NCBI RefSeq assembly: GCF_029318635.1
Contig: NZ_CP119676.1
Span: forward strand, 1,749,001 to 1,813,000
Direction: 5' to 3'
DNA length: 64,000 bases
DNA from: Varunaivibrio sulfuroxidans
Lineage (GTDB): Bacteria; Pseudomonadota; Alphaproteobacteria; Rhodospirillales; Magnetovibrionaceae
This document shows positions 1 through 64,000 of the stretch, one piece after another. The notes beneath the pieces were generated by a model. The model saw only the letters and a list, made by a program, of their open reading frames with translations. It ran no database searches and was not told the DNA's origin. Position 1 is the first letter of the stretch, and the number at the start of each line of letters is the position of its first letter. The translations under genes were made by a program, and so were the position numbers.

Positions 1-69
1 TGCAGTTTGATTTCTTCACACATTTGTGTCCAATTGCATCGGACTCAAATGTTAAACTCAAACCACTAG
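1..69. repeat. 69-bp intergenic repeat, copy 1 (cut by window start)
   Basis: This stretch matches positions 23544-23612 over 69 bases with one difference (A at 65, G at 23608). It contains nested inverted repeats (GTTTGA/TCAAAC, ACATTTG/CAAATGT, GTCC/GGAC), so the transcript could fold into a long imperfect hairpin. Its right edge, read on the minus strand, starts with TAG, which is the stop codon of the DUF3501 gene. It may extend left beyond the window. Confidence 0.9.
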
Positions 70-674
70 GCGTCATCAAAATCCGACGCCAAGGCCTCCC
101 GGACGTCGCCACTCACCCGGCTCATATGGCCGTACTGGGGATGTTCGATCGATAGAACCACATCGTTCTTCGGATCGCGAAAGGCGGAGATTTGTTGATC
201 CGTCAGAGGAAAATGCAAAAATTGGATGGCGGACGCCTTGCCTTCCGCCGTGGTCCGATCGACATCTGTCTCGGCGATGGCGTGCACGCTGTCCGCGCCG
301 ATACGCAGATAAACGGTTTCCTCGACGCCGCCCAAATCGGCCAAAAAACGGCCTCGGCGCTCGGGGTCGTCGATCTCAAACATCAAAGTCGCGACAAGAT
401 CGTGTCCTTTTGGGATTAATGGATTATAGGCGCGAAGCTCGTCTTCAATTTGATTTTCGCCCCCCTGCTCAATGTACAACATCTCATGAATTTGATGAAA
501 CATGGTGTCGTAGCTTTCAAAGTAGAAGGTGGCGTCGGGGCCGACGTGAACGCGCCGATTTTTTTTCAGCGCGCTCATTTCCTTGCGCCGCCGGTCGCGT
601 TGCTGGGCGTAGGCCGCCATGTTCATGATATCCGCGGGCGTAATCTCGTGTTTATGCATAAGGATGTCTCTCAT
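66..674 (-). CDS. DUF3501 family protein
   Basis: A 202-residue protein of the DUF3501 family, recognised from KKNRRVHVGP, the ATFYFES segment and the AYNPLIP motif. The family's biochemical function is unknown, but its members usually sit beside an Fe-S oxidoreductase-like gene and a rubrerythrin, as here. The ATG at 674 overlaps the stop of the upstream Fe-S gene as ATGA, indicating translational coupling. An in-frame extension to 1172 exists but runs antiparallel through the Fe-S gene in another frame and is not credible. There is no signal peptide or membrane segment, so it is probably cytoplasmic. The TAG stop lies in the terminal bases of a 69-bp repeat. A role beside the Fe-S protein in redox or peroxide defence is inferred from context only. 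Confidence 0.85.
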   Translation of the reverse strand: MRDILMHKHEITPADIMNMAAYAQQRDRRRKEMSALKKNRRVHVGPDATFYFESYDTMFHQIHEMLYIEQGGENQIEDELRAYNPLIPKGHDLVATLMFEIDDPERRGRFLADLGGVEETVYLRIGADSVHAIAETDVDRTTAEGKASAIQFLHFPLTDQQISAFRDPKNDVVLSIEHPQYGHMSRVSGDVREALASDFDDA

Positions 675-2011
675 AATCCGTAAGACTTTGCGATCAACTG
701 AATCGGGTGCTTTTCCACGGTCTGTACTGCTTTTCCCCCCTCGTCCAGCCCTTCCATGCCCTGCAGGATATGGCCACGGGCCAGGGGACATTCGGAGACC
801 AGAAAGGTCGGTTTCGCCTGCGTCGCTTGGCGAAATACCGGCTTGCCGATTTTCATTCCCACCTCGAAATTTTCGGTGCGCGTACCCCACGCCCCACCGT
901 GACCGGAACACCGCTCGATCACCGTGATCTTGGTGTCGGGAATAAGACGCAGAAGTTCCGCGCCCTTTTGCCCCATGTTTTGCGCCCGGGCATGACAGGG
1001 GATATGGATGGCGACATCCCCCTGAAGGGGTTTCAGACCTTCGCTCATTCCTTCTTTTTTGGCCATGGCGACCATGTATTCGGCGGCGTCGAAGGTCGCC
1101 TTGGAAAGGTCGGCGATCGCGGCATCGTCGGGTTCGATCAGGGGCCATTCGAATTTGACCATCAGGGCGCACGAGGACACCGGGGCGACGATGTCATAGC
1201 CTTTGGCGATCCACGGCGCGAAGGCCTCGGCGACCCGCTTGGCGCTTTTAGCGACCGCTTCAATATCGCCATGCTCCAACTGCGGCATACCGCAACAACC
1301 GGGATGAATGACTTCGGTCTCGACGCCGTTCCGAGCCAGGACCTTACGCGTATCGAGGACGATATCGGCGCTGTTGTATTCACCGAAACAGGTCGCGTAA
1401 ATCACGGCCTTGCGGCCGAAAGCCGGGGCCTGTTTGTTGACTACGATCGACTGGGCCGCCGCCTGGGCGCTACTGGTCTTGGGCGAGAACGGCGGCAATT
1501 CGGCGTCCTTGTGAACGCCGAGGAGGGCCTGCATGAGCGGGCGGGTGAAGGCGTTGCCGCGCTGCGACGCCCAGTTGGCGAGCGAGGAAAAGGTGCAGCC
1601 TAGCTTTCCGTTCTTGTCGGTCTGGGTCAGCAGAACCTCGCTGCGCGCAATTTTTCCTTGGCGAAACGCCTGGGCGCGCGCGCGCACCATCAAATGGGGA
1701 AAGTCGAGATTAAAATCGTGGGGCGGCACATAGGGACACTTTGTCAGAAAACACATGTCGCACAGGGTGCACGCTTCGACGATCGGGGCGAAATCTTTCG
1801 AATTAACACTGTCCAGTTCGCCGCTTTCGGATTCATCGACGAGATCGAACAGGCGCGGAAAACTATCGCACAAATTAAAACAGCGCCGGCACCCATGACA
1901 AATATCGAAGACACGGCGCAGTTCCACATCCAATTTCTCGGGATCATAGAAATCTGCTTCCCGCCACGCGATCGGATGGCGCGTCGGCGCATCGAGACTG
2001 CCTTCTCTCAT
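671..2011 (-). CDS. GlpC/HdrD-like Fe-S binding protein with two CCG-type domains
   Basis: A 446-residue protein with two 4Fe-4S ferredoxin motifs near the N-terminus (Cys38/41/44/48 and Cys81/84/87/92), followed by cysteine-rich CCG-type domains. The motif HPGCCGMP lies mid-protein and a degenerate CSGHGG motif lies nearer the C-terminus. This is the architecture of glycerol-3-phosphate dehydrogenase subunit C and heterodisulfide reductase D subunits, but no catalytic partner gene is adjacent. I chose the ATG at 2011, which has GGTGATC just upstream, over a TTG at 2044. It overlaps the DUF3501 gene by four bases. A rubrerythrin gene lies upstream behind a terminator. Electron transfer to rubrerythrin is plausible but inferred. 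No membrane segment is visible. Confidence 0.8.
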   Translation of the reverse strand: MREGSLDAPTRHPIAWREADFYDPEKLDVELRRVFDICHGCRRCFNLCDSFPRLFDLVDESESGELDSVNSKDFAPIVEACTLCDMCFLTKCPYVPPHDFNLDFPHLMVRARAQAFRQGKIARSEVLLTQTDKNGKLGCTFSSLANWASQRGNAFTRPLMQALLGVHKDAELPPFSPKTSSAQAAAQSIVVNKQAPAFGRKAVIYATCFGEYNSADIVLDTRKVLARNGVETEVIHPGCCGMPQLEHGDIEAVAKSAKRVAEAFAPWIAKGYDIVAPVSSCALMVKFEWPLIEPDDAAIADLSKATFDAAEYMVAMAKKEGMSEGLKPLQGDVAIHIPCHARAQNMGQKGAELLRLIPDTKITVIERCSGHGGAWGTRTENFEVGMKIGKPVFRQATQAKPTFLVSECPLARGHILQGMEGLDEGGKAVQTVEKHPIQLIAKSYGL

Positions 2012-2058
2012 ACTGATCACCTCAAATTCTTTATACGGTGGCAATAAAATACACGCAT

Positions 2059-2072
2059 GCCATGCGCATGGC
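2059..2072. promoter_or_regulatory. 14-bp perfect palindrome upstream of the Fe-S gene
   Basis: GCCATGCGCATGGC is a perfect palindrome about 48 bp before the ATG of the Fe-S protein gene, in the only stretch that can hold its promoter. It is a candidate regulator site. The cognate factor is unknown, and it does not look like a Fur or Irr box. Confidence 0.4.
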
Positions 2073-2164
2073 TACTACACACTTCATGCGTGTGATCCAC
2101 GCTCCGGCGACGGCCAATTCTCACACAACGAGAACGACCACTTTAGAGCGAAAAACGACAAAAG

Positions 2165-2207
2165 CAAAAAATTCGGGGAAGCGCGCCTAAGCACCTCCCC
2201 GAATTTT
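2165..2207 (-). terminator. Intrinsic terminator after rubrerythrin
   Basis: Arms AAATTCGGGGA (2169-2179) and TCCCCGAATTT (2196-2206) are perfectly complementary over 11 bp with a 16-nt loop. On the minus strand the 3' arm runs into a T-rich tail. It lies just after the rubrerythrin stop, so the downstream Fe-S/DUF3501 pair probably has its own promoter. Confidence 0.8.
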
Positions 2208-2233
2208 CTTCAAGAAGCGAGCATTCGGTAGCG

Positions 2234-2650
2234 TCAGTCCATTGTATCGAGCGCTTTTTGGAAACGCCCGGCGTGGGATTTTTCCGCTTTCGCCAAGGTC
2301 TCGAACCAATCGGCGATTTCATCGAAACCTTCCTCGCGCGCGGTTTTCGCCATACCGGGATACATATCGGTATATTCGTGGGTTTCCCCGGCGATGGCCG
2401 CCTTCAGGTTATCGGTGGTGGGGCCGATGGGCAGGCCCGTCGCCGGGTCGCCGGTGGCTTCGAGAAATTCCAAATGGCCGTGAGCGTGTCCGGTCTCGCC
2501 TTCCGCGGTGGAGCGGAAGACCGTGGCGACATCGTTGTAACCCTCGACATCGGCCTTCTGAGCGAAATACAGATAGCGACGGTTGGCCTGAGATTCGCCC
2601 GCGAAGGCGTCCTTAAGATTGGTTTCGGTCTTCGAACCCTTCAAGCTCAT
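2234..2650 (-). CDS. Rubrerythrin (short form, no rubredoxin domain)
   Basis: A ferritin-like diiron protein of 138 residues. The opening [13 protein letters not shown] and the repeated E...ExxH motifs ([10 protein letters not shown], then [11 protein letters not shown]) are typical of rubrerythrin diiron sites. The C-terminal rubredoxin FeS4 domain is absent, so it must receive electrons from another protein. Known members reduce hydrogen peroxide. Two ATGs are adjacent; the second (2650) has GGAGG five bases upstream and is preferred over 2653. An Irr-box-like dyad lies about 105 bp upstream, between this gene and the Irr-like regulator gene, which suggests iron- or peroxide-responsive control. 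A strong terminator follows. Confidence 0.9.
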
Positions 2651-2756
2651 CATATCCTCCAGTGTATTTTAACGAATTACGTCGCACCCAAAACCACGAT
2701 CGGCATGGGCGCTTCGCAATGCACTATCTCAATCTGGAAGCAACGCGTCAATATAT

Positions 2757-2775
2757 TTTTAGAATAAATCTAAAA
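2757..2775. promoter_or_regulatory. Irr-box (iron control element)-like dyad
   Basis: TTTTAGA at 2757-2763 and TCTAAAA at 2769-2775 form a perfect inverted repeat with a 5-bp spacer. This resembles the rhizobial iron control element (TTTAGAA-N3-TTCTAAA) bound by Irr. It lies directly upstream of the rubrerythrin gene and next to a gene for an Irr-like protein. Confidence 0.6.
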
Positions 2776-2781
2776 GTACAA

Positions 2782-2802
2782 ATAATAGTCTGAAACTATT
2801 AT
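2782..2802. promoter_or_regulatory. AT-rich hairpin or operator after irr
   Basis: ATAATAGT (2782-2789) and ACTATTAT (2795-2802) are perfect 8-bp arms with a 5-bp loop. On the minus strand a T-rich run follows, so it could be a weak irr terminator or a second regulator dyad next to the Irr-box-like site. Confidence 0.45.
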
Positions 2803-2808
2803 CTATAC

Positions 2809-3216
2809 TCAGGCTTCCTCAAGGCGAACGACAACATCGATGCGCTGCAACCTGGTTCCTTGCGGAATTCCGGGAAGACCGACGACGTCAATCATATCGT
2901 CTGGAATATCCTCCAGTTTCCCGGATTTTTCAAAATAGTAATGGTGGTGCATGCCGTTATTGGTATCAAAATACGAGCGGCTGGAATCGACGACGATTTC
3001 CCGCAACAATCCCGCACCGGTGAATTGGTGCAGAGTATTGTACACCGTCGCCAAGGATACGCGAATAGCCGAACCCAACGCCTCGGCATGAAGCATTTCC
3101 GCGGTCACATGGCGATCGCCGCCTTCGAATAAAAGTTTGGCCAAGGCCAAACGTTGCCGTGTCGGACGCAACCCGACTGTTCTCAATTGTTCCAAGGCGT
3201 GGCTATAAGGTCTCAT
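2809..3216 (-). CDS. irr: Irr-like Fur-family iron response regulator
   Basis: A 135-residue Fur-superfamily regulator. The N-terminal winged helix (LRPTRQRLALAKLLF, then SLATVYNTLHQF) precedes a dimerisation domain carrying three consecutive histidines (His90-92) and the ending QRIDVVVRLEE. The HHH stretch and this ending are characteristic of alphaproteobacterial Irr, whose stability or binding responds to haem. The C-terminal Cys zinc motifs of true Fur/PerR are absent. An AGAGGA ribosome-binding site precedes the ATG. Upstream, ATACGT-N7-ACGTAT could be an autoregulatory site. The adjacent rubrerythrin gene with its Irr-box-like dyad is a likely target. PerR-like assignment is the main alternative. 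Confidence 0.8.
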   Translation of the reverse strand: MRPYSHALEQLRTVGLRPTRQRLALAKLLFEGGDRHVTAEMLHAEALGSAIRVSLATVYNTLHQFTGAGLLREIVVDSSRSYFDTNNGMHHHYYFEKSGKLEDIPDDMIDVVGLPGIPQGTRLQRIDVVVRLEEA

Positions 3217-3276
3217 TTAGATATTTTTCCTCTGTGTGTTTGCCTGCACGCAGTGCCCTCCCGCCTTACATGCGCA

Positions 3277-3295
3277 ATACGTAATATAAACGTAT
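3277..3295. promoter_or_regulatory. Inverted repeat upstream of irr
   Basis: ATACGT (3277-3282) and ACGTAT (3290-3295) form a perfect 6-bp inverted repeat with a 7-bp AT spacer, about 60 bp before the irr ATG. It is a candidate operator or overlaps the promoter. No factor is assigned. Confidence 0.35.
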
Positions 3296-3333
3296 AACTT
3301 AAATAATGAACGTTGGCAACGCCCAACGGGGCA

Positions 3334-4731
3334 TCAATCCCCGCTCGTAATCCGCTCAACCAGCTGTTTAACGGTGGGAATGAAGCCATTCTCGTAAAAT
3401 GGATCCTTGCCGAACATATAAGCATTATGCCCCGCAAACATCAAATTATTCTCAATATCGCCGCCATGAGCAATATCTTGTAGGGTTTTTTGAATGCAAA
3501 ACGAACGAGGGTCGGCACGCTTTCCGGTGGTGCCTTCCGCGTTGTCCGCCCAATTACTGAAACGGCATTGGGAAAGACACCCCATGCAATCGGCCTGGTC
3601 CTTGAGAATCTCTCGGGCCGCGTCAAGACTGACGAAGATGACCGTTCCGTCCGGCGTTTTCATGGCCTCGCTGTGGCCCTCGGCGATCCAATTTTCGGCG
3701 CGGGCTTTGTCGGCCGCGGTCAGATAAATCGGGCGGCCGCGCGCGCCCACGGGCAGGGCCTCGCTTTGGCTATCGTTCGGCTTGGCGGCATAGGGCGCCT
3801 GACGGGAAGAACGTCGGTCCAACTCATCGAGCAAGTGGTTGCGCACCGCCGACGAGTAAAATCCGGTCGGGCTGAACTTGTTTAAATAGACGTCGCCCTC
3901 CTTGAGGGTCAACAGGCGCTTTTTCCAAGCCTCCGAGATCGGGCTTTCCCGGGTCAACAGGGGCCGGGTGCCGTACTGAAAGGCGATCGGGCCAAGTTCG
4001 GGATTATCGATCCAATCGGCCCAGTCGCGCAGAAACCATACCCCTCCCGCCATGACGATGGGGACGTGGTCCAAGCCATATTGGCGCATCACCCGGCGCA
4101 GCTCGACGACACGCGCGAACGGCGCCTCGGGCGTTTGCGGATCCTCGGAATTGGACAGGCCGTTATGCCCGCCGGCAAGCCAAGGGTCTTCATAAACGAC
4201 GCCGCCCAGAAATTCAGGATAATTCTTATAGGCCCGCCGCCACAGCGCGTTGAAGGCGCGCCCACTGGAGACGATGGGATAATACTGAACGCCGTAACCG
4301 GCCGCGATCTCGGCCACTTTATAGGGCATTCCCGCGCCACAGGTGACCCCGTGCACGAGGCCTTTCGCGCCTTCGAGTATACCGTTAAGCACCTGCTCGG
4401 TGCCGCCGGCCTCCCACAGCACATTGATGTGAATGCGTCCGTTTCCAGCGGCGGTCTCGTGGGCGATGCGCGCCTGTGCGATACCCCCGGATATGGCGTA
4501 GGCGACCAATTCGTTGAACCGTTCGCGGCGCACCGTGCTGTGGTAGACTTGGCGGATGATCTTGCCGTTCTCGTCATAAGAATCGGGATTGACCGCCGAA
4601 AGCGTTCCCACCCCGCCGGCGCGCGCCCAGGCGCCCGCCGTCAATCCGTTGGAAACCGCAACGCCTTTGCCACCCTCGACCAGCGGCAAAACTTCGGCGC
4701 CGGAAATAACCAGAGGGTTGAGTGCTTTCAC
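3334..4731 (-). CDS. Nitronate monooxygenase-like flavin oxidoreductase with Cys-rich tail
   Basis: A 465-residue protein with an FMN-binding TIM barrel of the 2-nitropropane dioxygenase/nitronate monooxygenase family. Signs are the VTCGAGMPYKV segment, the PIVSSGRAFNALW region, VIMAGGVWF and FQYGTRPLLT. It is longer than typical members (about 330-380) and carries a C-terminal extension with Cys in CMGCLSQC plus a further Cys, which could bind a metal or Fe-S cluster. Start: GTG at 4731 with GGTGGGAG seven bases upstream; upstream in-frame codons lack such a site. Substrate is unknown. It lies downstream of pnp on the same strand but with different function, so separate transcription is likely. 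Confidence 0.75.
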   Translation of the reverse strand: MKALNPLVISGAEVLPLVEGGKGVAVSNGLTAGAWARAGGVGTLSAVNPDSYDENGKIIRQVYHSTVRRERFNELVAYAISGGIAQARIAHETAAGNGRIHINVLWEAGGTEQVLNGILEGAKGLVHGVTCGAGMPYKVAEIAAGYGVQYYPIVSSGRAFNALWRRAYKNYPEFLGGVVYEDPWLAGGHNGLSNSEDPQTPEAPFARVVELRRVMRQYGLDHVPIVMAGGVWFLRDWADWIDNPELGPIAFQYGTRPLLTRESPISEAWKKRLLTLKEGDVYLNKFSPTGFYSSAVRNHLLDELDRRSSRQAPYAAKPNDSQSEALPVGARGRPIYLTAADKARAENWIAEGHSEAMKTPDGTVIFVSLDAAREILKDQADCMGCLSQCRFSNWADNAEGTTGKRADPRSFCIQKTLQDIAHGGDIENNLMFAGHNAYMFGKDPFYENGFIPTVKQLVERITSGD

Positions 4732-4769
4732 TCGACTACTCCCACCTTGCCGGGATGGCCACGTCAACA

Positions 4770-4801
4770 CCCCGGTTTTCGTCTGTTCCTTGTGACCGGG
4801 G
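4770..4801 (-). terminator. Possible stem-loop after pnp
   Basis: CCCCGGT (4770-4776) and ACCGGGG (4795-4801) are complementary over 7 bp around an 18-nt loop, 42 bp past the pnp stop. There is no T-run, so it may stabilise the 3' end or be Rho-assisted rather than an intrinsic terminator. Confidence 0.35.
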
Positions 4802-4842
4802 CAGGTCGGCTTGACGCCGTCCCGCCCCACATTTTCACACGA

Positions 4843-6978
4843 TCACTCAGCTTTCGGCTTGTCGCTGATGTCTTCGCCGGTCTCCTGATCGACGACCCGC
4901 ATCGACAACTTGATTTTACCGCGGTCGTCGATTCCGATCAGCTTGACCTTCACCGCGTCACCGACGTTAACCACATCCGTGGTCTGCCCGACGCGATGGT
5001 CGGCCAACTCGCTGATGTGCACGAGGCCATCCTTGGCCCCCATGAAGTTGACGAAAGCGCCGAAGTCCACCGTCTTGACGACCTTGCCGGTGTAAATCGC
5101 GCCGACCTCCGGTTCGCTGGTCAATGACTTGATCCAATCGATCGCCTGCTGCGCCGAAGCGTCATCGACGGCGGCAACCTTGACCGTGCCGTCATCCTCG
5201 AGATCGATCTTGGCTCCGGTGGTCTCGGTGATCTCTCGGATCACCTTGCCGCCGGCCCCGATAACGTCGCGGATTTTGTCTTTATTGATCTGGAAAACGG
5301 TAATACGCGGCGCTTTCGAGCTGACGTCCTCGCGGGCGTTGGAAATCGCCCGGCCCATCTCGCCGAGGATGTGAATACGACCGTCCTTGGCCTGGGCCAG
5401 CGCCGTCTTCATGATCTCCTCGGTGATCGAGGTGATCTTGATGTCCATCTGCAACGAGGTGATGCCGTTTTCCGTCCCGGCGACCTTGAAATCCATGTCG
5501 CCGAGATGATCTTCATCGCCGATGATGTCGGAGAGCACGGCGACGCCGTCATCTTCCTTGATCAGGCCCATGGCGATACCCGCCACCGGCCGCTTCAACG
5601 GCACGCCGGCGTCCATCAGCGACAGGGATGCGCCGCACACCGACGCCATCGAGCTGGAGCCGTTGGATTCGGTAATCTCGGAAACCACCCGCATGGTGTA
5701 GGGGAAGTCTTCCTTCGACGGCAGCATCGGGTGGATCGCCCGCCAGGCAAGTTTACCGTGGCCGATTTCACGCCGTCCGGTAAACCCAAAACGACCTGCT
5801 TCGCCAACCGAATACGGCGGAAAGTTATAATGCAGCATGAAGTGTTCGCGGTACGAGCCTTCGAGAGCATCGATCAACTGTTCGTCCTGGCCGGTGCCTA
5901 AGGTGGCGACCACCAGGGCCTGAGTTTCGCCGCGGGTGAACAGGGCCGAACCGTGCGCGCGCGGCAGAATACCGACTTCCGAAACGATCGGGCGCACGGT
6001 TTTGGTGTCGCGCCCGTCGATACGCATCCCGGTTTTCAAGATGTCGCGGCGCACGATCGTTTTTTCCAGGGACTTCAAGGCGTCGGCGAGGACTTCGTCG
6101 AGCAATCCCTGGTCAATACCGTCATCGGCTTTCATCTGTGCGGCGACGGCGTCCTTGGCGGCGGCGACCTTGCTTACGCGCTCGATCTTGTCCTTGATCG
6201 CATAAGCCTCGCGCAGCGGCGCTTCGGCGGCGGCGACGATCTTCGCCTTCAGGCCTTCGACTTCGTCCGGCGCCTCGGGCAAGTCCCAAGGTTCCTTGGC
6301 GCATAGCTCGGCAAGCGCGATGATCGCGTCGATCACCGGCTGGAACGCCTTGTGGCCGAACATCACGCCGTTGAGGAGAACGTCTTCGGATAGCTCGTTG
6401 GCCTCGGATTCGACCATCAGCACGCCTTCGGCGGTACCCGCGACGATCAGGTCGAGCTCGGTGTCGGCCATCTGGTCGAGACGCGGGTTGAGCACATATT
6501 CGCCGTCGATATAACCGACCCGGCAGCCGCCGATCGGCCCGAAAAAGGGCAGGCCGGAAATCGTCAACGCGGCGGAGGTTCCGATCATGGCGGCGATATC
6601 GGGATCGTTTTCCATGTCGTGGGCGACGGTGGTGCAGATAATCTGGGTTTCGTTCTTGAAACCCTTGGCGAACAGCGGGCGGATCGGGCGATCGATCAGA
6701 CGCGAGGTCAGAGTCTCTTTTTCGCTGGGACGCGCTTCACGCTTGAAAAACCCGCCCGGGATCTTGCCCGCGGCATAGGTCTTTTCTTGGTAGTGAACGC
6801 TAAGTGGGAAAAAATCCAATCCGGGGCGCGCACTTTTCGCGCCGACGGCGGTGCACAACACCTTGGTTTCGCCATAGGTCACCATCACGGCGCCGTCGGC
6901 CTGCCGGGCGATCTTGCCCGCCTCCAGGGTCAGCGTACGCCCACCCCATTCGATCTCTTTTTTAAACTCGGTAAACAT
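4843..6978 (-). CDS. pnp: Polyribonucleotide nucleotidyltransferase (PNPase)
   Basis: PNPase, 711 residues: phosphorolytic 3'-5' exoribonuclease and degradosome component in the cytoplasm. The order is RNase PH domain 1 (residues about 10-230, with [20 protein letters not shown]), an alpha-helical linker, RNase PH domain 2 (about 310-540), a KH domain ([14 protein letters not shown]) and an S1 domain (about 620-690). Length is normal for the family. It is the last gene of the nusA-infB operon and follows rpsO. The 191-bp gap holds a candidate rpsO terminator, so pnp may also have its own promoter, as in other bacteria. Confidence 0.97.
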
Positions 6979-7124
6979 CTTTTTTACGTACTTCCTTCAC
7001 TTCGAAGGTGGTGCGTCCTTCATCGCCGGGGGCCTTTTGTTCCTAGCCCGACCCCTACCAATACCGGCGGCACGCTGCCTTCGCTTTTTCCCGCCGCGGC
7101 CGTCCGCGGCGGGGTCGTTCATCG

Positions 7125-7168
7125 AAAAAGACCGGCCGGCCCACCATCGCGGCGAGGTCGGCCGGAAC
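7125..7168 (-). terminator. Candidate rpsO terminator
   Basis: Directly after the rpsO stop, the minus strand reads CCGGCC-GACC, a short loop, then GGT-GGGCCGG followed within a few bases by five Ts. The stem is about 10 bp with one mismatch. It could separate rpsO from pnp transcription partially. Confidence 0.5.
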
Positions 7169-7169
7169 T

Positions 7170-7439
7170 TTACCTGCGCAGGCCGAGACGGCCGAGAACC
7201 TCTTCGTAGCGCGCGCCTTTTTTGCGCTTCAGGTAATCCAGCAGACGACGGCGTTGACCGACCATGATCAGCAACCCGCGACGGGAATGGTGGTCTTTTT
7301 TGTGAACCTTCATGTGCTCGGTCAAATTGACGATCCGTTCGGTCAAAACGGCGATTTGCACTTCGGGCGATCCGGTATCGCCGTCCTTGACGGCGTATTC
7401 CTTGATCAATTCTTGTTTACGTTCGGCGGTAATCGACAT
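7170..7439 (-). CDS. rpsO: 30S ribosomal protein S15
   Basis: An 89-residue protein matching S15 across its length ([17 protein letters not shown], then [20 protein letters not shown]). It binds the central domain of 16S rRNA early in 30S assembly. It lies between truB and pnp, the usual order. GGAGG precedes the ATG. S15 commonly represses its own translation in other bacteria; no specific leader fold was identified in the short 15-bp gap to truB. Confidence 0.97.
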
Positions 7440-7454
7440 CGAGGTCTCCTACAA

Positions 7455-8378
7455 TTAGAGGTTAAGAACGCGCAGGGGGCGAATTTCGCCGCCCACAATT
7501 TTGGCCAACGCAACCACCCGATCCCCATCCATCGCGCGCACCACCTCATCGGGGTGCGCCGAAATTGGGTTTCGAGAAAGAACATGAAAGGCCGATAACG
7601 CCCGCCCATGCGCCAGTCTCGTGGCCTCCGTCGTCGTCAAGGCCAGTGCCGGGATGTCGTCCAGCGCGGTCGCAACGGCGAGCAGATGGTTTTCAAGGGC
7701 CGCACTATGCCCCAGGGTCTCTAGATTATCCAGCGAAATTGCGGATTTTTCATCGAACGGGCCGACGCATGTCCGCCTGAGCATCGCGACGTATCCGACC
7801 GTGCCCAATTTCAACGCCAAATCGCGGGCGAGGGCGCGAATATACGTTCCCTTGCCGACGGTGACGGTGAAGGTGGCGTGATCGGCGTCGGGCATATCGA
7901 CCAGATCGAAGCGTTCGATACGCACGCGGCGTGGTTTCAGCGCCACATCCTCGCCGCCGCGCGCCAAGGCGTATGCGCGCTTACCGTCCACCTTAATGGC
8001 GGAAAAAATTGGCGGCGTTTGCTCGATATCGCCGATAAAATCGCCCAGGATATTTTCGACTTCAAGGCGCGTCGGGCGCGCCGAACTGGTCGCGATCACG
8101 GCCCCTTCGCCATCATCGGTGTCGCGCCGTTCCCCCCAGCGCACCGTGAAACGGTATCCCTTGGCGCCGTCCATGACATAAGAGACGGTTTTCGTCGCCT
8201 CGCCCAACGCCAGGGGCAAAATACCCGTCGCCAAGGGGTCCAAGGTGCCGCCATGACCGACCTTGGCCGCCCCGGTGCAACGTCGAACCCGTCCAACGAC
8301 GGCGTTCGAGCTGATCCCTGCGGGTTTATCGACGATAAGCCAGCCGTGGATAGGTATCCCCTTGCGCCTACGCGCCAT
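7455..8378 (-). CDS. truB: tRNA pseudouridine-55 synthase
   Basis: A 307-residue enzyme that isomerises U55 in the T-loop of tRNAs. The catalytic motif GGTLDPLATG places the nucleophile Asp at residue 47, and the N-terminal WLIVDKPAGISS is typical. The start overlaps the end of rbfA by 11 bp, showing tight coupling within the operon. Length and C-terminal PUA-like region fit the TruB family. Confidence 0.97.
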   Translation of the reverse strand: MARRRKGIPIHGWLIVDKPAGISSNAVVGRVRRCTGAAKVGHGGTLDPLATGILPLALGEATKTVSYVMDGAKGYRFTVRWGERRDTDDGEGAVIATSSARPTRLEVENILGDFIGDIEQTPPIFSAIKVDGKRAYALARGGEDVALKPRRVRIERFDLVDMPDADHATFTVTVGKGTYIRALARDLALKLGTVGYVAMLRRTCVGPFDEKSAISLDNLETLGHSAALENHLLAVATALDDIPALALTTTEATRLAHGRALSAFHVLSRNPISAHPDEVVRAMDGDRVVALAKIVGGEIRPLRVLNL

Positions 8379-8826
8379 CGTCCCCCGCCTCGCCGTCGTC
8401 AGCCGTACCGATTGCGTCCTCGTCGCCGGTGTGCGCCTGAACGTCGCGGCGAACCTCGGGCGACGACAGCAACGCCCCGATCCGCCCCGCCTCGTCGAAC
8501 GAGGTGTCCGGCTCGAAATTGAATTTCGGCATGTATCTCAATTGCATCCGTTTCGCCGCCTCGTGGCGCAAAAACGGACCCGCCCGGCGCAAAGCGTCAA
8601 GCACATCGTGCACTGCCGTCGCGTCGCCGCCGCCCAGCGGGGTGACGAACGCCGTCGCGTTTTTCAGATCGGGGCTGACCCGAACCTCGGTAATCGTGAG
8701 GCTGACGCCGCTCAACGCCGGATCGCGCAATTCGCCGCGCTCGACAATCCACGCCAAGGCATGGCGCAATTCCTCGCCAACACGAAGCTGGCGCTGGCTG
8801 GGAGGCCGTCCTTCCCGTTTTGTCAT
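8368..8826 (-). CDS. rbfA: Ribosome-binding factor A
   Basis: A 152-residue KH-fold protein needed for late 30S maturation. RQLRVGEELRHALAWIVERG and the SLTITEVRVSPDLKNATAFV stretch match RbfA. The C-terminus has an acidic tail beyond residue 125. It sits 24 bp downstream of infB and overlaps truB. Confidence 0.96.
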   Translation of the reverse strand: MTKREGRPPSQRQLRVGEELRHALAWIVERGELRDPALSGVSLTITEVRVSPDLKNATAFVTPLGGGDATAVHDVLDALRRAGPFLRHEAAKRMQLRYMPKFNFEPDTSFDEAGRIGALLSSPEVRRDVQAHTGDEDAIGTADDGEAGDDGA

Positions 8827-8850
8827 GAGACCCTCAATAGGGGCGCGCCG

Positions 8851-11493
8851 CTACAGTTCGCGCGCCACCTCTTCCACTTCAAAGCATTCGATTTGATCGC
8901 CCACCTTGATGTTGTCGTAATTGGCGAACGCCATGCCGCACTCGGTGCCTTCCTTGACTTCCTTGACGTCGTCCTTGAAGCGCTTGAGTTGGCTGAGATC
9001 GCCTTCGTGGACCACCACGTCGTCACGCAACAGACGCACCTTCGATCCCCGGCGCACCATGCCGTCGGTAACGATACACCCGGCGACCTTGCCGACCTTG
9101 GAGACGTTGAAGACCTCACGCACTTCGGCGTAACCTAGGAAATTTTCCCGGATCGTCGGGGCGAGCATGCCCGATAGCGCCTTGCGCATGTCGTCGGTGA
9201 CATCGTAAATGATCGAATAGTACCGGATATCCACGCCGTCGCGCCGTGACAAATCGCGAGCCTGGGCGTTGGCGCGGACGTTGAAGCCGATGATGAACCC
9301 GCCGCTGGCGCGCGCCAGGACGACATCGGACTCATTGATGCCGCCCACCGCCGCGTGCAGAACGCGGGCCTTGACCTCGTCGGTGGACAATTTTTCAAGA
9401 GCGGTCAGGATCGCTTCCAGCGAGCCGTGGACATCGGCCTTGATGACCACCGGAAGTTCTTCGGCCTCGCCTTCCTGGATACGCTCGAACATCTGTTCCA
9501 GCGTGCCGCGGGCGCCGGCGGCGGCGCGCACGTCGCGCTTTTTCCGCTGGCGGTATTCGCTGACTTCGCGGGCCCGGGTGTCGCTATCGACGACGACCAT
9601 CTCGTCGCCCGCCTCGGGGGTACCGTTCAGTCCCAGAACCTCGACCGGAACGGCGGGACCGGCGGCATCCACCGTTCCCCCATGGTCGTCGATCAAGGCC
9701 CGCACCCGGCCCCATTCGGAACCGGCGACGAAGATATCGCCCTTGCGCAGGGTGCCGCGCTGCACCAAAACGGTGGCGACCGAGCCTCGGCCCTGCTCCA
9801 TTTTAGCCTCGATCACGACGCCCTCGGCGGGACGGTCGGGGTTGGCCTTGAGGTCGAGCATTTCGGCCTGCAGCAAAATCGTTTCCTCAAGCTGACCGAG
9901 GTTGGTGCGCGCCTTCGCCGAAACCTCGACACACATCACGTCGCCGCCCAGTTCCTCGGGCACCAGTTCGTGTTGCAGCAATTCGGTGCGCACGCGGGCC
10001 GGGTCGGCTTCGGGCTTGTCGCACTTGTTGATGGCGACGATAATCGGCACATCGGCGGCCTTGGCGTGATGAATCGCCTCGACGGTCTGCGGCATGATGC
10101 CGTCATCGGCGGCGACCACCAGGATCACCAGGTCGGTGACCTTGGCGCCGCGGGCGCGCATGTCGGTAAAGGCGGCATGGCCCGGGGTATCGACAAAGGT
10201 GATTTTCGCCCCCGATTCCGTGGTCACCTGATAGGCCCCGATGTGTTGCGTGATGCCCCCGGCCTCGCCACTGACGACGTCGGTCGAACGCAATGCGTCG
10301 AGCAGCGACGTCTTGCCGTGATCGACATGGCCCATCACCGTCACCACCGGGGCGCGGGGCGCCAAGTCACCCTGGGCGTCATCAATGCCGGCCAGGCCGA
10401 TTTCCACATCCGCCTCGCTGACACGGCGCGCGGTGTGGCCGAACTCCGCCACAACCAGTTCGGCGGTGTCGGCGTCGATCACCTGGTTGATGGTGCTCAT
10501 GACGCCCATCTTCATCAGTTCGCGGATAACATCGACGGCCCGCTCGGCCATCCGGTTGGCGAGTTCTTGAACCGTAATGGTCTCGGGAATGACGACATCG
10601 CGCATGATTTTCCCGGCGGTGGCGCGGGCCTGCTTTTGTTTCTGTTTTTCCTTTTCGCGCGCACGGCGTACGGCGGCCAGCGAACGTCCGCGCTCCTCGC
10701 CATCGGACAGGGCGTCGGCAATCGTCAACTTGCCCGAACGGCGACGCTTTTCGTCACTCTTGCGCGGTGCGGGGCGGCGTTCTTCTTCGCGGCGCTTAAC
10801 CGGCTTCTTGTCGGCATCCGGTTTTTTGGCGTGACCGTCACCGCGGTGAGCGCCCTTGGCCTTGCCGTCATCGTCGTCGCCGGTAGGTTTAGCGGACTTA
10901 ACCGAACGCGGGGAACGCGCCGTTTCCGGAGCGTTCTCACCTTGCCCACGCTTCTGCCCAACCTTGGTTTCCTGGGCCGCCTCTTTCGCGGGCGCGGCGC
11001 CCTCGCCGTCGTTCAGGGCTTCCGGTGCGCGCGCGGCTTTTTCCTCGGCGGCGGCGTTGAGGGCCTCTTGCTCTTGCGCCAGTTTTTCCTGGGCCGCTTT
11101 TTCCTTGGCCTCGATCTCCAGACGCGCGGCCTCATCCTCGGCGCGGAGGCGCGCTTCTTCGAGCGCCTTGGCGCGCGCGGCCTTTTCGCCCTCGGTCAGC
11201 TTACTGAGATTCTCCTCGAAGACCTTTTCCGCGGCGGCGGTCGCCCGGCTCGCTTCCGGCGTTGGCGTCGGCGTCACCTCGGGCGGCTCGACCAGCTGCG
11301 ACTGTTGCGACATCTTTCCGTCGGAATTGCGCGTGTAGGTGCGTTTTTTCTTCACCTCGACCGTCACCATCTTGGAACGGCCATGGGAGAAACTCTGGCG
11401 CACCTGACCTGTCTCGACCCGTTTTTTCAATTCGAGTTTCCCGGGGCGATTGAGGCTCAGAGGTTTTTTATCAGTGTCTTTGGTATCGCTCAT
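8851..11493 (-). CDS. infB: Translation initiation factor IF-2
   Basis: IF-2, 880 residues, delivers initiator tRNA to the 30S subunit. The N-terminal 300 residues are charged, Ala/Glu/Lys-rich and helical, as in long alphaproteobacterial IF-2. An IF2_N-like segment follows ([18 protein letters not shown]). The G domain starts near residue 385 with GHVDHGKT, then DTPGHAAF and NKCD. Beta-barrel and C-terminal IF-2 domains complete the protein. It lies between ylxR and rbfA, the conserved order. A long open frame on the opposite strand across this gene is a codon-bias shadow. Confidence 0.97.
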
Positions 11494-11545
11494 GTTTATC
11501 CGTTTCCAAAGCCAGAGCCGTACAGTTGCAGTCCCTAGCCGCCGC

Positions 11546-12166
11546 TCAACGCGACGCGTGTTCCGTGCGGCGCATCCCTTTCAGGCGCTCCGCCTCAATT
11601 AGCAAAACCTCGGCCAGCCGCCCCGGAGCGACGGCGGCGTGAACCGTACGCTCGCGCCCCAAGGTGTGGCCCAGATCGGCGGCGTCGAACAAGTCGAGCA
11701 CCGGGGTATCCCCCGCCAAGGCGCGCACCTTGGCGCGACCGTCCGGGGCGCCGTCGCGCGCCGCCAGGACGACTCCGGCGGGGCCTTTCGCGCGTAGCGA
11801 TTCGCGAACTTTACCAAAGCCCGCAACAACCTGCCCGGCGCGGCGCGCCAGGGCGATGATTTCAAGGCAGCGGCGCTCCAAAAGCGCCTCGATACGATCG
11901 GCCAAGTCCGCGTCCACCACCACACGCCGACGCGCCGCCTTGGCGAAAAGTTTGCGCCCGATGGCTGTATGTACCATATCGCGCGACGCACACAACCACA
12001 ATCCGCGCCCGGGTAATTTTCCCGCGACATCGGGAACGATCCGATCGTCCGGGCCGACGACAAAGCGCAGCATCGTCGCCCGTGGATGGTGCGCCCCACT
12101 GACGATGCATCGTCGCGTCGCGCCGTCCACCGCCGTGGGGTGCGCATTGCCGCCGCCATCGGCCAT
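11546..12166 (-). CDS. YlxR (DUF448) / L7Ae-like RNA-binding protein
   Basis: A 206-residue two-part protein. The N-terminal YlxR/DUF448 domain ([20 protein letters not shown], then [11 protein letters not shown]) precedes a C-terminal L7Ae/L30e-like fold (about residues 95-190, [15 protein letters not shown]). Gram-positive bacteria encode these as separate small proteins; the fused form is usual in alphaproteobacteria. It lies between nusA and infB, so an RNA or ribosome role is likely. YlxR proteins have been proposed as nucleoid or RNA-binding factors. Confidence 0.88.
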
Positions 12167-12184
12167 CCGTTTTCCCTCGCCGTA

Positions 12185-13750
12185 TTAAGCCGATGTCGCG
12201 TCGCCTTCGCTTTGCCCATCTTCGGCAAACCAATGCGCGCGGGCGGCCATGATGATCTCGTTGGCCTGGGTTTCACCGATGCCGTCCTCGGCGAGAATTT
12301 CGACCAGTTCATCCCCGGCAAGATCGCCAAGATCGTCCAACGTTTTCACCCCGCTGTCGCCGAGTTTCACCAGCATCGCAGGGGTAAATCCCTCAAGCGC
12401 CTTCACCTCGTCGGAGATGCCCAACTCCTCCAGACGCCGCGCGATATCCTCTTCGCGCTGCGCCAGGTAAGCGCGAGCCCGTTCACGCAGTTCCTCGGCC
12501 ACCGACATGTCGAAACCTTCAATTTCGGCCAAGTCGTCCACCGGCACGAAGGCAACTTCGTCAACCGAGGTAAACCCTTCGGTCAAGAGCAACTGGGCAA
12601 TCACCTCGTCGATATCCAGGGCGTCAACAAACAACTGCGAGCGTTTGCGGTTTTCTTCCTGGCGGCGCTCGGATTCCTCATCCTCGGTTAGAATATCGAT
12701 ATCCCAACCGGTCAACTGCGACGCCAAGCGCACGTTTTGCCCGCGCCGACCAATCGCCAAGGAAAGCTGATCCTCAGGCACAACGACCTCGATCTTGTTG
12801 TTGTCCTCGTCCAAGACCACCTTGGCCACTTCCGCCGGGGCCAGGGCGTTGACCAGAAACATCGCCGGATCGGCGGACCACTGGATGATGTCGATTTTTT
12901 CGCCTTGCAGCTCGCTAACCACCGCCTGCACGCGCGAGCCGCGCATGCCGATGCACGGCCCCACGGGGTCGATCGACGAATCGTTGCTGATCACCGCCAG
13001 TTTAGCGCGCGAACCGGGATCGCGGGCAACCGCTTTGATTTCGATAATGCCATCATAAATTTCCGGCACTTCCTGAGCGAACAGCTTGGCCATGAACTCG
13101 GGCGCCGTGCGCGACAAGAAAATTTGCGGCCCGCGCTGTTCCTCGCGAACATCCTTGATATAGGCGCGCACCCGATCGCCGTTGTTGAAGTGTTCGCGCG
13201 GGATGGTGTCGTCGCGGCGCATCAAGCCCTCGCCACGCCCCATATCGACCACGACGTTGCCGAATTCGACGCGCTTGACGATGCCGTTGACAACCTCGCC
13301 GATGCGGTCTTTGTATTCCGCATACTGACGCTTGCGTTCCGCTTCGCGCACTTTTTGCACGATCACCTGCTTGGCGGTCTGCGCCGCGATGCGTCCGAAA
13401 TCGATCGGCGGCAGGGGATCGACGATAAAGGCGCCGACCTCGGCGTCGGGCTTGCGCTTGAGGGCTTCGCTCAAGACGAGCTGAGCCGCTTCACTTTCGG
13501 GGTCGATCTCGGCGTCGTCGGCGACAACCTCGATATAGCGCGCCAGCGTGATCTCACCCGTGGTCCGGTCGATGTGGGCGCGAATGTCGTGCTCGTGACC
13601 ATACTTCGAGCGACCGGCGCGCTGGATCGCTTGCTCCATCGCCTCCAGGACCTCGTCACGATCAATCGATTTGTCCCGCGCCACGGCATCCGCCACGGTC
13701 AAAAGTTCGGGGCGGACATGCAACCCAACGCCACTTTCCAAGTCAGCCAT
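12185..13750 (-). CDS. nusA: Transcription termination/antitermination factor NusA
   Basis: NusA, 521 residues, binds RNA polymerase and controls pausing, termination and antitermination. Visible parts: N-terminal polymerase-binding domain, S1 domain (about 130-200), KH domains (GMRGSRVQAVVSELQGEKID, then IGRRGQNVRLASQLTGWDI) and two C-terminal helix-hairpin-helix acidic repeats ending near residue 510. A TTG at 13759 overlaps the rimP stop, but the ATG at 13750 begins the canonical sequence and is preferred. It is translationally close to rimP. Confidence 0.96.
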   Translation of the reverse strand: MADLESGVGLHVRPELLTVADAVARDKSIDRDEVLEAMEQAIQRAGRSKYGHEHDIRAHIDRTTGEITLARYIEVVADDAEIDPESEAAQLVLSEALKRKPDAEVGAFIVDPLPPIDFGRIAAQTAKQVIVQKVREAERKRQYAEYKDRIGEVVNGIVKRVEFGNVVVDMGRGEGLMRRDDTIPREHFNNGDRVRAYIKDVREEQRGPQIFLSRTAPEFMAKLFAQEVPEIYDGIIEIKAVARDPGSRAKLAVISNDSSIDPVGPCIGMRGSRVQAVVSELQGEKIDIIQWSADPAMFLVNALAPAEVAKVVLDEDNNKIEVVVPEDQLSLAIGRRGQNVRLASQLTGWDIDILTEDEESERRQEENRKRSQLFVDALDIDEVIAQLLLTEGFTSVDEVAFVPVDDLAEIEGFDMSVAEELRERARAYLAQREEDIARRLEELGISDEVKALEGFTPAMLVKLGDSGVKTLDDLGDLAGDELVEILAEDGIGETQANEIIMAARAHWFAEDGQSEGDATSA

Positions 13751-13755
13751 CTTCT

Positions 13756-14244
13756 TCAATTCCCTATCTGTTGCGCTTCGGCAAGCAGTTCGTCCGTCAT
13801 CAATAATTTGGCGCGATGGATGTCCTCAAACGCCAGTTCGTAATCTTCCCCTTCACAGGAGATACGCACCGTCGATCCCTCGACACCCAGCAGACGCCCC
13901 GAAAAGCGTTTGCGGCCCGCCACCAGATCGTGCGTTTCAATTCTGACTTCGTAGCCGCAAAACCGTTCGAAATCCTTCAGCTTGACTAGGGGGCGGTCGA
14001 GGCCGGGCGAACTGACCTCAAGGGTATAGGCCGCCGAGATCGGATCATCGACGTCCAGCAGGGCGGACGTCGCGCGCGAAACGTCGGCGCAATCGTCAAC
14101 CACGATCGGCGCGCCATCCTTGCGTTCCACCATGATTTGCAGGCGCACCCGCTGCGCGCCCGAAATCTGAATACGCACGATGTCGAAGCCCATGTCCTCG
14201 ATGGTCGGGCCAATGATTTTTTCGATCCGGTCGGTAACGTCCAT
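13756..14244 (-). CDS. rimP: Ribosome maturation factor RimP
   Basis: A 162-residue protein with the RimP two-domain layout: an N-terminal alpha/beta domain (IEKIIGPTIEDMGFDIVRIQ) and a C-terminal Sm-like domain starting at SSPGLDRPL. It is needed for 30S maturation. It is the first gene of the nusA-infB operon; the promoter should lie in 14245-14352. Its stop overlaps a possible TTG start of nusA. Confidence 0.96.
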   Translation of the reverse strand: MDVTDRIEKIIGPTIEDMGFDIVRIQISGAQRVRLQIMVERKDGAPIVVDDCADVSRATSALLDVDDPISAAYTLEVSSPGLDRPLVKLKDFERFCGYEVRIETHDLVAGRKRFSGRLLGVEGSTVRISCEGEDYELAFEDIHRAKLLMTDELLAEAQQIGN

Positions 14245-14314
14245 ATTTTTTCGTTTTCTTCGTTTTGTATCGTTCTTCGCTTAGTGTCGGGGACCTTCAT
14301 CGGCCCACCCCAAA

Positions 14315-14356
14315 CCGTCCAGGAAAATAAAACCCGTGCCGTCCAGGAAAATAAAA
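14315..14356. repeat. 18-bp direct repeat, two copies
   Basis: CCGTCCAGGAAAATAAAA occurs at 14315-14332 and 14339-14356, 24 bp apart, in the space upstream of rimP beside the trmB-side terminator. It could mark a local duplication or paired binding sites for the rimP operon promoter. Confidence 0.75.
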
Positions 14357-14376
14357 AAGGTGGGCCGCGGCCCACC
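14353..14376 (-). terminator. Strong intrinsic terminator downstream of trmB
   Basis: GGTGGGCCGCGGCCCACC (14359-14376) is a perfect 18-bp palindrome followed on the minus strand by six Ts. It ends transcription coming from metK/trmB before the rimP promoter region. Confidence 0.9.
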
Positions 14377-14468
14377 TCATCGCCCATCACAACAGGGGGC
14401 ATATGAGAGTCTCATATCTAACTGGCCTTTCAATACACCCGTTAGAAGGCGAATATCAAGTCTTTTCA

Positions 14469-15209
14469 TTACGCCCCATCGCCCAAAGATCGGCGGCGTC
14501 GGCGAAAGCACAAGTAGGCCGGACGATCGCCGGCTAAGGCCTTTTCCTCGTAGCGGGTAGCGATCCAGTCCGCGGGGGGCGTACGCCAATCGCCGGGACG
14601 GCGGGCGGTCCATTCGAAATCGGGGTGAGACAGGACGTGAAACAAGGCCCAGCGCACATAATCCATATGATCGCTGGCGACGCGCAACGCGCCGCCATCC
14701 TTGAGCAAGCGGGCGATATGATTAAGATTTTCGGGGTTGATAAAGCGCCGTTTATGGTGGCGCGTCTTCGGCCAGGGATCGGGAAACAGGACGAAAAAAC
14801 GATCGAGCGACGCCTCCGGTAACATCGCAAACAGATGACGGGCGTCATCGTCGTAAACGCGCACGTTACGAACATCATGACTTTTCAGCGCGCTAAGCAA
14901 GCTGGCGACGCCGTTTTTAAACGGCTCGCACCCAATAAACCCGATATCCGGGTGGGCGCGCGCCTGTTGGGCCAAGTGCTCGCCGCCGCCGAACCCGACC
15001 TCGAACCACAATTCCTTCAACCGATCGGGGAATAAATCAACGAGAGATCCCCGGGGATCGACCCGTATGGTCGGCAAGTACGTGTCGATCAGATCCTGTC
15101 GGGCGGGACGCAGCTTGTGCCCTTGTCGGCGACCGTAGAAAGGTAGTCGCGCCGCCGCCTGGGAGGAGGCGCCTTTCTCTTTGTCCGGCGCATCGCTATC
15201 GGCTGTCAT
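14469..15209 (-). CDS. trmB: tRNA (guanine-N7-)-methyltransferase
   Basis: A 246-residue SAM-dependent enzyme that methylates G46 of tRNAs. The SAM site ELWFEVGFGGGEHLAQQA and the motif LFPDPWPKTRHHKRRF are diagnostic. It follows metK by 38 bp on the same strand, so the SAM synthase and a SAM user may be co-transcribed. A perfect-palindrome terminator lies about 90 bp downstream. Confidence 0.96.
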   Translation of the reverse strand: MTADSDAPDKEKGASSQAAARLPFYGRRQGHKLRPARQDLIDTYLPTIRVDPRGSLVDLFPDRLKELWFEVGFGGGEHLAQQARAHPDIGFIGCEPFKNGVASLLSALKSHDVRNVRVYDDDARHLFAMLPEASLDRFFVLFPDPWPKTRHHKRRFINPENLNHIARLLKDGGALRVASDHMDYVRWALFHVLSHPDFEWTARRPGDWRTPPADWIATRYEEKALAGDRPAYLCFRRRRRSLGDGA

Positions 15210-15247
15210 GGATCGGCCTTTCGCGCGCCGGGCCCTTGCGCGACGGC

Positions 15248-16438
15248 CTAGGAAAAGGCTGCGCGCAAATCGCCGACGAGGTCCGTGTCTTCCCAGGAGA
15301 ACCCGCCGTCGGCGGCGACCTTGCGGCCAAAATGGCCATAAGCCGCGGAGCGGGCGTAGATCGGCCGGTTGAGGCGCAGATGTTCGCGAATGCCGCGTGG
15401 CGACAGATCCATCAACTGACGCAGCGCATCCGACAATTTATCCTCGTCAACTTGGCCCGTTTCATGGGTGTTGACGTAAACCGACAACGGCTTGGAGACG
15501 CCGATCGCGTAGGCCAACTGAATGGTGCAGCGCTCCGCCAGGCCCGCCGCGACGACATTTTTCGCCAGATAGCGCGCCGCATAGGCCGCCGAACGATCGA
15601 CCTTGGTCGGATCCTTGCCTGAAAAAGCGCCGCCACCGTGTGGCGCCGCGCCGCCATAGGTATCGACGATAATCTTGCGTCCGGTCAGCCCGGCGTCGCC
15701 GTCGGGGCCGCCGACAATGAACTGGCCCGTCGGATTGACGTAAAATTCATCTTCTGGACACATCCAGCCTTCGGGCAGCGCCGCCGTCACGTAAGGACGA
15801 ACGATTTCGCGCACGTCGTTCTGGCTCAACCCTTCGGCGTGCTGTGTCGAAACCACCACCGAGGCGGCGCCAACCGGCTTGCCGTTGTGGTAACGCAACG
15901 TCACTTGGCTCTTGCTGTCGGGGCGCAAACCAGGCTCGGTTCCGCCGCGGCGCGCTTCGGCCATGGTGCGCAATATGGCGTGGGAATAATGGATCGGCGC
16001 CGGCATCAGCACGTCGGTTTCGGTGCAGGCGTAACCGAACATGATCCCCTGATCGCCCGCGCCTTCGTCCTTGTTGCCGCTGGCGTCCACGCCCATGGCG
16101 ATATCCGGCGACTGGCCGTGAAGGAGGACTTCCACATCGCAATCGCGCCAATGGAAACCGTCCTGTTCATAGCCGATTTCCTTAACCACCCCGCGTGCGA
16201 TCTGCGCGATCTCGGCAACGTTGACGACGCCGGATGCGCTCACCAAGGGTTCAGGCCCACGCACCTCGCCGGCGAGGACAATCTTGTTGGTGGTCACCAA
16301 AGTCTCGCACGCCACGCGAGACACCGGATCGCCCGCTAAAAAGGCGTCGAGGATGGCGTCGGAAATTTTATCGCAAACTTTATCCGGGTGTCCCTCGGAA
16401 ACGGATTCGCTGGTAAACAGATAGTCGGCTCTCGCCAT
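15248..16438 (-). CDS. metK: S-adenosylmethionine synthetase
   Basis: A 396-residue MetK that makes SAM from methionine and [22 protein letters not shown] opens the protein, with [12 protein letters not shown] and [19 protein letters not shown] further on, all canonical. Start ATG has GGAGGG six bases upstream. The leader holds a SAM-II-type riboswitch and a hairpin that would bury this Shine-Dalgarno sequence, so end-product repression is expected. trmB follows. The protein itself shows no anomalies. Confidence 0.97.
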
Positions 16439-16482
16439 AAGGCCCTCCGATCAGATTGAAAAACAAACGGACCAGGGCTTTA
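16438..16482 (-). promoter_or_regulatory. Hairpin sequestering the metK ribosome-binding site
   Basis: On the minus strand TAAAGCCCTGGTCCG (16482-16468) can pair with CGGAGGGCCTTA (16449-16438), which contains the Shine-Dalgarno GGAGGG and touches the start codon. One bulge of three and one mismatch are needed. It is the likely expression platform of the riboswitch upstream. Confidence 0.6.
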
Positions 16483-16504
16483 TCGTCGGGATCGACGTCT
16501 CGCC

Positions 16505-16556
16505 CACTTAGCGCCATGTTTAACGTGGTGGCAAGCGGTCCAAATCCATCCACGAC
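16505..16556 (-). ncRNA. SAM-II-type riboswitch aptamer
   Basis: Read on the minus strand, this holds the hallmarks of the SAM-II class in order: stem strand CGTGG, loop GATTTGG, GCTTGC, the closing strand CCACG, then TTAAACA and GCTAAG. SAM-II binds S-adenosylmethionine through an H-type pseudoknot and is largely alphaproteobacterial. It precedes metK. Most SAM-II elements sit close to the start codon; here about 68 nt separate them, and a hairpin covers the ribosome-binding site in between. Confidence 0.85.
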
Positions 16557-16674
16557 GCCGACCAAAATGACGGCGCAGGCTGTTGTTGCAAGGTTTAACG
16601 CGAAGGTCAAGAATTTTTTGCATCGCCTACCTTTGCATTTCGCCCGCCGTGACGGTCAATTCCACGGCGCGCGC

Positions 16675-16709
16675 CGTCACTAAAATTGGTGCGCGTCGTC
16701 ACTAAAATT
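16675..16709. promoter_or_regulatory. Paired direct repeats upstream of metK
   Basis: CGTCACTAAAATT occurs at 16675-16687 and again at 16697-16709, 22 bp apart (about two helical turns), upstream of the metK leader. The surrounding region also has GTGACGG/CCGTCAC inverted arms. Spacing suggests a pair of factor-binding sites; no regulator is assigned. No other gene-like feature is seen in the 361-bp gap 16439-16799 apart from the riboswitch and terminator. Confidence 0.45.
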
Positions 16710-16714
16710 ATCGC

Positions 16715-16745
16715 AAAAAAAGAGGCGACCTTAAAAGCCGCCTCC
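16715..16745 (-). terminator. Intrinsic terminator after the XRE regulator
   Basis: On the minus strand GGAGGCG, a short loop of about 11 nt and CGCCTC are followed by seven Ts. It lies 55 bp beyond the stop of the helix-turn-helix gene and separates it from metK. Confidence 0.9.
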
Positions 16746-16799
16746 TTGGAACTTTGATCGTGCGCATCGCCCATGGACGCGCGCCGACGTTCGAACGGT

Positions 16800-17300
16800 T
16801 CAGTCCATCTGTTCGCCGTTGGCGATGGCCTTCGCCAATTCAAACAGGCGCTTGCGCACCTTAGGGTCTTCGATACGGTAGTAGGCGCGCACCAATTCCA
16901 GGGTTTCGCGGCGCATCAAAGGATCGCTCTCGCTCGCCTCGGAGGTTTCGGGCAACGTGCGCTGACCATTGACGGCGGCTTTTTTCACCTCGTTCGACAT
17001 ATCCTCGAAGAAGTACGACACCGGAACGTCGAGAATCTGCGACAGTTCGAACAGACGCGAAGCGCCGATGCGATTGGCGCCGCGTTCATATTTCTGAATT
17101 TGCTGAAAGGTCAGGCCAACCGCTTCGCCCAGCTTCTCCTGGCTCATGCCGATCAAGGTGCGGCGCTGGCGCAATCGCGCGCCGACGTGAACGTCAACGG
17201 GGCGGGGGACGCCGACGGGGCGAGCCTGGGGGCCCGTATTGTCTTGTGCTGAGGCGCTGGACGCCAACATGGGTGCATTCATCTTTTGCTTTTCTTTCAT
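16800..17300 (-). CDS. XRE-family helix-turn-helix regulator
   Basis: A 166-residue DNA-binding protein with a Cro/CI-type helix-turn-helix (VGARLRQRRTLIGMSQEKLG, then FQQIQKYERGANRIGASRLF) at about residues 38-95. The C-terminal region (ETLELVRAYYRI...LFELAKAI) is typical of alphaproteobacterial regulators that sit between lnt and metK. Targets are unknown. An inverted repeat GTTGCA-N8-TGCAAC lies just before the start and may be its own operator. The start is uncertain: an internal ATG at residue 7 is equally possible. A strong terminator follows. Confidence 0.88.
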   Translation of the reverse strand: MKEKQKMNAPMLASSASAQDNTGPQARPVGVPRPVDVHVGARLRQRRTLIGMSQEKLGEAVGLTFQQIQKYERGANRIGASRLFELSQILDVPVSYFFEDMSNEVKKAAVNGQRTLPETSEASESDPLMRRETLELVRAYYRIEDPKVRKRLFELAKAIANGEQMD

Positions 17301-17306
17301 TTCTTA

Positions 17307-17326
17307 GTTGCAGGGGGGGATGCAAC
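17307..17326. promoter_or_regulatory. Inverted repeat before the XRE regulator start
   Basis: GTTGCA (17307-17312) and TGCAAC (17321-17326) flank a G-rich 8-bp spacer, 7 bp upstream of the regulator's ATG. It could be an autoregulatory operator or a leader hairpin. Confidence 0.35.
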
Positions 17327-17472
17327 ATATTTACAACTTTGTCTTAACGCTGACTTGCTAGACATGTGGGGTTGTGGGGGCTGAATAACCAGTCATATCC
17401 CTCAGGTCAAGCGAGAAAAATCATACAATGATATGCGAGTGCGCGCGGAACCCATCATTTCGGAAGTACACG

Positions 17473-19056
17473 TTAAACTTTCACGCGCCTCGATAACACG
17501 CCGCTAACCCCCACCATGGCAAGGAAAATCGCCAACACCACGGCGTTACCGTAGCGCGCGTATAGCGGGACCGCACCGACCCCTCGCGGCAGTCGACCGT
17601 CGATGACGCCTGCGCGCCCCAACGCCAAATGATGGCGCACTCTGCCGTAAGGGTCGATAATCGCGGAGATTCCCGTATTGGCGACACGCACCATCGCCAG
17701 CCCTTCCTCGACCGCGCGCATACGCGCGCTGACCAAGTGCTGATAGGGACCGCTGGTGCGCCCGTACCACGAATCGTTGGTAATATTCAACAGCCATGCC
17801 GGCCTGTCTGTGGGGTCGGTCACACGGTCGGGGAAAATCACCTCGTAACAGATCAAGGGTCCTACAGGGGGAATACCGGACATGCGCAGGGTGCGCAGCC
17901 CAGTCCCCGCAGAAAAATCTTCCTGACCCGCGGTAATTTTTTCAATCGGCAATATCCCACGAAAGGGCACATATTCTCCGAAGGGCACCAAATGCGTCTT
18001 ATCGTAGGTCGCCACGATGCGTCCGGCCCGATCGATCGCCTCAAGGCTGTTCCAGACCCGGCGCTTGCCGTCCTTGCCGATCGCGGTGCGCACGGCGCCG
18101 GTAATCAGGACCCCGCCGGGCGGGGCGGCGCGCGCGACCTCCGCCCGCACCACGGGATCGCCGTCCAGAAAATAAGGCACCGCCGTTTCCGCCCAGATCA
18201 CCGCCGTCGGCGGCGGCGTCCCCGGCGGCGGGGGGCGTCGGCTCATGGCCACCTGTTCGAGGACGTGACCGTTGCGCAGTCCCCTCACCCATTTCAAGCG
18301 TTGGGGGATATTGGGCTGCACCAGACGTAAGTGCACGCCATCGAAAAAGCGGATATGCGCCAAATCCAGCCGCAGCCATCCGGCCAGGCCCAACGCCGCC
18401 AACCCCAGCCAAGCGACGAACGCCACCGTCCGGTCGGCTCGCCGCCGGCGGGAAAAACCATAAATGGCGGGCGCCGTCGCCGCCAGGACAGTGATCATGC
18501 CCAGGCCATAAGTACCGATCCATGCCGCAGGCTGAATCATGGCGTCGGAAAAGGCCCATATAGTCCCGATCAGATTCCACGGAAAGCCGGTGAACGCCCA
18601 ACTGCGCACCCACTCGAAAGCGCCCCAAAGCGCCGCCATCCAGATCAACTGGGCGGCCGGGCCGGTCGGACGCCAGAGCCGGGCGCAAAGCCCCACCATC
18701 GCCGGAAACAAAGCCATGCCGACGGAAAATCCAACAACCGCAAACGGTATTAACCAGGCGAATTTTTGCGGATCGACCAACAGCGCGGCCGAAATCCAAT
18801 ACAGGCCGACGGCATAATGTCCGACCCCCCACCACCACCCAACGGCGAACGCCCGGCGGACCCCGGGCGCGGCGTCAAGCGCCCAGAACAACCCGACGAA
18901 CGCCACGATCAGCAGGGGGAAAAGATAAAGCGGCGGCATCGCCAGCGCCCCCGCCGCTCCGCAAACGACCAGAGCCAACCGCCGCCGCCAGGGCGGCAGA
19001 CCGACGAACCACGCACGCACCCCGACCAGGCTCATTGCGCCCATCCCGCGCGACAT
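17473..19056 (-). CDS. lnt: Apolipoprotein N-acyltransferase
   Basis: Inner-membrane enzyme of 527 residues that adds the third acyl chain to lipoproteins. The N-terminal half has about six to seven membrane segments; the periplasmic C-terminal half is a nitrilase-like domain. The catalytic Glu is in IWAETAVPYF, Lys in YDKTHLVPFGEYVPF and Cys in PLICYEVIFPD. Start: ATG at 19056, since any earlier in-frame start would run deep into corC. It follows corC by 16 bp, the conserved pairing. Confidence 0.95.
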   Translation of the reverse strand: MSRGMGAMSLVGVRAWFVGLPPWRRRLALVVCGAAGALAMPPLYLFPLLIVAFVGLFWALDAAPGVRRAFAVGWWWGVGHYAVGLYWISAALLVDPQKFAWLIPFAVVGFSVGMALFPAMVGLCARLWRPTGPAAQLIWMAALWGAFEWVRSWAFTGFPWNLIGTIWAFSDAMIQPAAWIGTYGLGMITVLAATAPAIYGFSRRRRADRTVAFVAWLGLAALGLAGWLRLDLAHIRFFDGVHLRLVQPNIPQRLKWVRGLRNGHVLEQVAMSRRPPPPGTPPPTAVIWAETAVPYFLDGDPVVRAEVARAAPPGGVLITGAVRTAIGKDGKRRVWNSLEAIDRAGRIVATYDKTHLVPFGEYVPFRGILPIEKITAGQEDFSAGTGLRTLRMSGIPPVGPLICYEVIFPDRVTDPTDRPAWLLNITNDSWYGRTSGPYQHLVSARMRAVEEGLAMVRVANTGISAIIDPYGRVRHHLALGRAGVIDGRLPRGVGAVPLYARYGNAVVLAIFLAMVGVSGVLSRRVKV

Positions 19057-19072
19057 ATCCGCTTCGCCCCGA

Positions 19073-20104
19073 TCACGACGCCTCGCGGTCCCGATCGACG
19101 CCCTGCGCCAGCGAGACCTTAACCCGTTTAATCCGCCGCGGATCGGCATCGAGAATTTCGAATTCCACCCCGGCGCGATGACGCAAAATTTCGCCCCGAA
19201 TCGGCACGCGACCCGCCAAAGAAAAGACCAAACCGCCGAGGGTGTCGAAATCCTCGCGCTCATCCTCATCGACAAACGGGCCGATGGCTTCCTCAAGGGC
19301 TTCGATATCCACCCGCGCGCTGGCGTCGATGGCGCCGTCGGCGCGCTTGAGCAGGGGCGGCGCCTCCTCGCGATCGTGCTCGTCTTCTATTTCTCCGACG
19401 ATCACCTCGACAAGATCCTCGATCGTCACCAAACCGTCGATGCCGCCATATTCATCCACCACCAACGCCAAATGGCAGCGTTTGACCCGCATTTCCAGCA
19501 ACAGTTCCAACACCTGCATCGACGGCGCAACGAACAAAACCTTGCGCAACAGATCGCCGATGGCCGCATCCTCGTCGGCGCACCCGTCGCCGCCACGAGT
19601 CAACACGTCCTTAATGTGGACCATCCCGATAACATCGTCCAAATTCGCCCGATAGACCGGATAACGCGAATGACCATGCCGGGCGACCGCCGCAATAACA
19701 TCATGCACGCGGGCCTCCGACTCGATGGCGACGATATCGGCGCGGGGAATCATCACGTCCTCGACATCGAGACCCCGGGCTTGCAGGATGTTGGAGAACA
19801 AGGCCCGTTCGTCATCCCCCATCGGCTGAGCGCTGTCTTCGTGGCGATCGATCAATTCTTCCAGGGTTTCACGCACGCCGTGTTCGCCATCGCCGCGCGC
19901 CGGCGCGAACAGGGAAATCAAGCGCCGCCATAACCCCGAACGTCCTCCAGACGCAGAAGACGGGCCATCGGTCGGCGAGGCCTGGGCATTCGAGGTCGTG
20001 GACGCCAAAGTGTCGGGGGACGCCAAAGTGTTGGGGGGCGTCGGAGTGTCGGGGGACGCCGAAGTGTCGGGGGGTGTCGGAGTGTCGGGGGGCGTGTCGG
20101 TCAT
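19073..20104 (-). CDS. corC: CorC/HlyC-type CBS-domain protein
   Basis: A 343-residue protein with two CBS domains ([13 protein letters not shown] at the start of the first; [27 protein letters not shown] in the second) and a C-terminal CorC_HlyC domain ending in [12 protein letters not shown]. The DUF21 membrane domain is absent, as in short CorC proteins linked to magnesium/cobalt efflux. The first 50 residues are a Pro/Thr/Ser/Asp repeat region ([11 protein letters not shown]-like units), encoded by imperfect repeats at about 19995-20095, and are unlikely to fold. It lies between ybeY and lnt. Confidence 0.88.
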
Positions 20105-20112
20105 CTCCTCAT

Positions 20113-20700
20113 CTATCCTTCATCGCATTGCGGATAAGGGTCGGCAATGCCCAAAGTCGCTAAAATAGCGACTTCAAGCGGCTCCATCCGGGCCGCTTGA
20201 CGTGGCGTTTCATGATCGAAACCCAACAGATGCAGCATACCATGAACCAAGAGATGACTAAAATGCGCCTCAACCGTTTTGCCCTGTTCGCGCGCCTCGC
20301 GGACCACCGTCTCCAGGGCGAGAACGATATCGCCCAACAACCACGGCATTGCATCCGAGGGAACGGCGTCGCCCATGGCGGGGAAAGACAACACGTTGGT
20401 GGGGCGGTCCTTTGCGCGCCACTGCCGGTTCAAGGCGCGAACGCCGTCGTCGTCGTTCAACACTACGCAGACTTCGCCCTGCCTCGGCGGGGCGTCGCCC
20501 CATCCCGCCCCATCACCCTCGATCGCCACGGCGGCTTTGTCCTTGAGAGCGATCGAAAACGCCGCCGACAAGGCCGCATCGGCGAGAGCGGACCAATCCG
20601 CCGGTTCGCGCTCCCAGTCCCCGGCGCGCACGACGACATCCACCTCAAGTTCGGCGGCGCCGTCTTCGACGTGGCTTGCGGGCGGCGAGGTTAAATACAC
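20113..20700 (-). CDS. ybeY: Endoribonuclease YbeY (16S rRNA maturation)
   Basis: A 195-residue single-strand-specific endoribonuclease for 16S 3'-end maturation and ribosome quality control. The zinc motif HGMLHLLGFDHE near the C-terminus and NRQWRAKDRPTNVLSFP are diagnostic. The start is uncertain: a GTG at 20700 lies two bases after the phoH stop and fits the usual N-terminal length, while in-frame ATGs further upstream (20757, 20778) would overlap phoH by 50-80 bp. The N-terminal 15 residues are poorly conserved-looking. Confidence 0.9.
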   Translation of the reverse strand: MYLTSPPASHVEDGAAELEVDVVVRAGDWEREPADWSALADAALSAAFSIALKDKAAVAIEGDGAGWGDAPPRQGEVCVVLNDDDGVRALNRQWRAKDRPTNVLSFPAMGDAVPSDAMPWLLGDIVLALETVVREAREQGKTVEAHFSHLLVHGMLHLLGFDHETPRQAARMEPLEVAILATLGIADPYPQCDEG

Positions 20701-20701
20701 G

Positions 20702-21769
20702 TTATCCGTCGGCACCGTTACGTCGGCCCCGAGGCCGCTCCTTTTCAGGCTCTTCATGGGCATAGCGCGCGCCGGCATGACGTTTCTCCTCGGCGGCGTC
20801 ATAAGCGTTGACGATGCGCGTCACCAAAGGATGACGCACGACGTCGGCGGCGGTGAAATGGGCGAAGCCGACGCCCGCCACCCCATCCAGGGTGTCGCAG
20901 GCGTCACGCAACCCGGAACGCACCCCGCGCGGCAAATCGACCTGAGACAAATCGCCGGTAATCACCATGCGCGCGTTTTCCCCCAAACGGGTCAAGAACA
21001 TCTTCATTTGCACGGCCGAGGTATTTTGCGCCTCATCCAGGATAACGAAGGCGTTGGCCAGCGTTCGCCCGCGCATGAAGGCCAGGGGGGCGACCTCGAT
21101 CTCGCCGTTCTCCAGGCGTTTGACGACCTGCTCGGCGGGCAGCATATCGTACAGGGCGTCGTATAACGGACGCAGGTAAGGATCGACCTTCTCGCGCATG
21201 TCTCCGGGCAAGAAGCCGAGCTGCTCGCCGGCTTCGACCGCCGGGCGCGACAGGATGATGCGATCGACCTCGCCGCCGACCAGCCGCTCCACCGCCTTGG
21301 CGACCGCCAGATAGGTCTTCCCGGTTCCCGCCGGACCCAATCCGAAAACCAGTTCGTTGGCGTCGATCGCGCGCAGGTAATCGGCCTGGGTCGGCGAACG
21401 CGGCGTGATGTGGCGTTTTTTGGTGCGCACCTCGATATTCAAATCGCCGACGCCACCGCCGGGAACGGAAAGACGCACGGCGGCATCGACATCGTCGGAA
21501 TCGATGGACTTACCCCGCTCCAGACGCCGGTACAACCCTTCGAAAACCTTCGCCGCCCGGGCGATGGCGTCCTCCGAACCTCTGACCGAAAGCGTATTGC
21601 CGCGGTTTTCGACATGCACGCCCAACGCCTCTTCGACCCGAGCCAGATGGGCGTTGTGCGCCCCGAAAAGCTGCACCGCGAGGGTGTTGTCCTCGAACGT
21701 CCGGCGATAAACCGCCTGCGCCGACGCCGGGCTGCGCGGGGTGGTGGATGTTTTCACGGAACGGCTCAC
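20702..21769 (-). CDS. phoH: PhoH-like ATPase
   Basis: A 355-residue PhoH/YbeZ family protein. The Walker [13 protein letters not shown] and Walker [11 protein letters not shown] motifs and the [19 protein letters not shown] region identify it; the N-terminal part is KH-like. YbeZ acts with YbeY in rRNA processing, matching the next gene. The start is a GTG at 21769 overlapping the miaB stop as GTGA. A longer in-frame reading runs into miaB and is rejected. Confidence 0.94.
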
Positions 21770-23175
21770 GCGCACACCTTTTTCCGGACCCCGTCCCGGT
21801 CTTCGTCCTCGACCAAAAGGCCGCCCAGGGAGTTGGCGTGACCGTCGGTAATGCGCACCGCGGCGACCCCGCCCAGCAGGCTCTTCGAAGCATCGACGAT
21901 GACCGGTTGCATATAGGGGCTGCGCCCGGCGAGCTGTCCCGCGCGTTTGCCCAAACGGTCGAACAAAATATCCATCCGACGGCCCACGCAATCGGCGTTG
22001 AAACGGCGCTGTTGCGCGTTAAGCAGATCCTGCAACCGGGTCAGGCGGGCGCCTTTGACTGGCTCTTCGACTTGCATCGCCATATCGGCGGCGGGGGTGC
22101 CTGGACGGGGGCTGTACTTGAACGAATAGGCCTGCACGAAGCCGATCTCTTCGACCAAACGATACGTATCTTCGAAATCACGATCACTTTCTCCGGGAAA
22201 GCCAACGATAAAATCGCTCGACAACGCCAGATCGGGGCGTGCCGCACGCAATTTTTCGACCAGCGCACGATAGGCGTCGGCGCCGTGGCGGCGGTTCATC
22301 GCCTTTAATATCCGATCCGACCCGGACTGTACCGGCAGATGCAGATAGGGCATCAATTGGGGAACGTCGCGATGGGCCGCGATCAGGTCATCATCGACGT
22401 CGGCGGGATATGACGTGGTGTAGCGAATGCGCGACAGCCCCTCGATCTCGGCCAGTTCGCGGACCAACCGCCCCAATCCCCATTCCCGACCATCGACGGC
22501 GCGACCGTGATAACAGTTGACGTTTTGCCCCAATAAGGTGATTTCCCGCGCCCCTCGGGCGCACAGGCGTCGCGCCTCGGCCAAAACGTCGGCGACGGGG
22601 CGGGAATATTCCGCGCCTCGGGTATAAGGCACGACACAGTAAGTGCAGAATTTGTCGCAGCCTTCCTGAATGGTCAAAAAGGCGCTGCTGGCGTCCGCGC
22701 CGGGCGTCGCCGGGCGTTCGGGTGCGACCATGTGGTCGAATTTACTCTCCTCGGGGAAATCGGTATCAAGCACCGCGCCGCCTGCACGGGCGGCGCGGGC
22801 GACCATTTCCGGCAGACGGTGATAAGCCTGCGGCCCGAACACCATGTCCACATAGGGCGCGCGGCGCACGATCTCGGCGCCTTCGGCCTGGGCTACGCAC
22901 CCGGCGACGGCGAGCACCATCGTTCCACCCTCGCTCGCCTTGCGCTGTTTGAACGCGCGCAGGCGCCCCAGATCGGAAAATACTTTCTCCGCCGCCTTTT
23001 CGCGGATATGGCAAGTATTCAAAATCACCATGTCGGCGTCGTCGGGCTGATCAACGGGGACATACCCCAAGGGAGCCAGCACATCCGCCATGCGCGCCGA
23101 ATCGTATACGTTCATCTGGCACCCGAAGGTGCGAATATACAGTTTTTTCGCCAAGGGGCGTTCGTTCCCGTTCAT
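21766..23175 (-). CDS. miaB: tRNA-2-methylthio-N6-dimethylallyladenosine synthase
   Basis: A 469-residue radical SAM methylthiotransferase that adds the 2-methylthio group to i6A37 of tRNAs. The UPF0004 cysteines (TFGCQMN, NTCHIRE, AGCVAQ), the radical SAM motif [15 protein letters not shown] and a C-terminal TRAM domain are all present. It begins the miaB-phoH-ybeY-corC-lnt run. The promoter should lie in the 433-bp gap upstream. Confidence 0.97.
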
Positions 23176-23608
23176 TTAAAAATTTGAAAAACCGATCCTG
23201 GAAAACCAAATCCGCCAACGCGCGGAGCCTTATCTTACGCGCGTCTCATGTCGATCTTGCGCTTGTCTCAAGGTCATGGCGAGCTCACTATTGCGGCGAA
23301 AATCCCGGATTCCAGCTGAAACCTAGCACTGCGGCCTTGCAAGTCAAGAAAAGTCGCCGCGCGAGGACGCATAAAGATCGGTTTCGGCGCCACCCCTCCG
23401 CCCGAAGCGGAGCGCATCTTCGCGCCGCCACTCCTGTACCCGGCGAGGCGGCGGGAGGGAAAGCTTAGGGCTAGGACCTAGTGGACCGACTCCGACGTTT
23501 CGCTCCCGCGAACCATCGGGCCGACCACTATCTATCTTTTTGTTGCAGTTTGATTTCTTCACACATTTGTGTCCAATTGCATCGGACTCAAATGTTAAAC
23601 TCAAACCG
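23176..23608. other. Intergenic region between miaB and fur with repeat elements
   Basis: No gene is seen in this 433-bp stretch. The half next to miaB (23176-23460) should carry its promoter but shows no clear conserved box. The other half holds a TAGTGG...CCACTA element (23479-23530), a short T-rich linker and the second copy of the 69-bp repeat running into the fur stop codon. Confidence 0.7.
23479..23530. repeat. TAGTGG/CCACTA-bounded repeat, copy 1
   Basis: A 52-bp element with TAGTGG at the left end and CCACTA at the right. It contains a 24-nt core (23492-23515) identical to 50422-50445. The core can form a small GTTTCGC/GCGAAC hairpin. It lies 13 bp from the 69-bp repeat. Confidence 0.85.
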
Positions 23609-23612
23609 CTAG
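23544..23612. repeat. 69-bp intergenic repeat, copy 2
   Basis: 68 of 69 bases match window positions 1-69. On the minus strand its first bases TAG are the fur stop codon, as in copy 1 for the DUF3501 gene. Nested inverted arms (GTTTGA/TCAAAC, ACATTTG/CAAATGT, GTCC/GGAC) predict a long imperfect hairpin in the 3' UTR. It is clearly more AT-rich than the flanking genes. Confidence 0.95.
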
Positions 23613-24055
23613 TCTTTATCTTGGGCGTCTTGGGCCGGGACGCCGTACAGTTCAAGACGATGCCCCACCAGGGTGAACCCATGCTCGTGAGCGATCTTGT
23701 CCTTTAGGGCCTCCAATTCATCGTTCAAGAACTCGATCACGCGTCCCGATTGAATATCGATCAGGTGATCGTGGTGTTCCTCGGTGGCCTCTTCGTAACG
23801 AGAACGACCGTCGCCAAAGTCGTGCTTATCCAATATCCCCGCTTCTTCGAACATACGCACCGTGCGGTACACCGTCGCAATTGAGATGTTGGGGTCGATC
23901 AGCGTAGAGCGATTGTATACCTCTTCCACGTCGGGATGATCCTTGGCGTCGGACAAAACCCGCGCGATAACCCTGCGCTGGTCGGTCATTTTCATATTTC
24001 TTTCGATGCAAAGCGCTTCGATTCGCGATATATTTTTTTCCGTTGAAGGCATCAT
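23609..24055 (-). CDS. fur: Fur-family ferric uptake or manganese regulator
   Basis: A 148-residue Fur protein. The winged helix (MTDQRRVIARVLSD, then NISIATVYRTVRMFEEAGIL) is followed by the metal-binding region EEHHDHLIDIQSGRVIEF. The C-terminal CxxC zinc pairs of E. coli Fur are missing, as in many alphaproteobacterial Fur/Mur proteins, so iron or manganese sensing cannot be told apart. ATG at 24055 with GGAAAAATC upstream is chosen; a longer in-frame reading is GC-rich noise. In related genomes fur lies near miaB and rimI; here mucR and a TusA-like gene intervene. Confidence 0.9.
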   Translation of the reverse strand: MMPSTEKNISRIEALCIERNMKMTDQRRVIARVLSDAKDHPDVEEVYNRSTLIDPNISIATVYRTVRMFEEAGILDKHDFGDGRSRYEEATEEHHDHLIDIQSGRVIEFLNDELEALKDKIAHEHGFTLVGHRLELYGVPAQDAQDKD

Positions 24056-24367
24056 GATTTTTCCATAAAGAGAGCCGTGCGCATAAAGACGGACCGACCG
24101 AACGCAATGGGGTCTCCCGTACGCGATGGGGTTTTCCGGGGGGTATCCCGGGGGTCTCCCGTGCAAGCCGTCGCGGCCACCTTACACCCCCGAGGAGAAT
24201 ACGAAAATACCCTCAACGCCCCTACGGCAAAAAACGGCCCCGCCCCATCGCGGCGCGGCGCGGTCGGAACGCCCCTAATTCCACGCGGAACGCCACACGC
24301 AGACGCCCCGCACAAGGTGGAGCGATCCACGAGGACACACACTCAAATGATGGAGCGGAAAACCGCG
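24056..24367. other. 312-bp gap between fur and mucR
   Basis: No gene is seen. It holds the fur promoter region and the mucR 3' end. A short direct repeat (GGGGTCTCCCGT, twice between 24108 and 24165) and a G/C-rich run followed on the minus strand by six Ts near 24230 are visible. The latter could be a weak mucR terminator, but the stem is poor. Confidence 0.5.
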
Positions 24368-24808
24368 TTATTTGGCGCGCGCCTTGCCGCGAGGCTTGGT
24401 GCCAAGGCCAATTTTTTTCGCCAGGGCGCTGCGATGTTTGGCATAGTTAGGCGCAACCATGGGATAGTCGACGGGCAGATTCCAACGCTCGCGATAATCT
24501 TCCGGCGTCATGTCGTAGGCCGTCTTTAAATGGCGCTTGAGCATCTTTAACTTCTTGCCATCTTCAAGACAAACGATGTAATCAGGGTATACGGATTTCT
24601 TCACGGAAACTGCAGGACGGGGCTTTTCCAATGGTTGTATTTGCCCCCCAAGGGACGACAAAGTCCCAAATATTTCCTGAATCAGTTGTGGAAGGTCGCT
24701 AACATCAACAGAATTATTACTGACATGAGCGGCGACGATTTCGGTTGTCAACTCAAGCAATTCATTGGCGTTATGATTATCGTTCATTGCGCGCACGTTC
24801 CCATGCAT
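24368..24808 (-). CDS. mucR: MucR/Ros-type zinc-finger transcriptional regulator
   Basis: A 146-residue protein of the Ros/MucR family, global alphaproteobacterial regulators that silence AT-rich promoters. DYIVCLEDGKKLKMLKRHL followed by MTPEDYRERWNLP is the family core; the usual two-cysteine zinc finger appears reduced to one Cys plus His residues. The C-terminus is basic (GTKPRGKARAK). Two starts are possible: ATG at 24808 or ATG at 24787. It is divergent from a TusA-like gene across an AT-rich 110-bp promoter region, the type of DNA MucR proteins bind. Confidence 0.9.
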   Translation of the reverse strand: MHGNVRAMNDNHNANELLELTTEIVAAHVSNNSVDVSDLPQLIQEIFGTLSSLGGQIQPLEKPRPAVSVKKSVYPDYIVCLEDGKKLKMLKRHLKTAYDMTPEDYRERWNLPVDYPMVAPNYAKHRSALAKKIGLGTKPRGKARAK

Positions 24809-24918
24809 TCTATCGGTTATTAGGGGCGACCTTTATTAAAGACCAGGCAAGCCCCATAAGAAATTTATACTGTATAGTTTATTACACGGACAAGTGAAAT
24901 TTGCAAGAAGATCAGACC

Positions 24919-25185
24919 ATGAAGACCAGAGAAAAAGAAAAAAACGAAGACGTTTTCCTGGATATTACAAATGAAATGTGTCCGATGACTTTTGTTCGGA
25001 CAAAACTTCTCTTGGAAAAAATGTCTCCCGGGGAAATTGCTCTGATTCGCCTACGTGGCGAAGAGCCTCTAAAAAATGTTCCCCGCTCGGTAACCGACCA
25101 CGGTCACACTGTCCTTTCCCTAGAGCCGGAAAAGCCGGGCCACGACGCTCTCGGGGCGTATCTTTTACGCATTAAACGCACGTAA
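24919..25185 (+). CDS. TusA/SirA-family sulfur carrier-like protein
   Basis: An 88-residue protein of the TusA family. DITNEMCPMTFVRTKLLLEKM contains the CP motif whose Cys carries persulfide in sulfur relay. A TTG 18 bases upstream is in frame, but the ATG at 24919 gives the usual length. The base composition is more AT-rich than neighbours. Its stop overlaps the end of the convergent rimI gene by 14 bp. Whether it serves tRNA thiolation or sulfur oxidation is not visible. Confidence 0.85.
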   Translation: MKTREKEKNEDVFLDITNEMCPMTFVRTKLLLEKMSPGEIALIRLRGEEPLKNVPRSVTDHGHTVLSLEPEKPGHDALGAYLLRIKRT

Positions 25186-25741
25186 TAGGTGTTTTTTTAT
25201 CGCTTCCATCAAGACTGCGGCGCATCACGACAGCATCATGAGCGCCCTCGGAATGCCGATAATATCCTGGACGTTTTCCACAATCTAAAAAACCCGCGCC
25301 ATGGTACAGCCTCTGCGCGACCACATTAACTTCAGAAACTTCTAAAAATATTTCAATTATACCGTGTTTTTTTGCTTGTTTTATACTTGCCTCCAGCAAA
25401 GCCGCGCCAACACCGCGCCAACGCGCCGAAGGCGTCACGGCAATGGTCAAAATCTCCGCCTCCTGGGCCACCATCCGGGACAAGATCATGCCCACCGGGG
25501 TGGCCTCGGGCGCTTGGAGGACCTCGGCGGGCTTGCTCGAAACCTGAATTTGGGCGACAAAACCGTATACGCCGGGACTGACCAGCAGGTCCGTGATCGC
25601 GGCGCTTGACCATGGCGCATCCCACGGTCGATCGAATGCGGCGCCGTGCACCGCGGCCATCACTTCGCCATGCGCGAATCCGGCCGGAATCACGACAATG
25701 GCGTTCCGTTCCTTGGGTATCGAACACAATAGATCTCTCAC
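25172..25741 (-). CDS. rimI: RimI-like ribosomal-protein alanine N-acetyltransferase
   Basis: A 189-residue GNAT protein. Acetyl-CoA motif TIAVTPSARWRGVGAALLEA and the following IFLEVSEVNVVAQRLYHGAGF ending in KRPGYY are RimI signatures. RimI acetylates the N-terminus of ribosomal protein S18. The usual upstream partner tsaB is not present here. The start is uncertain: GTG at 25741 gives an N-terminal extension of about 15 residues relative to typical RimI. Confidence 0.85.
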   Translation of the reverse strand: MRDLLCSIPKERNAIVVIPAGFAHGEVMAAVHGAAFDRPWDAPWSSAAITDLLVSPGVYGFVAQIQVSSKPAEVLQAPEATPVGMILSRMVAQEAEILTIAVTPSARWRGVGAALLEASIKQAKKHGIIEIFLEVSEVNVVAQRLYHGAGFLDCGKRPGYYRHSEGAHDAVVMRRSLDGSDKKTPITCV

Positions 25742-25889
25742 GAATGTCCAGACTCCACCATCGCCGGCCTGCGGCGGTCACGCTTGCCCCCGTCGGCGCG
25801 ACGACGGAAAGGGACTTCCTCCCGCGGGCGGCGTGGTTATACTGCCCTTTGTCCCTCCAATAAAGCGCCAACTTGGATACGCTCGCACC

Positions 25890-26450
25890 ATGACCCTTCC
25901 CCTGATCGAAATTTCCACCCAACACCATGACGTTGACATCGCCATCGCCTATGCGACGACAGCCAATTTTACCCACGCACCGGTTTACGCCCGCGCCGCA
26001 TGTTGGCTGCACAAAGACGCCGAGGCCCGCCTGCGTCAGACCGTCGAATTGGCCGCCGCGCAGGGTCTGCGGCTACGCATCTTCGACGCCTTCCGCCCCA
26101 GCGAGGCGCAATGGAAGCTTTGGGAGCACACCCCCGATCCCGACTTTATCGCCGACCCCCGGCGCGGTTCGCCCCATTCGCGGGGCGTCGCCATCGACCT
26201 GACGTTGCTCGACGACGGGCGCCCCCTCGACATGGGCACCGATTTCGACGCCTTCAGCCCCCGTTCGCACCACGGTAACATGGACATTTCCCCCGAGGCG
26301 CAGAAAAACCGGCTCCTTCTAATGGGTCTGATGACCACCGCCGGCTGGGATTTTTATCGCAATGAATGGTGGCACTACCAACTCTTCGACAGCCGGAGTT
26401 ACCCGGTGCTCAGCGACGATATCCTGCCGCTGTCGATGATGCGCCCGTGA
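25890..26450 (+). CDS. ddpX: D-alanyl-D-alanine dipeptidase (VanX/DdpX family)
   Basis: A 186-residue zinc dipeptidase. The metal motif SPHSRGVAIDLTL and the closing NEWWHYQL carry the zinc ligands and general base of VanX enzymes, which hydrolyse D-Ala-D-Ala. The short form fits chromosomal DdpX rather than a resistance cluster: no vanH, vanA or vanRS genes are near. No clear signal peptide, so it is probably cytoplasmic. The YejABEF importer lies 2 kb away on the other strand. Confidence 0.9.
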   Translation: MTLPLIEISTQHHDVDIAIAYATTANFTHAPVYARAACWLHKDAEARLRQTVELAAAQGLRLRIFDAFRPSEAQWKLWEHTPDPDFIADPRRGSPHSRGVAIDLTLLDDGRPLDMGTDFDAFSPRSHHGNMDISPEAQKNRLLLMGLMTTAGWDFYRNEWWHYQLFDSRSYPVLSDDILPLSMMRP

Positions 26451-26468
26451 CGGCGACACCCGGCGCCG

Positions 26469-27401
26469 TCAATACCCACGATCGAAATCGACCCGCCCCA
26501 GCAACGGCTCCCCGGCGCTCAGCCGCGCGAGATTGGACTTGATTTCGCCGACCGCCGCCTCGGGGATCGACAGGCTGGCGTTGTGCGGCGTGACGTAAAC
26601 CCGGGGGTGACGCCAATAGGGATGGTCCGCGGGCAACGGCTCGGCATTGAACACGTCCAGGGCGGCCCCCGCGATATGCCCGCCGTCCAAGGCCGCCAAC
26701 AGGTCTTCGTCAACGACATGCGCGCCGCGCGCGGCATTGATCAGGCACGCCCCCCGGGGCAACGCCGCGAGCGTGTCGCGGTTGACGATCCCCCGGGTCT
26801 CGTCCGTCAACGGGAGCAGGCATAATAAAATTTCCGTACGCCCGAGAAAATTCTTCAGGTCGCCCGCCCCGGAAAAACTCTCGACGCCATCGATGGTCTT
26901 GGGCGTGCGACTCCACCCGGCGACCGCGCCAAAGCCCAGGCGCACCAGGGCGCGCGCGGCGGCGGCCCCCAGCTCTCCGAGGCCCAGGACGCCGACCCGG
27001 CGACCCGCCGTACTGGCGGCGGGCAGGGAACGCCAGACATGGTCCTTTTGCTGCGCGGCGTAGCGCTGGAAGTTGCGGTGAAAATGCAGCGTCCAATAAA
27101 CCATGTATTCGGTCATCCCCGCCGTCAGCAGGGGGTCGATCAGACGCACCACCGGAATATCCCGGGGCGCCGTGGGATCGCTCATCAGGGCGTCGATTCC
27201 CGCGCCCAGGTTATAAATCAACTTGGCGTTGGGGTAGCCGCGCAGCGCGTCCGCGGGCGGTCGCCAACACAAAATTACATCGATTTCGGCGGGATCGCCG
27301 ATTTCGTCCGGCCAGACGCGAAAATCGGCGTCCGGCATCTGACGGGCGATTTCGTCGCGCCAAATGTCGGGCTTTTCGGGGCTGATATAAAGCAGGTTCA
27401 T
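26469..27401 (-). CDS. ghrA: Glyoxylate/hydroxypyruvate reductase A-like
   Basis: A 310-residue NAD(P)-dependent D-2-hydroxyacid dehydrogenase. The Rossmann motif GVLGLGELGAAAARALV, the substrate-loop NLGAGIDALM and the catalytic His in PHNASLSIPEA match GhrA. It reduces glyoxylate or hydroxypyruvate in the cytoplasm. It is followed on the same strand from a hexapeptide-repeat protein gene with a 51-bp gap, perhaps a short operon with the Yej genes upstream. Confidence 0.88.
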   Translation of the reverse strand: MNLLYISPEKPDIWRDEIARQMPDADFRVWPDEIGDPAEIDVILCWRPPADALRGYPNAKLIYNLGAGIDALMSDPTAPRDIPVVRLIDPLLTAGMTEYMVYWTLHFHRNFQRYAAQQKDHVWRSLPAASTAGRRVGVLGLGELGAAAARALVRLGFGAVAGWSRTPKTIDGVESFSGAGDLKNFLGRTEILLCLLPLTDETRGIVNRDTLAALPRGACLINAARGAHVVDEDLLAALDGGHIAGAALDVFNAEPLPADHPYWRHPRVYVTPHNASLSIPEAAVGEIKSNLARLSAGEPLLGRVDFDRGY

Positions 27402-27452
27402 GGTGTTTCCCTTTGCGGTCTCCGCCCCCCGTTGCCCCGGAAAGCGCCGCCT

Positions 27453-28055
27453 TCATAAAACGGTGTCGTCTTTGTGCTTGCCCAGGGCCCGGGCGTAGCG
27501 GGCGGTCATCGCCTCCATCGCGCTTTGCCCCGGCGGCGGGCGGGAAATGTCGAACACCGTGCGCGGAAAATCAAGCGGTTCCTGCGCCGCCCAGATCGCC
27601 TCGGCGTCGCCGGGGGGCAAGATTTGCGCCGGATCGCCCAACGCGACCCAGCCGATCGGAACGTGATCCCCCGGCGCGATCCGGGTGTTGACGTGAACGA
27701 CGGCATTGATGCGAATTTCGGCGTCCGCGCCGATGCGCGCGCCATTGAAGACACTGGCCCCGGTGGCGATGAAAACGCGGGCGGCGATTTGCGCGCCGCT
27801 GACGTGCGCGTGCGGCCCGATCAGCACGTTATCGCCAATGCGCACGGGAAAGTTCCGCACCCCCCGGATCACGGCGTTTTCCATGATCACGCCATCGGCG
27901 CCGATGACGACCGGCCCGCTTTCCGCCGTCAGCACCGCACCGAAACCGATCGAGCAGCGCGGCCCGACGGTGACGTCGCCGCAGATCACCGCCGTGGGGG
28001 CGATGCGCGCCGTGGGGTCTATGTTTGGGCTGTAGCCTAGGTGTTCGATCAGCAT
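27453..28055 (-). CDS. Gamma carbonic anhydrase-like hexapeptide-repeat protein
   Basis: A 200-residue left-handed beta-helix protein with hexapeptide repeats from residue 13 to about 150 (ARIAPTAVICGDVTVGPRC, VIGADGVIMENAVIRG, VRIGDNVLIGPHAHVSGA). The His in GPHAHV and NAVVHVN fit the gamma carbonic anhydrase/acyltransferase superfamily. Activity cannot be decided from sequence: many such proteins are not carbonic anhydrases. It is 36 bp downstream of yejF. Confidence 0.75.
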   Translation of the reverse strand: MLIEHLGYSPNIDPTARIAPTAVICGDVTVGPRCSIGFGAVLTAESGPVVIGADGVIMENAVIRGVRNFPVRIGDNVLIGPHAHVSGAQIAARVFIATGASVFNGARIGADAEIRINAVVHVNTRIAPGDHVPIGWVALGDPAQILPPGDAEAIWAAQEPLDFPRTVFDISRPPPGQSAMEAMTARYARALGKHKDDTVL

Positions 28056-28091
28056 CGCAATCTCCTCGTGGGTTGGGGCGAACCCCCCGGT

Positions 28092-29708
28092 TCACTGGCC
28101 CCCCGGTTCACCGCCCATCTCGAACGCGGCGGTCATCAGGGTTTGAGTATAGGCCTCCTTGGGGGCGGCGAAGACGGCGTCGGCGCTGCCCGCCTCGACC
28201 ACCCGGCCCCGGCGCATGACGAGGATATCATGGGCCAGGGCGCGCACCACTTTAAGGTCGTGGCTGATGAAAAGGTATGACAGGCGATGGCGTTCTTGCA
28301 GGTCACGCAGAAGATCGACGATCTGCGCCTGGACCGACATGTCCAAGGCGCTGGTCGGTTCGTCTAAAATAAGGCAGCGCGGCTTGAGCACAAGGGCGCG
28401 GGCGATCGCGATACGCTGGCGCTGACCGCCGGAAAATTCGTGGGGGTAGCGCACCAGCCACGCCGGATCGAGGCCGACCTCCTCCATCGCCTGAACGACT
28501 CGGCGGCGGCGCGCGGCGGCGGACAGCTCGGGGGCGTGGACCTGTAGTCCCTCACCGACGATGCGCTCGATCGGCAGGCGCGGGTTGAGCGCCCCGTAAG
28601 GGTCCTGGAACACCATCTGAATATCCTTGCGCAGGGTACGTAGCGTTTTTTTATCCGCGCCCAAGACATCGACACCGGCAAACGTCACCGCGCCCTGCGC
28701 GTGTTCGAGTCGGATAAGCGCGCGCGCCAGAGTCGATTTCCCCGACCCCGATTCGCCAACCACGCCCAGGGTTTGCCCCTCACGCAGGGTCAGATCGATA
28801 CCGTCCACCGCCTTAACATGATCGGTGGTGCGGCGAAAAACGCCGCTTTTGATCGGAAACCAGACCTTGACGGCGCGCCCGCTGACGATTTCGGGGGCCG
28901 CGGGATCGGCAGACCCGGGACGGCCCTTAGGTTCGGAGGCCAAGAGATGCCTCGTATAATCGTGTTGCGGCGCGGTGAAAATTTGCGCCGTGTCCCCCTG
29001 TTCGACAATGCGCCCGTCGGTCATCACGCAGACCCGATCGGCGACATGGCGCACGATCCCCAGATCGTGGGTAATGAGCAACAGCGCCATCGACAGTTTA
29101 TCGCGCAACTCCTCTAATAACGCCAATATCTGGGCCTGCACGGTGACATCGAGCGCCGTCGTCGGTTCGTCGGCGATCAGAAGATCGGGCTCGTTGGCCA
29201 GCGCCATGGCGATCATGATCCGTTGCTGCTGGCCGCCGGAAAATTCATGAGGCAACGATTTGAGCCGTCCCTCGGCCTCGGGCAGGCCGACCATGTGCAA
29301 CAGTTCGATCACCCGCTTGCGGGCGTCGCGGACGCTCATCATCTTGTGCACCAGCAGGACCTCGCTGATCTGCTTTTCGATATTGTGCAGGGGATTGAGG
29401 CTGTTGAGCGGTTCCTGGAAGATCATCGCCACCTGATTGCCCCTGAGCGCGCGCAGGCGGGCGGGCGGCGCGCCGATCAGCTCCTCATCCTTGAAGCGGA
29501 CCGAACCGTCAGGGTGGTGCGCCGGGGGATAAGGCAACAATTGCATTAAGGACAGCGCGCTGACCGATTTTCCCGACCCCGATTCGCCGACCAGGGCCAA
29601 CGTTTCGCCGCGTTCAATTTGAAACGAGACGCCCTTGACCGCGCGCACTTCCTGCGCGCCGCGGCCGAACGAGACATGCAGGTTCTCCACCTCAAGCAGG
29701 GCCGTCAT
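28092..29708 (-). CDS. yejF: Peptide ABC transporter, double ATP-binding protein (YejF-like)
   Basis: A 538-residue protein with two fused ABC domains: Walker A GESGSGKSVSALSLMQ and GESGSGKSTLARALIR, signatures FSGGQQQRIMIAMAL and FSGGQRQRIAIARAL. This fused layout is typical of YejF, which powers YejABE uptake of oligopeptides and, in enterobacteria, microcin C-type peptides. It follows yejE by 13 bp. Confidence 0.93.
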   Translation of the reverse strand: MTALLEVENLHVSFGRGAQEVRAVKGVSFQIERGETLALVGESGSGKSVSALSLMQLLPYPPAHHPDGSVRFKDEELIGAPPARLRALRGNQVAMIFQEPLNSLNPLHNIEKQISEVLLVHKMMSVRDARKRVIELLHMVGLPEAEGRLKSLPHEFSGGQQQRIMIAMALANEPDLLIADEPTTALDVTVQAQILALLEELRDKLSMALLLITHDLGIVRHVADRVCVMTDGRIVEQGDTAQIFTAPQHDYTRHLLASEPKGRPGSADPAAPEIVSGRAVKVWFPIKSGVFRRTTDHVKAVDGIDLTLREGQTLGVVGESGSGKSTLARALIRLEHAQGAVTFAGVDVLGADKKTLRTLRKDIQMVFQDPYGALNPRLPIERIVGEGLQVHAPELSAAARRRRVVQAMEEVGLDPAWLVRYPHEFSGGQRQRIAIARALVLKPRCLILDEPTSALDMSVQAQIVDLLRDLQERHRLSYLFISHDLKVVRALAHDILVMRRGRVVEAGSADAVFAAPKEAYTQTLMTAAFEMGGEPGGQ

Positions 29709-29721
29709 GCGGGGTCCTTTC

Positions 29722-30831
29722 TCATGACGCGTCCTTTCTGGGATCGAAGGCGTCGCGGACGGCCTCGCCGATAAACACCAGCAGCGTCAATTGCAGGGCG
29801 ATCACGATAAAGGCGGATATCCCCAGCCAGGGGGCCTGTAGATTGGCCTTGCCCTGGTTGAGCAGTTCGCCAAGCGACGGCGAGCCCGGCGGCAGACCGA
29901 AGCCGAGAAAATCGAGCGCGGTCAGGGTGGTGATCGCGCCGCTGAGGATAAACGGCAGGAAGGTGATCGTCGCCACCATGGCGTTGGGCAGGATGTGGCG
30001 GAACATAATCCGCGGACCGGACACCCCAAGGGCGCGCGCGGCGCGCACATAATCGAAATTGCGCGCGCGCAAGAATTCGGCGCGCACCACGCCGACCAGC
30101 CCCATCCACGACGACAGCAGCATGATTCCCAGCAGCCACCAGAAATTGGGTTCGACGACGCTGGCCAGGATAATCAGCAACATCATCATCGGCAGACCCG
30201 ACCAAATTTCGATGAAGCGCTGAAACAAAAGGTCGACCAGGCCGCCGTAAAATCCCTGCACCGCCCCGGCGGCGATCCCGATCACGGAACTGAGGGCGGT
30301 CAACGTCAAGCCAAACAAAATCGAAATGCGAAAACCGTAAATCAGGCGCGCCAGCACGTCGCGGCCCTGATCGTCGGTGCCCAGCCAGTTGGCCGCGCTC
30401 GGCGGGGCCGGGGCGGGCTGGGTCAGGGCGTAGTTGATGGTGTCGTAGCTATAACGGATCGGCGGCCAAATCATCCATCCCTTGGCGTCGATCAGCGATT
30501 GCACTTCCGGGTCGCGGTAATCGGCCTCGGTCTGAAAGAAGCCGCCAAAGGCGGTTTCCGGATAGGCGGTGACGATGGGAAAATAGAACGCCCCGTCGTA
30601 GCGCACCAATAATGGCTTGTCATTGGCGAGGACGTCGGCGAACAGCGAAACGAAAAATAGGATAAGGAAAATCCACAGCGACCAATAGCCCCGTTTGTTG
30701 GCGCGAAAATTCGCCCATTTGCGCGCCGTCAGGGGCGACACCTTGATCCCGAAAAGGCGTGGCGGGCGCACCGTTTCCGGCGCCGTTTGCAGCCCCATTT
30801 CCGGCGTCATATTGTCGCCCGACGCCGCCAT
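29722..30831 (-). CDS. yejE: Peptide ABC transporter permease (YejE-like)
   Basis: A 369-residue inner-membrane permease with an N-terminal membrane segment (GYWSLWIFLILFFVSLFADV), a large periplasmic insert and a five-helix permease domain from about residue 170; the EAA loop lies near VRAARALGVSGPRIMFRHI. The ATG overlaps the yejB stop as TGATG. It forms the channel with YejB. Confidence 0.93.
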   Translation of the reverse strand: MAASGDNMTPEMGLQTAPETVRPPRLFGIKVSPLTARKWANFRANKRGYWSLWIFLILFFVSLFADVLANDKPLLVRYDGAFYFPIVTAYPETAFGGFFQTEADYRDPEVQSLIDAKGWMIWPPIRYSYDTINYALTQPAPAPPSAANWLGTDDQGRDVLARLIYGFRISILFGLTLTALSSVIGIAAGAVQGFYGGLVDLLFQRFIEIWSGLPMMMLLIILASVVEPNFWWLLGIMLLSSWMGLVGVVRAEFLRARNFDYVRAARALGVSGPRIMFRHILPNAMVATITFLPFILSGAITTLTALDFLGFGLPPGSPSLGELLNQGKANLQAPWLGISAFIVIALQLTLLVFIGEAVRDAFDPRKDAS

Positions 30832-31952
30832 CAGCTTCCCCGGCTTTCAAAATCGATGCGCGGGTCGATCATATGATAGGTCAAATCGCTGACCAAATTG
30901 AGCAAAAGCCCAAGCAGGGTGAACAGATACAAGCTGGCGAACATCACCGGGTAATCACGGTTGACGATGGCCTCAAAGCCCAACAATCCCAGGCCGTCGA
31001 GGGAAAAGATAATTTCCGTCAACATCGCCCCGGTGAACAAAATGCCGATGAACGCCCCGGGAAACCCGGCGATCACCAACAGCATGGCGTTACGGAAAAC
31101 ATGGCCGTAAAGGACGCGCCTCTCGGTCAAGCCCTTGGCGCGGGCGGTAACCACGTATTGCTTGTCGATCTCGGCCATGAACGAATTTTTCGTCAGCATG
31201 GTCAGGCCCGCGAAACCGCCGATCACCATCGACAGGATCGGCAGCGTGATATGCCAGAAATAATCGGCGATACGCGCCGGCCAATCGAGTTGCGCCCAAT
31301 TCGGCGAGGTCAATCCACGCAGTGGGAACCAGTCGAGGAAGCTTCCTCCGGCAAATAAAACGACAAGCAAAATGGCGAATAAAAACCCCGGAATCGCGTA
31401 GCCGACGATAATCACCACCGAAGTCCAGACGTCAAAACGGTTCCCGTCGCGCACCGCCTTGGCGATACCCAACGGGATCGAGATCATATAGACCAGCAAC
31501 GTCGTCCATAGCCCGAGCGAGATCGAAACCGGCATTTTGGACAGCAACAGCGACGACACCGTGCGATCGGAATAGAAGCTCTTGCCGAAATCGAAGGTCA
31601 GATAACTTTTCATCATTAGCCAAAAGCGTTCGAGAGGCGGCTTGTCGAAGCCCAGGCGGACCTCGATTTCCCTGAGCACCCCGGGGTCCAGTCCTTGCGC
31701 GCCGCGGTATTTAACCGTGTCTTGAGCGGACGCGCCGCCTTTCACCTTGCCGGCGGACGCGCCGCCTTGCGTTTCGCCGCCGGAGCCGGAAGCGAAACGG
31801 GCCGTCGCCGAGACCGTCTCGCCTTTTATCTTGGCGATCATTTGCTCGACCGGACCGCCGGGGGCGACCTGCGCCACGGCGAAATTAATCACCATGATGC
31901 CGAGTAGGGTCGGCACCATCAAAGCGAGGCGGCGGATAATATAGGCGAGCAT
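30831..31952 (-). CDS. yejB: Peptide ABC transporter permease (YejB-like)
   Basis: A 373-residue permease starting [20 protein letters not shown], the DppB/YejB opening. A Gly/Ser/Ala-rich insert lies around residues 45-75. The EAA loop is at [23 protein letters not shown] at 31952 is six bases after the yejA stop; an upstream in-frame reading would overlap yejA. Four genes yejA-B-E-F form one operon. Confidence 0.93.
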
Positions 31953-31957
31953 GAACG

Positions 31958-33856
31958 TTACAACGCCTTCTTCAGGGCTTTTAGGTGAGCGGCCTTTTGC
32001 GGATCGACCCACCAGCACGAAAAACACAACCCATACTTAGGTGAAACCTTGGGCCGGGAAAATTTATTCCAGTACGCCACGTGAAAAGCCTGCGAATGCC
32101 AGTGAGGAATGACGTAATATTCCCAAAGCAAGACCCGGTCCAGGGCGTGCGTGCGATCAAGCAGCTGCCGGCGGGTTTTCGCCGAAACGACGAGATTGAC
32201 CAAATCATCGATCACCGGATTTTTGATGCCGATGGTGTTGCGCCCGCCGCGTCGATCGGCCGATTGCGAGCCCCAAAAGTCGCGCTGTTCGTTGCCCGGC
32301 GACAGGCTTTCGCCGAAGACATCGACGATCATGTCATAATCGAAACTTTCGCTGCGCTTGATGTACTGGGCGCTATCGACGACGCGCAGCCGAGCGTCGA
32401 TGCCCAGGACCTTGAGGTTTTTGATGAACGGCAGCGTGATGCGTTCCCACGCCGGTTGCGAGATCAGGATTTCGAAACGAAACGGCTGGTTGGTTTTCTC
32501 GTTCGTCAGCACGCCGTTTTTGACCGACCAGCCCGCCTGTTGCAAAAGTTTGGCGGCGATGCGCAGGTTCTTGCGGTTAAATCCGGTGCCGTCGCTACGC
32601 GGAGCATGAAATGGACGGGTGAAGACCGCGTCCGGGATCTTGCCGCGGTAGCGCTCCAAAATCGCCAATTCACGCCCCTTGGGCAGCCCGCTGGAGGCCA
32701 GTTCGGAATTGGAAAAATAACTTTCCGTACGCGTATATTGACCATAGAAAAGATTTTTGTTGGTCCATTCGAAATCGAAGGCGTAAGTCAACGCCTCACG
32801 CACCCGCCGATCCTTGAACAAGGGACGGCGAATGTTGAAAACGTACCCCTGCATTCCGGTCGGCTGCTCATTGGCGATCGAAGCACGCCGGATCAGACCC
32901 TTGGCGACGGCGGGGCCGGTATAGGCGGTGGCCCAGTTTTTCGAGATGTTTTCCTGGCGAAAATCGTAATCGCCCGCCTTGAAGGCTTCCAACGCCACCG
33001 TGGCGTCGCGGTAATAATCGTAACGCATGGCGCCGAAATTGTTCTGCCCCACGTTGACGCCCAGCTTCGCGCCCCAATAATTCTTCACCCGCGCATAGGT
33101 GACCGAGCGCCCCGGATCGACCGATGCGACCCGGTACGGACCCGACCCCAACGGCGCCTCCAGCGTGGTCTTGGAAAAATCACGACCCTGCCAATAATGC
33201 TTGGGCAAAATCGGCAACTGGCCCGCGATCAGGGGCAATTCGCGGTTCGATCCCGGCTTGAAAATAAACTTCACCGTACGCGGGCCGATCTTTACCGCCT
33301 TGTCGATGCGCGCGAAATACGAGCGGTAAAAGGGATGGCCCTTGGTGCGCAGGATATTGAGGCTGAAGATAACGTCGTCCGTCGTGACCGGCGCGCCGTC
33401 TTGCCAGCGCGCCTCCTTGCGCAGGGTGAACGCCACCCAGGAGCGGTCCTTCGGGACCTGCATGCTTTCGGCGAGCAGGCCATAGACGGAGAACGGCTCG
33501 TCCTCGGAACTCACGGTCAAGGTTTCGAACGGCAGCCCCGCCCCGGCGGCGGCGACGCCGTTGAGGATGAAAGGATTGAGGTTGTCGAAGGTGCCGATCG
33601 CGGCGAGGCGAACGCTCCCGCCCTTGACCGCCTTGGGGTCGGCGTAATCGAAATGGGCGAATCCGGCGGGATACTTGGGGGCGCCGAACATCGCCAGGGC
33701 ATGGCGCGGGGCGACGGTCGCGGAGACCTTCGCGGCGGACGGCGATTGCGTCCCACCTGCGAACCCGACGCGAGAAAACGCCCAGGCGGCGCACATCAGA
33801 ACCGCCGTCATGACGGCGACGCGTGTCGGAAACGATAGGCGCGATCGCAAGGGCAT
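31958..33856 (-). CDS. yejA: Peptide ABC transporter substrate-binding protein (YejA-like)
   Basis: A 632-residue periplasmic protein of the SBP_bac_5 family. Residues 1-34 look like a signal peptide (basic start, hydrophobic [15 protein letters not shown]). Further motifs [19 protein letters not shown]-like and [19 protein letters not shown] fit YejA. AGGAG lies 10 bases before the ATG, preceded by a hairpin. First gene of the importer operon. Confidence 0.93.
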
Positions 33857-33874
33857 GGGACAAAATCTCCTGGG

Positions 33875-33892
33875 GGGCGCTTGGTTGCGCCC
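33875..33892 (-). promoter_or_regulatory. Leader hairpin before yejA
   Basis: GGGCGC (33875-33880) and GCGCCC (33887-33892) form a perfect 6-bp stem with a 6-nt loop, ending a few bases before the yejA Shine-Dalgarno AGGAG. It may affect yejA translation or mRNA stability. Confidence 0.4.
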
Positions 33893-34063
33893 GGCAATAG
33901 TGGGGCCAGTCCGCCCTTAGATCAAGGTTCAGATGCCCTCACGGGCGAACTTTGGGACAAAGCCTCGCCAACGCTATGCATTGATGATGGAAAAAATATG
34001 GCGACAAAATCCACGGCGTCCTGTCCCGCTCTCGCGCCGGCATCGTTTCTCCGTATCTCCGCG

Positions 34064-35368
34064 TCAGGTCTTCGCCCTGGACGAAGCCTTACCCACGGCT
34101 ACCGCCGAGCTGGGGTCGGTGTAAAACTTGAAATTATTGCGACCCTCCGCCTTGACCCGGTACATCACCTCGTCGGCCGCCTTGATCAGGCCCTCGGGGG
34201 TGTCGGCGTCAACCGGATAAACGCTGACGCCGATGCTCGCCCCGACGGCGCACTGCGTTCCCGGCACCTGGAACGGTTCGACCAGACAATCAATAATTTT
34301 TTGCGCGATCGGGGCGGCGTTGCTCCAGTCGTCCATCGCCTCAAGAATCAGCACGAATTCATCGCCGCCGATCCTGGCCACGGTATCGGACGAACGCACG
34401 CAATTGCCGAGCCGCTCGCCAACCCCCTTGAGCACGATGTCCCCCGCCTCGTGTCCCAAGGAATCGTTGATCGGCTTGAACTTGTCGAGATCGACAAACA
34501 TCAAAACGGCAAAATTTCCCGCCCGTTCGGCCCGACTTATCGCACGCTCCAGGCGTTCTTGAAAAAGATTTCGGTTGGGCAAGCCGGTCAAGGGGTCGTG
34601 ATGGGCAAGGTGGCGAATTTGAGCCTCGGCACGCTTGCGTTCGGTGATATCGCGGATAATGCCGGTAAAGACGCGCCGCCCCCCTTCATGCAACACCGAA
34701 ATCGCGATTTCGATCGGAAAAATGCTCCCGTCCTTGCGCTGCCCTTCCAGTTCCCGAACCTTCCCGATGGCTTTTTTTTCTCCGGTCTCGATATAGCGCG
34801 CAAGATAGCCGTCGTGCTGCGCGGCGTGCTGCGCGGGCATCAAAAGCCCAACGTTTTTGCCCACCGCCTCAAGGGCGCTATAGCCGAACATATTTTCCGC
34901 CGCCGGATTGAACGAAGTAATCGTTCCGTCCTGATCGATCACGATCACGGTTTCGGCCATCGCGTCCAAAATGCCCGACAGCCGTTGTTGGCGCTGTCGC
35001 GCCTGTTCAGCGGAACGAATAAATTCCGTAATGTCCCGGCATTCGACGACAAAGGTGCCGTCGGCGATTCCCTCAATGCGGGTCACCCGCATCTGCACGT
35101 CGATATGCGGTCCGCTCAGCGGAATTAATTTCAACGGCACCCCGGCGTCCTCCTCGGCGAAAGCGTCCAGACCAAGGGCGATCAAATCCGCGAAGTCGGA
35201 ACTCACCAAAGCGCTGAACGACATGCCGACAACCGCATCCGGGCTACCCGCCCCGAGCATCTTAACGCCCGCGGGATTGATCCACGCGATCGTCTCGCCA
35301 GAGCACACGCAAACCATGTTGCTGATAATGTCCAGCAGTTTCCCCTGATAGGGGGTGTCTTCTTTCAA
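34064..35368 (-). CDS. PAS-PAS-GGDEF diguanylate cyclase
   Basis: A 434-residue cytoplasmic protein. Two PAS domains (about residues 10-120 and 128-245; TSFNPAAENMFGYSALEAVG in the second) precede a GGDEF domain with the intact GGDEF motif at about 336-340 and an RSSD inhibitory site just before it. No EAL domain or membrane segment. It should make c-di-GMP from GTP in response to a PAS-sensed signal. The start overlaps the hisN-like stop by four bases (ATGA), an odd partner for a signalling gene. Confidence 0.92.
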   Translation of the reverse strand: MKEDTPYQGKLLDIISNMVCVCSGETIAWINPAGVKMLGAGSPDAVVGMSFSALVSSDFADLIALGLDAFAEEDAGVPLKLIPLSGPHIDVQMRVTRIEGIADGTFVVECRDITEFIRSAEQARQRQQRLSGILDAMAETVIVIDQDGTITSFNPAAENMFGYSALEAVGKNVGLLMPAQHAAQHDGYLARYIETGEKKAIGKVRELEGQRKDGSIFPIEIAISVLHEGGRRVFTGIIRDITERKRAEAQIRHLAHHDPLTGLPNRNLFQERLERAISRAERAGNFAVLMFVDLDKFKPINDSLGHEAGDIVLKGVGERLGNCVRSSDTVARIGGDEFVLILEAMDDWSNAAPIAQKIIDCLVEPFQVPGTQCAVGASIGVSVYPVDADTPEGLIKAADEVMYRVKAEGRNNFKFYTDPSSAVAVGKASSRAKT

Positions 35369-36171
35369 AACGCCACCTTGTTTTTTTTATGCGCCGCATG
35401 GGCGGCAAGGACCGACAGTCCAATTTCGTGGATACGGGCGTCTCCCGCGGCCAGAACCCGCCCATCGGAGGCGATCGTCAGCGGGCTTCCCGACCAATCG
35501 GTGACGCGCCCGCCCGCCCCATCGATAACCGGGACCAGAGCGCAATAATCGTAAGGCTGCAACATCGCCTCGCAAACGACGTCCACGGTGCCGTTGGCAA
35601 GCAGGCCGTAGGCGTAACAATCGGCGCCGTAGCCGGTGCGCCGACAGCCCGCGCTAAGCGCGCGGAAGGCGGCGGCGTCGGGACCGGCGAACATATCGGG
35701 CGTCGTCGCATAAAGCCAAGCGTCGGCAAGGTTGGTGAGGGCTCGGCTCGTCACATCCCGCCCGTTGAAAGTGGTCTTGCGTCCCGACACGCCGACCCAG
35801 CGCTCGTTCAAGGCCGGCATATTGATCACCCCGAGCACCGGAACGCCATGCCGGGTCAACGCGATCAGGGTGCCGAACAAAGGTTTTCCGGTGACGAAGG
35901 AATGCGTGCCGTCGATCGGGTCGAGCACCCAGACGAACTCGGCGTCCACGTTCTCGTTTCCGAATTCCTCGCCGAGAATGCCATGATCGGGAAAGGTTTC
36001 GTTAATCAACGCGCGCATCGCCTGCTCGCACTGTCGGTCGGCGACGGTTACCGGCGAGGCGTCGTCCTTGGTGTCGATGGCGAACGCCCCCCTAAAATAG
36101 CTGAGGGCGATCGGCTGGGAAACTTCGGCCAGACGCTCGGCCAGGGCGACGTAGGGGGCAAGTTCGAGCAT
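35365..36171 (-). CDS. hisN: HisN-like inositol monophosphatase-family phosphatase
   Basis: A 268-residue Mg-dependent phosphatase with the family motifs EEFGNENVD, WVLDPIDGTHSFVTG and YDYCALVPVIDGAGG. This subgroup includes the alphaproteobacterial histidinol-phosphatase HisN; inositol-phosphatase or CysQ-like action are alternatives. It is coupled to the downstream GGDEF gene by overlapping start and stop. Confidence 0.85.
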   Translation of the reverse strand: MLELAPYVALAERLAEVSQPIALSYFRGAFAIDTKDDASPVTVADRQCEQAMRALINETFPDHGILGEEFGNENVDAEFVWVLDPIDGTHSFVTGKPLFGTLIALTRHGVPVLGVINMPALNERWVGVSGRKTTFNGRDVTSRALTNLADAWLYATTPDMFAGPDAAAFRALSAGCRRTGYGADCYAYGLLANGTVDVVCEAMLQPYDYCALVPVIDGAGGRVTDWSGSPLTIASDGRVLAAGDARIHEIGLSVLAAHAAHKKNKVAF

Positions 36172-36186
36172 CGAAAAACCTTATCC

Positions 36187-36813
36187 TTAGTCCTTGAGTG
36201 TCGATAAGAAAGCGATTACATCGGCCCGGTCTTGCGAATTTTTCAGGCCGGCGAAGGTCATTTTCGTGCCGCTGGCGAAGACGCGCGGGTTGGTGATCAG
36301 GGCGTCGATATCTTCGGGTGTCCATACGCCGGTAAGGGCCTTAAAGGCTAGGGAATACTTGAAGCCCTCCGCCGAGGCCTTCTTGCGTCCGACGATTCCC
36401 CACAAATTGGGGCCGGTACGCACCCTGTCTCCCTTGGCGAAAGAATGACACCCGATACATTTGCGAAAAATCTTCTTTCCCCGCACCGGATCGCCCGCGA
36501 CCAGCGCCGTCGCGCCAAGCGCCGGCGTGGAACCCGCCTGGGTTGGCGGCGTCGCGGAGGCGGGAGGCGTGGAGGCGGGAGGCGTGGAGGGTTGAGAGGC
36601 CGCCTCGGAAGCGGTATCGACCGTCGGCGTCTTCTCGGCCGCCGGCTTATCGACCGCCGGTTTATCGGTCGGCGGCGTGCTCGTTTTTTCGACCGTCGAT
36701 ACGCCCACAACCGGCCCTTGGGGTGGTATCGCGATATCGCCGAAAAAATTGGCAAGAACGAAAACAAGAGCCGTCAACGCCAGCGCCGCGACAACATTCG
36801 TCATAATTTTCAT
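36187..36813 (-). CDS. Membrane-anchored class I cytochrome c
   Basis: A 208-residue protein: an N-terminal signal anchor (VVAALALTALVFVLANFFG), a Pro/Thr/Ala-rich linker of about 75 residues with repeats, then a cytochrome c2-type domain with haem motif CIGCH and axial Met in SGTKMTFAGL. It should face the periplasm and carry electrons like CycM. The linker DNA (about 36540-36680) is repetitive. It is divergent from kdsB. Confidence 0.9.
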   Translation of the reverse strand: MKIMTNVVAALALTALVFVLANFFGDIAIPPQGPVVGVSTVEKTSTPPTDKPAVDKPAAEKTPTVDTASEAASQPSTPPASTPPASATPPTQAGSTPALGATALVAGDPVRGKKIFRKCIGCHSFAKGDRVRTGPNLWGIVGRKKASAEGFKYSLAFKALTGVWTPEDIDALITNPRVFASGTKMTFAGLKNSQDRADVIAFLSTLKD

Positions 36814-37100
36814 GATCGTAACCCCGCCCTATACATCATTGGGGGATAAGCCCTAACGACTTAACCGTCCGGGCGCGGCGGCAACATCCCGTCATTCTTG
36901 AACCCCCGAGCGCCTTGTGACGGTAAAAGTTGTATTTCGTCGCCCCCGCACGCCTATAAAAAAATCCGCCACCGCCCCTATGCGAACTCTATAGAGAACC
37001 GCAGATTTTCGCAATAATTTGTGCTGGAGCTCCATATCAACGCTTGCCTCCTAGGGTGGGATATGATGTCTTGGTTCCTCGTTTTCAAAGGGGCATCACC

Positions 37101-37847
37101 TTGCGCCGTCCAAAAAATCCCATCGTCATCATTCCCGCTCGAATGGCCTCGACCCGATTGCCGGGAAAACCCTTGGCCGATATTCACGGTCGCCCCATGG
37201 TCGCCCACGTGGTCGAGCGCGCCCGCGAAGCCGATGTCGGGCCCGTCGTGGTCGCCTGTTGCGAGGACGCCGTCTACCGGGCGGCGCGCGCCTGCGGCGC
37301 GACGGCGGTGATGACCCGCGCCGACCACGCCTCGGGATCGGATCGAATTTACGAAGCGTTGCGCGCGATCGATCCGGAGCGCCGCCATGACGCGGTGATC
37401 AACGTTCAGGGCGACCTGCCGACGGTCGAACGGGCGACGGTACGCGCCGTGTTCGACCCATTGGGCGAGGACGGCGTCGATATCGCCACCCTGATCGCCG
37501 AAATCCGTGACCCCGATGAAGCGGACAACCCCAACGTGGTCAAGGCCGTCGTCGCCATCCCGGCGGGCGGGCGCGGCGGGCGGGCGCTGTATTTTTCCCG
37601 CGCCCGCATTCCGACGGGCCCCGGCCCACTTTACCATCACATCGGATTGTACGGTTTCCGCACCGAAGCCCTTGAGCGGTTCGTCGCCCTGCCACCGGGA
37701 ATTCTGGAAGCCCGCGAGAAACTCGAACAGCTCAGGGCGCTTGAGGCCGGCATGCGGATCGAGGCGGTACGCGTTGACACGGTTCCCCTCGGTGTCGATA
37801 CTCCCGCCGACCTAGAACGCGCCCGACGTATGCTCGACACAAAATAG
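37101..37847 (+). CDS. kdsB: 3-deoxy-manno-octulosonate cytidylyltransferase
   Basis: A 248-residue KdsB that activates KDO with CTP for lipopolysaccharide synthesis. [33 protein letters not shown] and HIGLYGFR are family motifs. I chose a TTG at 37101, which has AAAGGGG seven bases upstream and places the first strand correctly; an earlier in-frame TTG at 37044 has no such site. pheA follows by 11 bp. Confidence 0.94.
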
Positions 37848-37858
37848 GAAGCCGCCCA

Positions 37859-38731
37859 ATGGCCGACGCCCAAACCACCGCCGCCAACACCATCGCTTTT
37901 CAAGGCGCGCCGGGGGCCAATTCCGACCTTGCCTGCCGAAGCGTCCATCCCGATATGAACACCCTGCCGTGCGCCACCTTCGAGGACACCATCGCCGCGG
38001 TCCACGCCCATCGGGCGCGCCTGGCGATGATCCCGATCGAAAACACCGTCGCCGGGCGCGTCGCCGATATTCACCACTTGCTGCCCAATTCCGGCCTGCA
38101 TATCATCGCCGAGCATTTTCAGCGCATCGACCATTATCTGCTCGGCGTTCCCGGTGCGACGATCGACGAGCTGACTCACGTCCATAGCCATGTTCACGCC
38201 CTCAACCAATGTCGCCGTACGATTCGCGCCTTGGGCGTCAGCCCCGTGGTCCATGCCGACACCGCGGGCGCGGCGGAGATGATCGCCCAGCGCGGCGACA
38301 AGAGCCAGGGCGCGATCTCGGCCAAACTCGCCGGGGAGATTTACGGCCTCGACGTGTTGCGCGCCAATATCGAGGACGCCAAGCACAACACCACGCGATT
38401 CTTGATCATGGCTCGTGAGGCGCAAATTCCCGATGCCGCGGGCGGCCCGGCGGTAACCAGTTTCGTGTTTCGCGTTAAAAGCGTGCCCGCCGCCCTATAC
38501 AAGGCGCTGGGCGGCTTCGCCACCAACGGGGTCAACATGACCAAACTGGAAAGCTATCTGGTCGGCGGCAGCTTCCAAGCGGCGCAATTTTATGCCGAGG
38601 TCGAGGGCCACCCCGAGGAAAAATCCATGCGTCTGGCGTTCGAGGAATTGGATTTCTTCACCCACGAGATGGCGATCCTCGGCGTTTATCCCGCCGCGCC
38701 TTTCCGGGAGACCCAAAACAACTCAAACTGA
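37859..38731 (+). CDS. pheA: Prephenate dehydratase
   Basis: A 290-residue monofunctional PheA: catalytic domain (FQGAPGANSDLACR at the start; the NTTRFLIM motif at the end of it) and a C-terminal ACT domain (KALGGFATNGVNMTKLESYL) for phenylalanine feedback inhibition. No chorismate mutase domain. It is in an operon with kdsB and convergent with nudC, 21 bp apart. Confidence 0.96.
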   Translation: MADAQTTAANTIAFQGAPGANSDLACRSVHPDMNTLPCATFEDTIAAVHAHRARLAMIPIENTVAGRVADIHHLLPNSGLHIIAEHFQRIDHYLLGVPGATIDELTHVHSHVHALNQCRRTIRALGVSPVVHADTAGAAEMIAQRGDKSQGAISAKLAGEIYGLDVLRANIEDAKHNTTRFLIMAREAQIPDAAGGPAVTSFVFRVKSVPAALYKALGGFATNGVNMTKLESYLVGGSFQAAQFYAEVEGHPEEKSMRLAFEELDFFTHEMAILGVYPAAPFRETQNNSN

Positions 38732-38752
38732 CGCCCCCGTGCAACCTCGCCG

Positions 38753-39709
38753 TCAGCCCTCGGCCATCCATTGGTCGATCAACAGGTGGGCCAAGCTGTC
38801 GGGGCGGGGCAGGAAAAGGCCGCGCTCGGGGAACCGGCGAATTTGCGCCCGGGTACACCAGCGTGCGTCCTCCAACTCGCCGTCGTTGAGGGTGATGCCC
38901 ACGCTTTGCGCCTCGGCGCGAAAGCCGATCATCACCGAACCCGGAAACGGCCACGGCTGCGAGCTGTGATAGGCGACGGCGCCGACGCGCACCGACGTTT
39001 CTTCCGCGACCTCGCGGCGAACCGCGTCTTCCAGGGTTTCCCCCGGCTCGACGAAGCCGGCGAGAACGGCGTACATGCCCTTGGGCCAAGGCGACTGGCG
39101 CGCCAGCAGACACGCCCCGCCTTCCGGACCCGAGCGAGTCACCAAAACAATTACCGCCGGATCGAGACGGGGATAAAATTCATGGCCGCAGTCGAGATTG
39201 ACGCAGCGCCGTGCGGCCCCGCCGTGGATGCTTTCGGTGCGCTGGGCGCACAGCGAACAATAGGACTGCATCCGGTGCCAATGCATCAACGCCCGCCCAT
39301 GGGCGAGCAGATTCGCCTCGAAAGGGTCCAGCGCCACACCCACCTCGCGCAACTCTTGAAAGCGCGCCTGTCCCATCAACGGGGTCAACTCCAGAGCCTC
39401 CTTGGAGGATACGTCCACGCAAAAATATGCGGTGTCGTCCTTGACCCCCAGCAGGGCGAGGGTATCGGCGATACGCAGCAGGCCACGAGCGTGCGCCCCC
39501 GTCAACATGACCGCACTGGGCGAAACGCCGTTGACGTCGCGGATCAGGTGCAGCCCGCGCCACACCGCGATGACGCGCGTGTCGCGTCGATGCAAACGTT
39601 CGTCAAGCCACGCCGCGTCACGCCTTTGCAACACGGCGCGATCCAACGTCCCACCACCATAGGCGACGCCGTGGGTAGAAAATGAAGCCCGCCTCGATGA
39701 CATCGACAT
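38753..39709 (-). CDS. nudC: NAD(+)/NADH pyrophosphatase (Nudix)
   Basis: A 318-residue NudC with N-terminal domain, a four-Cys zinc ribbon (CSLC and CVNLDC) and the Nudix box GFVEPGETLEDAVRREVAEE. It hydrolyses NADH and can remove NAD caps from RNA. ATG at 39709 has GGGG seven bases before it; a TTG two codons upstream is less likely. Confidence 0.94.
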   Translation of the reverse strand: MSMSSRRASFSTHGVAYGGGTLDRAVLQRRDAAWLDERLHRRDTRVIAVWRGLHLIRDVNGVSPSAVMLTGAHARGLLRIADTLALLGVKDDTAYFCVDVSSKEALELTPLMGQARFQELREVGVALDPFEANLLAHGRALMHWHRMQSYCSLCAQRTESIHGGAARRCVNLDCGHEFYPRLDPAVIVLVTRSGPEGGACLLARQSPWPKGMYAVLAGFVEPGETLEDAVRREVAEETSVRVGAVAYHSSQPWPFPGSVMIGFRAEAQSVGITLNDGELEDARWCTRAQIRRFPERGLFLPRPDSLAHLLIDQWMAEG

Positions 39710-39965
39710 CGGCAACCCCGCATTCTGGAGGAGTATCCCTCAAGGAAAAATGAAAATGCGCCTTAAACGCAGATTCTCAAGCAGCCAACCACGATCGCCG
39801 AACGCTGTCAAAGTTTTGCCTTGGTCGCCCGTCCGTCACCTGCTAATTTTGTCGCCGACAACCCGCTTTGGTTGACCCGCGTTATTCGTCATTCGTCGTG
39901 ATTCGCCACGATCGTTTTTTCCGGCCCAAGCGCCGATATTTTTTGGTAGGAAAGACCCCACCTTC

Positions 39966-40475
39966 ATGTTCTCGCGTTGTTCCATAGCGGTTATGATCGC
40001 GGCGGGCGCGTTGCTCGCGGCCTGTTCCGCAGTGCCCGATTCCGTACGGGCGTTGAGCGCGGCGTGCCCGACCGACAGCTCCGGGGCGCTTGGCAAGGTC
40101 AACTGGAAACAGGCCGAACATATCCGCATCCGGGTCCGCCAAGGTGAATATACGCCAATGGTTCAGCATTTCGTGCAAGGCCGCCCCTACGTCCTCAGTC
40201 TGGTCAACGGCGATACGCAAACGCATTATTTTTCCGCGCCGGGCTTCGCCCGCGCCGTGCTCACCGACACCTTGCGTCCCGGCGGCGGGAAGACGGGTCG
40301 GGACTGCGTCAATACCGTCACCTTGAAGGCGGGGCAAACCGTCACCTGGCGCTTCATCGCCGCCCATGACGGGCGATACACGTATTACGACAACGCCTTC
40401 GCCCTCTTGGGCGGCCTAATCCCAAGCGGGACCGTCGTCATCGACGAGCCGCCGGCCTATCTTTTGGAGCCATGA
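39966..40475 (+). CDS. Putative lipoprotein with cupredoxin-like fold
   Basis: A 169-residue protein. The signal peptide ends in a lipobox LLAACS, giving a lipidated Cys at residue 20. The remainder (YVLSLVNGDTQTHYFSAPGF, then VTLKAGQTVTWRF and SGTVVIDE) resembles cupredoxin or plastocyanin beta-strands, but the usual Cys-His-Met copper cluster is replaced (YYDNAFALLGG), so copper binding is doubtful. Function unknown. It lies between the nudC promoter side and the SRP RNA gene. Confidence 0.65.
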   Translation: MFSRCSIAVMIAAGALLAACSAVPDSVRALSAACPTDSSGALGKVNWKQAEHIRIRVRQGEYTPMVQHFVQGRPYVLSLVNGDTQTHYFSAPGFARAVLTDTLRPGGGKTGRDCVNTVTLKAGQTVTWRFIAAHDGRYTYYDNAFALLGGLIPSGTVVIDEPPAYLLEP

Positions 40476-40555
40476 TCGCGGCGTATTGTTCGTGTCCGTT
40501 TTTCCTCCTTTTAAAGGCTTTCGGTTCGATCCCGGGATTGGTATAGTGCCGCCCA

Positions 40556-40651
40556 GGAAGGTTGGCGGCGGACGAACGCCTCGCCAATCCGGTCAGGTCC
40601 GGAAGGAAGCAGCCGCAACGAGTTTCCGTTCGGGTCGCTCGCCAGCCTTCC
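40556..40651 (+). ncRNA. ffs: Small signal recognition particle RNA (4.5S)
   Basis: The conserved apical hairpin GGTCAGGTCCGGAAGGAAGC and the following AGCCGCAACGAG are the Ffh-binding loop of bacterial 4.5S RNA. The outer strands GGAAGGTTGGCG and CGCCAGCCTTCC pair to close the hairpin, fixing the ends within a few bases. A TATAGT -10-like hexamer lies about 9 bp before. It precedes dnaX, the usual order in alphaproteobacteria. Confidence 0.95.
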
Positions 40652-40766
40652 GTTACCGACGTCGCCGGTTTCGCCGCGCCGAAACGGTCGCGAGCGGTCG
40701 GGCGGATACGTCGGGGTCGGGGTGCCGGGCGTCGTCGCCTTACCGTTTTTTCTTTCCGGGCAGGTC

Positions 40767-42689
40767 ATGAGCGATCCACAAAACACCGATCATTCCGCCA
40801 CCACCCCACATCTAGACGCCGATGCGCACCCTCCCGACACGCAGGCGGACGCCCTCAAGGACACCCCCCCGGACGTCCCCCCCAAGGATGCCCCCAAGAC
40901 CAACGAGGCATATCGCGTCCTCGCCCGCAAATACCGACCGACGGATTTTGACGGCCTGATCGGACAGCAGGCGATGGTGCGCACCTTGTCCAACGCCATT
41001 GCGGCGGGACGCCTCGCCCATGCCTTCGTTCTCACCGGGGTGCGCGGCGTCGGTAAAACGACGACGGCGCGGATCATCGCCCGCGCCCTGAACTGCGTCG
41101 GACCCGACGGCGCGGGTGGGGCCACCATCGCGCCATGCGGGGTCTGCGAAAATTGCCGCGCCATCGCCGAGGACCGCCATGTCGATGTGATGGAGATGGA
41201 CGCGGCGTCGCGCACCGGTGTCGATGACATCCGCGAATTGATCGAAGGCGTGCGCTACCGCCCGGTCGTCGCGCGCTACAAGGTCTACATCATCGATGAA
41301 GTGCACATGCTGTCGAAAAGCGCCTTCAACGCCCTTCTGAAAACCCTGGAAGAGCCCCCCGAACACGTTAAATTTATTTTCGCCACCACCGAAATTCGCA
41401 AGGTTCCGGTCACCGTGTTGTCGCGCTGTCAGCGCTTCGACCTGCGCCGCATCGACATCGAAACCCTAAGCACGCATTTTCAGAAGATCGTCACCAGCGA
41501 GGGCGCCTCCGTCAGTCCCGAGGCGCTGCACCTGATCGCCCGCGCCGCCGATGGATCGGTGCGCGACGGCTTGTCCCTGCTCGATCAGGCGATCGCGCAC
41601 ACCGGCGGCGAGGTTGGCGAGGATCAGGTTCGCGACATGCTCGGTCTGGCCGACCGCACGGCGACCTTCGATCTTTTCGAGGCGGTGATGAAAGGCGATA
41701 TCGCAGGCGCGCTAAACGATGTCGCCGGGCAGTATGTCTCGGGCGCCGACCCGCTTCAGATTCTCGAAGACATGCTCGATCTTACCCACTGGTTGACGCG
41801 CATCAAGGTCACGCCGCAAGCCGCCGAGGGCGTCTCCGTCCCCGAGGCCGAACGCACGCGCGGCAAGGCGTTAGCCGCGGGTCTGAGCATGGCCTCCCTC
41901 GCACGGGCATGGCAAATGTTGCTGAAGGGCCTGGGCGAAAGCCGCCAAGCCCCATCGCCGATGCAGGCGTTGGAAATGGTCCTGGTCCGCCTCGCCCACA
42001 GCGCCAATCTGCCCAGCCCCGCCGATGTCCTGCGCCGTCTCGACAGTGCCCCGCAGCCCGCAGCCCCGGCCTCCGACTCGAAACCCGATACACCCGCCAC
42101 ACCCGTCGCGCGCACCGATTCCGATTCGGCGCCCGGCGCCGTGGACGCCTCCATCGGTTCGACGCCGCGCACTCCGGGGGCGCGCCACGCCGTCGGCGGT
42201 GGGGTGGCGCGCGCGCCTCGGTCGCACACCGACCCTCAGTCGATGTCCGAACTGGACCTCCCCGATCCACTAACCTACCAGGCGGTGGTCGAATTGACCG
42301 AAACCAAGAGCGAAATGATCCTGCACGCCAACCTTGTCTCGAACGTTCACTTGGTACGCTTCGAACCGGGCCGGATCGAGTTCCATCCCGGTGAGTACGC
42401 CGACGAAGACCTGCCCCACAAATTGAATAAGTTCCTCAACGACGCCACCCGCAGACGCTGGGTGGTGACGGTGTCGCGCGAAGCCGGTCAACCCACGCTA
42501 AAACAGCAGCAAGACGCCAAACAGGCCCACGAAAAAGCCGCGGCCGCCAACCACCCTCTGGTGCGCGCGGTGATCGAGGCTTTTCCCGGGGCCAGCGTCG
42601 GCGCGGTGCGCAAAATCATCCCCGTTGACGCCCCTCCCTCCGGGGATGTGTCCGGGGACATGTCCGATCCCGACGAAAATATTATTTAG
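40767..42689 (+). CDS. dnaX: DNA polymerase III subunit gamma/tau
   Basis: A 640-residue clamp-loader ATPase. Walker A HAFVLTGVRGVGKTTTARII, a zinc module with four cysteines (CVGPDGAGGATIAPCGVCENC), Walker B YIIDEVHML and the SRC motif VLSRCQRFDL are present. After about residue 400 comes a Pro/Ser/Thr linker and tau-type C-terminal domain. No obvious frameshift signal for a separate gamma form was found. ATG at 40767 with GGCAGG upstream is chosen. Confidence 0.96.
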   Translation: MSDPQNTDHSATTPHLDADAHPPDTQADALKDTPPDVPPKDAPKTNEAYRVLARKYRPTDFDGLIGQQAMVRTLSNAIAAGRLAHAFVLTGVRGVGKTTTARIIARALNCVGPDGAGGATIAPCGVCENCRAIAEDRHVDVMEMDAASRTGVDDIRELIEGVRYRPVVARYKVYIIDEVHMLSKSAFNALLKTLEEPPEHVKFIFATTEIRKVPVTVLSRCQRFDLRRIDIETLSTHFQKIVTSEGASVSPEALHLIARAADGSVRDGLSLLDQAIAHTGGEVGEDQVRDMLGLADRTATFDLFEAVMKGDIAGALNDVAGQYVSGADPLQILEDMLDLTHWLTRIKVTPQAAEGVSVPEAERTRGKALAAGLSMASLARAWQMLLKGLGESRQAPSPMQALEMVLVRLAHSANLPSPADVLRRLDSAPQPAAPASDSKPDTPATPVARTDSDSAPGAVDASIGSTPRTPGARHAVGGGVARAPRSHTDPQSMSELDLPDPLTYQAVVELTETKSEMILHANLVSNVHLVRFEPGRIEFHPGEYADEDLPHKLNKFLNDATRRRWVVTVSREAGQPTLKQQQDAKQAHEKAAAANHPLVRAVIEAFPGASVGAVRKIIPVDAPPSGDVSGDMSDPDENII

Positions 42690-42723
42690 ACCATTCAATG
42701 CCTTAAAAACAGAGTATAACGCG

Positions 42724-43374
42724 ATGTATACGCTTTATTTTTACCCCGGAAACGCCAGTATGGCCCCGCATTTCATGCTTGAGGACATCGGCGCCGAATT
42801 TCAATTGCGCCGCCTCGCGCGCGAAACCAACGAGCACAAGGGCGCGGCGTATCTAAAACTCAATCCGTGCGGGCGGATCCCGACTCTGATCGACCACGAC
42901 GCCCCTGGAGGCGATCTGGTGATTTTCGAGGCGGCGGCGATCTGTCTACACCTCGCCGACGCCCATCCCGAAGCCAACCTCGCCCCGGCGTTGGGCACGC
43001 CCGAGCGCGCCCACCTGTACCAATGGCTGATCTTCCTCACCAACACCATTCAGGAAGGCGTGCTCACCTACGCCTATCCCGACCGCTACACCACCGACCC
43101 CGACGGCGTGCCCGCGGTCAAGATGGCGGCGGAAAAACGTCTAACCGACATGTTCGCCATCGTCGATAGCCATCTGGAGAGACGCGATTACCTGCTTGGC
43201 GCGCAATTTTCTCTGGCCGATTATTACCTACTGATGTTGACCCGCTGGGGACGCAACCTCGCCGCGCCGCCGCGCGATTTGCCCTACCTCGGAGCCAGCG
43301 TGGCGCGCACCTTGGCGCGACCCGCCGTGGAGCGCGCGATCGCCACGGAAGGCGTTCCCGCACCGTTTTATTGA
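42724..43374 (+). CDS. Glutathione S-transferase
   Basis: A 216-residue cytoplasmic GST: N-terminal thioredoxin-like domain (LYFYPGNASMAPHFMLEDIG; cis-Pro in GRIPTLID) and C-terminal helical domain (FSLADYYLLMLTRWG). Similar to beta/GstA-like classes with the catalytic Ser/Cys position near NASMAP. Substrate not predictable. It ends next to a long hairpin shared with the convergent exonuclease gene. Confidence 0.9.
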   Translation: MYTLYFYPGNASMAPHFMLEDIGAEFQLRRLARETNEHKGAAYLKLNPCGRIPTLIDHDAPGGDLVIFEAAAICLHLADAHPEANLAPALGTPERAHLYQWLIFLTNTIQEGVLTYAYPDRYTTDPDGVPAVKMAAEKRLTDMFAIVDSHLERRDYLLGAQFSLADYYLLMLTRWGRNLAAPPRDLPYLGASVARTLARPAVERAIATEGVPAPFY

Positions 43375-43398
43375 GGTTATTCCTCCGATATGCGTGCT

Positions 43399-43456
43399 TA
43401 GGGTCGGGCCCTCTTCATCTCTGCCAGACGCATCAGATGAAGAGGTCCCGACCCTA
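43399..43456. repeat. 58-bp near-perfect inverted repeat between convergent genes
   Basis: Arms of 22 bp (43399-43420 and 43435-43456) match with a single mismatch and a 14-nt loop. The right end CTA is, on the minus strand, the TAG stop of the exonuclease gene. No T-run follows on either strand, but it could act as a bidirectional terminator. The ends TAGGGTCGGG recall the TAGGG/TAGTGG ends of the other repeats. Confidence 0.9.
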
Positions 43457-44287
43457 GTCGAGCAAGAAGCGGTCGCCGGACGCCACGCCCCAGGCGGCCA
43501 TGAATTCGCCCAGGTGTGGGCGCGCTTCGCCCTCGGCCTCGATCAGGGCGATAATGTCGGCGACCGCCCGGTTGTAGCCGTCGGCGTCGATGGCGCCGGT
43601 GAACAGGCGCTGGCGCAGATAGACCAAATAGGTGTTGAGAACGTCGCTTTCGCAGTAATCGCGAATTTCGCCGAGCCGTCCCTCGTCGTACATCGGCGCG
43701 ACCATCGCCCCGTCAACGCCGATCTTGCCGGGAAAGCCCATCACGGCGGCGGCCTCGTTCAGCCTGATGCGCGCCGAAGCGCCGAAATCGGACATCACCT
43801 CAAGCAGGTCGCAATGCCAATCGGTGGCGTAGCGCGCGCCGTAACTGGCCCATTTGTCGCCCAAAGTAGCGAAGGTATGGGCCGACACGCCGTGCTTCAT
43901 AGCGCGATATTTAAGCACCGGAATATCGAACCCGCGGCCGTTAAAACTGACCAAACGGGGACGATGACGGTCGATGAAGCCGAAGAAGCCTTTGATCAGG
44001 TCCTTTTCCGACGACGCCTCGGCGCCGCCGGAACGCAGCTCCTTGAGGTAATAGACCTCGCGCTCGCCCGCCCGTTCGATCTCGGCGTGAAGAAAGCTGA
44101 TCGCCACCACCTTGTGAAAAGGCTGGCGCGCGAAGGCGTTTTTTCCCTGAGTGATCTCCAGGTGATAGCGCTCCAACTCGGCGCGGCGCGCGACGACGTC
44201 GGCTTCGGCGAACCCGGTCAGGTTGGGCACGGCGTCGGTGTCGGGGACGGTTTCGATGTCGAAGACGAACAGGCTTTGATGGTGCAT
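43454..44287 (-). CDS. Predicted 3'-5' exonuclease of the PolB-exonuclease-like family
   Basis: A 277-residue DnaQ-fold protein of the family related to the exonuclease domain of DNA polymerase B (DNA_pol_B_exo2). VFDIETVPDTDAV carries the first acidic residues, LVSFNGRGFDIPVLKYRA the second motif, and RDYCESDVLNTYLVYLR the third. Length fits a stand-alone nuclease. It is divergent from ybaB-recR and convergent with the GST gene. The stop lies within a palindromic element. Confidence 0.85.
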   Translation of the reverse strand: MHHQSLFVFDIETVPDTDAVPNLTGFAEADVVARRAELERYHLEITQGKNAFARQPFHKVVAISFLHAEIERAGEREVYYLKELRSGGAEASSEKDLIKGFFGFIDRHRPRLVSFNGRGFDIPVLKYRAMKHGVSAHTFATLGDKWASYGARYATDWHCDLLEVMSDFGASARIRLNEAAAVMGFPGKIGVDGAMVAPMYDEGRLGEIRDYCESDVLNTYLVYLRQRLFTGAIDADGYNRAVADIIALIEAEGEARPHLGEFMAAWGVASGDRFLLD

Positions 44288-44385
44288 GATGGTCCATGGT
44301 ATACACTGGACATGATTTCACAAGCGCGATGCGCCACCGAGGACACCGCCACCGCGACACAGACACCAAAAATTAAGGACCCCCC

Positions 44386-44709
44386 ATGAAAAACCTTGGC
44401 CAGATGATGAAACAGGCCCAACAACTGCAAACCCGCATGACCGAAATGCAGGAAAAACTCGACGAGCACCAGACCGAGGGGCTCTCCGGCGGCGCGATGG
44501 TGCGCATCACGCTGAACGGGCGCGGCGATATGAGAGCGCTGAAGATCGACCCCAGCCTGCTGAACCCCGATGAGGGCGAAATCCTGGAAGACCTGATCCG
44601 CGCCGCCTACACCGACGCCAAAACCAAGATCGACGCCTACAAACAGGAAATGATGGCCGACGTGACCGGCGGATTACCGCTGCCGCCGGGCTTTAAGATG
44701 CCGTTCTAA
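44386..44709 (+). CDS. YbaB/EbfC nucleoid-associated protein
   Basis: A 107-residue YbaB/EbfC protein: N-terminal helix ([20 protein letters not shown]) and the core [21 protein letters not shown], then [20 protein letters not shown]. It binds DNA as a dimer and is usually found between dnaX and recR, which is nearly the case here (GST and exonuclease genes are inserted after dnaX). Confidence 0.95.
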
Positions 44710-44764
44710 GCTTTTTCATTATAAAGAAAAAACCGCTGACTTTAACTGCAAGCGACATCGGACC

Positions 44765-45358
44765 ATGAGTGTGAGCGAGATCGACGCCCTGGTGGCGTTG
44801 CTGGCGAAAATTCCCGGCCTGGGCCCGCGCTCGGCGCGCAGGGCGGCGTTTTATCTGATCAAGCGCCGCGAATCGGTAATGACCCCGCTGGCGCGCGCGT
44901 TGGGCGCGGTGGCGCAAAATATTCGGACCTGTTCGATTTGCCACAACCTGGACACCCATGACCCCTGTATCATCTGCAGCGGCCCCAAGCGCGACCGTTC
45001 GGTGATTTGCGTCGTCGAGGATGTCGCCGACCTGTGGGCGATGGAGCGTATTTCCGGCTTTTCCGGCACCTATCACGTCCTCGGCGGCACGCTTTCCGCC
45101 CTCGACGGCGTCGGCCCCGAGGACCTCGACATCGCCGGATTGGTGCGCCGGGCGCGGGACCCCGAAACCAAGGAGGTCATCCTAGCCACCAACGCCACCG
45201 TCGATGGCCAGACCACGGCGCATTATATCGCCCAAACCCTGAGCCCGTGCGCCGTGCGTATTTCCGGGCTGGCCCACGGCGTGCCCGTCGGCGGCGAACT
45301 GGATTATCTCGACGAGGGCACGTTGTCGGCGGCGCTCAAGGCGCGCCACCCACTATGA
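44765..45358 (+). CDS. recR: Recombination mediator RecR
   Basis: A 197-residue RecFOR-pathway protein. Helix-hairpin-helix ([20 protein letters not shown]), zinc finger [16 protein letters not shown] and Toprim domain ([15 protein letters not shown]) are present. Its last codons and stop are followed by a mutated tandem copy. Confidence 0.96.
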
Positions 45359-45373
45359 CCCACCCACTACGAC
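45346..45373. repeat. 14-bp tandem duplication across the recR stop
   Basis: CCACCCACTATGAC (45346-45359) is followed by CCACCCACTACGAC (45360-45373). The first copy contains the recR stop TGA; the second has CGA at that place. Confidence 0.85.
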
Positions 45374-45461
45374 CAAGTGCCTCCCCCCACGCCATCGACG
45401 ACGATGGATGGCGCGAACGATAGAGGGTGGAAACGGTCGCGCGCAACCGCCAGGGCCGAGC

Positions 45462-45917
45462 CTAATACAGATGATTGGCGCGTTGCATTTCCTGAATGAA
45501 GGCGATGATCGCGCCGATATTTTGAGCGCCGAGGTCCGGTTGCGCCGGCATTGCGCCAAAATTCCAATGATGGGGGGCGACGCCTTGAACGATCGCCCGG
45601 CGAATACCGTCCCCGCCGGGATGGCCGAGACGGTACATGGGATGGATCAGGGGCGGCCCGGCGCGACTTCCGGTGCCGTTCGGACCATGGCAAGAGGCGC
45701 ATTTTTCATTGAAGAGCCGCTGCCCGCGCCGCCCCTCGGGGGTCAAATGCGGGACCGCCGCCCGGGTCGTTAGCGGGGTGGCGCGGTGGGCGTAATACAA
45801 TCCCCAGACCGCGGCGAAAGAAAGCACCCCCATGGCGATGAAAATGCGCACCGGCGAGCGTTGGCGGGGCGGGGCCAACGGTATTCGGTCGTTTTTCTCC
45901 GGCTTATTCATCTTCAC
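45462..45917 (-). CDS. Membrane-anchored cytochrome c
   Basis: A 151-residue protein with an N-terminal membrane anchor (VRIFIAMGVLSFAAVWGLYY) and a single c-type haem motif CASCH followed by GPNGTGSRAGPPLIHPMY and an axial Met candidate in GAMPAQPDL. This is the layout of small periplasm-facing cytochromes. Partner not identified; it is followed upstream by rmuC at 11 bp. An internal ATG at residue 3 is an alternative start. Confidence 0.88.
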   Translation of the reverse strand: MKMNKPEKNDRIPLAPPRQRSPVRIFIAMGVLSFAAVWGLYYAHRATPLTTRAAVPHLTPEGRRGQRLFNEKCASCHGPNGTGSRAGPPLIHPMYRLGHPGGDGIRRAIVQGVAPHHWNFGAMPAQPDLGAQNIGAIIAFIQEMQRANHLY

Positions 45918-45928
45918 CCCGACTATTT

Positions 45929-47083
45929 TTAATCCGAAGAAGAAACCTCGCGAACGCCAAGCGGCGCCAGAGCCGGCGGCGCGCCATCCTCGCCAAGCTC
46001 GATCGCCTCGATATTCTCCGAACGCCGGGTCACCTTGTCGGTGGAAATCCGGATCTCGCGGATGTCCTCGGTGGCCTGGCCGAAATGGCGCTGCAACTTA
46101 CCGACCCGTTCGTCCAGGCGCTTAATATCGCCCAACAATTTGACCACCTCGCCCTGGATAACGCCCGCCTGCTCGCGCATGTTGGCGTCCTTGAGCACTG
46201 CGCGCACCGTGTTCAGGGTCGCCATCAGGGTCGTCGGCGAGACGATCCACACCCGTTTGCTAAACGATTTGGCGACGATGTCGGGCAGCGAGGCGTGCAG
46301 TTCGGCGTAGACCGCCTCGGACGGCAAGAACATCATCGCCGATTCGGCGGTCTCGCCGGGGACGATGTATTTGTCGGCGATGGCGCGAATGTGGTTCATC
46401 ACATCGGCGGCGAAGGCGCGCAACGCCTGGGTGCGCGCCGGCTCCTCCCGGGCGGCGCGCAGGGCGCGGTAACTTTCCAGCGGGAACTTGGCGTCGATCA
46501 CGATCGAGCCCGGCGGATTGGGCAGTTTCAACACGCAGTCGGCGCGCTTGGCGTTGCCCAGGGTGACCTGAAAGCCATAGGCCGACGGCGGCAGCATGTC
46601 GCGCACCAGGTCCTCCAACTGGATCTCGCCGAAAGCGCCGCGCGCCTGCTTGTTGGACAGGACGTCCTGTAGGCCGACCACTTGTTTGGACAACTGGGTC
46701 AAGTTCTCCTGGGCTTTGTCGATCACCGCCAAACGTTCGTGCACCTTACCCATCGCCTCGCCGGTTTTCTCGGTATGCTGGTGCAGCCCCTCGCCGAGGC
46801 GGTGGGTGACCGCCTCCAGGCGTTGATCCAAGGTACGTGTCAGTTGGGCCTGGGACGCGGTCTGATTTTCCGCCAATTGCTGCAACCGCCCGCCCAGTTC
46901 GGCCTGGGCCTGGGACATGTGCCGGGCGAGGTCCTCGGTCATCCGACCAAGGGTGGTTATGGCGTCATTATTTTTCGCCCGCGCCCGCGCCATGGCGGCG
47001 ATGAGCGCCGTAATCCCGACGATAACGGCGATCAGGCCGACGGTAAGCAGCAACTTGGTGGTATCGTCGATCACGGTGGGCAT
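45929..47083 (-). CDS. rmuC: DNA recombination protein RmuC
   Basis: A 384-residue RmuC: N-terminal membrane segment (LLLTVGLIAVIVGITALIAA), a long coiled coil (about residues 35-160) and the RmuC nuclease-like domain (GAFGEIQLEDLVRDMLPPSA, then CVLKLPNPPGSIVIDAKFPL). It limits inversions between short repeats in E. coli. ATG at 47083 is chosen; the upstream in-frame stretch is not RmuC-like. Confidence 0.93.
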   Translation of the reverse strand: MPTVIDDTTKLLLTVGLIAVIVGITALIAAMARARAKNNDAITTLGRMTEDLARHMSQAQAELGGRLQQLAENQTASQAQLTRTLDQRLEAVTHRLGEGLHQHTEKTGEAMGKVHERLAVIDKAQENLTQLSKQVVGLQDVLSNKQARGAFGEIQLEDLVRDMLPPSAYGFQVTLGNAKRADCVLKLPNPPGSIVIDAKFPLESYRALRAAREEPARTQALRAFAADVMNHIRAIADKYIVPGETAESAMMFLPSEAVYAELHASLPDIVAKSFSKRVWIVSPTTLMATLNTVRAVLKDANMREQAGVIQGEVVKLLGDIKRLDERVGKLQRHFGQATEDIREIRISTDKVTRRSENIEAIELGEDGAPPALAPLGVREVSSSD

Positions 47084-47188
47084 CCGAACGGTTGTCAACT
47101 GATCCCAACTTGCACCACCGCGTGAACAAAGGCAAATCGAGAAACCCGGGGGGGCCAAAATTGACGCCGGGCGTTCCCCGAGGCGAGA

Positions 47189-48679
47189 CTACCGCGACGA
47201 ATGCGCCAAATGTCCCAAGGCAGGGTCTTCGTCGATTTGGCCCTCGTCGCGGAAGGCGCGCGCGATTTCACAAAACGCCATCTCGACGGCGTCCAGGGCG
47301 TCGATCAGCACCGGGTCGAAGTGGCTGGCCCGCCCCTCGCGCAGGATCGCCATCGCCTTTTGGTGCGAAAAGGCGGGCTTGTAGACGCGCTTGGAAATCA
47401 GGGCGTCATAAACGTCGGCCACCGCCATCAAGCGGCCCGACAGCGGAATGTCCTCGCCCTTCAGGCCCTGGGGATAGCCGCTGCCGTCCCATTTTTCGTG
47501 ATGGGACAGGGAAATTTCACGGGCGTAGTTGAGGAACGAATTGCCGCCCAATTCATCTTCCGCCACCCTCAGCGCGGCGGCGCCGATCTTGGGGTGGTCT
47601 TTCATGACGGTAAACTCTTCCTCCGTCAATTTGCCGGGCTTGAGCAATATGGCGTCGGGGATGCCGACCTTGCCGATGTCGTGCAGGGGCGCGGACTTAT
47701 ACAAAAGGTCGATGGTTTCATCGTCCATGACGTCGGCCCGGCGCGGATGGTCGCGAAGATAAATCGCCAACGCCCGGACATAGCGCTGGGTGCGCAAAAT
47801 ATGCGCCCCGGTTTCATTGTCGCGCGTCTCGGCCAGGGACGCCAGGGTCATAATGGTGACGTCGCGGGTGCGTTGCAGTTCCTCGGTGCGCTCGCGGATG
47901 CGGCGCACCATTTCGTTGGTATGCTGGGCCATGACGCCGAACTCGTCGTTGCTGCTGACCGGCACCGCCATGTCGTAATGGCCCGAAGTGACGCACGCCA
48001 GAACACCGTTTTCACGCATCAAAAACATGTTCAAGTTGCGCGAAAACGACCAGATGATGTTCAGCGTTTCAGGCATCGCCACCAGGAGAACGAAGCCGAA
48101 CTCCTTCAAAATGGAGAGCCGCCCCTCCGCCAGGGGGATCGCGCTGCCGACCTCGACCAGCCAATCGAGATCCTTGTTCACCAGCAACATAAACACCCCG
48201 ACCAACAGCGCCACGCAACCGGCGGCGAAAAGCGCCAACTTCGAGGACAGCGGGAAAAAATTTCCCGACAGCGGTAGGCTCAGGCGTTCTCGCTCGACTC
48301 TGTGGGCGACCTCGCGCTCGCGTTCCAGGGCCAAATCGGCGCTGGCGAAAAACCCCATCGCGGTGACGCCGACCAACACCTTCATGCCGCTGACCAAGGG
48401 GAAATGATGGACCTCCGTATTGTAGAACATCAAAATCAGGGCGGCGGATGCGAACAGAACCAGTTCGAGCGTGAACACCCGCAGGGTTTGCGCCGCAAGG
48501 GGCGCGCGATCGACCAGACGCGCCCTCAACGGACCGCGCGCGAAATAGATCAAAACTAAAATGACGTCGAAGGTGACGAAAACCTCGATCGCGCTCAGGC
48601 TCTCGATAAAGGGGCAAACCTGAATGCCGTATATCGGCATGATCGTCATGATCGCCAAGTAATGTAGTTTCGCTCTCAT
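47189..48679 (-). CDS. Membrane HD-GYP c-di-GMP phosphodiesterase
   Basis: A 496-residue protein. The N-terminal part has several membrane segments (about residues 1-230), then a HAMP-like linker (SSNDEFGVMAQHTNEMVRRI) and an HD-GYP domain with HDIGKVGIPDAILLKPGKL at about 332 and HHEKWDGSGYPQGLKGEDI. All metal ligands and the GYP motif are intact, so it should hydrolyse c-di-GMP. ATG at 48679 has GGAG five bases upstream. It is divergent from def. Confidence 0.93.
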   Translation of the reverse strand: MRAKLHYLAIMTIMPIYGIQVCPFIESLSAIEVFVTFDVILVLIYFARGPLRARLVDRAPLAAQTLRVFTLELVLFASAALILMFYNTEVHHFPLVSGMKVLVGVTAMGFFASADLALEREREVAHRVERERLSLPLSGNFFPLSSKLALFAAGCVALLVGVFMLLVNKDLDWLVEVGSAIPLAEGRLSILKEFGFVLLVAMPETLNIIWSFSRNLNMFLMRENGVLACVTSGHYDMAVPVSSNDEFGVMAQHTNEMVRRIRERTEELQRTRDVTIMTLASLAETRDNETGAHILRTQRYVRALAIYLRDHPRRADVMDDETIDLLYKSAPLHDIGKVGIPDAILLKPGKLTEEEFTVMKDHPKIGAAALRVAEDELGGNSFLNYAREISLSHHEKWDGSGYPQGLKGEDIPLSGRLMAVADVYDALISKRVYKPAFSHQKAMAILREGRASHFDPVLIDALDAVEMAFCEIARAFRDEGQIDEDPALGHLAHSSR

Positions 48680-48943
48680 CGGTTCTCCGCCGCTCAATAC
48701 AAGGTTCAGAGGTATCGCTACAACCGATCGCGCCAATACGATAGAGTGTACACTAGCGCATGTGGGGTGTCATGGGGCGTCACTTTTCGGTGATGGAAGC
48801 GCCGTTGTGGCGGGAAAGAGGAAAAGCCGACCCTTGACGACGGACCGCGTGCGCCTTAAGTGGTGCCCTGAACCCGATACATGGACAATCAACGCGCCAA
48901 TGCGCCGACGCGCGCGCGATGCGAGATAAACGGAACATTCTTC

Positions 48944-49465
48944 ATGGCGATCATGCCCATTATCGTCGCGCCCGACCCCCGCCTTAAGGTGTCGTGCAAG
49001 GCCGTCCCCAAGGTGACCAACGCCGTCGCCGCCTTGATGGACGATATGCTGCAAACCATGTACGCCGCCAACGGCATCGGATTGGCCGCGCCTCAGGTCG
49101 GCGATAAGCGGCGGGTCGTCGTCGTCGATGTGTCGCGCTCGGACGAGCCGCCCGCCCCGATTTGCATGGCCAATCCGGAAATCATATGGGAATCCGACGA
49201 CGCGACCCTTCATGAAGAGGGCTGCCTATCGCTGCCCGAACATTACTCCGACGTTCTGCGTCCCAGCGTCGTGACGGTGCGCTACGTGGATCGCGAAAAC
49301 GAAATTCGCGAACTGACCGCCGAGGGTATTTTGTCGGTATGCATTCAGCATGAGATCGACCACCTGGACGGTGTTTTGTTCGTCGATCATATCTCGTCGC
49401 TGAAACGCAACATGATTTTACGTAAACTGGTCAAAAGCAAAAAAATGACGGAAGCCCCGGCCTAA
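48944..49465 (+). CDS. def: Peptide deformylase
   Basis: A 173-residue metalloenzyme removing formyl groups from nascent proteins. The three motifs [17 protein letters not shown] and QHEIDHLDG carry the metal ligands. ATG at 48944 begins at MAIMPII; longer in-frame reading to 48881 is not typical. The stop overlaps fmt as TAATG. Confidence 0.96.
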
Positions 49466-50412
49466 TGGTTAAACCCCTGCGCCTGGCGTTCATGGGGACG
49501 CCCGACTTTTCCGTCCCCATTTTAGACGCGCTGATCGACGCCGGGCATGATGTCGTCTGCGTCTATGCCCAGCCTCCCCGACGCGCGGGGCGCGGGCATA
49601 AGGAACAGCCCACGCCGGTGCACGCCCGCGCCCAGGCGCGGGGCATTCCCGTGCGCACGCCGGTGTCGCTGAAAAATCCCGATGAACAGCACGCGTTCGC
49701 CGACCTGCGCCTGGACGCCGGTATCGTCGCCGCCTATGGGCTGATTCTGCCGAAAGCCGTCTTGGAAGCGCCGCGATTAGGCTGCATCAACGTTCACGCC
49801 TCGCTGTTGCCGCGCTGGCGCGGCGCGGCGCCCCTGCAGCGGGCGATCATGGCCGGGGATACGCGCACCGGGGTCACCATCATGCAGATGGATGAAGGCC
49901 TGGACACCGGCGATATTCTATGCATGGAAGAAACGCCGATTGGCCCCGACACCACCGTGGCCGAGCTTCACGACCGGCTTAGCGCGATCGGCGCGCGTAT
50001 GATCGCGCCCGCCCTTGAGGGCCGCGACACGGGCGCACTCAAAGGCCGACCGCAACCCGACGCCGGGGCCTGTTATGCGGCGAAGATCACGCGCGAGGAA
50101 ATGCGCATCGACTGGAACGTCTCGGCGAGCCGGATCGCGCGCCAAGTGCGTGGCCTTTACCCCCGGGCCTGGTGCACATTCGAGGGAGAGAGAATCCGCA
50201 TCCTCGCCGCCAAGGCGGAGGACGCCAAAACCGGCGAGGCGAAAACCCATATTTCCGGCGTTCCCGGCGAGGTCATTGACGACGCGCTCGCCGTGCGCTG
50301 CGGCGACGGCGTTTTGCGCCTGATCGCGGTCCAGCGCGCGGGCAAGTCCGCCCTCGCCGCGGCCGACTTCCTGCGCGGCAATCCGATCGCGCCGGGCGCG
50401 CGGTTTCTCTAG
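49465..50412 (+). CDS. fmt: Methionyl-tRNA formyltransferase
   Basis: A 315-residue Fmt that formylates initiator Met-t[18 protein letters not shown] starts the Rossmann-like domain, [20 protein letters not shown] holds the folate/catalytic loop, and the C-terminal OB fold follows about residue 210. Coupled to def. The TAG stop is the first triplet of a repeat element. Confidence 0.96.
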
Positions 50413-50467
50413 TGGATCGGCCCGACGTTTCGCTCCCGCGAACCACTAGGGTCAGACTTCGTCCCTA
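50410..50467. repeat. TAGTGG repeat, copy 2, filling the fmt-unknown junction
   Basis: TAGTGG at 50410 and CCACTA at 50443-50448 bound a unit with the 24-nt core shared with 23492-23515; it continues as a second small hairpin (TAGGG/CCCTA, 50447-50467). Its first TAG is the fmt stop and its last CTA is the minus-strand stop of the unknown gene, so the whole intergenic space is repeat. Confidence 0.9.
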
Positions 50468-51532
50468 AACCCGCGACGCCCACTGACGGTCCGCATGGGG
50501 ATGAGCCTGGGTGGCGTCCTTGCGCAACTTGCGAATACTCTCGATGCCCTGCTTCATCTCGCTGAGGATAAATTCCGATCGCTTGACCGGACCGCCGACG
50601 GATTTGCTGGGAAACAGGGCGTGCCAAGCATCCATCTTGACGCTAAGCGCACACAAAATCGCACCGATCGTGGTGTGATAGCCCGAAATCATATCCTCGA
50701 CCTCGTGAAATTTTTCGGCGCTGATGTTATCCCACATGTGGCGGCTGTTTTTATCGAAATCATCGAAAAGGCGCTTGATGTTGGCGGTCAAGCTGATGAT
50801 CGTGCTTTCCAAGACGTCACAGGTGGTCATTAGGTTCTGATCGTTTCTGAGTTGCCAGTTTTTACGAATGTCCTTCAATGACGAAAGAAAGTTGGCGGTC
50901 GTCGGCAAGATTCGATCGAGGCAATTCTTATAGTAGGAAAGCGAGAGGAAAATATCGCCGTAATCCTCAAGAAAATGAGGCACCTCGGACAACGGTATGC
51001 CGAGCTTGACGGCGACCATTTGCAATTTTTCCTTGGCGCGGCGGATATCCGGGTCCTTGAACAATTTAATGATGTCCTCGAAGCGTTGGATCGACATGTC
51101 GTCGCTGCCGTAGATTTCGACAATCAACGGCAACGTGAACGCCTTCATATAGCTCGCCAGTTCGAGGTTCTTGGTTTCCGACAGACGCAAGTCGTCAAAA
51201 TTGTTGACCGGGATGTCCTGGTCGCGCAGGGCGACGCGCAAACTGTAGACATCGTAGCTGGGCAACCGCGCCAAGCGGTGTAAAATACCGATATCCCGAT
51301 GCGAAGCGCTGCCCAAATCCTGAAGCTCCCGACTGAGATCCTCGACCCTGATCTGTCCGCTTCCGGTATGCACGTTGGAGAAAATTTCAACGACGGTTTC
51401 CAGGCGGGCGTTCTTGATCATCCGGGCGCGGCGCACCACGGGAGAATCGAAAGGAACGATCGCCAGCGGCAAAACGTGAAGCGCGTCGCGATCGTGGTCG
51501 CTGATTTCAACCGCATCTTTGTGAGTGCTCAT
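50465..51532 (-). CDS. Conserved-looking hypothetical protein, mostly helical
   Basis: A 355-residue protein I do not recognise. No signal peptide, membrane segment or enzyme motif is visible; the sequence is rich in amphipathic helices (ELASYMKAFTLPLIVEIYGS; RFEDIIKLFKDPDIRRAKEK) with no long low-complexity regions, and codon use matches neighbours, so it is a real gene. It lies between fmt and truA, divergent from truA. The ATG at 51532 has no strong ribosome-binding site. The stop lies in a repeat element. Function unknown; a cytoplasmic structural or regulatory role is only a guess. Confidence 0.75.
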   Translation of the reverse strand: MSTHKDAVEISDHDRDALHVLPLAIVPFDSPVVRRARMIKNARLETVVEIFSNVHTGSGQIRVEDLSRELQDLGSASHRDIGILHRLARLPSYDVYSLRVALRDQDIPVNNFDDLRLSETKNLELASYMKAFTLPLIVEIYGSDDMSIQRFEDIIKLFKDPDIRRAKEKLQMVAVKLGIPLSEVPHFLEDYGDIFLSLSYYKNCLDRILPTTANFLSSLKDIRKNWQLRNDQNLMTTCDVLESTIISLTANIKRLFDDFDKNSRHMWDNISAEKFHEVEDMISGYHTTIGAILCALSVKMDAWHALFPSKSVGGPVKRSEFILSEMKQGIESIRKLRKDATQAHPHADRQWASRV

Positions 51533-51730
51533 CGCTTTGGCTTCGTCCTCCCCATCACGTGAGGGGCGTTAAAGCAATAAAACAAGGTCTCAAGGCCGCT
51601 CCCCCTCGACGAGTCTAGGGGGCGACGGAACAAAGATCAAACAAAACGGCGTCGCGCGCCTGGACAATGGCGCGCCGGCGGTGGAAACAAAAGTATCGCG
51701 AAGAGGCCTCCACTTGAGTACAAAGGCCCC

Positions 51731-52468
51731 ATGCACAGGTATCGCATCACCATCGAATACGACGGCGGCCCCTTCGTCGGCTGGCAACGTCAGATCAACG
51801 GCCCCAGCGTCCAACAGGCGATCGAGGACGCCATCCACGCCTTTTCGGGGGAAACCGTCACCCTTTTCGGCGCCGGACGTACCGACGCCGGCGTCCACGC
51901 CTTGGGCCAGGTCGCTCATTTCGATCTAGAACGGTATTTCCCGGCGCACAAGGTCCACGGCGCGGTAAATGCCCATCTGCGCGATCTTCCCATCGTTTTG
52001 CGCGATGTCGAAGCGGTCGATGAAAATTTCCACGCCCGCTTTTCGGCCCGGGAACGGACCTACCTGTACCGAATTTTAAACCGCCCCGCCCGGCCCGCCT
52101 TGGACAAGGGCCGGGTCTGGTGGGTGCCCCAGCCGCTGGACGCCGCCGCCATGCACGCCGCCGCCCAGACGTTGACCGGAAAACACGACTTCACTACTTT
52201 CCGCGCCAAGTTCTGCCAAGCGAAATCGCCCGTCAAAACCCTCGATACGCTGGACATCGCGCGCCGGGGCGAGGAGATCGTGGTCTCCGTGCAAGCGCGC
52301 TCGTTTCTCCATCACCAGGTCCGCAACCTCGTCGGCACGCTGAAACTGGTCGGCGAGGGCAAGTGGACGGCTCAGGACATCACCGCCGCCTTGGCGGCGT
52401 GCGACCGCGCCGCCGGCGGCCCCACGGCGCCGGCGGCGGGGTTATATCTGGTCGAAGTGCGTTATTAA
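51731..52468 (+). CDS. truA: tRNA pseudouridine synthase A
   Basis: A 245-residue TruA that modifies U38-40 of tRNAs. The catalytic Asp lies in [37 protein letters not shown] is typical of the C-terminal half. Starts ATG at 51731. A small membrane-protein gene follows 16 bp downstream. Confidence 0.96.
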
Positions 52469-52484
52469 TTCTATACTCGTACCC

Positions 52485-52853
52485 ATGCGTAAAATTGATC
52501 TCTCATTGGACCCGGAGGGTCCCGACACGCCGCCTCGCGGCGAAACATCGCAACACGGGCGCGCCGGACGCGCGCCCAACGGCGATGGGCCGCGCCAAGA
52601 TACCGACAAATCTCCCGTATTGGGCTGGTTCGCCGTCGCCTTCGGTGTCCTGGGCGTCTTCACGTGGTCGGTGATTTTTGTTCCCCTGGCCCTGATTTGT
52701 GGCGTGATCGCGCTCTTCGTCGGTCAGGTTTTTTGGGGCGTCAGCGCGATCGTTTTGGCGGTGATCGCCACCGCGACGTCGCCGTTCCTGTTGATGACGC
52801 TGGGCCTAGGGGCGATGGCCGCATTCATGCATATGGGCGCTCCCGCGATGTAG
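52485..52853 (+). CDS. Small membrane protein of unknown function
   Basis: A 122-residue protein: the first 40 residues are polar and Pro/Gly/Arg-rich, then two to three hydrophobic segments (GWFAVAFGVLGVFTWSVIFV, LALICGVIALFVGQVFWGV, AIVLAVIATATSPFLLMTLG). No family recognised. It follows truA by 16 bp, and a dihaem cytochrome gene lies 71 bp downstream. Confidence 0.65.
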   Translation: MRKIDLSLDPEGPDTPPRGETSQHGRAGRAPNGDGPRQDTDKSPVLGWFAVAFGVLGVFTWSVIFVPLALICGVIALFVGQVFWGVSAIVLAVIATATSPFLLMTLGLGAMAAFMHMGAPAM

Positions 52854-52924
52854 GCGGACACCCCCCGCTCTCCCACACCGTGCGGAGGTGGCGGCCCGCA
52901 ACGACAACGCCGACGGGAAAACCG

Positions 52925-53428
52925 ATGATCGCCCACGCCGTATTCGTTCTTCTAAGCAGTCTTGCCGCTTACATCCTGGTGGCGATCGGCCCGCCCACGG
53001 CGTTGGCCGAGAGAAAAGACCTGGGCAACGCCGTAATCGACGATCTTACAAGACGTTTTTGCGGAGATTGTCACATGGCCTATGCGCCGATTAACCTGCC
53101 CGCACGCTCGTGGTCCACGCTGATAGATCACCTCGACGATCACTTCGGCGTGCGCCTCGTGATCAACGAAACGGCTCGGCGCCATATACGTGCTTATTTA
53201 ATTTCAAAATCCGCCGATGGCGGCGGCACCCATTGGGGACGACGCCTGATGAAGCACATTCCCGCCGATACCGCGCCGCTACGCATCACCGCGACCCCCC
53301 GTTTCACCCGCCACCATAACGGCGCGCGCTTTCGCGCCTTGCTCGCCGAAAAAAAAACGACGCCCTCGCGCTGTACCCACTGCCACGGGGAAGCCGAGTT
53401 GTGCGTCCTCGGCGAACCCCCGAGATGA
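52925..53428 (+). CDS. Periplasmic dihaem cytochrome c (DHC-like)
   Basis: A 167-residue exported protein: N-terminal signal (AHAVFVLLSSLAAYILVAIG) and two c-type haem motifs, CGDCH near residue 41 and CTHCH near residue 150. The spacing, with WSTLIDHLDDHFG between, resembles the small dihaem cytochrome c family. Such proteins often pair with a membrane cytochrome b561; none is adjacent, although a small membrane protein precedes it. Electron-transfer partner unknown. Confidence 0.8.
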   Translation: MIAHAVFVLLSSLAAYILVAIGPPTALAERKDLGNAVIDDLTRRFCGDCHMAYAPINLPARSWSTLIDHLDDHFGVRLVINETARRHIRAYLISKSADGGGTHWGRRLMKHIPADTAPLRITATPRFTRHHNGARFRALLAEKKTTPSRCTHCHGEAELCVLGEPPR

Positions 53429-53450
53429 CGCCTTTCAGGCGGAGAAACGC

Positions 53451-54017
53451 TCACAGCATGTAGGCGCTGGCAATTTGAACCAATAGCCCAAGCGTGAAGT
53501 CGATCAGGACCGCGCCGGCGGCGACGAGGCCCGATACGCCAAGGGCGCTTTTGGCGATAAACCATAAAAAAACCGTCATGTACACCGTCGCCAGAAGCGC
53601 GAACGCGCCACCGCCCGCCGCCGGGCCGCCCGCACGCATCATCATCATGCCGATCCCCAAATACAAGGCATTGAGAAGCACGTTCGACCAATTATAGGCG
53701 GTGATATAGCGCACCACATGACGATCACGGCCAAGCGCCCGGGTGAAGCTTAAAATCGCCAACGGATAGGCGACCCAGGAGACGGCGTAGGCGACACTCT
53801 CCAATGGAATCAGGCGCACCAACGGCGTTTTGATCAATCCGCTTTGAATCTGGACATAAACATAAAGCACGTAAAGCGGCGCAACGACGGCGGCGGCGTA
53901 GAAGGACCGCTTCGCCCCATCGACGCCGGGGCTGAAATAGCGCAACCCCGACGCATCGAAGCGCGCCAAACGACCCGCGCCGTAAAGGGAAAGAACGCTT
54001 TCGCGCAAGGTGATCAT
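53451..54017 (-). CDS. Multi-pass membrane protein of unknown function
   Basis: A 188-residue protein with about five hydrophobic segments (FYAAAVVAPLYVLYVYVQIQ, AVSWVAYPLAILSF, NVLLNALYLGIGMMMM, ALLATVYMTVFLWFIAKSAL, AAGAVLIDFTLGLLVQIASA). A Yip1-like membrane domain is possible but not certain. It is convergent with the cytochrome gene and 33 bp downstream of dapE on the same strand. Confidence 0.65.
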   Translation of the reverse strand: MITLRESVLSLYGAGRLARFDASGLRYFSPGVDGAKRSFYAAAVVAPLYVLYVYVQIQSGLIKTPLVRLIPLESVAYAVSWVAYPLAILSFTRALGRDRHVVRYITAYNWSNVLLNALYLGIGMMMMRAGGPAAGGGAFALLATVYMTVFLWFIAKSALGVSGLVAAGAVLIDFTLGLLVQIASAYML

Positions 54018-54050
54018 CGCCGCGTTTTCCTATCCGCGCTCGGCCCCGAG

Positions 54051-55202
54051 TCAGGGGAAATAGCGCCTTAATATTTCCAGGTAGACGGCGCTCAACCGTT
54101 CGACATCGCCGACGCGGACATTTTCATCCACCTTGTGCGCCGTCTCATTTTGAAGGCCCAATTCGCAGACCGGACAACAATCCTTAATGAAGCGGGCGTC
54201 CGAGGTGCCGCCCGAGGTGGACAGTTCGGGCGTCAGCGCGCAAACGCCTTCCACGGCGCGCACCATGATGGCGCTCAAGGGACCCGGTGGGGTGAGAAAC
54301 GCCTCTCCGGAAACGGCGATCTCAAGCGCATGGTCCCCGGCGTGCTCCCGGCAGACGCCCTCGATCCATCGGCGCAGATCATGCCCCGTATGCGTGTCAT
54401 TGAAACGGATATTGAACGCGGCCCGCGCCTCGGCGGGGATGACATTGCCGGCCCCGGCGTTGGTGTCGAGGGCGGTGATTTCCAAGTTCGACGGCTGGAA
54501 ATGCGCGGTCCCGCCGTCGAGGGTGGCGGCGTTCAGGGCGCTCAGGGTTTTCAATAACCGCGGGATCGGGTTATCGGCCAGATGCGGGTAGGCGACATGC
54601 CCCTGCACCCCACGCACGGCGAGGCGGGCGTTCAGGCTGCCGCGCCGCCCGATCTTGATCGTGTCGCCCAGACGATCGACGCTGGTCGGCTCGCCGACGA
54701 TACAGGCGTCGATTTTCTCTCCGTCATCGGCAAGGCGGCGCAGCATCTTTTGCGTACCGTTAATCGCCGGGCCTTCTTCGTCGCCGGTGATCAAAAATGA
54801 AATCGATCCGCCGAAATCTTGCCCCCGCTCGGCGGTAAATTTCGAAACGGCGGCGGCAAAACAAGCGATCGCGCATTTCATGTCGGCCGCGCCGCGCCCG
54901 AACAGGCGACCATCGCGCACGGCGGGCTCGAACGGCGGGGACGTCCATAGCGCGGCGTCGCCGACGGGAACGACATCGGTGTGCCCGGCAAAACAAAAGT
55001 TGCGCCCCCGCGATCCCAGCCGGGCGTACAGATTGGTGATCGGCGCCGTGTCCTCGGCCTCGAAAACCATTGTCGTACAGGCGAACCCCAAGGGCGCCAA
55101 CGCCGAAGCCAAGACCGCCTGCGCGCCGGCGTCCTCGGGCGTGACGCTGGGACAGCGGATCAGCTGCGCGCTGAGTTCAACCGGGTCGATGGCCCCGCCC
55201 AT
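54051..55202 (-). CDS. dapE: Succinyl-diaminopimelate desuccinylase
   Basis: A 383-residue zinc peptidase of the M20 family in lysine/diaminopimelate synthesis. [26 protein letters not shown] and the [10 protein letters not shown] motif give the dimetal ligands; [14 protein letters not shown] is characteristic of DapE. ATG at 55202 has AGGGAGAG upstream. It is 55 bp after dapD. Confidence 0.95.
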
Positions 55203-55257
55203 GACGCTCTCCCTGATGAATGCGACGCCGGAACCCGCCCGGTTTGCCGCCGCGCGC

Positions 55258-56121
55258 CTAGTCGCGCAGCAATTCGTTAATCGACGTTTTAGCGCGGGTT
55301 TTCTCATCGACCCGCTTGACGATCACGGCACAGTACAAACTGGGCGACGGCGCGCCGTTGGCCATGGTCTTACCCGACGGCATCGAACCGGCGACGACCA
55401 CGGAATAGGCGGGAACCCGGCCATAATGAATTTCACCACTGGCGCGATCGACGATCTTGGTCGATGCGCTGATATACACGCCCATCCCCAAAACCGAGCC
55501 TTCCTCGACAATTACCCCTTCGGCGACCTCGGCGCGCGCGCCGATGAAACAATTGTCCTCGATAATCGTCGGGTTGGCCTGCAACGGTTCCAGTACGCCG
55601 CCGATCCCCGCACCACCGGAAAGATGGACGTTCTTGCCGATTTGCGCACACGAACCGACCGTGGCCCAACCGTCGATCATCGCCCCGCTCTCAACGTACG
55701 CGCCCAAATTCACAAAAGACGGCATCAACACGACGCCGGGGGCGATATAGGCCCCCTTGCGCACGACGCAATTGGGGACGGCGCGCAGTCCGGCGGTGCG
55801 GAACCGCGCCTCATCCCAGCCCTTGAACTTGCTGTCCACCTTGTCGAACCAGTCGGCCCCGCCGGGACCGCCCGAAATCGGCGCCATGTCGTTAAGACGA
55901 AACGACAACAAGACCGCTTTTTTCAGCCATTGGTTGACCTTCCAATTACCTCGACTGACCCGCTCGGCGACCCGCGCCTCGCCACCGTCGAGCAGGGAAA
56001 TCGACGCGTTCACGGCATCGCGGACTTCGCCCTGGGTATCCAAAGCGATCGCGTCACGATCGGCCCATGCGGCGTCGATAATTTTTTCCAAGTCTGCGTG
56101 GCTCAAGTCTGCGTGGCTCAT
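55258..56121 (-). CDS. dapD: Tetrahydrodipicolinate N-succinyltransferase
   Basis: A 287-residue left-handed beta-helix enzyme for the succinylase branch of diaminopimelate synthesis. Signs: [64 protein letters not shown] precedes the ATG. Its first codons are duplicated: residues 2-6 (SHADL) are repeated as 7-11 because of a 15-bp tandem repeat. Confidence 0.96.
56090..56119. repeat. 15-bp tandem duplication at the dapD start
   Basis: AAGTCTGCGTGGCTC occurs twice without a gap (56090-56104, 56105-56119), duplicating codons 2-6 of dapD in frame. Confidence 0.95.
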
Positions 56122-56235
56122 GGCGTTCCTTAAAATTGCTGCACAATGAAATCGGTGGCTATGACAATTAAACCGTCCGCCTTCGCCTCATCCACCCTTC
56201 CCGTAAATCATCCCTTCTTCCCGTAAAAGAGGGAC

Positions 56236-56259
56236 GCCTTTCCCGTTCTGGGGAAAGGC
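56236..56259 (-). terminator. Candidate terminator after the HAD phosphatase gene
   Basis: GCCTTTCCC (56236-56244) and GGGAAAGGC (56251-56259) form a perfect 9-bp stem with a 6-nt loop. On the minus strand a CTCTTTT run follows about 5 bases later. It lies about 85 bp past the stop. The rest of the 220-bp gap carries the dapD promoter region. Confidence 0.55.
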
Positions 56260-56341
56260 CGCGAAAACCGCCCCAGAAGATGCTTGAGCGGACCTGTCGT
56301 GTCAACCCAAAGGGGGGCGCGACACGCTCTTGCGAGGCGTT

Positions 56342-57061
56342 TTATAGGGCGTTCAACCAATCGCTCAACGCAGCGGTGCGGTGGTGAACATGCGCGCCCG
56401 CCGCCCCCTCGCGGCCCCATACGTTCGTGGTCTCAACCCATAACGTGGTCATTCCCAGGTCGTGAGCCGGAAGCAGGTTGCGCGCCATGTCTTCAACCAT
56501 CACGGCGGAAGCGGCGGACACGCCGTGGCGGGCGATCATGTCGCGATAAATGCCGGCGTCGGGCTTGGGCACATATTCGGCCGCCTCGATGTCGAAGATA
56601 CCATCGAAGTGGCGCGCGATGCCGAGGCGCGCCAACACCCGCTCGGCATGAAGACGATCGGCGTTGGTAAAGATGATCTTGCGCCCCCCGGTGCGGGCGA
56701 GGGCCGCATCCAAGGCCGGATCGGGGGCGATCGGGGACAGATCGATATCGTGCACAAAATCCAAAAAAGTCCGGGGATCGACTTGATGGTGTTTGATCAG
56801 TCCGCGAAGGGTCGCGCCGTATTCGCGAAAATAGGTTTTTTGCACCCGAAAAGCCGCCTCCTCGCTCAGATCGAGGAGGCGCGCGATAAAGGCCTTCATA
56901 CGCGCGTCGATCTGACTGAACAAACCGGTGGTGGCGTCGTAAAGCGTATTGTCCAAATCGAACACCCACGTCGCCGCGCCCGCCAATTGACGCCCCGTCA
57001 TTGGCGACGCCGCCTGGGCGGCGGCGTTATTTAAGTGGTTGATTGGCGCGCGTTCGTTCAT
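56342..57061 (-). CDS. Pyrimidine 5'-nucleotidase-like HAD phosphatase
   Basis: A 239-residue HAD-superfamily protein: motif I WVFDLDNTLYDATTG, motif II FTNADRLHAERVLARLG, motif III KPDAGIYRDM and motif IV MVEDMARNL. This matches the SDT1/PYR-like pyrimidine 5'-nucleotidases. ATG at 57061 with AAAGGACAT upstream; the longer reading to 57244 overlaps the divergent GGDEF gene start. Confidence 0.88.
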   Translation of the reverse strand: MNERAPINHLNNAAAQAASPMTGRQLAGAATWVFDLDNTLYDATTGLFSQIDARMKAFIARLLDLSEEAAFRVQKTYFREYGATLRGLIKHHQVDPRTFLDFVHDIDLSPIAPDPALDAALARTGGRKIIFTNADRLHAERVLARLGIARHFDGIFDIEAAEYVPKPDAGIYRDMIARHGVSAASAVMVEDMARNLLPAHDLGMTTLWVETTNVWGREGAAGAHVHHRTAALSDWLNAL

Positions 57062-57186
57062 ATGTCCTTTGTGGACGTTTTGGCTTACAATTGCAATCTC
57101 CCTGCACAATGTAAAACCATGCCGTCCCCATGTGATTGAGCTTAAATCGCTGGCGTTTCCGTAGCGAAAAGAGATAGAAAACAGAG

Positions 57187-58944
57187 ATGACGCGCGAAGA
57201 GATAACGCATGATACGCCCGCCACCGACACACGCCCACCCCCATCGCACGATGCGGCGCGGACCCTGATCGACACCTATGGCGAGGCGGCGGCGCTGCTT
57301 GATGAAACCGGTGGGGTGGTTTTCACCAACGCCAAGGCGCGCAAGCTTAGTTTTTTGTTCGACGGTCCCGACGGCGCCGAATTACGGGGCCTCGCCCAAC
57401 GCGCCCGGGCCTTGGGCCGTGTCTCCACGCTGACGCTCAGCCTGCCCACCGCGGGGGCGCACCATACCTTCGATGCGATTGTCGTTCCCTCGATACTGAA
57501 CGACCTCGTCCTAATTTTGCTGCACGATCAGTCGCTGGACCACAATCTTCGCAGCGCCCTCGTCGAATCACGCCAACGCTATAAAGACCTGGTCGAGGTT
57601 TCGAGCGATTTTTCCTGGGAGGTCGATGAACAGGAGCTGTTCTCCTTCGTTTCGCCGACCGGAGCGCTGGGCTATCCACCTCACGATATCGTCGGCGAAA
57701 AGCCGGAAACCTTCGTCATCAGCCCACAAGAATACGCCCCCCTTCCCTTTATCTCCAAAACCCCAGAAACCGAGGTCGAGGTCTGGATGCGAAGCGCCGA
57801 TGGAGAGGCCGCTTGCGTGCTCGTCTCGGCGCTACCGATCCTGTCCGAAGACGGCCGCCTCAAGGGCGTGCGCGGCATCGGACGCGACGTCAGCATCGAA
57901 CGCGCCCGCACCGCGGCTCTGGCGCGGGCGACCCATCGCGAACAGGTCTTGGGATATATCGTTAGGTCGATTCGCGACGAAGTCAACCCCAACGCCATGC
58001 TTGCCGCCGCCGCCACCGCCACCGCCCGCGCCCTGGGGGCGCAGGGCTGTCGCATTCTTCGCGTCAGCCGCCCCGACGACGAGGATCAAGAAGGGCCGCC
58101 GCCGGAACAAACCCAGCAGGATCCCTATCAAATCGCCGCAACATACGGCGACGACGGCCTTCCCGAGCAGAGCGCCGAAAACCCCACGTTCACCCCCGAA
58201 GACCTCGCCGTGCGCGAAAGCCGCCGGGGTGAATGGCGCATCCTTGAAGCGCCTTGCCAATACCGCCACGCCATCAACGGCGTCTTGTGCCTGTTCAAGC
58301 GGGAACAATGGGTTCCCGACGATATTCTTCTCGCCGGAGAAATCGCCGGCCATGTCGGAATCGCCATCGAACAAGTCATTCATCATGAACGCATCGTTAC
58401 CCTCTCGCGGACCGACAGCCTGACCGGCTTGTTGAACCGTCGGGCCTTTTACGATGAAGAACTTCCCCGCCGCGCCGCGCGCCTGAAACAAGACAACCTG
58501 TGCGCCGCCCTATTTTATGTCGATATGGATAATTTTAAACTGGTCAACGACGAACATGGCCACCATAAAGGCGACGAGGCGATTTTGGCCTTGTGCACGA
58601 TACTGCGCGAATTTTCCCGTCCGGGCGATATGATCGCCCGCCTGGGCGGTGATGAATTCGCTCTCTGGCTGGACGGCATGGACGAAACCACGGCGCAAGA
58701 CCGCGCCCGACAACTCATCGAAAAAGCACAAGCTCTGCGTGAATTTTCAGGGGTTCCCGAGCGTCCGCTGGGTATTTCCGTCGGTATCGCCGTTTATCGT
58801 CCGCAGTCGGGGGAAAACCTTTCCGGCCTGCTCGCCCGGGCGGACAGAGCCATGTACCAAGTGAAGCATCAAGATAAGGGGCGTTTTTTGCTCGCGCCGC
58901 CTTATGACGGAGGAGGCGCACCGCCCCCCGTTGACGAGGAATAG
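57187..58944 (+). CDS. PAS/GAF-GGDEF diguanylate cyclase
   Basis: A 585-residue cytoplasmic protein. An N-terminal PAS-like region (about 15-110), a PAS domain (about 115-245: RQRYKDLVEVSSDFSWEVDE), a GAF-like domain (about 265-400) and a GGDEF domain with the intact motif at about 487-491 and an RPGD inhibitory site before it. It should make c-di-GMP. The downstream DUF2336 gene starts three bases after its stop, suggesting one transcript. Confidence 0.92.
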   Translation: MTREEITHDTPATDTRPPPSHDAARTLIDTYGEAAALLDETGGVVFTNAKARKLSFLFDGPDGAELRGLAQRARALGRVSTLTLSLPTAGAHHTFDAIVVPSILNDLVLILLHDQSLDHNLRSALVESRQRYKDLVEVSSDFSWEVDEQELFSFVSPTGALGYPPHDIVGEKPETFVISPQEYAPLPFISKTPETEVEVWMRSADGEAACVLVSALPILSEDGRLKGVRGIGRDVSIERARTAALARATHREQVLGYIVRSIRDEVNPNAMLAAAATATARALGAQGCRILRVSRPDDEDQEGPPPEQTQQDPYQIAATYGDDGLPEQSAENPTFTPEDLAVRESRRGEWRILEAPCQYRHAINGVLCLFKREQWVPDDILLAGEIAGHVGIAIEQVIHHERIVTLSRTDSLTGLLNRRAFYDEELPRRAARLKQDNLCAALFYVDMDNFKLVNDEHGHHKGDEAILALCTILREFSRPGDMIARLGGDEFALWLDGMDETTAQDRARQLIEKAQALREFSGVPERPLGISVGIAVYRPQSGENLSGLLARADRAMYQVKHQDKGRFLLAPPYDGGGAPPPVDEE

Positions 58945-58947
58945 ACC

Positions 58948-60207
58948 GTGATCAAGGGATTTTTGGCAAAACTGAGACGACGCAAGCCGCTGGATTATGA
59001 CGAGGCGAAGGGTCTGGCCCGCCACAAAGACGTGGAAATTCGCCGCAAGCTCGCAGCGCGCGGCGACATCAAGCCGGAAATTCTATATTATCTGGCGGAA
59101 GATCCCGAACCCGCCGTACGTCGCGCCATCGCCGAAAACGCCGCCGCGCCGCGTCAGGCCGATCTTTTGCTGACCCGTGACGACAACGAGGATGTCCGTT
59201 CGCAACTGGCGAATAAAATTTCTTCCTTGGTCCCCGGCCTCAGCAATGACGATCTCGATAAAGTTCGCCACGTCACCTTCGAAGTCCTGGAAATCTTGGC
59301 GCGCGATCAGGCGGTGCGGGTACGCCAAATTCTCGCCGAAACCCTAAAAGATGTCGCCAACGCCCCTTCCGAAGTGATCCTTCGCTTGGCGCGCGATGTT
59401 GAAATTGTCGTTTCCGGGCCAATTCTCGAATATTCTCCGGTTCTATCCGACGCCGATCTCCTCGAAATCATCGCCAGCGATCCGGTTCAGGGCGCGCTCA
59501 ACGCGGTGTCAAAACGGCGGTTGATCAGCGAAGCCGTATCCGACGCTATCGCCGAAAGCGACGACGTCGGCGCGATTCGCGATCTCCTCGCCAACCCCAG
59601 CGCGCAAATCCGCGAACAGACCCTCGATAGCATTTTGGATCGCGCCGAAGAAATCGAACAATGGCATCGCCCCCTGGTCCAACGGCCTAAATTATCCCTG
59701 CGCGCGGCGATGCGCCTCGCCGAATTCGTCGCCGACAGTCTGTTGGAAACCCTGAAAACCCGCGCCGACCTCGATCCTGAAACCGCACTTGCGGTACGTG
59801 ACGAGTTTCACCGCCGGATGGCCGAAAGCACGCCCTCCCAAGATGCCCCCGCCAAGGTCGATCCCCTACAACGCGCGCGTGACTTGCACCAAAACGGCGG
59901 CTTAACCAATCAGGCCATGGTTGACGCCATCCAGAGCGGCGATCACGCCTTCGTCGAAGCGATCTTGGCGGTGCGCGCGGACATCGCCCTGAAAACGGTG
60001 CAAAAAGCGCTCTCGACATCCTCGGTCAAAGGCGTGATCGCACTCAGTTGGAAAGCCGGATTTCCCATGAAAACAGCCGTCATGCTCCAACAGCGGGTGG
60101 CCAAAATTCCACCGTCCGACGTTTTGGGCATGCACAGCGCCGAGTATCCCTTTACCGAAGACGAGATGACTTGGCAGCTGGAATTCTTCCAAGATCTCGC
60201 CCCCTGA
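58948..60207 (+). CDS. DUF2336 domain protein
   Basis: A 419-residue helical, HEAT-like repeat protein of the DUF2336 family, common in Rhodospirillales and other alphaproteobacteria. Repeats include HKDVEIRRKLAARGDIKPEI, EPAVRRAIAENAAAPRQA and PSAQIREQTLDSILDRAEEI. The GTG at 58948 has GAGGAAT upstream. No enzymatic motif. Being linked to a GGDEF gene, it may act as a signalling adaptor, but this is inferred. Confidence 0.85.
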   Translation: MIKGFLAKLRRRKPLDYDEAKGLARHKDVEIRRKLAARGDIKPEILYYLAEDPEPAVRRAIAENAAAPRQADLLLTRDDNEDVRSQLANKISSLVPGLSNDDLDKVRHVTFEVLEILARDQAVRVRQILAETLKDVANAPSEVILRLARDVEIVVSGPILEYSPVLSDADLLEIIASDPVQGALNAVSKRRLISEAVSDAIAESDDVGAIRDLLANPSAQIREQTLDSILDRAEEIEQWHRPLVQRPKLSLRAAMRLAEFVADSLLETLKTRADLDPETALAVRDEFHRRMAESTPSQDAPAKVDPLQRARDLHQNGGLTNQAMVDAIQSGDHAFVEAILAVRADIALKTVQKALSTSSVKGVIALSWKAGFPMKTAVMLQQRVAKIPPSDVLGMHSAEYPFTEDEMTWQLEFFQDLAP

Positions 60208-60230
60208 CCGGGTCCCGACAAAACGCCCAC

Positions 60231-60291
60231 CCGCTTCGATCCCCAGGACGTCAGTCCGCTTCGATCCCCAGGACGTCAGTCCGCTTCGATC
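60231..60291. repeat. 25-bp tandem repeat across the argB stop
   Basis: A 25-bp unit beginning CCGCTTCGATCCCCAGGACG occurs at 60231-60255 and 60256-60280, with a partial third copy (60281-60291) that is the argB 3' coding end. The argB stop is in the middle copy, so the unit copies the last codons and 3' flank. Confidence 0.95.
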
Positions 60292-61193
60292 ATGGTCCCC
60301 GCACCGTGCTCGGTAAACAATTCGAGCAACACCGCATGGGGCACCCGCCCATCGATGATCACCGCGCCATCGACGCCGCTCGCGATGGCCTTCAGGCAGG
60401 TTTCGACCTTGGGGATCATGCCGCCGTGAATGGTGCCGTCGGCGATCATTTCGCGCGCCTGGGCGGCGCTCATGTCCTTGATCAAAACGCCATCGCGATC
60501 CAACACGCCAACGATATCGGTAAGCATGATCAGCCGGCGCGCGCCCAGCGCGCCGGCGACCGCGCCGGCGGCGGTGTCGGCGTTGATGTTCAGGGTTTCC
60601 CCCTCGGCGCCGATACCGATCGGAGCGATTACCGGCGTAATGTCCGAGGCGTTGAAGAAATTGAGGACATGCGGCGTCACCTCGGTGGGCTCGCCAACCA
60701 ACCCGAGGTCGAGAATACGTTCGATATTGCTGTCGGGATCACGCAAGGTACGGCGTAGTTTTTCCGCCCGAATCAGGTTGCCGTCCTTGCCCGACAACCC
60801 GACGGCGAAGCCGCCCGCCGCATTGATCGAAGAAACAATCTGTTTGTTGATCGACCCGGACAACACCATTTCCACGACATCGACCGTTTCCTGGTCGGTA
60901 ACGCGCAGGCCGTCGATAAACTCGCTTTGGATCTTCAGACGTTCGAGCATCGCGCCGATTTGCGGCCCTCCGCCGTGCACCACCACGGGATTGGAGCCGA
61001 TTTGGCGCAACAGCACGATGTCGCGGGCGAACAACTGGGCCAGGTGAGCGTCACCCATGGCGTGACCGCCATACTTAATGACGAACGTCTCCCCCGCGTA
61101 ACGGCGCATATAGGGCAGCGCCTCGGATAACGTGGCGGCTTGTTCGAGCCATTGCTCATGCGTTTTACTGGTGTCGTGAATACGCTTGCCCAT
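60276..61193 (-). CDS. argB: Acetylglutamate kinase
   Basis: A 305-residue kinase for the second step of arginine synthesis. [25 protein letters not shown], and [16 protein letters not shown] with [12 protein letters not shown]-like sequence ([13 protein letters not shown]) are diagnostic. It follows engB by 67 bp, part of the yidC-engB-argB cluster. The final codons are tandemly duplicated beyond the stop. Confidence 0.96.
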
Positions 61194-61260
61194 GTCCCCT
61201 ATAGCTTCCTCTCTTTTTCAGACCCATCGGAGCGATCCCCGGCGATGGCCACAAAAAACA

Positions 61261-61980
61261 TCACGCCCTGCGGGAGGGCGCCAACGCTGCGATCTCGGCG
61301 CGAAGCCCGGCGATACCGATCCCTTTTTCGGAACTGGTCGCGACGATCCTGGGAAAAAGCGCCGGGCGCTTGGCGAGATCCTGTTCGGTGCGGGCGACCA
61401 ACTGGCGCAATGCCGTCGCCTTGATTTTATCGCACTTGGTCAAAACCACCTGATAAACTTGCGCCGCCCGATCCAGCATATCGAGAATCTTCAGATCGAC
61501 GTCCTTGACACCGTGGCGGGCGTCAATCAACAAAAAGGTGCGCACCAGCGGCTGACGGCCCTTCAGGTAGGCGTTTACCAGGCGGGTCCATTTTTCGACC
61601 TGATCCTTGGGCGCCCTGGCGTAGCCGTAACCCGGCAGATCGGCGATCATCAGACGTCGGTCCAAATTGAAAAAATTGATCTGCTGCGTGCGTCCCGGCG
61701 TATTGGACGTTCGCGCCAGTCCCTTACGTCCGGTAAGGGCGTTGATCAGGCTCGACTTGCCGACATTCGAGCGCCCCGCGAAAGCGATTTCGGGAAGATC
61801 GGGGTCGGGAATCTGATGCAATGACGCCATGCCGAGAACGAAGACGCACTCCCGAGCGAACAGCAAACGACCTTCCTCGACCTCCCCGGCTTCGAACGCG
61901 TGGGCCTCTCCGACTTCCGCCGTCGCCGCCGGCGCGACGACGGGCGCGGAAGCTTTTCCGCCGAGCGTATCCGCGCTCAT
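61261..61980 (-). CDS. engB: Ribosome biogenesis GTP-binding protein YihA/EngB
   Basis: A 239-residue GTPase: G1 GRSNVGKSSLINAL, G3 DLPGYGYARAP, G4 TKCDKIK. The N-terminal 35 residues are an Ala/Val/Glu extension beyond typical EngB. It acts in 50S assembly. It is 69 bp downstream of yidC, a conserved order. Confidence 0.95.
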   Translation of the reverse strand: MSADTLGGKASAPVVAPAATAEVGEAHAFEAGEVEEGRLLFARECVFVLGMASLHQIPDPDLPEIAFAGRSNVGKSSLINALTGRKGLARTSNTPGRTQQINFFNLDRRLMIADLPGYGYARAPKDQVEKWTRLVNAYLKGRQPLVRTFLLIDARHGVKDVDLKILDMLDRAAQVYQVVLTKCDKIKATALRQLVARTEQDLAKRPALFPRIVATSSEKGIGIAGLRAEIAALAPSRRA

Positions 61981-62049
61981 ATTTCGGCCTTCCGGATCAT
62001 AGGCTCCCTCGATCTTCCTCTGGACGCCGGGCGTGGCTCGGCGTCGCGC

Positions 62050-63795
62050 TTACGGTTTCACTCCGGCGCGGCGCATGATGACCCATTGTTGCAAGATCGA
62101 CAGCGAGTTGTTCCACGACCAATAGATCACCAGTCCGGCCGGGAAATGAGCCAACATAAACGTAAACACGACCGGCAAAAACATGAACATTTTCGCCTGA
62201 ATGGGATCGGCCGGCTGCGGATTGAGGCGCTGCTGAAGCCACATGGTAATCCCCATGATCAACGGCCAAGCACCGATCAACAAGAAAGCCGGCGGGCTCC
62301 ACGGGATCAGCCCAAACAGGTTGAAGACCGAGGTCGGATCGGGCGCCGAAAGGTCGTGAATCCAACCATAAAAGGGCGCGTGGCGCATTTCGATGGTGAC
62401 GAACAGCACCTTGTACAGGGCGAAGAAGACCGGAATCTGAACCACCATCGGCAGACACCCCGCGGCGGGATTGGCTTTTTCTCGCTTGTACAGCGCCATC
62501 ATTTCCTGATTGAGGCGACTTTTATCTTCTTTAAAGCGTTCCTGCAGCTTTTTCATTTCCGGCTGCAGCTTTTTCATCTTGCTCATCGCCCGATAGGACT
62601 TGTTGGCGAGCGGGAACAGCGCCAACTTGATCAAGACCGTCAGCGACAAAATGGCAAGGCCGAAGTTGCCCAGATGCTCGTTGAACCAGATCAGCGTATA
62701 GAAAATCGGTTTGGTGAGGAAATAGAACCAACCGAAGTCGATCGCCAGATCGAAACGGGCGATCCCGAGTTTCTCCTTATAGGCGTCGAGCAGCTTAACT
62801 TCCTTGGCGCCGGCGAAAATCCGGTCTTGGGTAGAAATCGACGCGCCGGGCGCCACCGTCATCGGCGCGCCCAGATAGTCGGTCTGATATTTATCGATGC
62901 CGCCGTCCAGGCGATGCACGAAACGGGTATCGACCTTTTCTTTTTGGTCGGGCACTAGGGCGGCGAGCCAATATTTATCCGTAAAACCGATCCAGCCGCC
63001 GGTCGTGGTCTGCTCCATCTTCGGGTCTTTTTTGAGATCCTTGTATTTGACCTCCTTCAAGGTGCCGTCGAAGACTCCCAGGGGGCCTTCGTGAAGGATA
63101 AAGTAACCGGTGGTCTTGGGCGTGCCCCAACGCGAAATCAGGCCATAGGAATTGAGCGTGACGGGTGCGTTTGAGGTGTTTTGGACCTTCTGGCTGATCG
63201 TGAACATATAGTTCTCGTCCAGCGCGATGGTCCGCGAAAAGGTCAATCCCTGCCCGTTGTTCCAGGTCAGCGTGACCGGTGTTTGCGGCGTCAAGGTGGT
63301 GCGATCGGCGGTCCACAGGGTATCGGAGGTCGGCACTTTGACGCCGTTTCCGGTCCACCCGAATTCGGCGAAATAGGCGCCCTTACGCCCGCGCGGCGAC
63401 AGCAACATGATTTCCGGCGTCTTGGGGCTGAGGCCTTGGTGATAATCGGCCAACGTCAGATCGTCCAGACGCGCGCCGCGCAGGGCGATCGACCCGTGCA
63501 ACCGCGGCGAACTGATGGTGATCCGCGGGCTTTTGCTCAGCACCTCGGCCAACGATGCGCTGGTTTGCGTTCCCGGGGCTTCGGGCTGGGCGCCGGGAAG
63601 GTGAGCATCGCCGGGACGGGGAATCGCCGCGGGCGACGAGGAAGACGGCGATGAAGGAGGCGTGGTCTGTTGCGCGGTATTCGCCGCTTGACGTTGGGCC
63701 TCTATCGCCCGCTTGGGCTGAACGAAGAAATAATCGTACCCGAGCAGAATGCCGAGAGAGAGAACGATCGCCAAGATGACGTTGCGATTTTCCAT
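62050..63795 (-). CDS. yidC: Membrane protein insertase YidC
   Basis: A 581-residue YidC: N-terminal membrane segment (VILAIVLSLGILLGYDYFFV), a large periplasmic domain (about residues 90-340) and five membrane helices in the C-terminal insertase domain (FDLAIDFGWFYFLTKPIFYT; NPAAGCLPMVVQIPVFFALY). Inserts membrane proteins with or without Sec. It is 65 bp downstream of yidD. Confidence 0.97.
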   Translation of the reverse strand: MENRNVILAIVLSLGILLGYDYFFVQPKRAIEAQRQAANTAQQTTPPSSPSSSSPAAIPRPGDAHLPGAQPEAPGTQTSASLAEVLSKSPRITISSPRLHGSIALRGARLDDLTLADYHQGLSPKTPEIMLLSPRGRKGAYFAEFGWTGNGVKVPTSDTLWTADRTTLTPQTPVTLTWNNGQGLTFSRTIALDENYMFTISQKVQNTSNAPVTLNSYGLISRWGTPKTTGYFILHEGPLGVFDGTLKEVKYKDLKKDPKMEQTTTGGWIGFTDKYWLAALVPDQKEKVDTRFVHRLDGGIDKYQTDYLGAPMTVAPGASISTQDRIFAGAKEVKLLDAYKEKLGIARFDLAIDFGWFYFLTKPIFYTLIWFNEHLGNFGLAILSLTVLIKLALFPLANKSYRAMSKMKKLQPEMKKLQERFKEDKSRLNQEMMALYKREKANPAAGCLPMVVQIPVFFALYKVLFVTIEMRHAPFYGWIHDLSAPDPTSVFNLFGLIPWSPPAFLLIGAWPLIMGITMWLQQRLNPQPADPIQAKMFMFLPVVFTFMLAHFPAGLVIYWSWNNSLSILQQWVIMRRAGVKP

Positions 63796-63843
63796 GGGTA
63801 TTTAGACCGTTTCGCCTGGAAGGTTGCGTTACAAAGAAGACCG

Positions 63844-63873
63844 GATCAAAAAGAACCGGATCAAGAGGGACCG
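63844..63873. repeat. 15-bp imperfect tandem repeat across the yidD stop
   Basis: GATCAAAAAGAACCG (63844-63858) and GATCAAGAGGGACCG (63859-63873) match at 12 of 15 bases. The yidD stop codon (minus strand TGA, 63861-63863) lies in the second unit. Confidence 0.75.
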
Positions 63874-64000
63874 GGGCCGCGTCGTACCGGCGGCGTATGT
63901 GGGTGCGCGCCGTCGGCTTCGTGCCCATGCCGACAGGGGGCGTCGGGCACGGGGTCATACCCCTCTCCCCCCCAAGGATGGCAGCGCACGATACGTTTTA
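63861..64000 (-). CDS. yidD: Membrane protein insertion efficiency factor YidD (3' end only)
   Basis: The last 45 or so codons of yidD, cut by the window edge. Reading on the minus strand gives [19 protein letters not shown], matching the conserved C-terminal CHP-x4-GYDPVP motif of YidD. A basic and Pro-rich tail follows. YidD assists YidC insertion and is normally just upstream of yidC, as here. The start lies outside the window. Confidence 0.9.

Follow-up and report, generated by a model that had tools for sequence, protein, structure and literature searches.

The window analysed here is a stretch of 64,000 nucleotides (bases 1749001-1813000) of the 3.07-Mb single-contig genome of Varunaivibrio sulfuroxidans. 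At the junction under study fmt runs towards a conserved gene on the opposite strand, and two short repeats lie between both stop codons (window positions):

49465 to 50412, plus strand: fmt, methionyl-tRNA formyltransferase, with Formyl_trans_N and Formyl_trans_C matches
50410 to 50448, plus strand: 39-bp internally deleted copy of a family A element, the initial TAG of which is the fmt stop codon
50447 to 50467, plus strand: putative family C-like remnant of 21 bp, the minus-strand TAG of which is the stop codon of the convergent gene
50465 to 51532, minus strand: conserved gene coding for 355 aa, no Pfam match; convergent orientation to fmt is also seen in relatives

The TAG stop codons occupy positions 50410-50412 (fmt, plus strand) and 50465-50467 (355-aa ORF, minus strand), and the 58 bp from stop to stop are filled by the adjoining repeats TAGTGG...CCACTA (50410-50448) and TAGGGTC...GTCCCTA (50447-50467). 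The original prediction that this space consists entirely of repeat is thus borne out by the sequence and the ORFs. It had also taken the space for a single repeat serving both stop codons; the repeat does fill the space, but it is composed of two elements, and one 58-bp repeat is ruled out at fmt since two families adjoin there. The 39-bp copy matches the left end and the core of a 133-bp consensus as well as its terminal ACCACTA. The remnant starts with TAGGGTCAG, as family C ends do, and it is by these short ends alone that it appears to be family C-like. Among the 29 loci fetched from relatives, 14 have an orthologue of the 355-aa gene beside fmt in convergent orientation. Removing both elements and one TA yields the joined site ...GGTTTCTC TA AACCCGCG..., in which the fmt stop codon reads TAA and that of the convergent gene TAG, with the TA common to both. 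The family A copy and the C-like remnant would now occupy a former CTAA, the TA of which probably belonged to both stop codons, and judged from this joined sequence the insertions would have changed the fmt stop codon from TAA to TAG at most. Any order of the insertion events at this locus would likewise be a reconstruction.

Family A is a 133-bp MITE-like element (TAGTGGATCGACTCCGACG ... CAAATGTTAAACTCAAACCACTA), of which 58 copies were found in the genome stretches read, 56 via a core word and two via BLAST in the fetched stretches. Exactly 133 bp are present in 42 copies, 15 of them identical to the consensus and 13 with a one-base difference, and this near-identity means that the family spread recently. 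It is short, occurs in many near-identical copies and carries no transposase gene, as MITEs do, while the inverted repeat of its ends is weak, TAGTGG alone being common to both. One reading frame passes through the element without any stop codon. The predicted fold of either strand consists of two hairpins and a linker. GANTC occurs among the first 25 bases in 38 of the 54 full-length copies and near position 95-120 in 50; in the predicted folds GACTC is placed within stems or at a bulge, not in the terminal loop.

Family C carries TAGGGTCAGGACC at both ends, i.e., terminal inverted repeats, and its length ranges from 16 to about 271 bp. It presents itself as a deletion series comprising copies of 36, 53, 58, 164 and 269 bp and 16-bp palindromes with little beyond the two C ends, the latter at 19511-19526 (L182), 570946-570961 (L194) and 1167955-1167970 (L203) in genome coordinates. 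In three cases (47972, 114545 and 165648) an A element separates the C ends, which are then 400 bp from each other.

Three further genes in the window end on repeats in the same manner:

1 to 68, plus strand: right part of a family A element, the left part of which precedes the window; the DUF3501 stop codon is formed by its minus-strand TAG (66-68)
66 to 1172, minus strand: ORF with C-terminal DUF3501 domain (PF12007, residues 176-365 of 368, profile 1-187 of 187)
23479 to 23611, plus strand: full-length family A element; its minus-strand TAG (23609-23611) is the fur stop codon
23609 to 24166, minus strand: FUR family regulator (PF01475)
43399 to 43456, plus strand: family C element of 58 bp; its minus-strand TAG (43454-43456) is the exonuclease stop codon
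43454 to 44287, minus strand: DNA_pol_B_exo2 exonuclease (PF10108, profile 2-213 of 213)

Counting its left part before the window, the element reaching position 68 is a full one. All five genes named in the original prediction (fmt, the 355-aa gene, DUF3501, fur and the exonuclease gene) end on the terminal TAG of a repeat. As side observations, a bacterial small SRP RNA is located at 40560-40650, besides which an Rfam scan of the window yielded nothing, and a GGACGCCAAAGTGTCGGG-type unit is repeated in tandem in a coding region at 20000-20095, with four steps of 18 bp.

The coincidence at five of five genes might suggest that repeats supply new stop codons, i.e., that they land at random positions close to gene ends, where their TAG trims or truncates the proteins. 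The C-termini of orthologues do not favor this explanation, which we consider very improbable. For fmt, 58 relatives gave a match and 29 orthologous loci among them were fetched; weak or partial matches were left out of the table. The C-terminus at these 29 loci differs by 0 residues in 23, by -1 in two and by +1, +2, +4 and +10 in one each. For the exonuclease, the relatives of which at 16 loci show 57-70% identity (those named at rank level are Rhodospirillales, Rhodospirillaceae or Thalassospira, the others Proteobacteria), the difference among 13 orthologues is 0 in 11 and -1 in two. The ends of both proteins are thus unchanged relative to most of these sequences, and the claim that the repeat supplies the stop proved mostly wrong, as repeat-free orthologues end alike. 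The other three comparisons are less uniform. The DUF3501 protein exceeds its counterparts in 16 of 16 relatives by 2 residues (19 rows reduced to 16 genomes by dropping three repeat rows), and the FUR C-terminus varies from -4 to +12 among 18 relatives, with one at 0. For the 355-aa gene the 14 relatives differ by +31 in five, +32 in one, +20 in one and -2 to -9 in seven: six same-family relatives are 31-32 residues longer, which speaks for shortening by a repeat, whereas among eight more distant ones seven are shorter by 2-9 and one is longer by 20. In the tail alignment the conserved core ends before the tail, and the long tail is present only in the six same-family relatives examined. It is possible that the C-like remnant shortened this gene once; among the five genes it is the only one that, judging from the alignments, could have been shortened. 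Together with the two additional residues of the DUF3501 protein, this indicates that some ends may have moved. The probable previous state of the fmt, fur, DUF3501 and exonuclease sites is that suggested by distant relatives.

The reading frames at element ends address the same question beyond the window. The test asks which coding frame arrives at an element end and uses ends with an intact terminal TAG only, leaving out the 15 of 112 A ends without TAG (degraded); coding frames were called by a home-made codon model that was trained on 34 long window ORFs and missed the DUF3501 ORF in one setting. At the 97 intact A ends tested, 30 coding frames arrive, of which 29 are in the TAG frame, and at the 108 C ends 26 arrive, 24 of them in the TAG frame. 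Element-free CTAG sites (436 strands tested) are reached by a coding frame in 117 cases, 32 in the TAG frame (P 1e-12 for A and 7e-10 for C in comparison with these sites), and random positions (2865 tested) gave 303, 319 and 296 in the three frames, about one third each. If insertion were random, the TAG frame should account for about one third of the cases, against the observed 29 of 30 and 24 of 26. These frame counts and the orthologue ends refute gene truncation by repeats as a general rule. An ORF stop coincides with the element end at 29 of 97 intact A ends and 24 of 108 C ends compared with 32 of 395 strands of element-free CTAG, a comparison taken from a test looking 140 bp into the element, in which one A frame has no stop codon, and since replaced by the arriving-frame test. 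Any other distance between stop and element end is common to at most two (A) or five (C) ends. The proposed excess of TAG coincidence therefore extends beyond the window. Exceptions are the A end at 1160170 (1160170-1160302, L015), entered by a frame running through the whole element and beyond, and two C ends entered by a coding frame other than the TAG frame. A Pfam match (E 0.001) was obtained for 25 of the 29 ORFs stopping at A ends, among these NicO below Pfam's cut-off, and for 13 of the 15 scanned out of 24 ORFs stopping at C ends, including the exonuclease, and DnaJ below its cut-off.

The junctions reveal the target site. The four-base words flanking the 56 family A copies are CTAG/CTAG in 43 and CTAT/CTAT in one; 12 copies are degraded at one or both ends. 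Among 24 paired family C copies of at least 30 bp (shorter pairs were left out) the junctions read TTAG/CTAG in 11, CTAG/CTAG in nine, CTAG/CTAA in three and TTAG/CTAA in one, so that 15 of the 24 exclude a 4-bp duplication and all 24 fit TA. CTAG is a palindrome around TA and for family A duplications of 2 and 4 bp look alike save for the single CTAT/CTAT copy, which favors 4. Moreover, a repeated target inside family C is found at 24 places in the fetched stretches: four are filled by A, in both orientations and flanked by CTAG at either junction, while the 20 empty ones have a single CTAG in 13 cases and other letters in seven. The comparison of empty and filled copies demonstrates target-site duplication. 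CTAG is rare, with 393 occurrences in the fetched stretches including the elements compared with about 1947 expected from base composition. As family A targets CTAG and duplicates it, a TAG stop codon was present before the insertion, and the empty copies with their CTAG argue against newly supplied stop codons. A single full-length A at 2578094 has coding ORF stops at each end, and one element can therefore end two convergent genes. Tandem A elements at 2692566 and 2692697 (L036, L080) have one CTAG in common, as is expected if the rebuilt CTAG gets used again; a second tandem-like A start follows the copy at 1529364.

We therefore favor, with high confidence, the explanation that A and C are small non-autonomous MITE-like elements inserting in a stop-neutral manner via a duplicated CTAG or TA target, with selection filtering coding insertions. 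Family A inserts at CTAG and family C at TA, mostly within YTAR, and both duplicate their target. The rare word CTAG, read in the right frame, holds a TAG stop codon, and the duplicated target together with element ends reading TAG on both sides rebuilds it. Due to the rebuilt stop codon, an insertion on a stop codon leaves the protein unchanged in either orientation, and this may apply to both genes of a convergent pair. Other coding frames are almost free of insertions, presumably owing to removal by selection, and mobilisation would probably proceed by a transposase acting in trans. Hence the repeats mostly preserve stop codons rather than supply them.

The distribution over site classes was assessed from the joined flanks of the 43 of 56 A sites with CTAG at both junctions. 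These comprise 23 stop codons (one of two convergent genes), 17 intergenic sites and three inside coding regions, compared with 28, 69 and 82 for 179 control CTAG, most of which belong to stretches selected for the elements in them; in the window by itself (n = 22) the numbers are two, seven and 13. A insertions inside genes are largely missing, and the loss of harmful insertions explains this scarcity. Moreover, measured against unused CTAG, the use of stop codons exceeds that of intergenic sites about threefold (23:17 versus 28:69, P 0.003). From this ratio it might be argued that the transposition machinery prefers stop codons beyond the availability of CTAG, e.g., via a DNA state linked to translation or transcription, but the loss of harmful insertions upstream of genes yields the same bias and perhaps explains the stop excess over intergenic sites, and intergenic and nested CTAG sites are used too. 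We regard such a preference as improbable.

The same ratio, as well as the many copies at gene ends, would also fit elements that are kept at 3' ends, where their hairpins might terminate transcription in both directions or shield the 3' ends of RNA. The predicted folds of the two strands of the 133-bp element are better than those of shuffled sequences (z -4.5 and -7.6), whereas those of the 58-bp copy at fmt are not (z -0.7 and -0.9). Moreover, neighboring genes at the A elements (n = 56) are oriented in/in in 19, in/out in 29 and out/out in seven cases with one unclear, similar to element-free non-genic CTAG (n = 80) with 24, 41, 11 and four unclear (P 0.92). An enrichment of A between convergent genes is thus not supported, and since non-genic CTAG sites show a similar orientation of neighbors, these counts do not speak for terminators, a role which we consider unlikely. 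Beyond the stop-neutral insertion favored here, amber stop codons might constitute a renewable safe harbour, in which the stop codon is rebuilt on both sides, each insertion provides a further CTAG at which another element can insert, several families accumulate in the spaces between genes, proteins remain unchanged and stop codons are preferred beyond CTAG availability and selection; we hold this extended reading to be rather doubtful.

No family A copy was found in the 59 nearest relatives besides the own genome. Among 317 genomes of the order, the own genome aside, A relatives occur only in one genome of another family (G099), and a 24-base match is present in G134. One exact pattern gave no hits in named genomes and none in viral contigs, and plasmids and phages contained no match. 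The two A-like copies in G099 show identities of 77% across 133 bp and 72% across 129 bp. The TAG of the 77%-identical element is precisely the stop codon of a 270-aa hydroxylase, in which a 2OG-Fe(II) oxygenase and a complete PKHD_C domain are present; the left junction of this element is GTAG (not CTAG) and the right one CTAG. In the other copy the ends are degraded and coincide with no stop codon. A transposase with matching ends was not found in the genome, which was searched for PF13358 and PF01609 with one match each and no element-like pair of ends round them. The sole DDE_Tnp_1 match has an internal stop codon. A single IS630-type transposase region with a DDE_3 match lies between two similar ORFs of 196-198 aa (L125, genome coordinates 906876-907301).

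Several known systems resemble these elements, as far as the available parts of the sources describe them. CIR, the CcrM-associated (printed CerM-associated) intergenic repeats, occur in Caulobacter, Brucella and other alphaproteobacteria and have multiple stop codons in all six reading frames (PMC2229807). Family A is also a small alphaproteobacterial repeat with two predicted hairpin arms, a linker and GANTC. However, in CIR the GANTC lies at or in the terminal loop (PMC2229807), other than in the predicted fold of A, and A has one stop-free frame and a demonstrated CTAG target. Compared by description, A would thus resemble CIR in build and lack two described CIR features. The bacterial MITEs RUP (IS630-Spn1), Correia/NEMIS and ERIC/RU-1 are described with TA ends and TA duplication (PMC2229807, PMC2759123). 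Being short, without transposase, with terminal inverted repeats and a duplicated TA, family C fits these best, whereas family A needs CTAG, more than TA. RU-1 (ERIC) and QMITE2 are described to add residues to or extend protein C-termini (PMC2759123, PMC5896051), whereas ends are kept here. For IS5 of E. coli the usual duplicated target is given as CTAG (PMC10379815); the CTAT/CTAT copy of A fits such a 4-bp duplication, although A and C lack a transposase, and by this analogy IS5-like CTAG targeting may serve as a lead for family A. A and C share the tested features of MITEs, except for a partner transposase, of which none was found in the two families searched. In the available parts of open-licence papers, small repeats that restore a stop codon by inserting at CTAG were not found described, which is no proof of absence, and the terms 'stop codon' and 'CTAG' do not occur in the available part of a MITE review (PMC10969869).

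As a summary, the elements represent a small-repeat family that is new but belongs to a known type, and the stop-codon-neutral placement of which is unusually clean. By targeting an avoided four-letter word that is often a stop codon and is rebuilt upon insertion, they would spread at almost no cost in a gene-dense genome. Coincidence of a gene end with a repeat is not necessarily a sign of truncation, and the rule can be checked in any genome via the reading frames at element ends.
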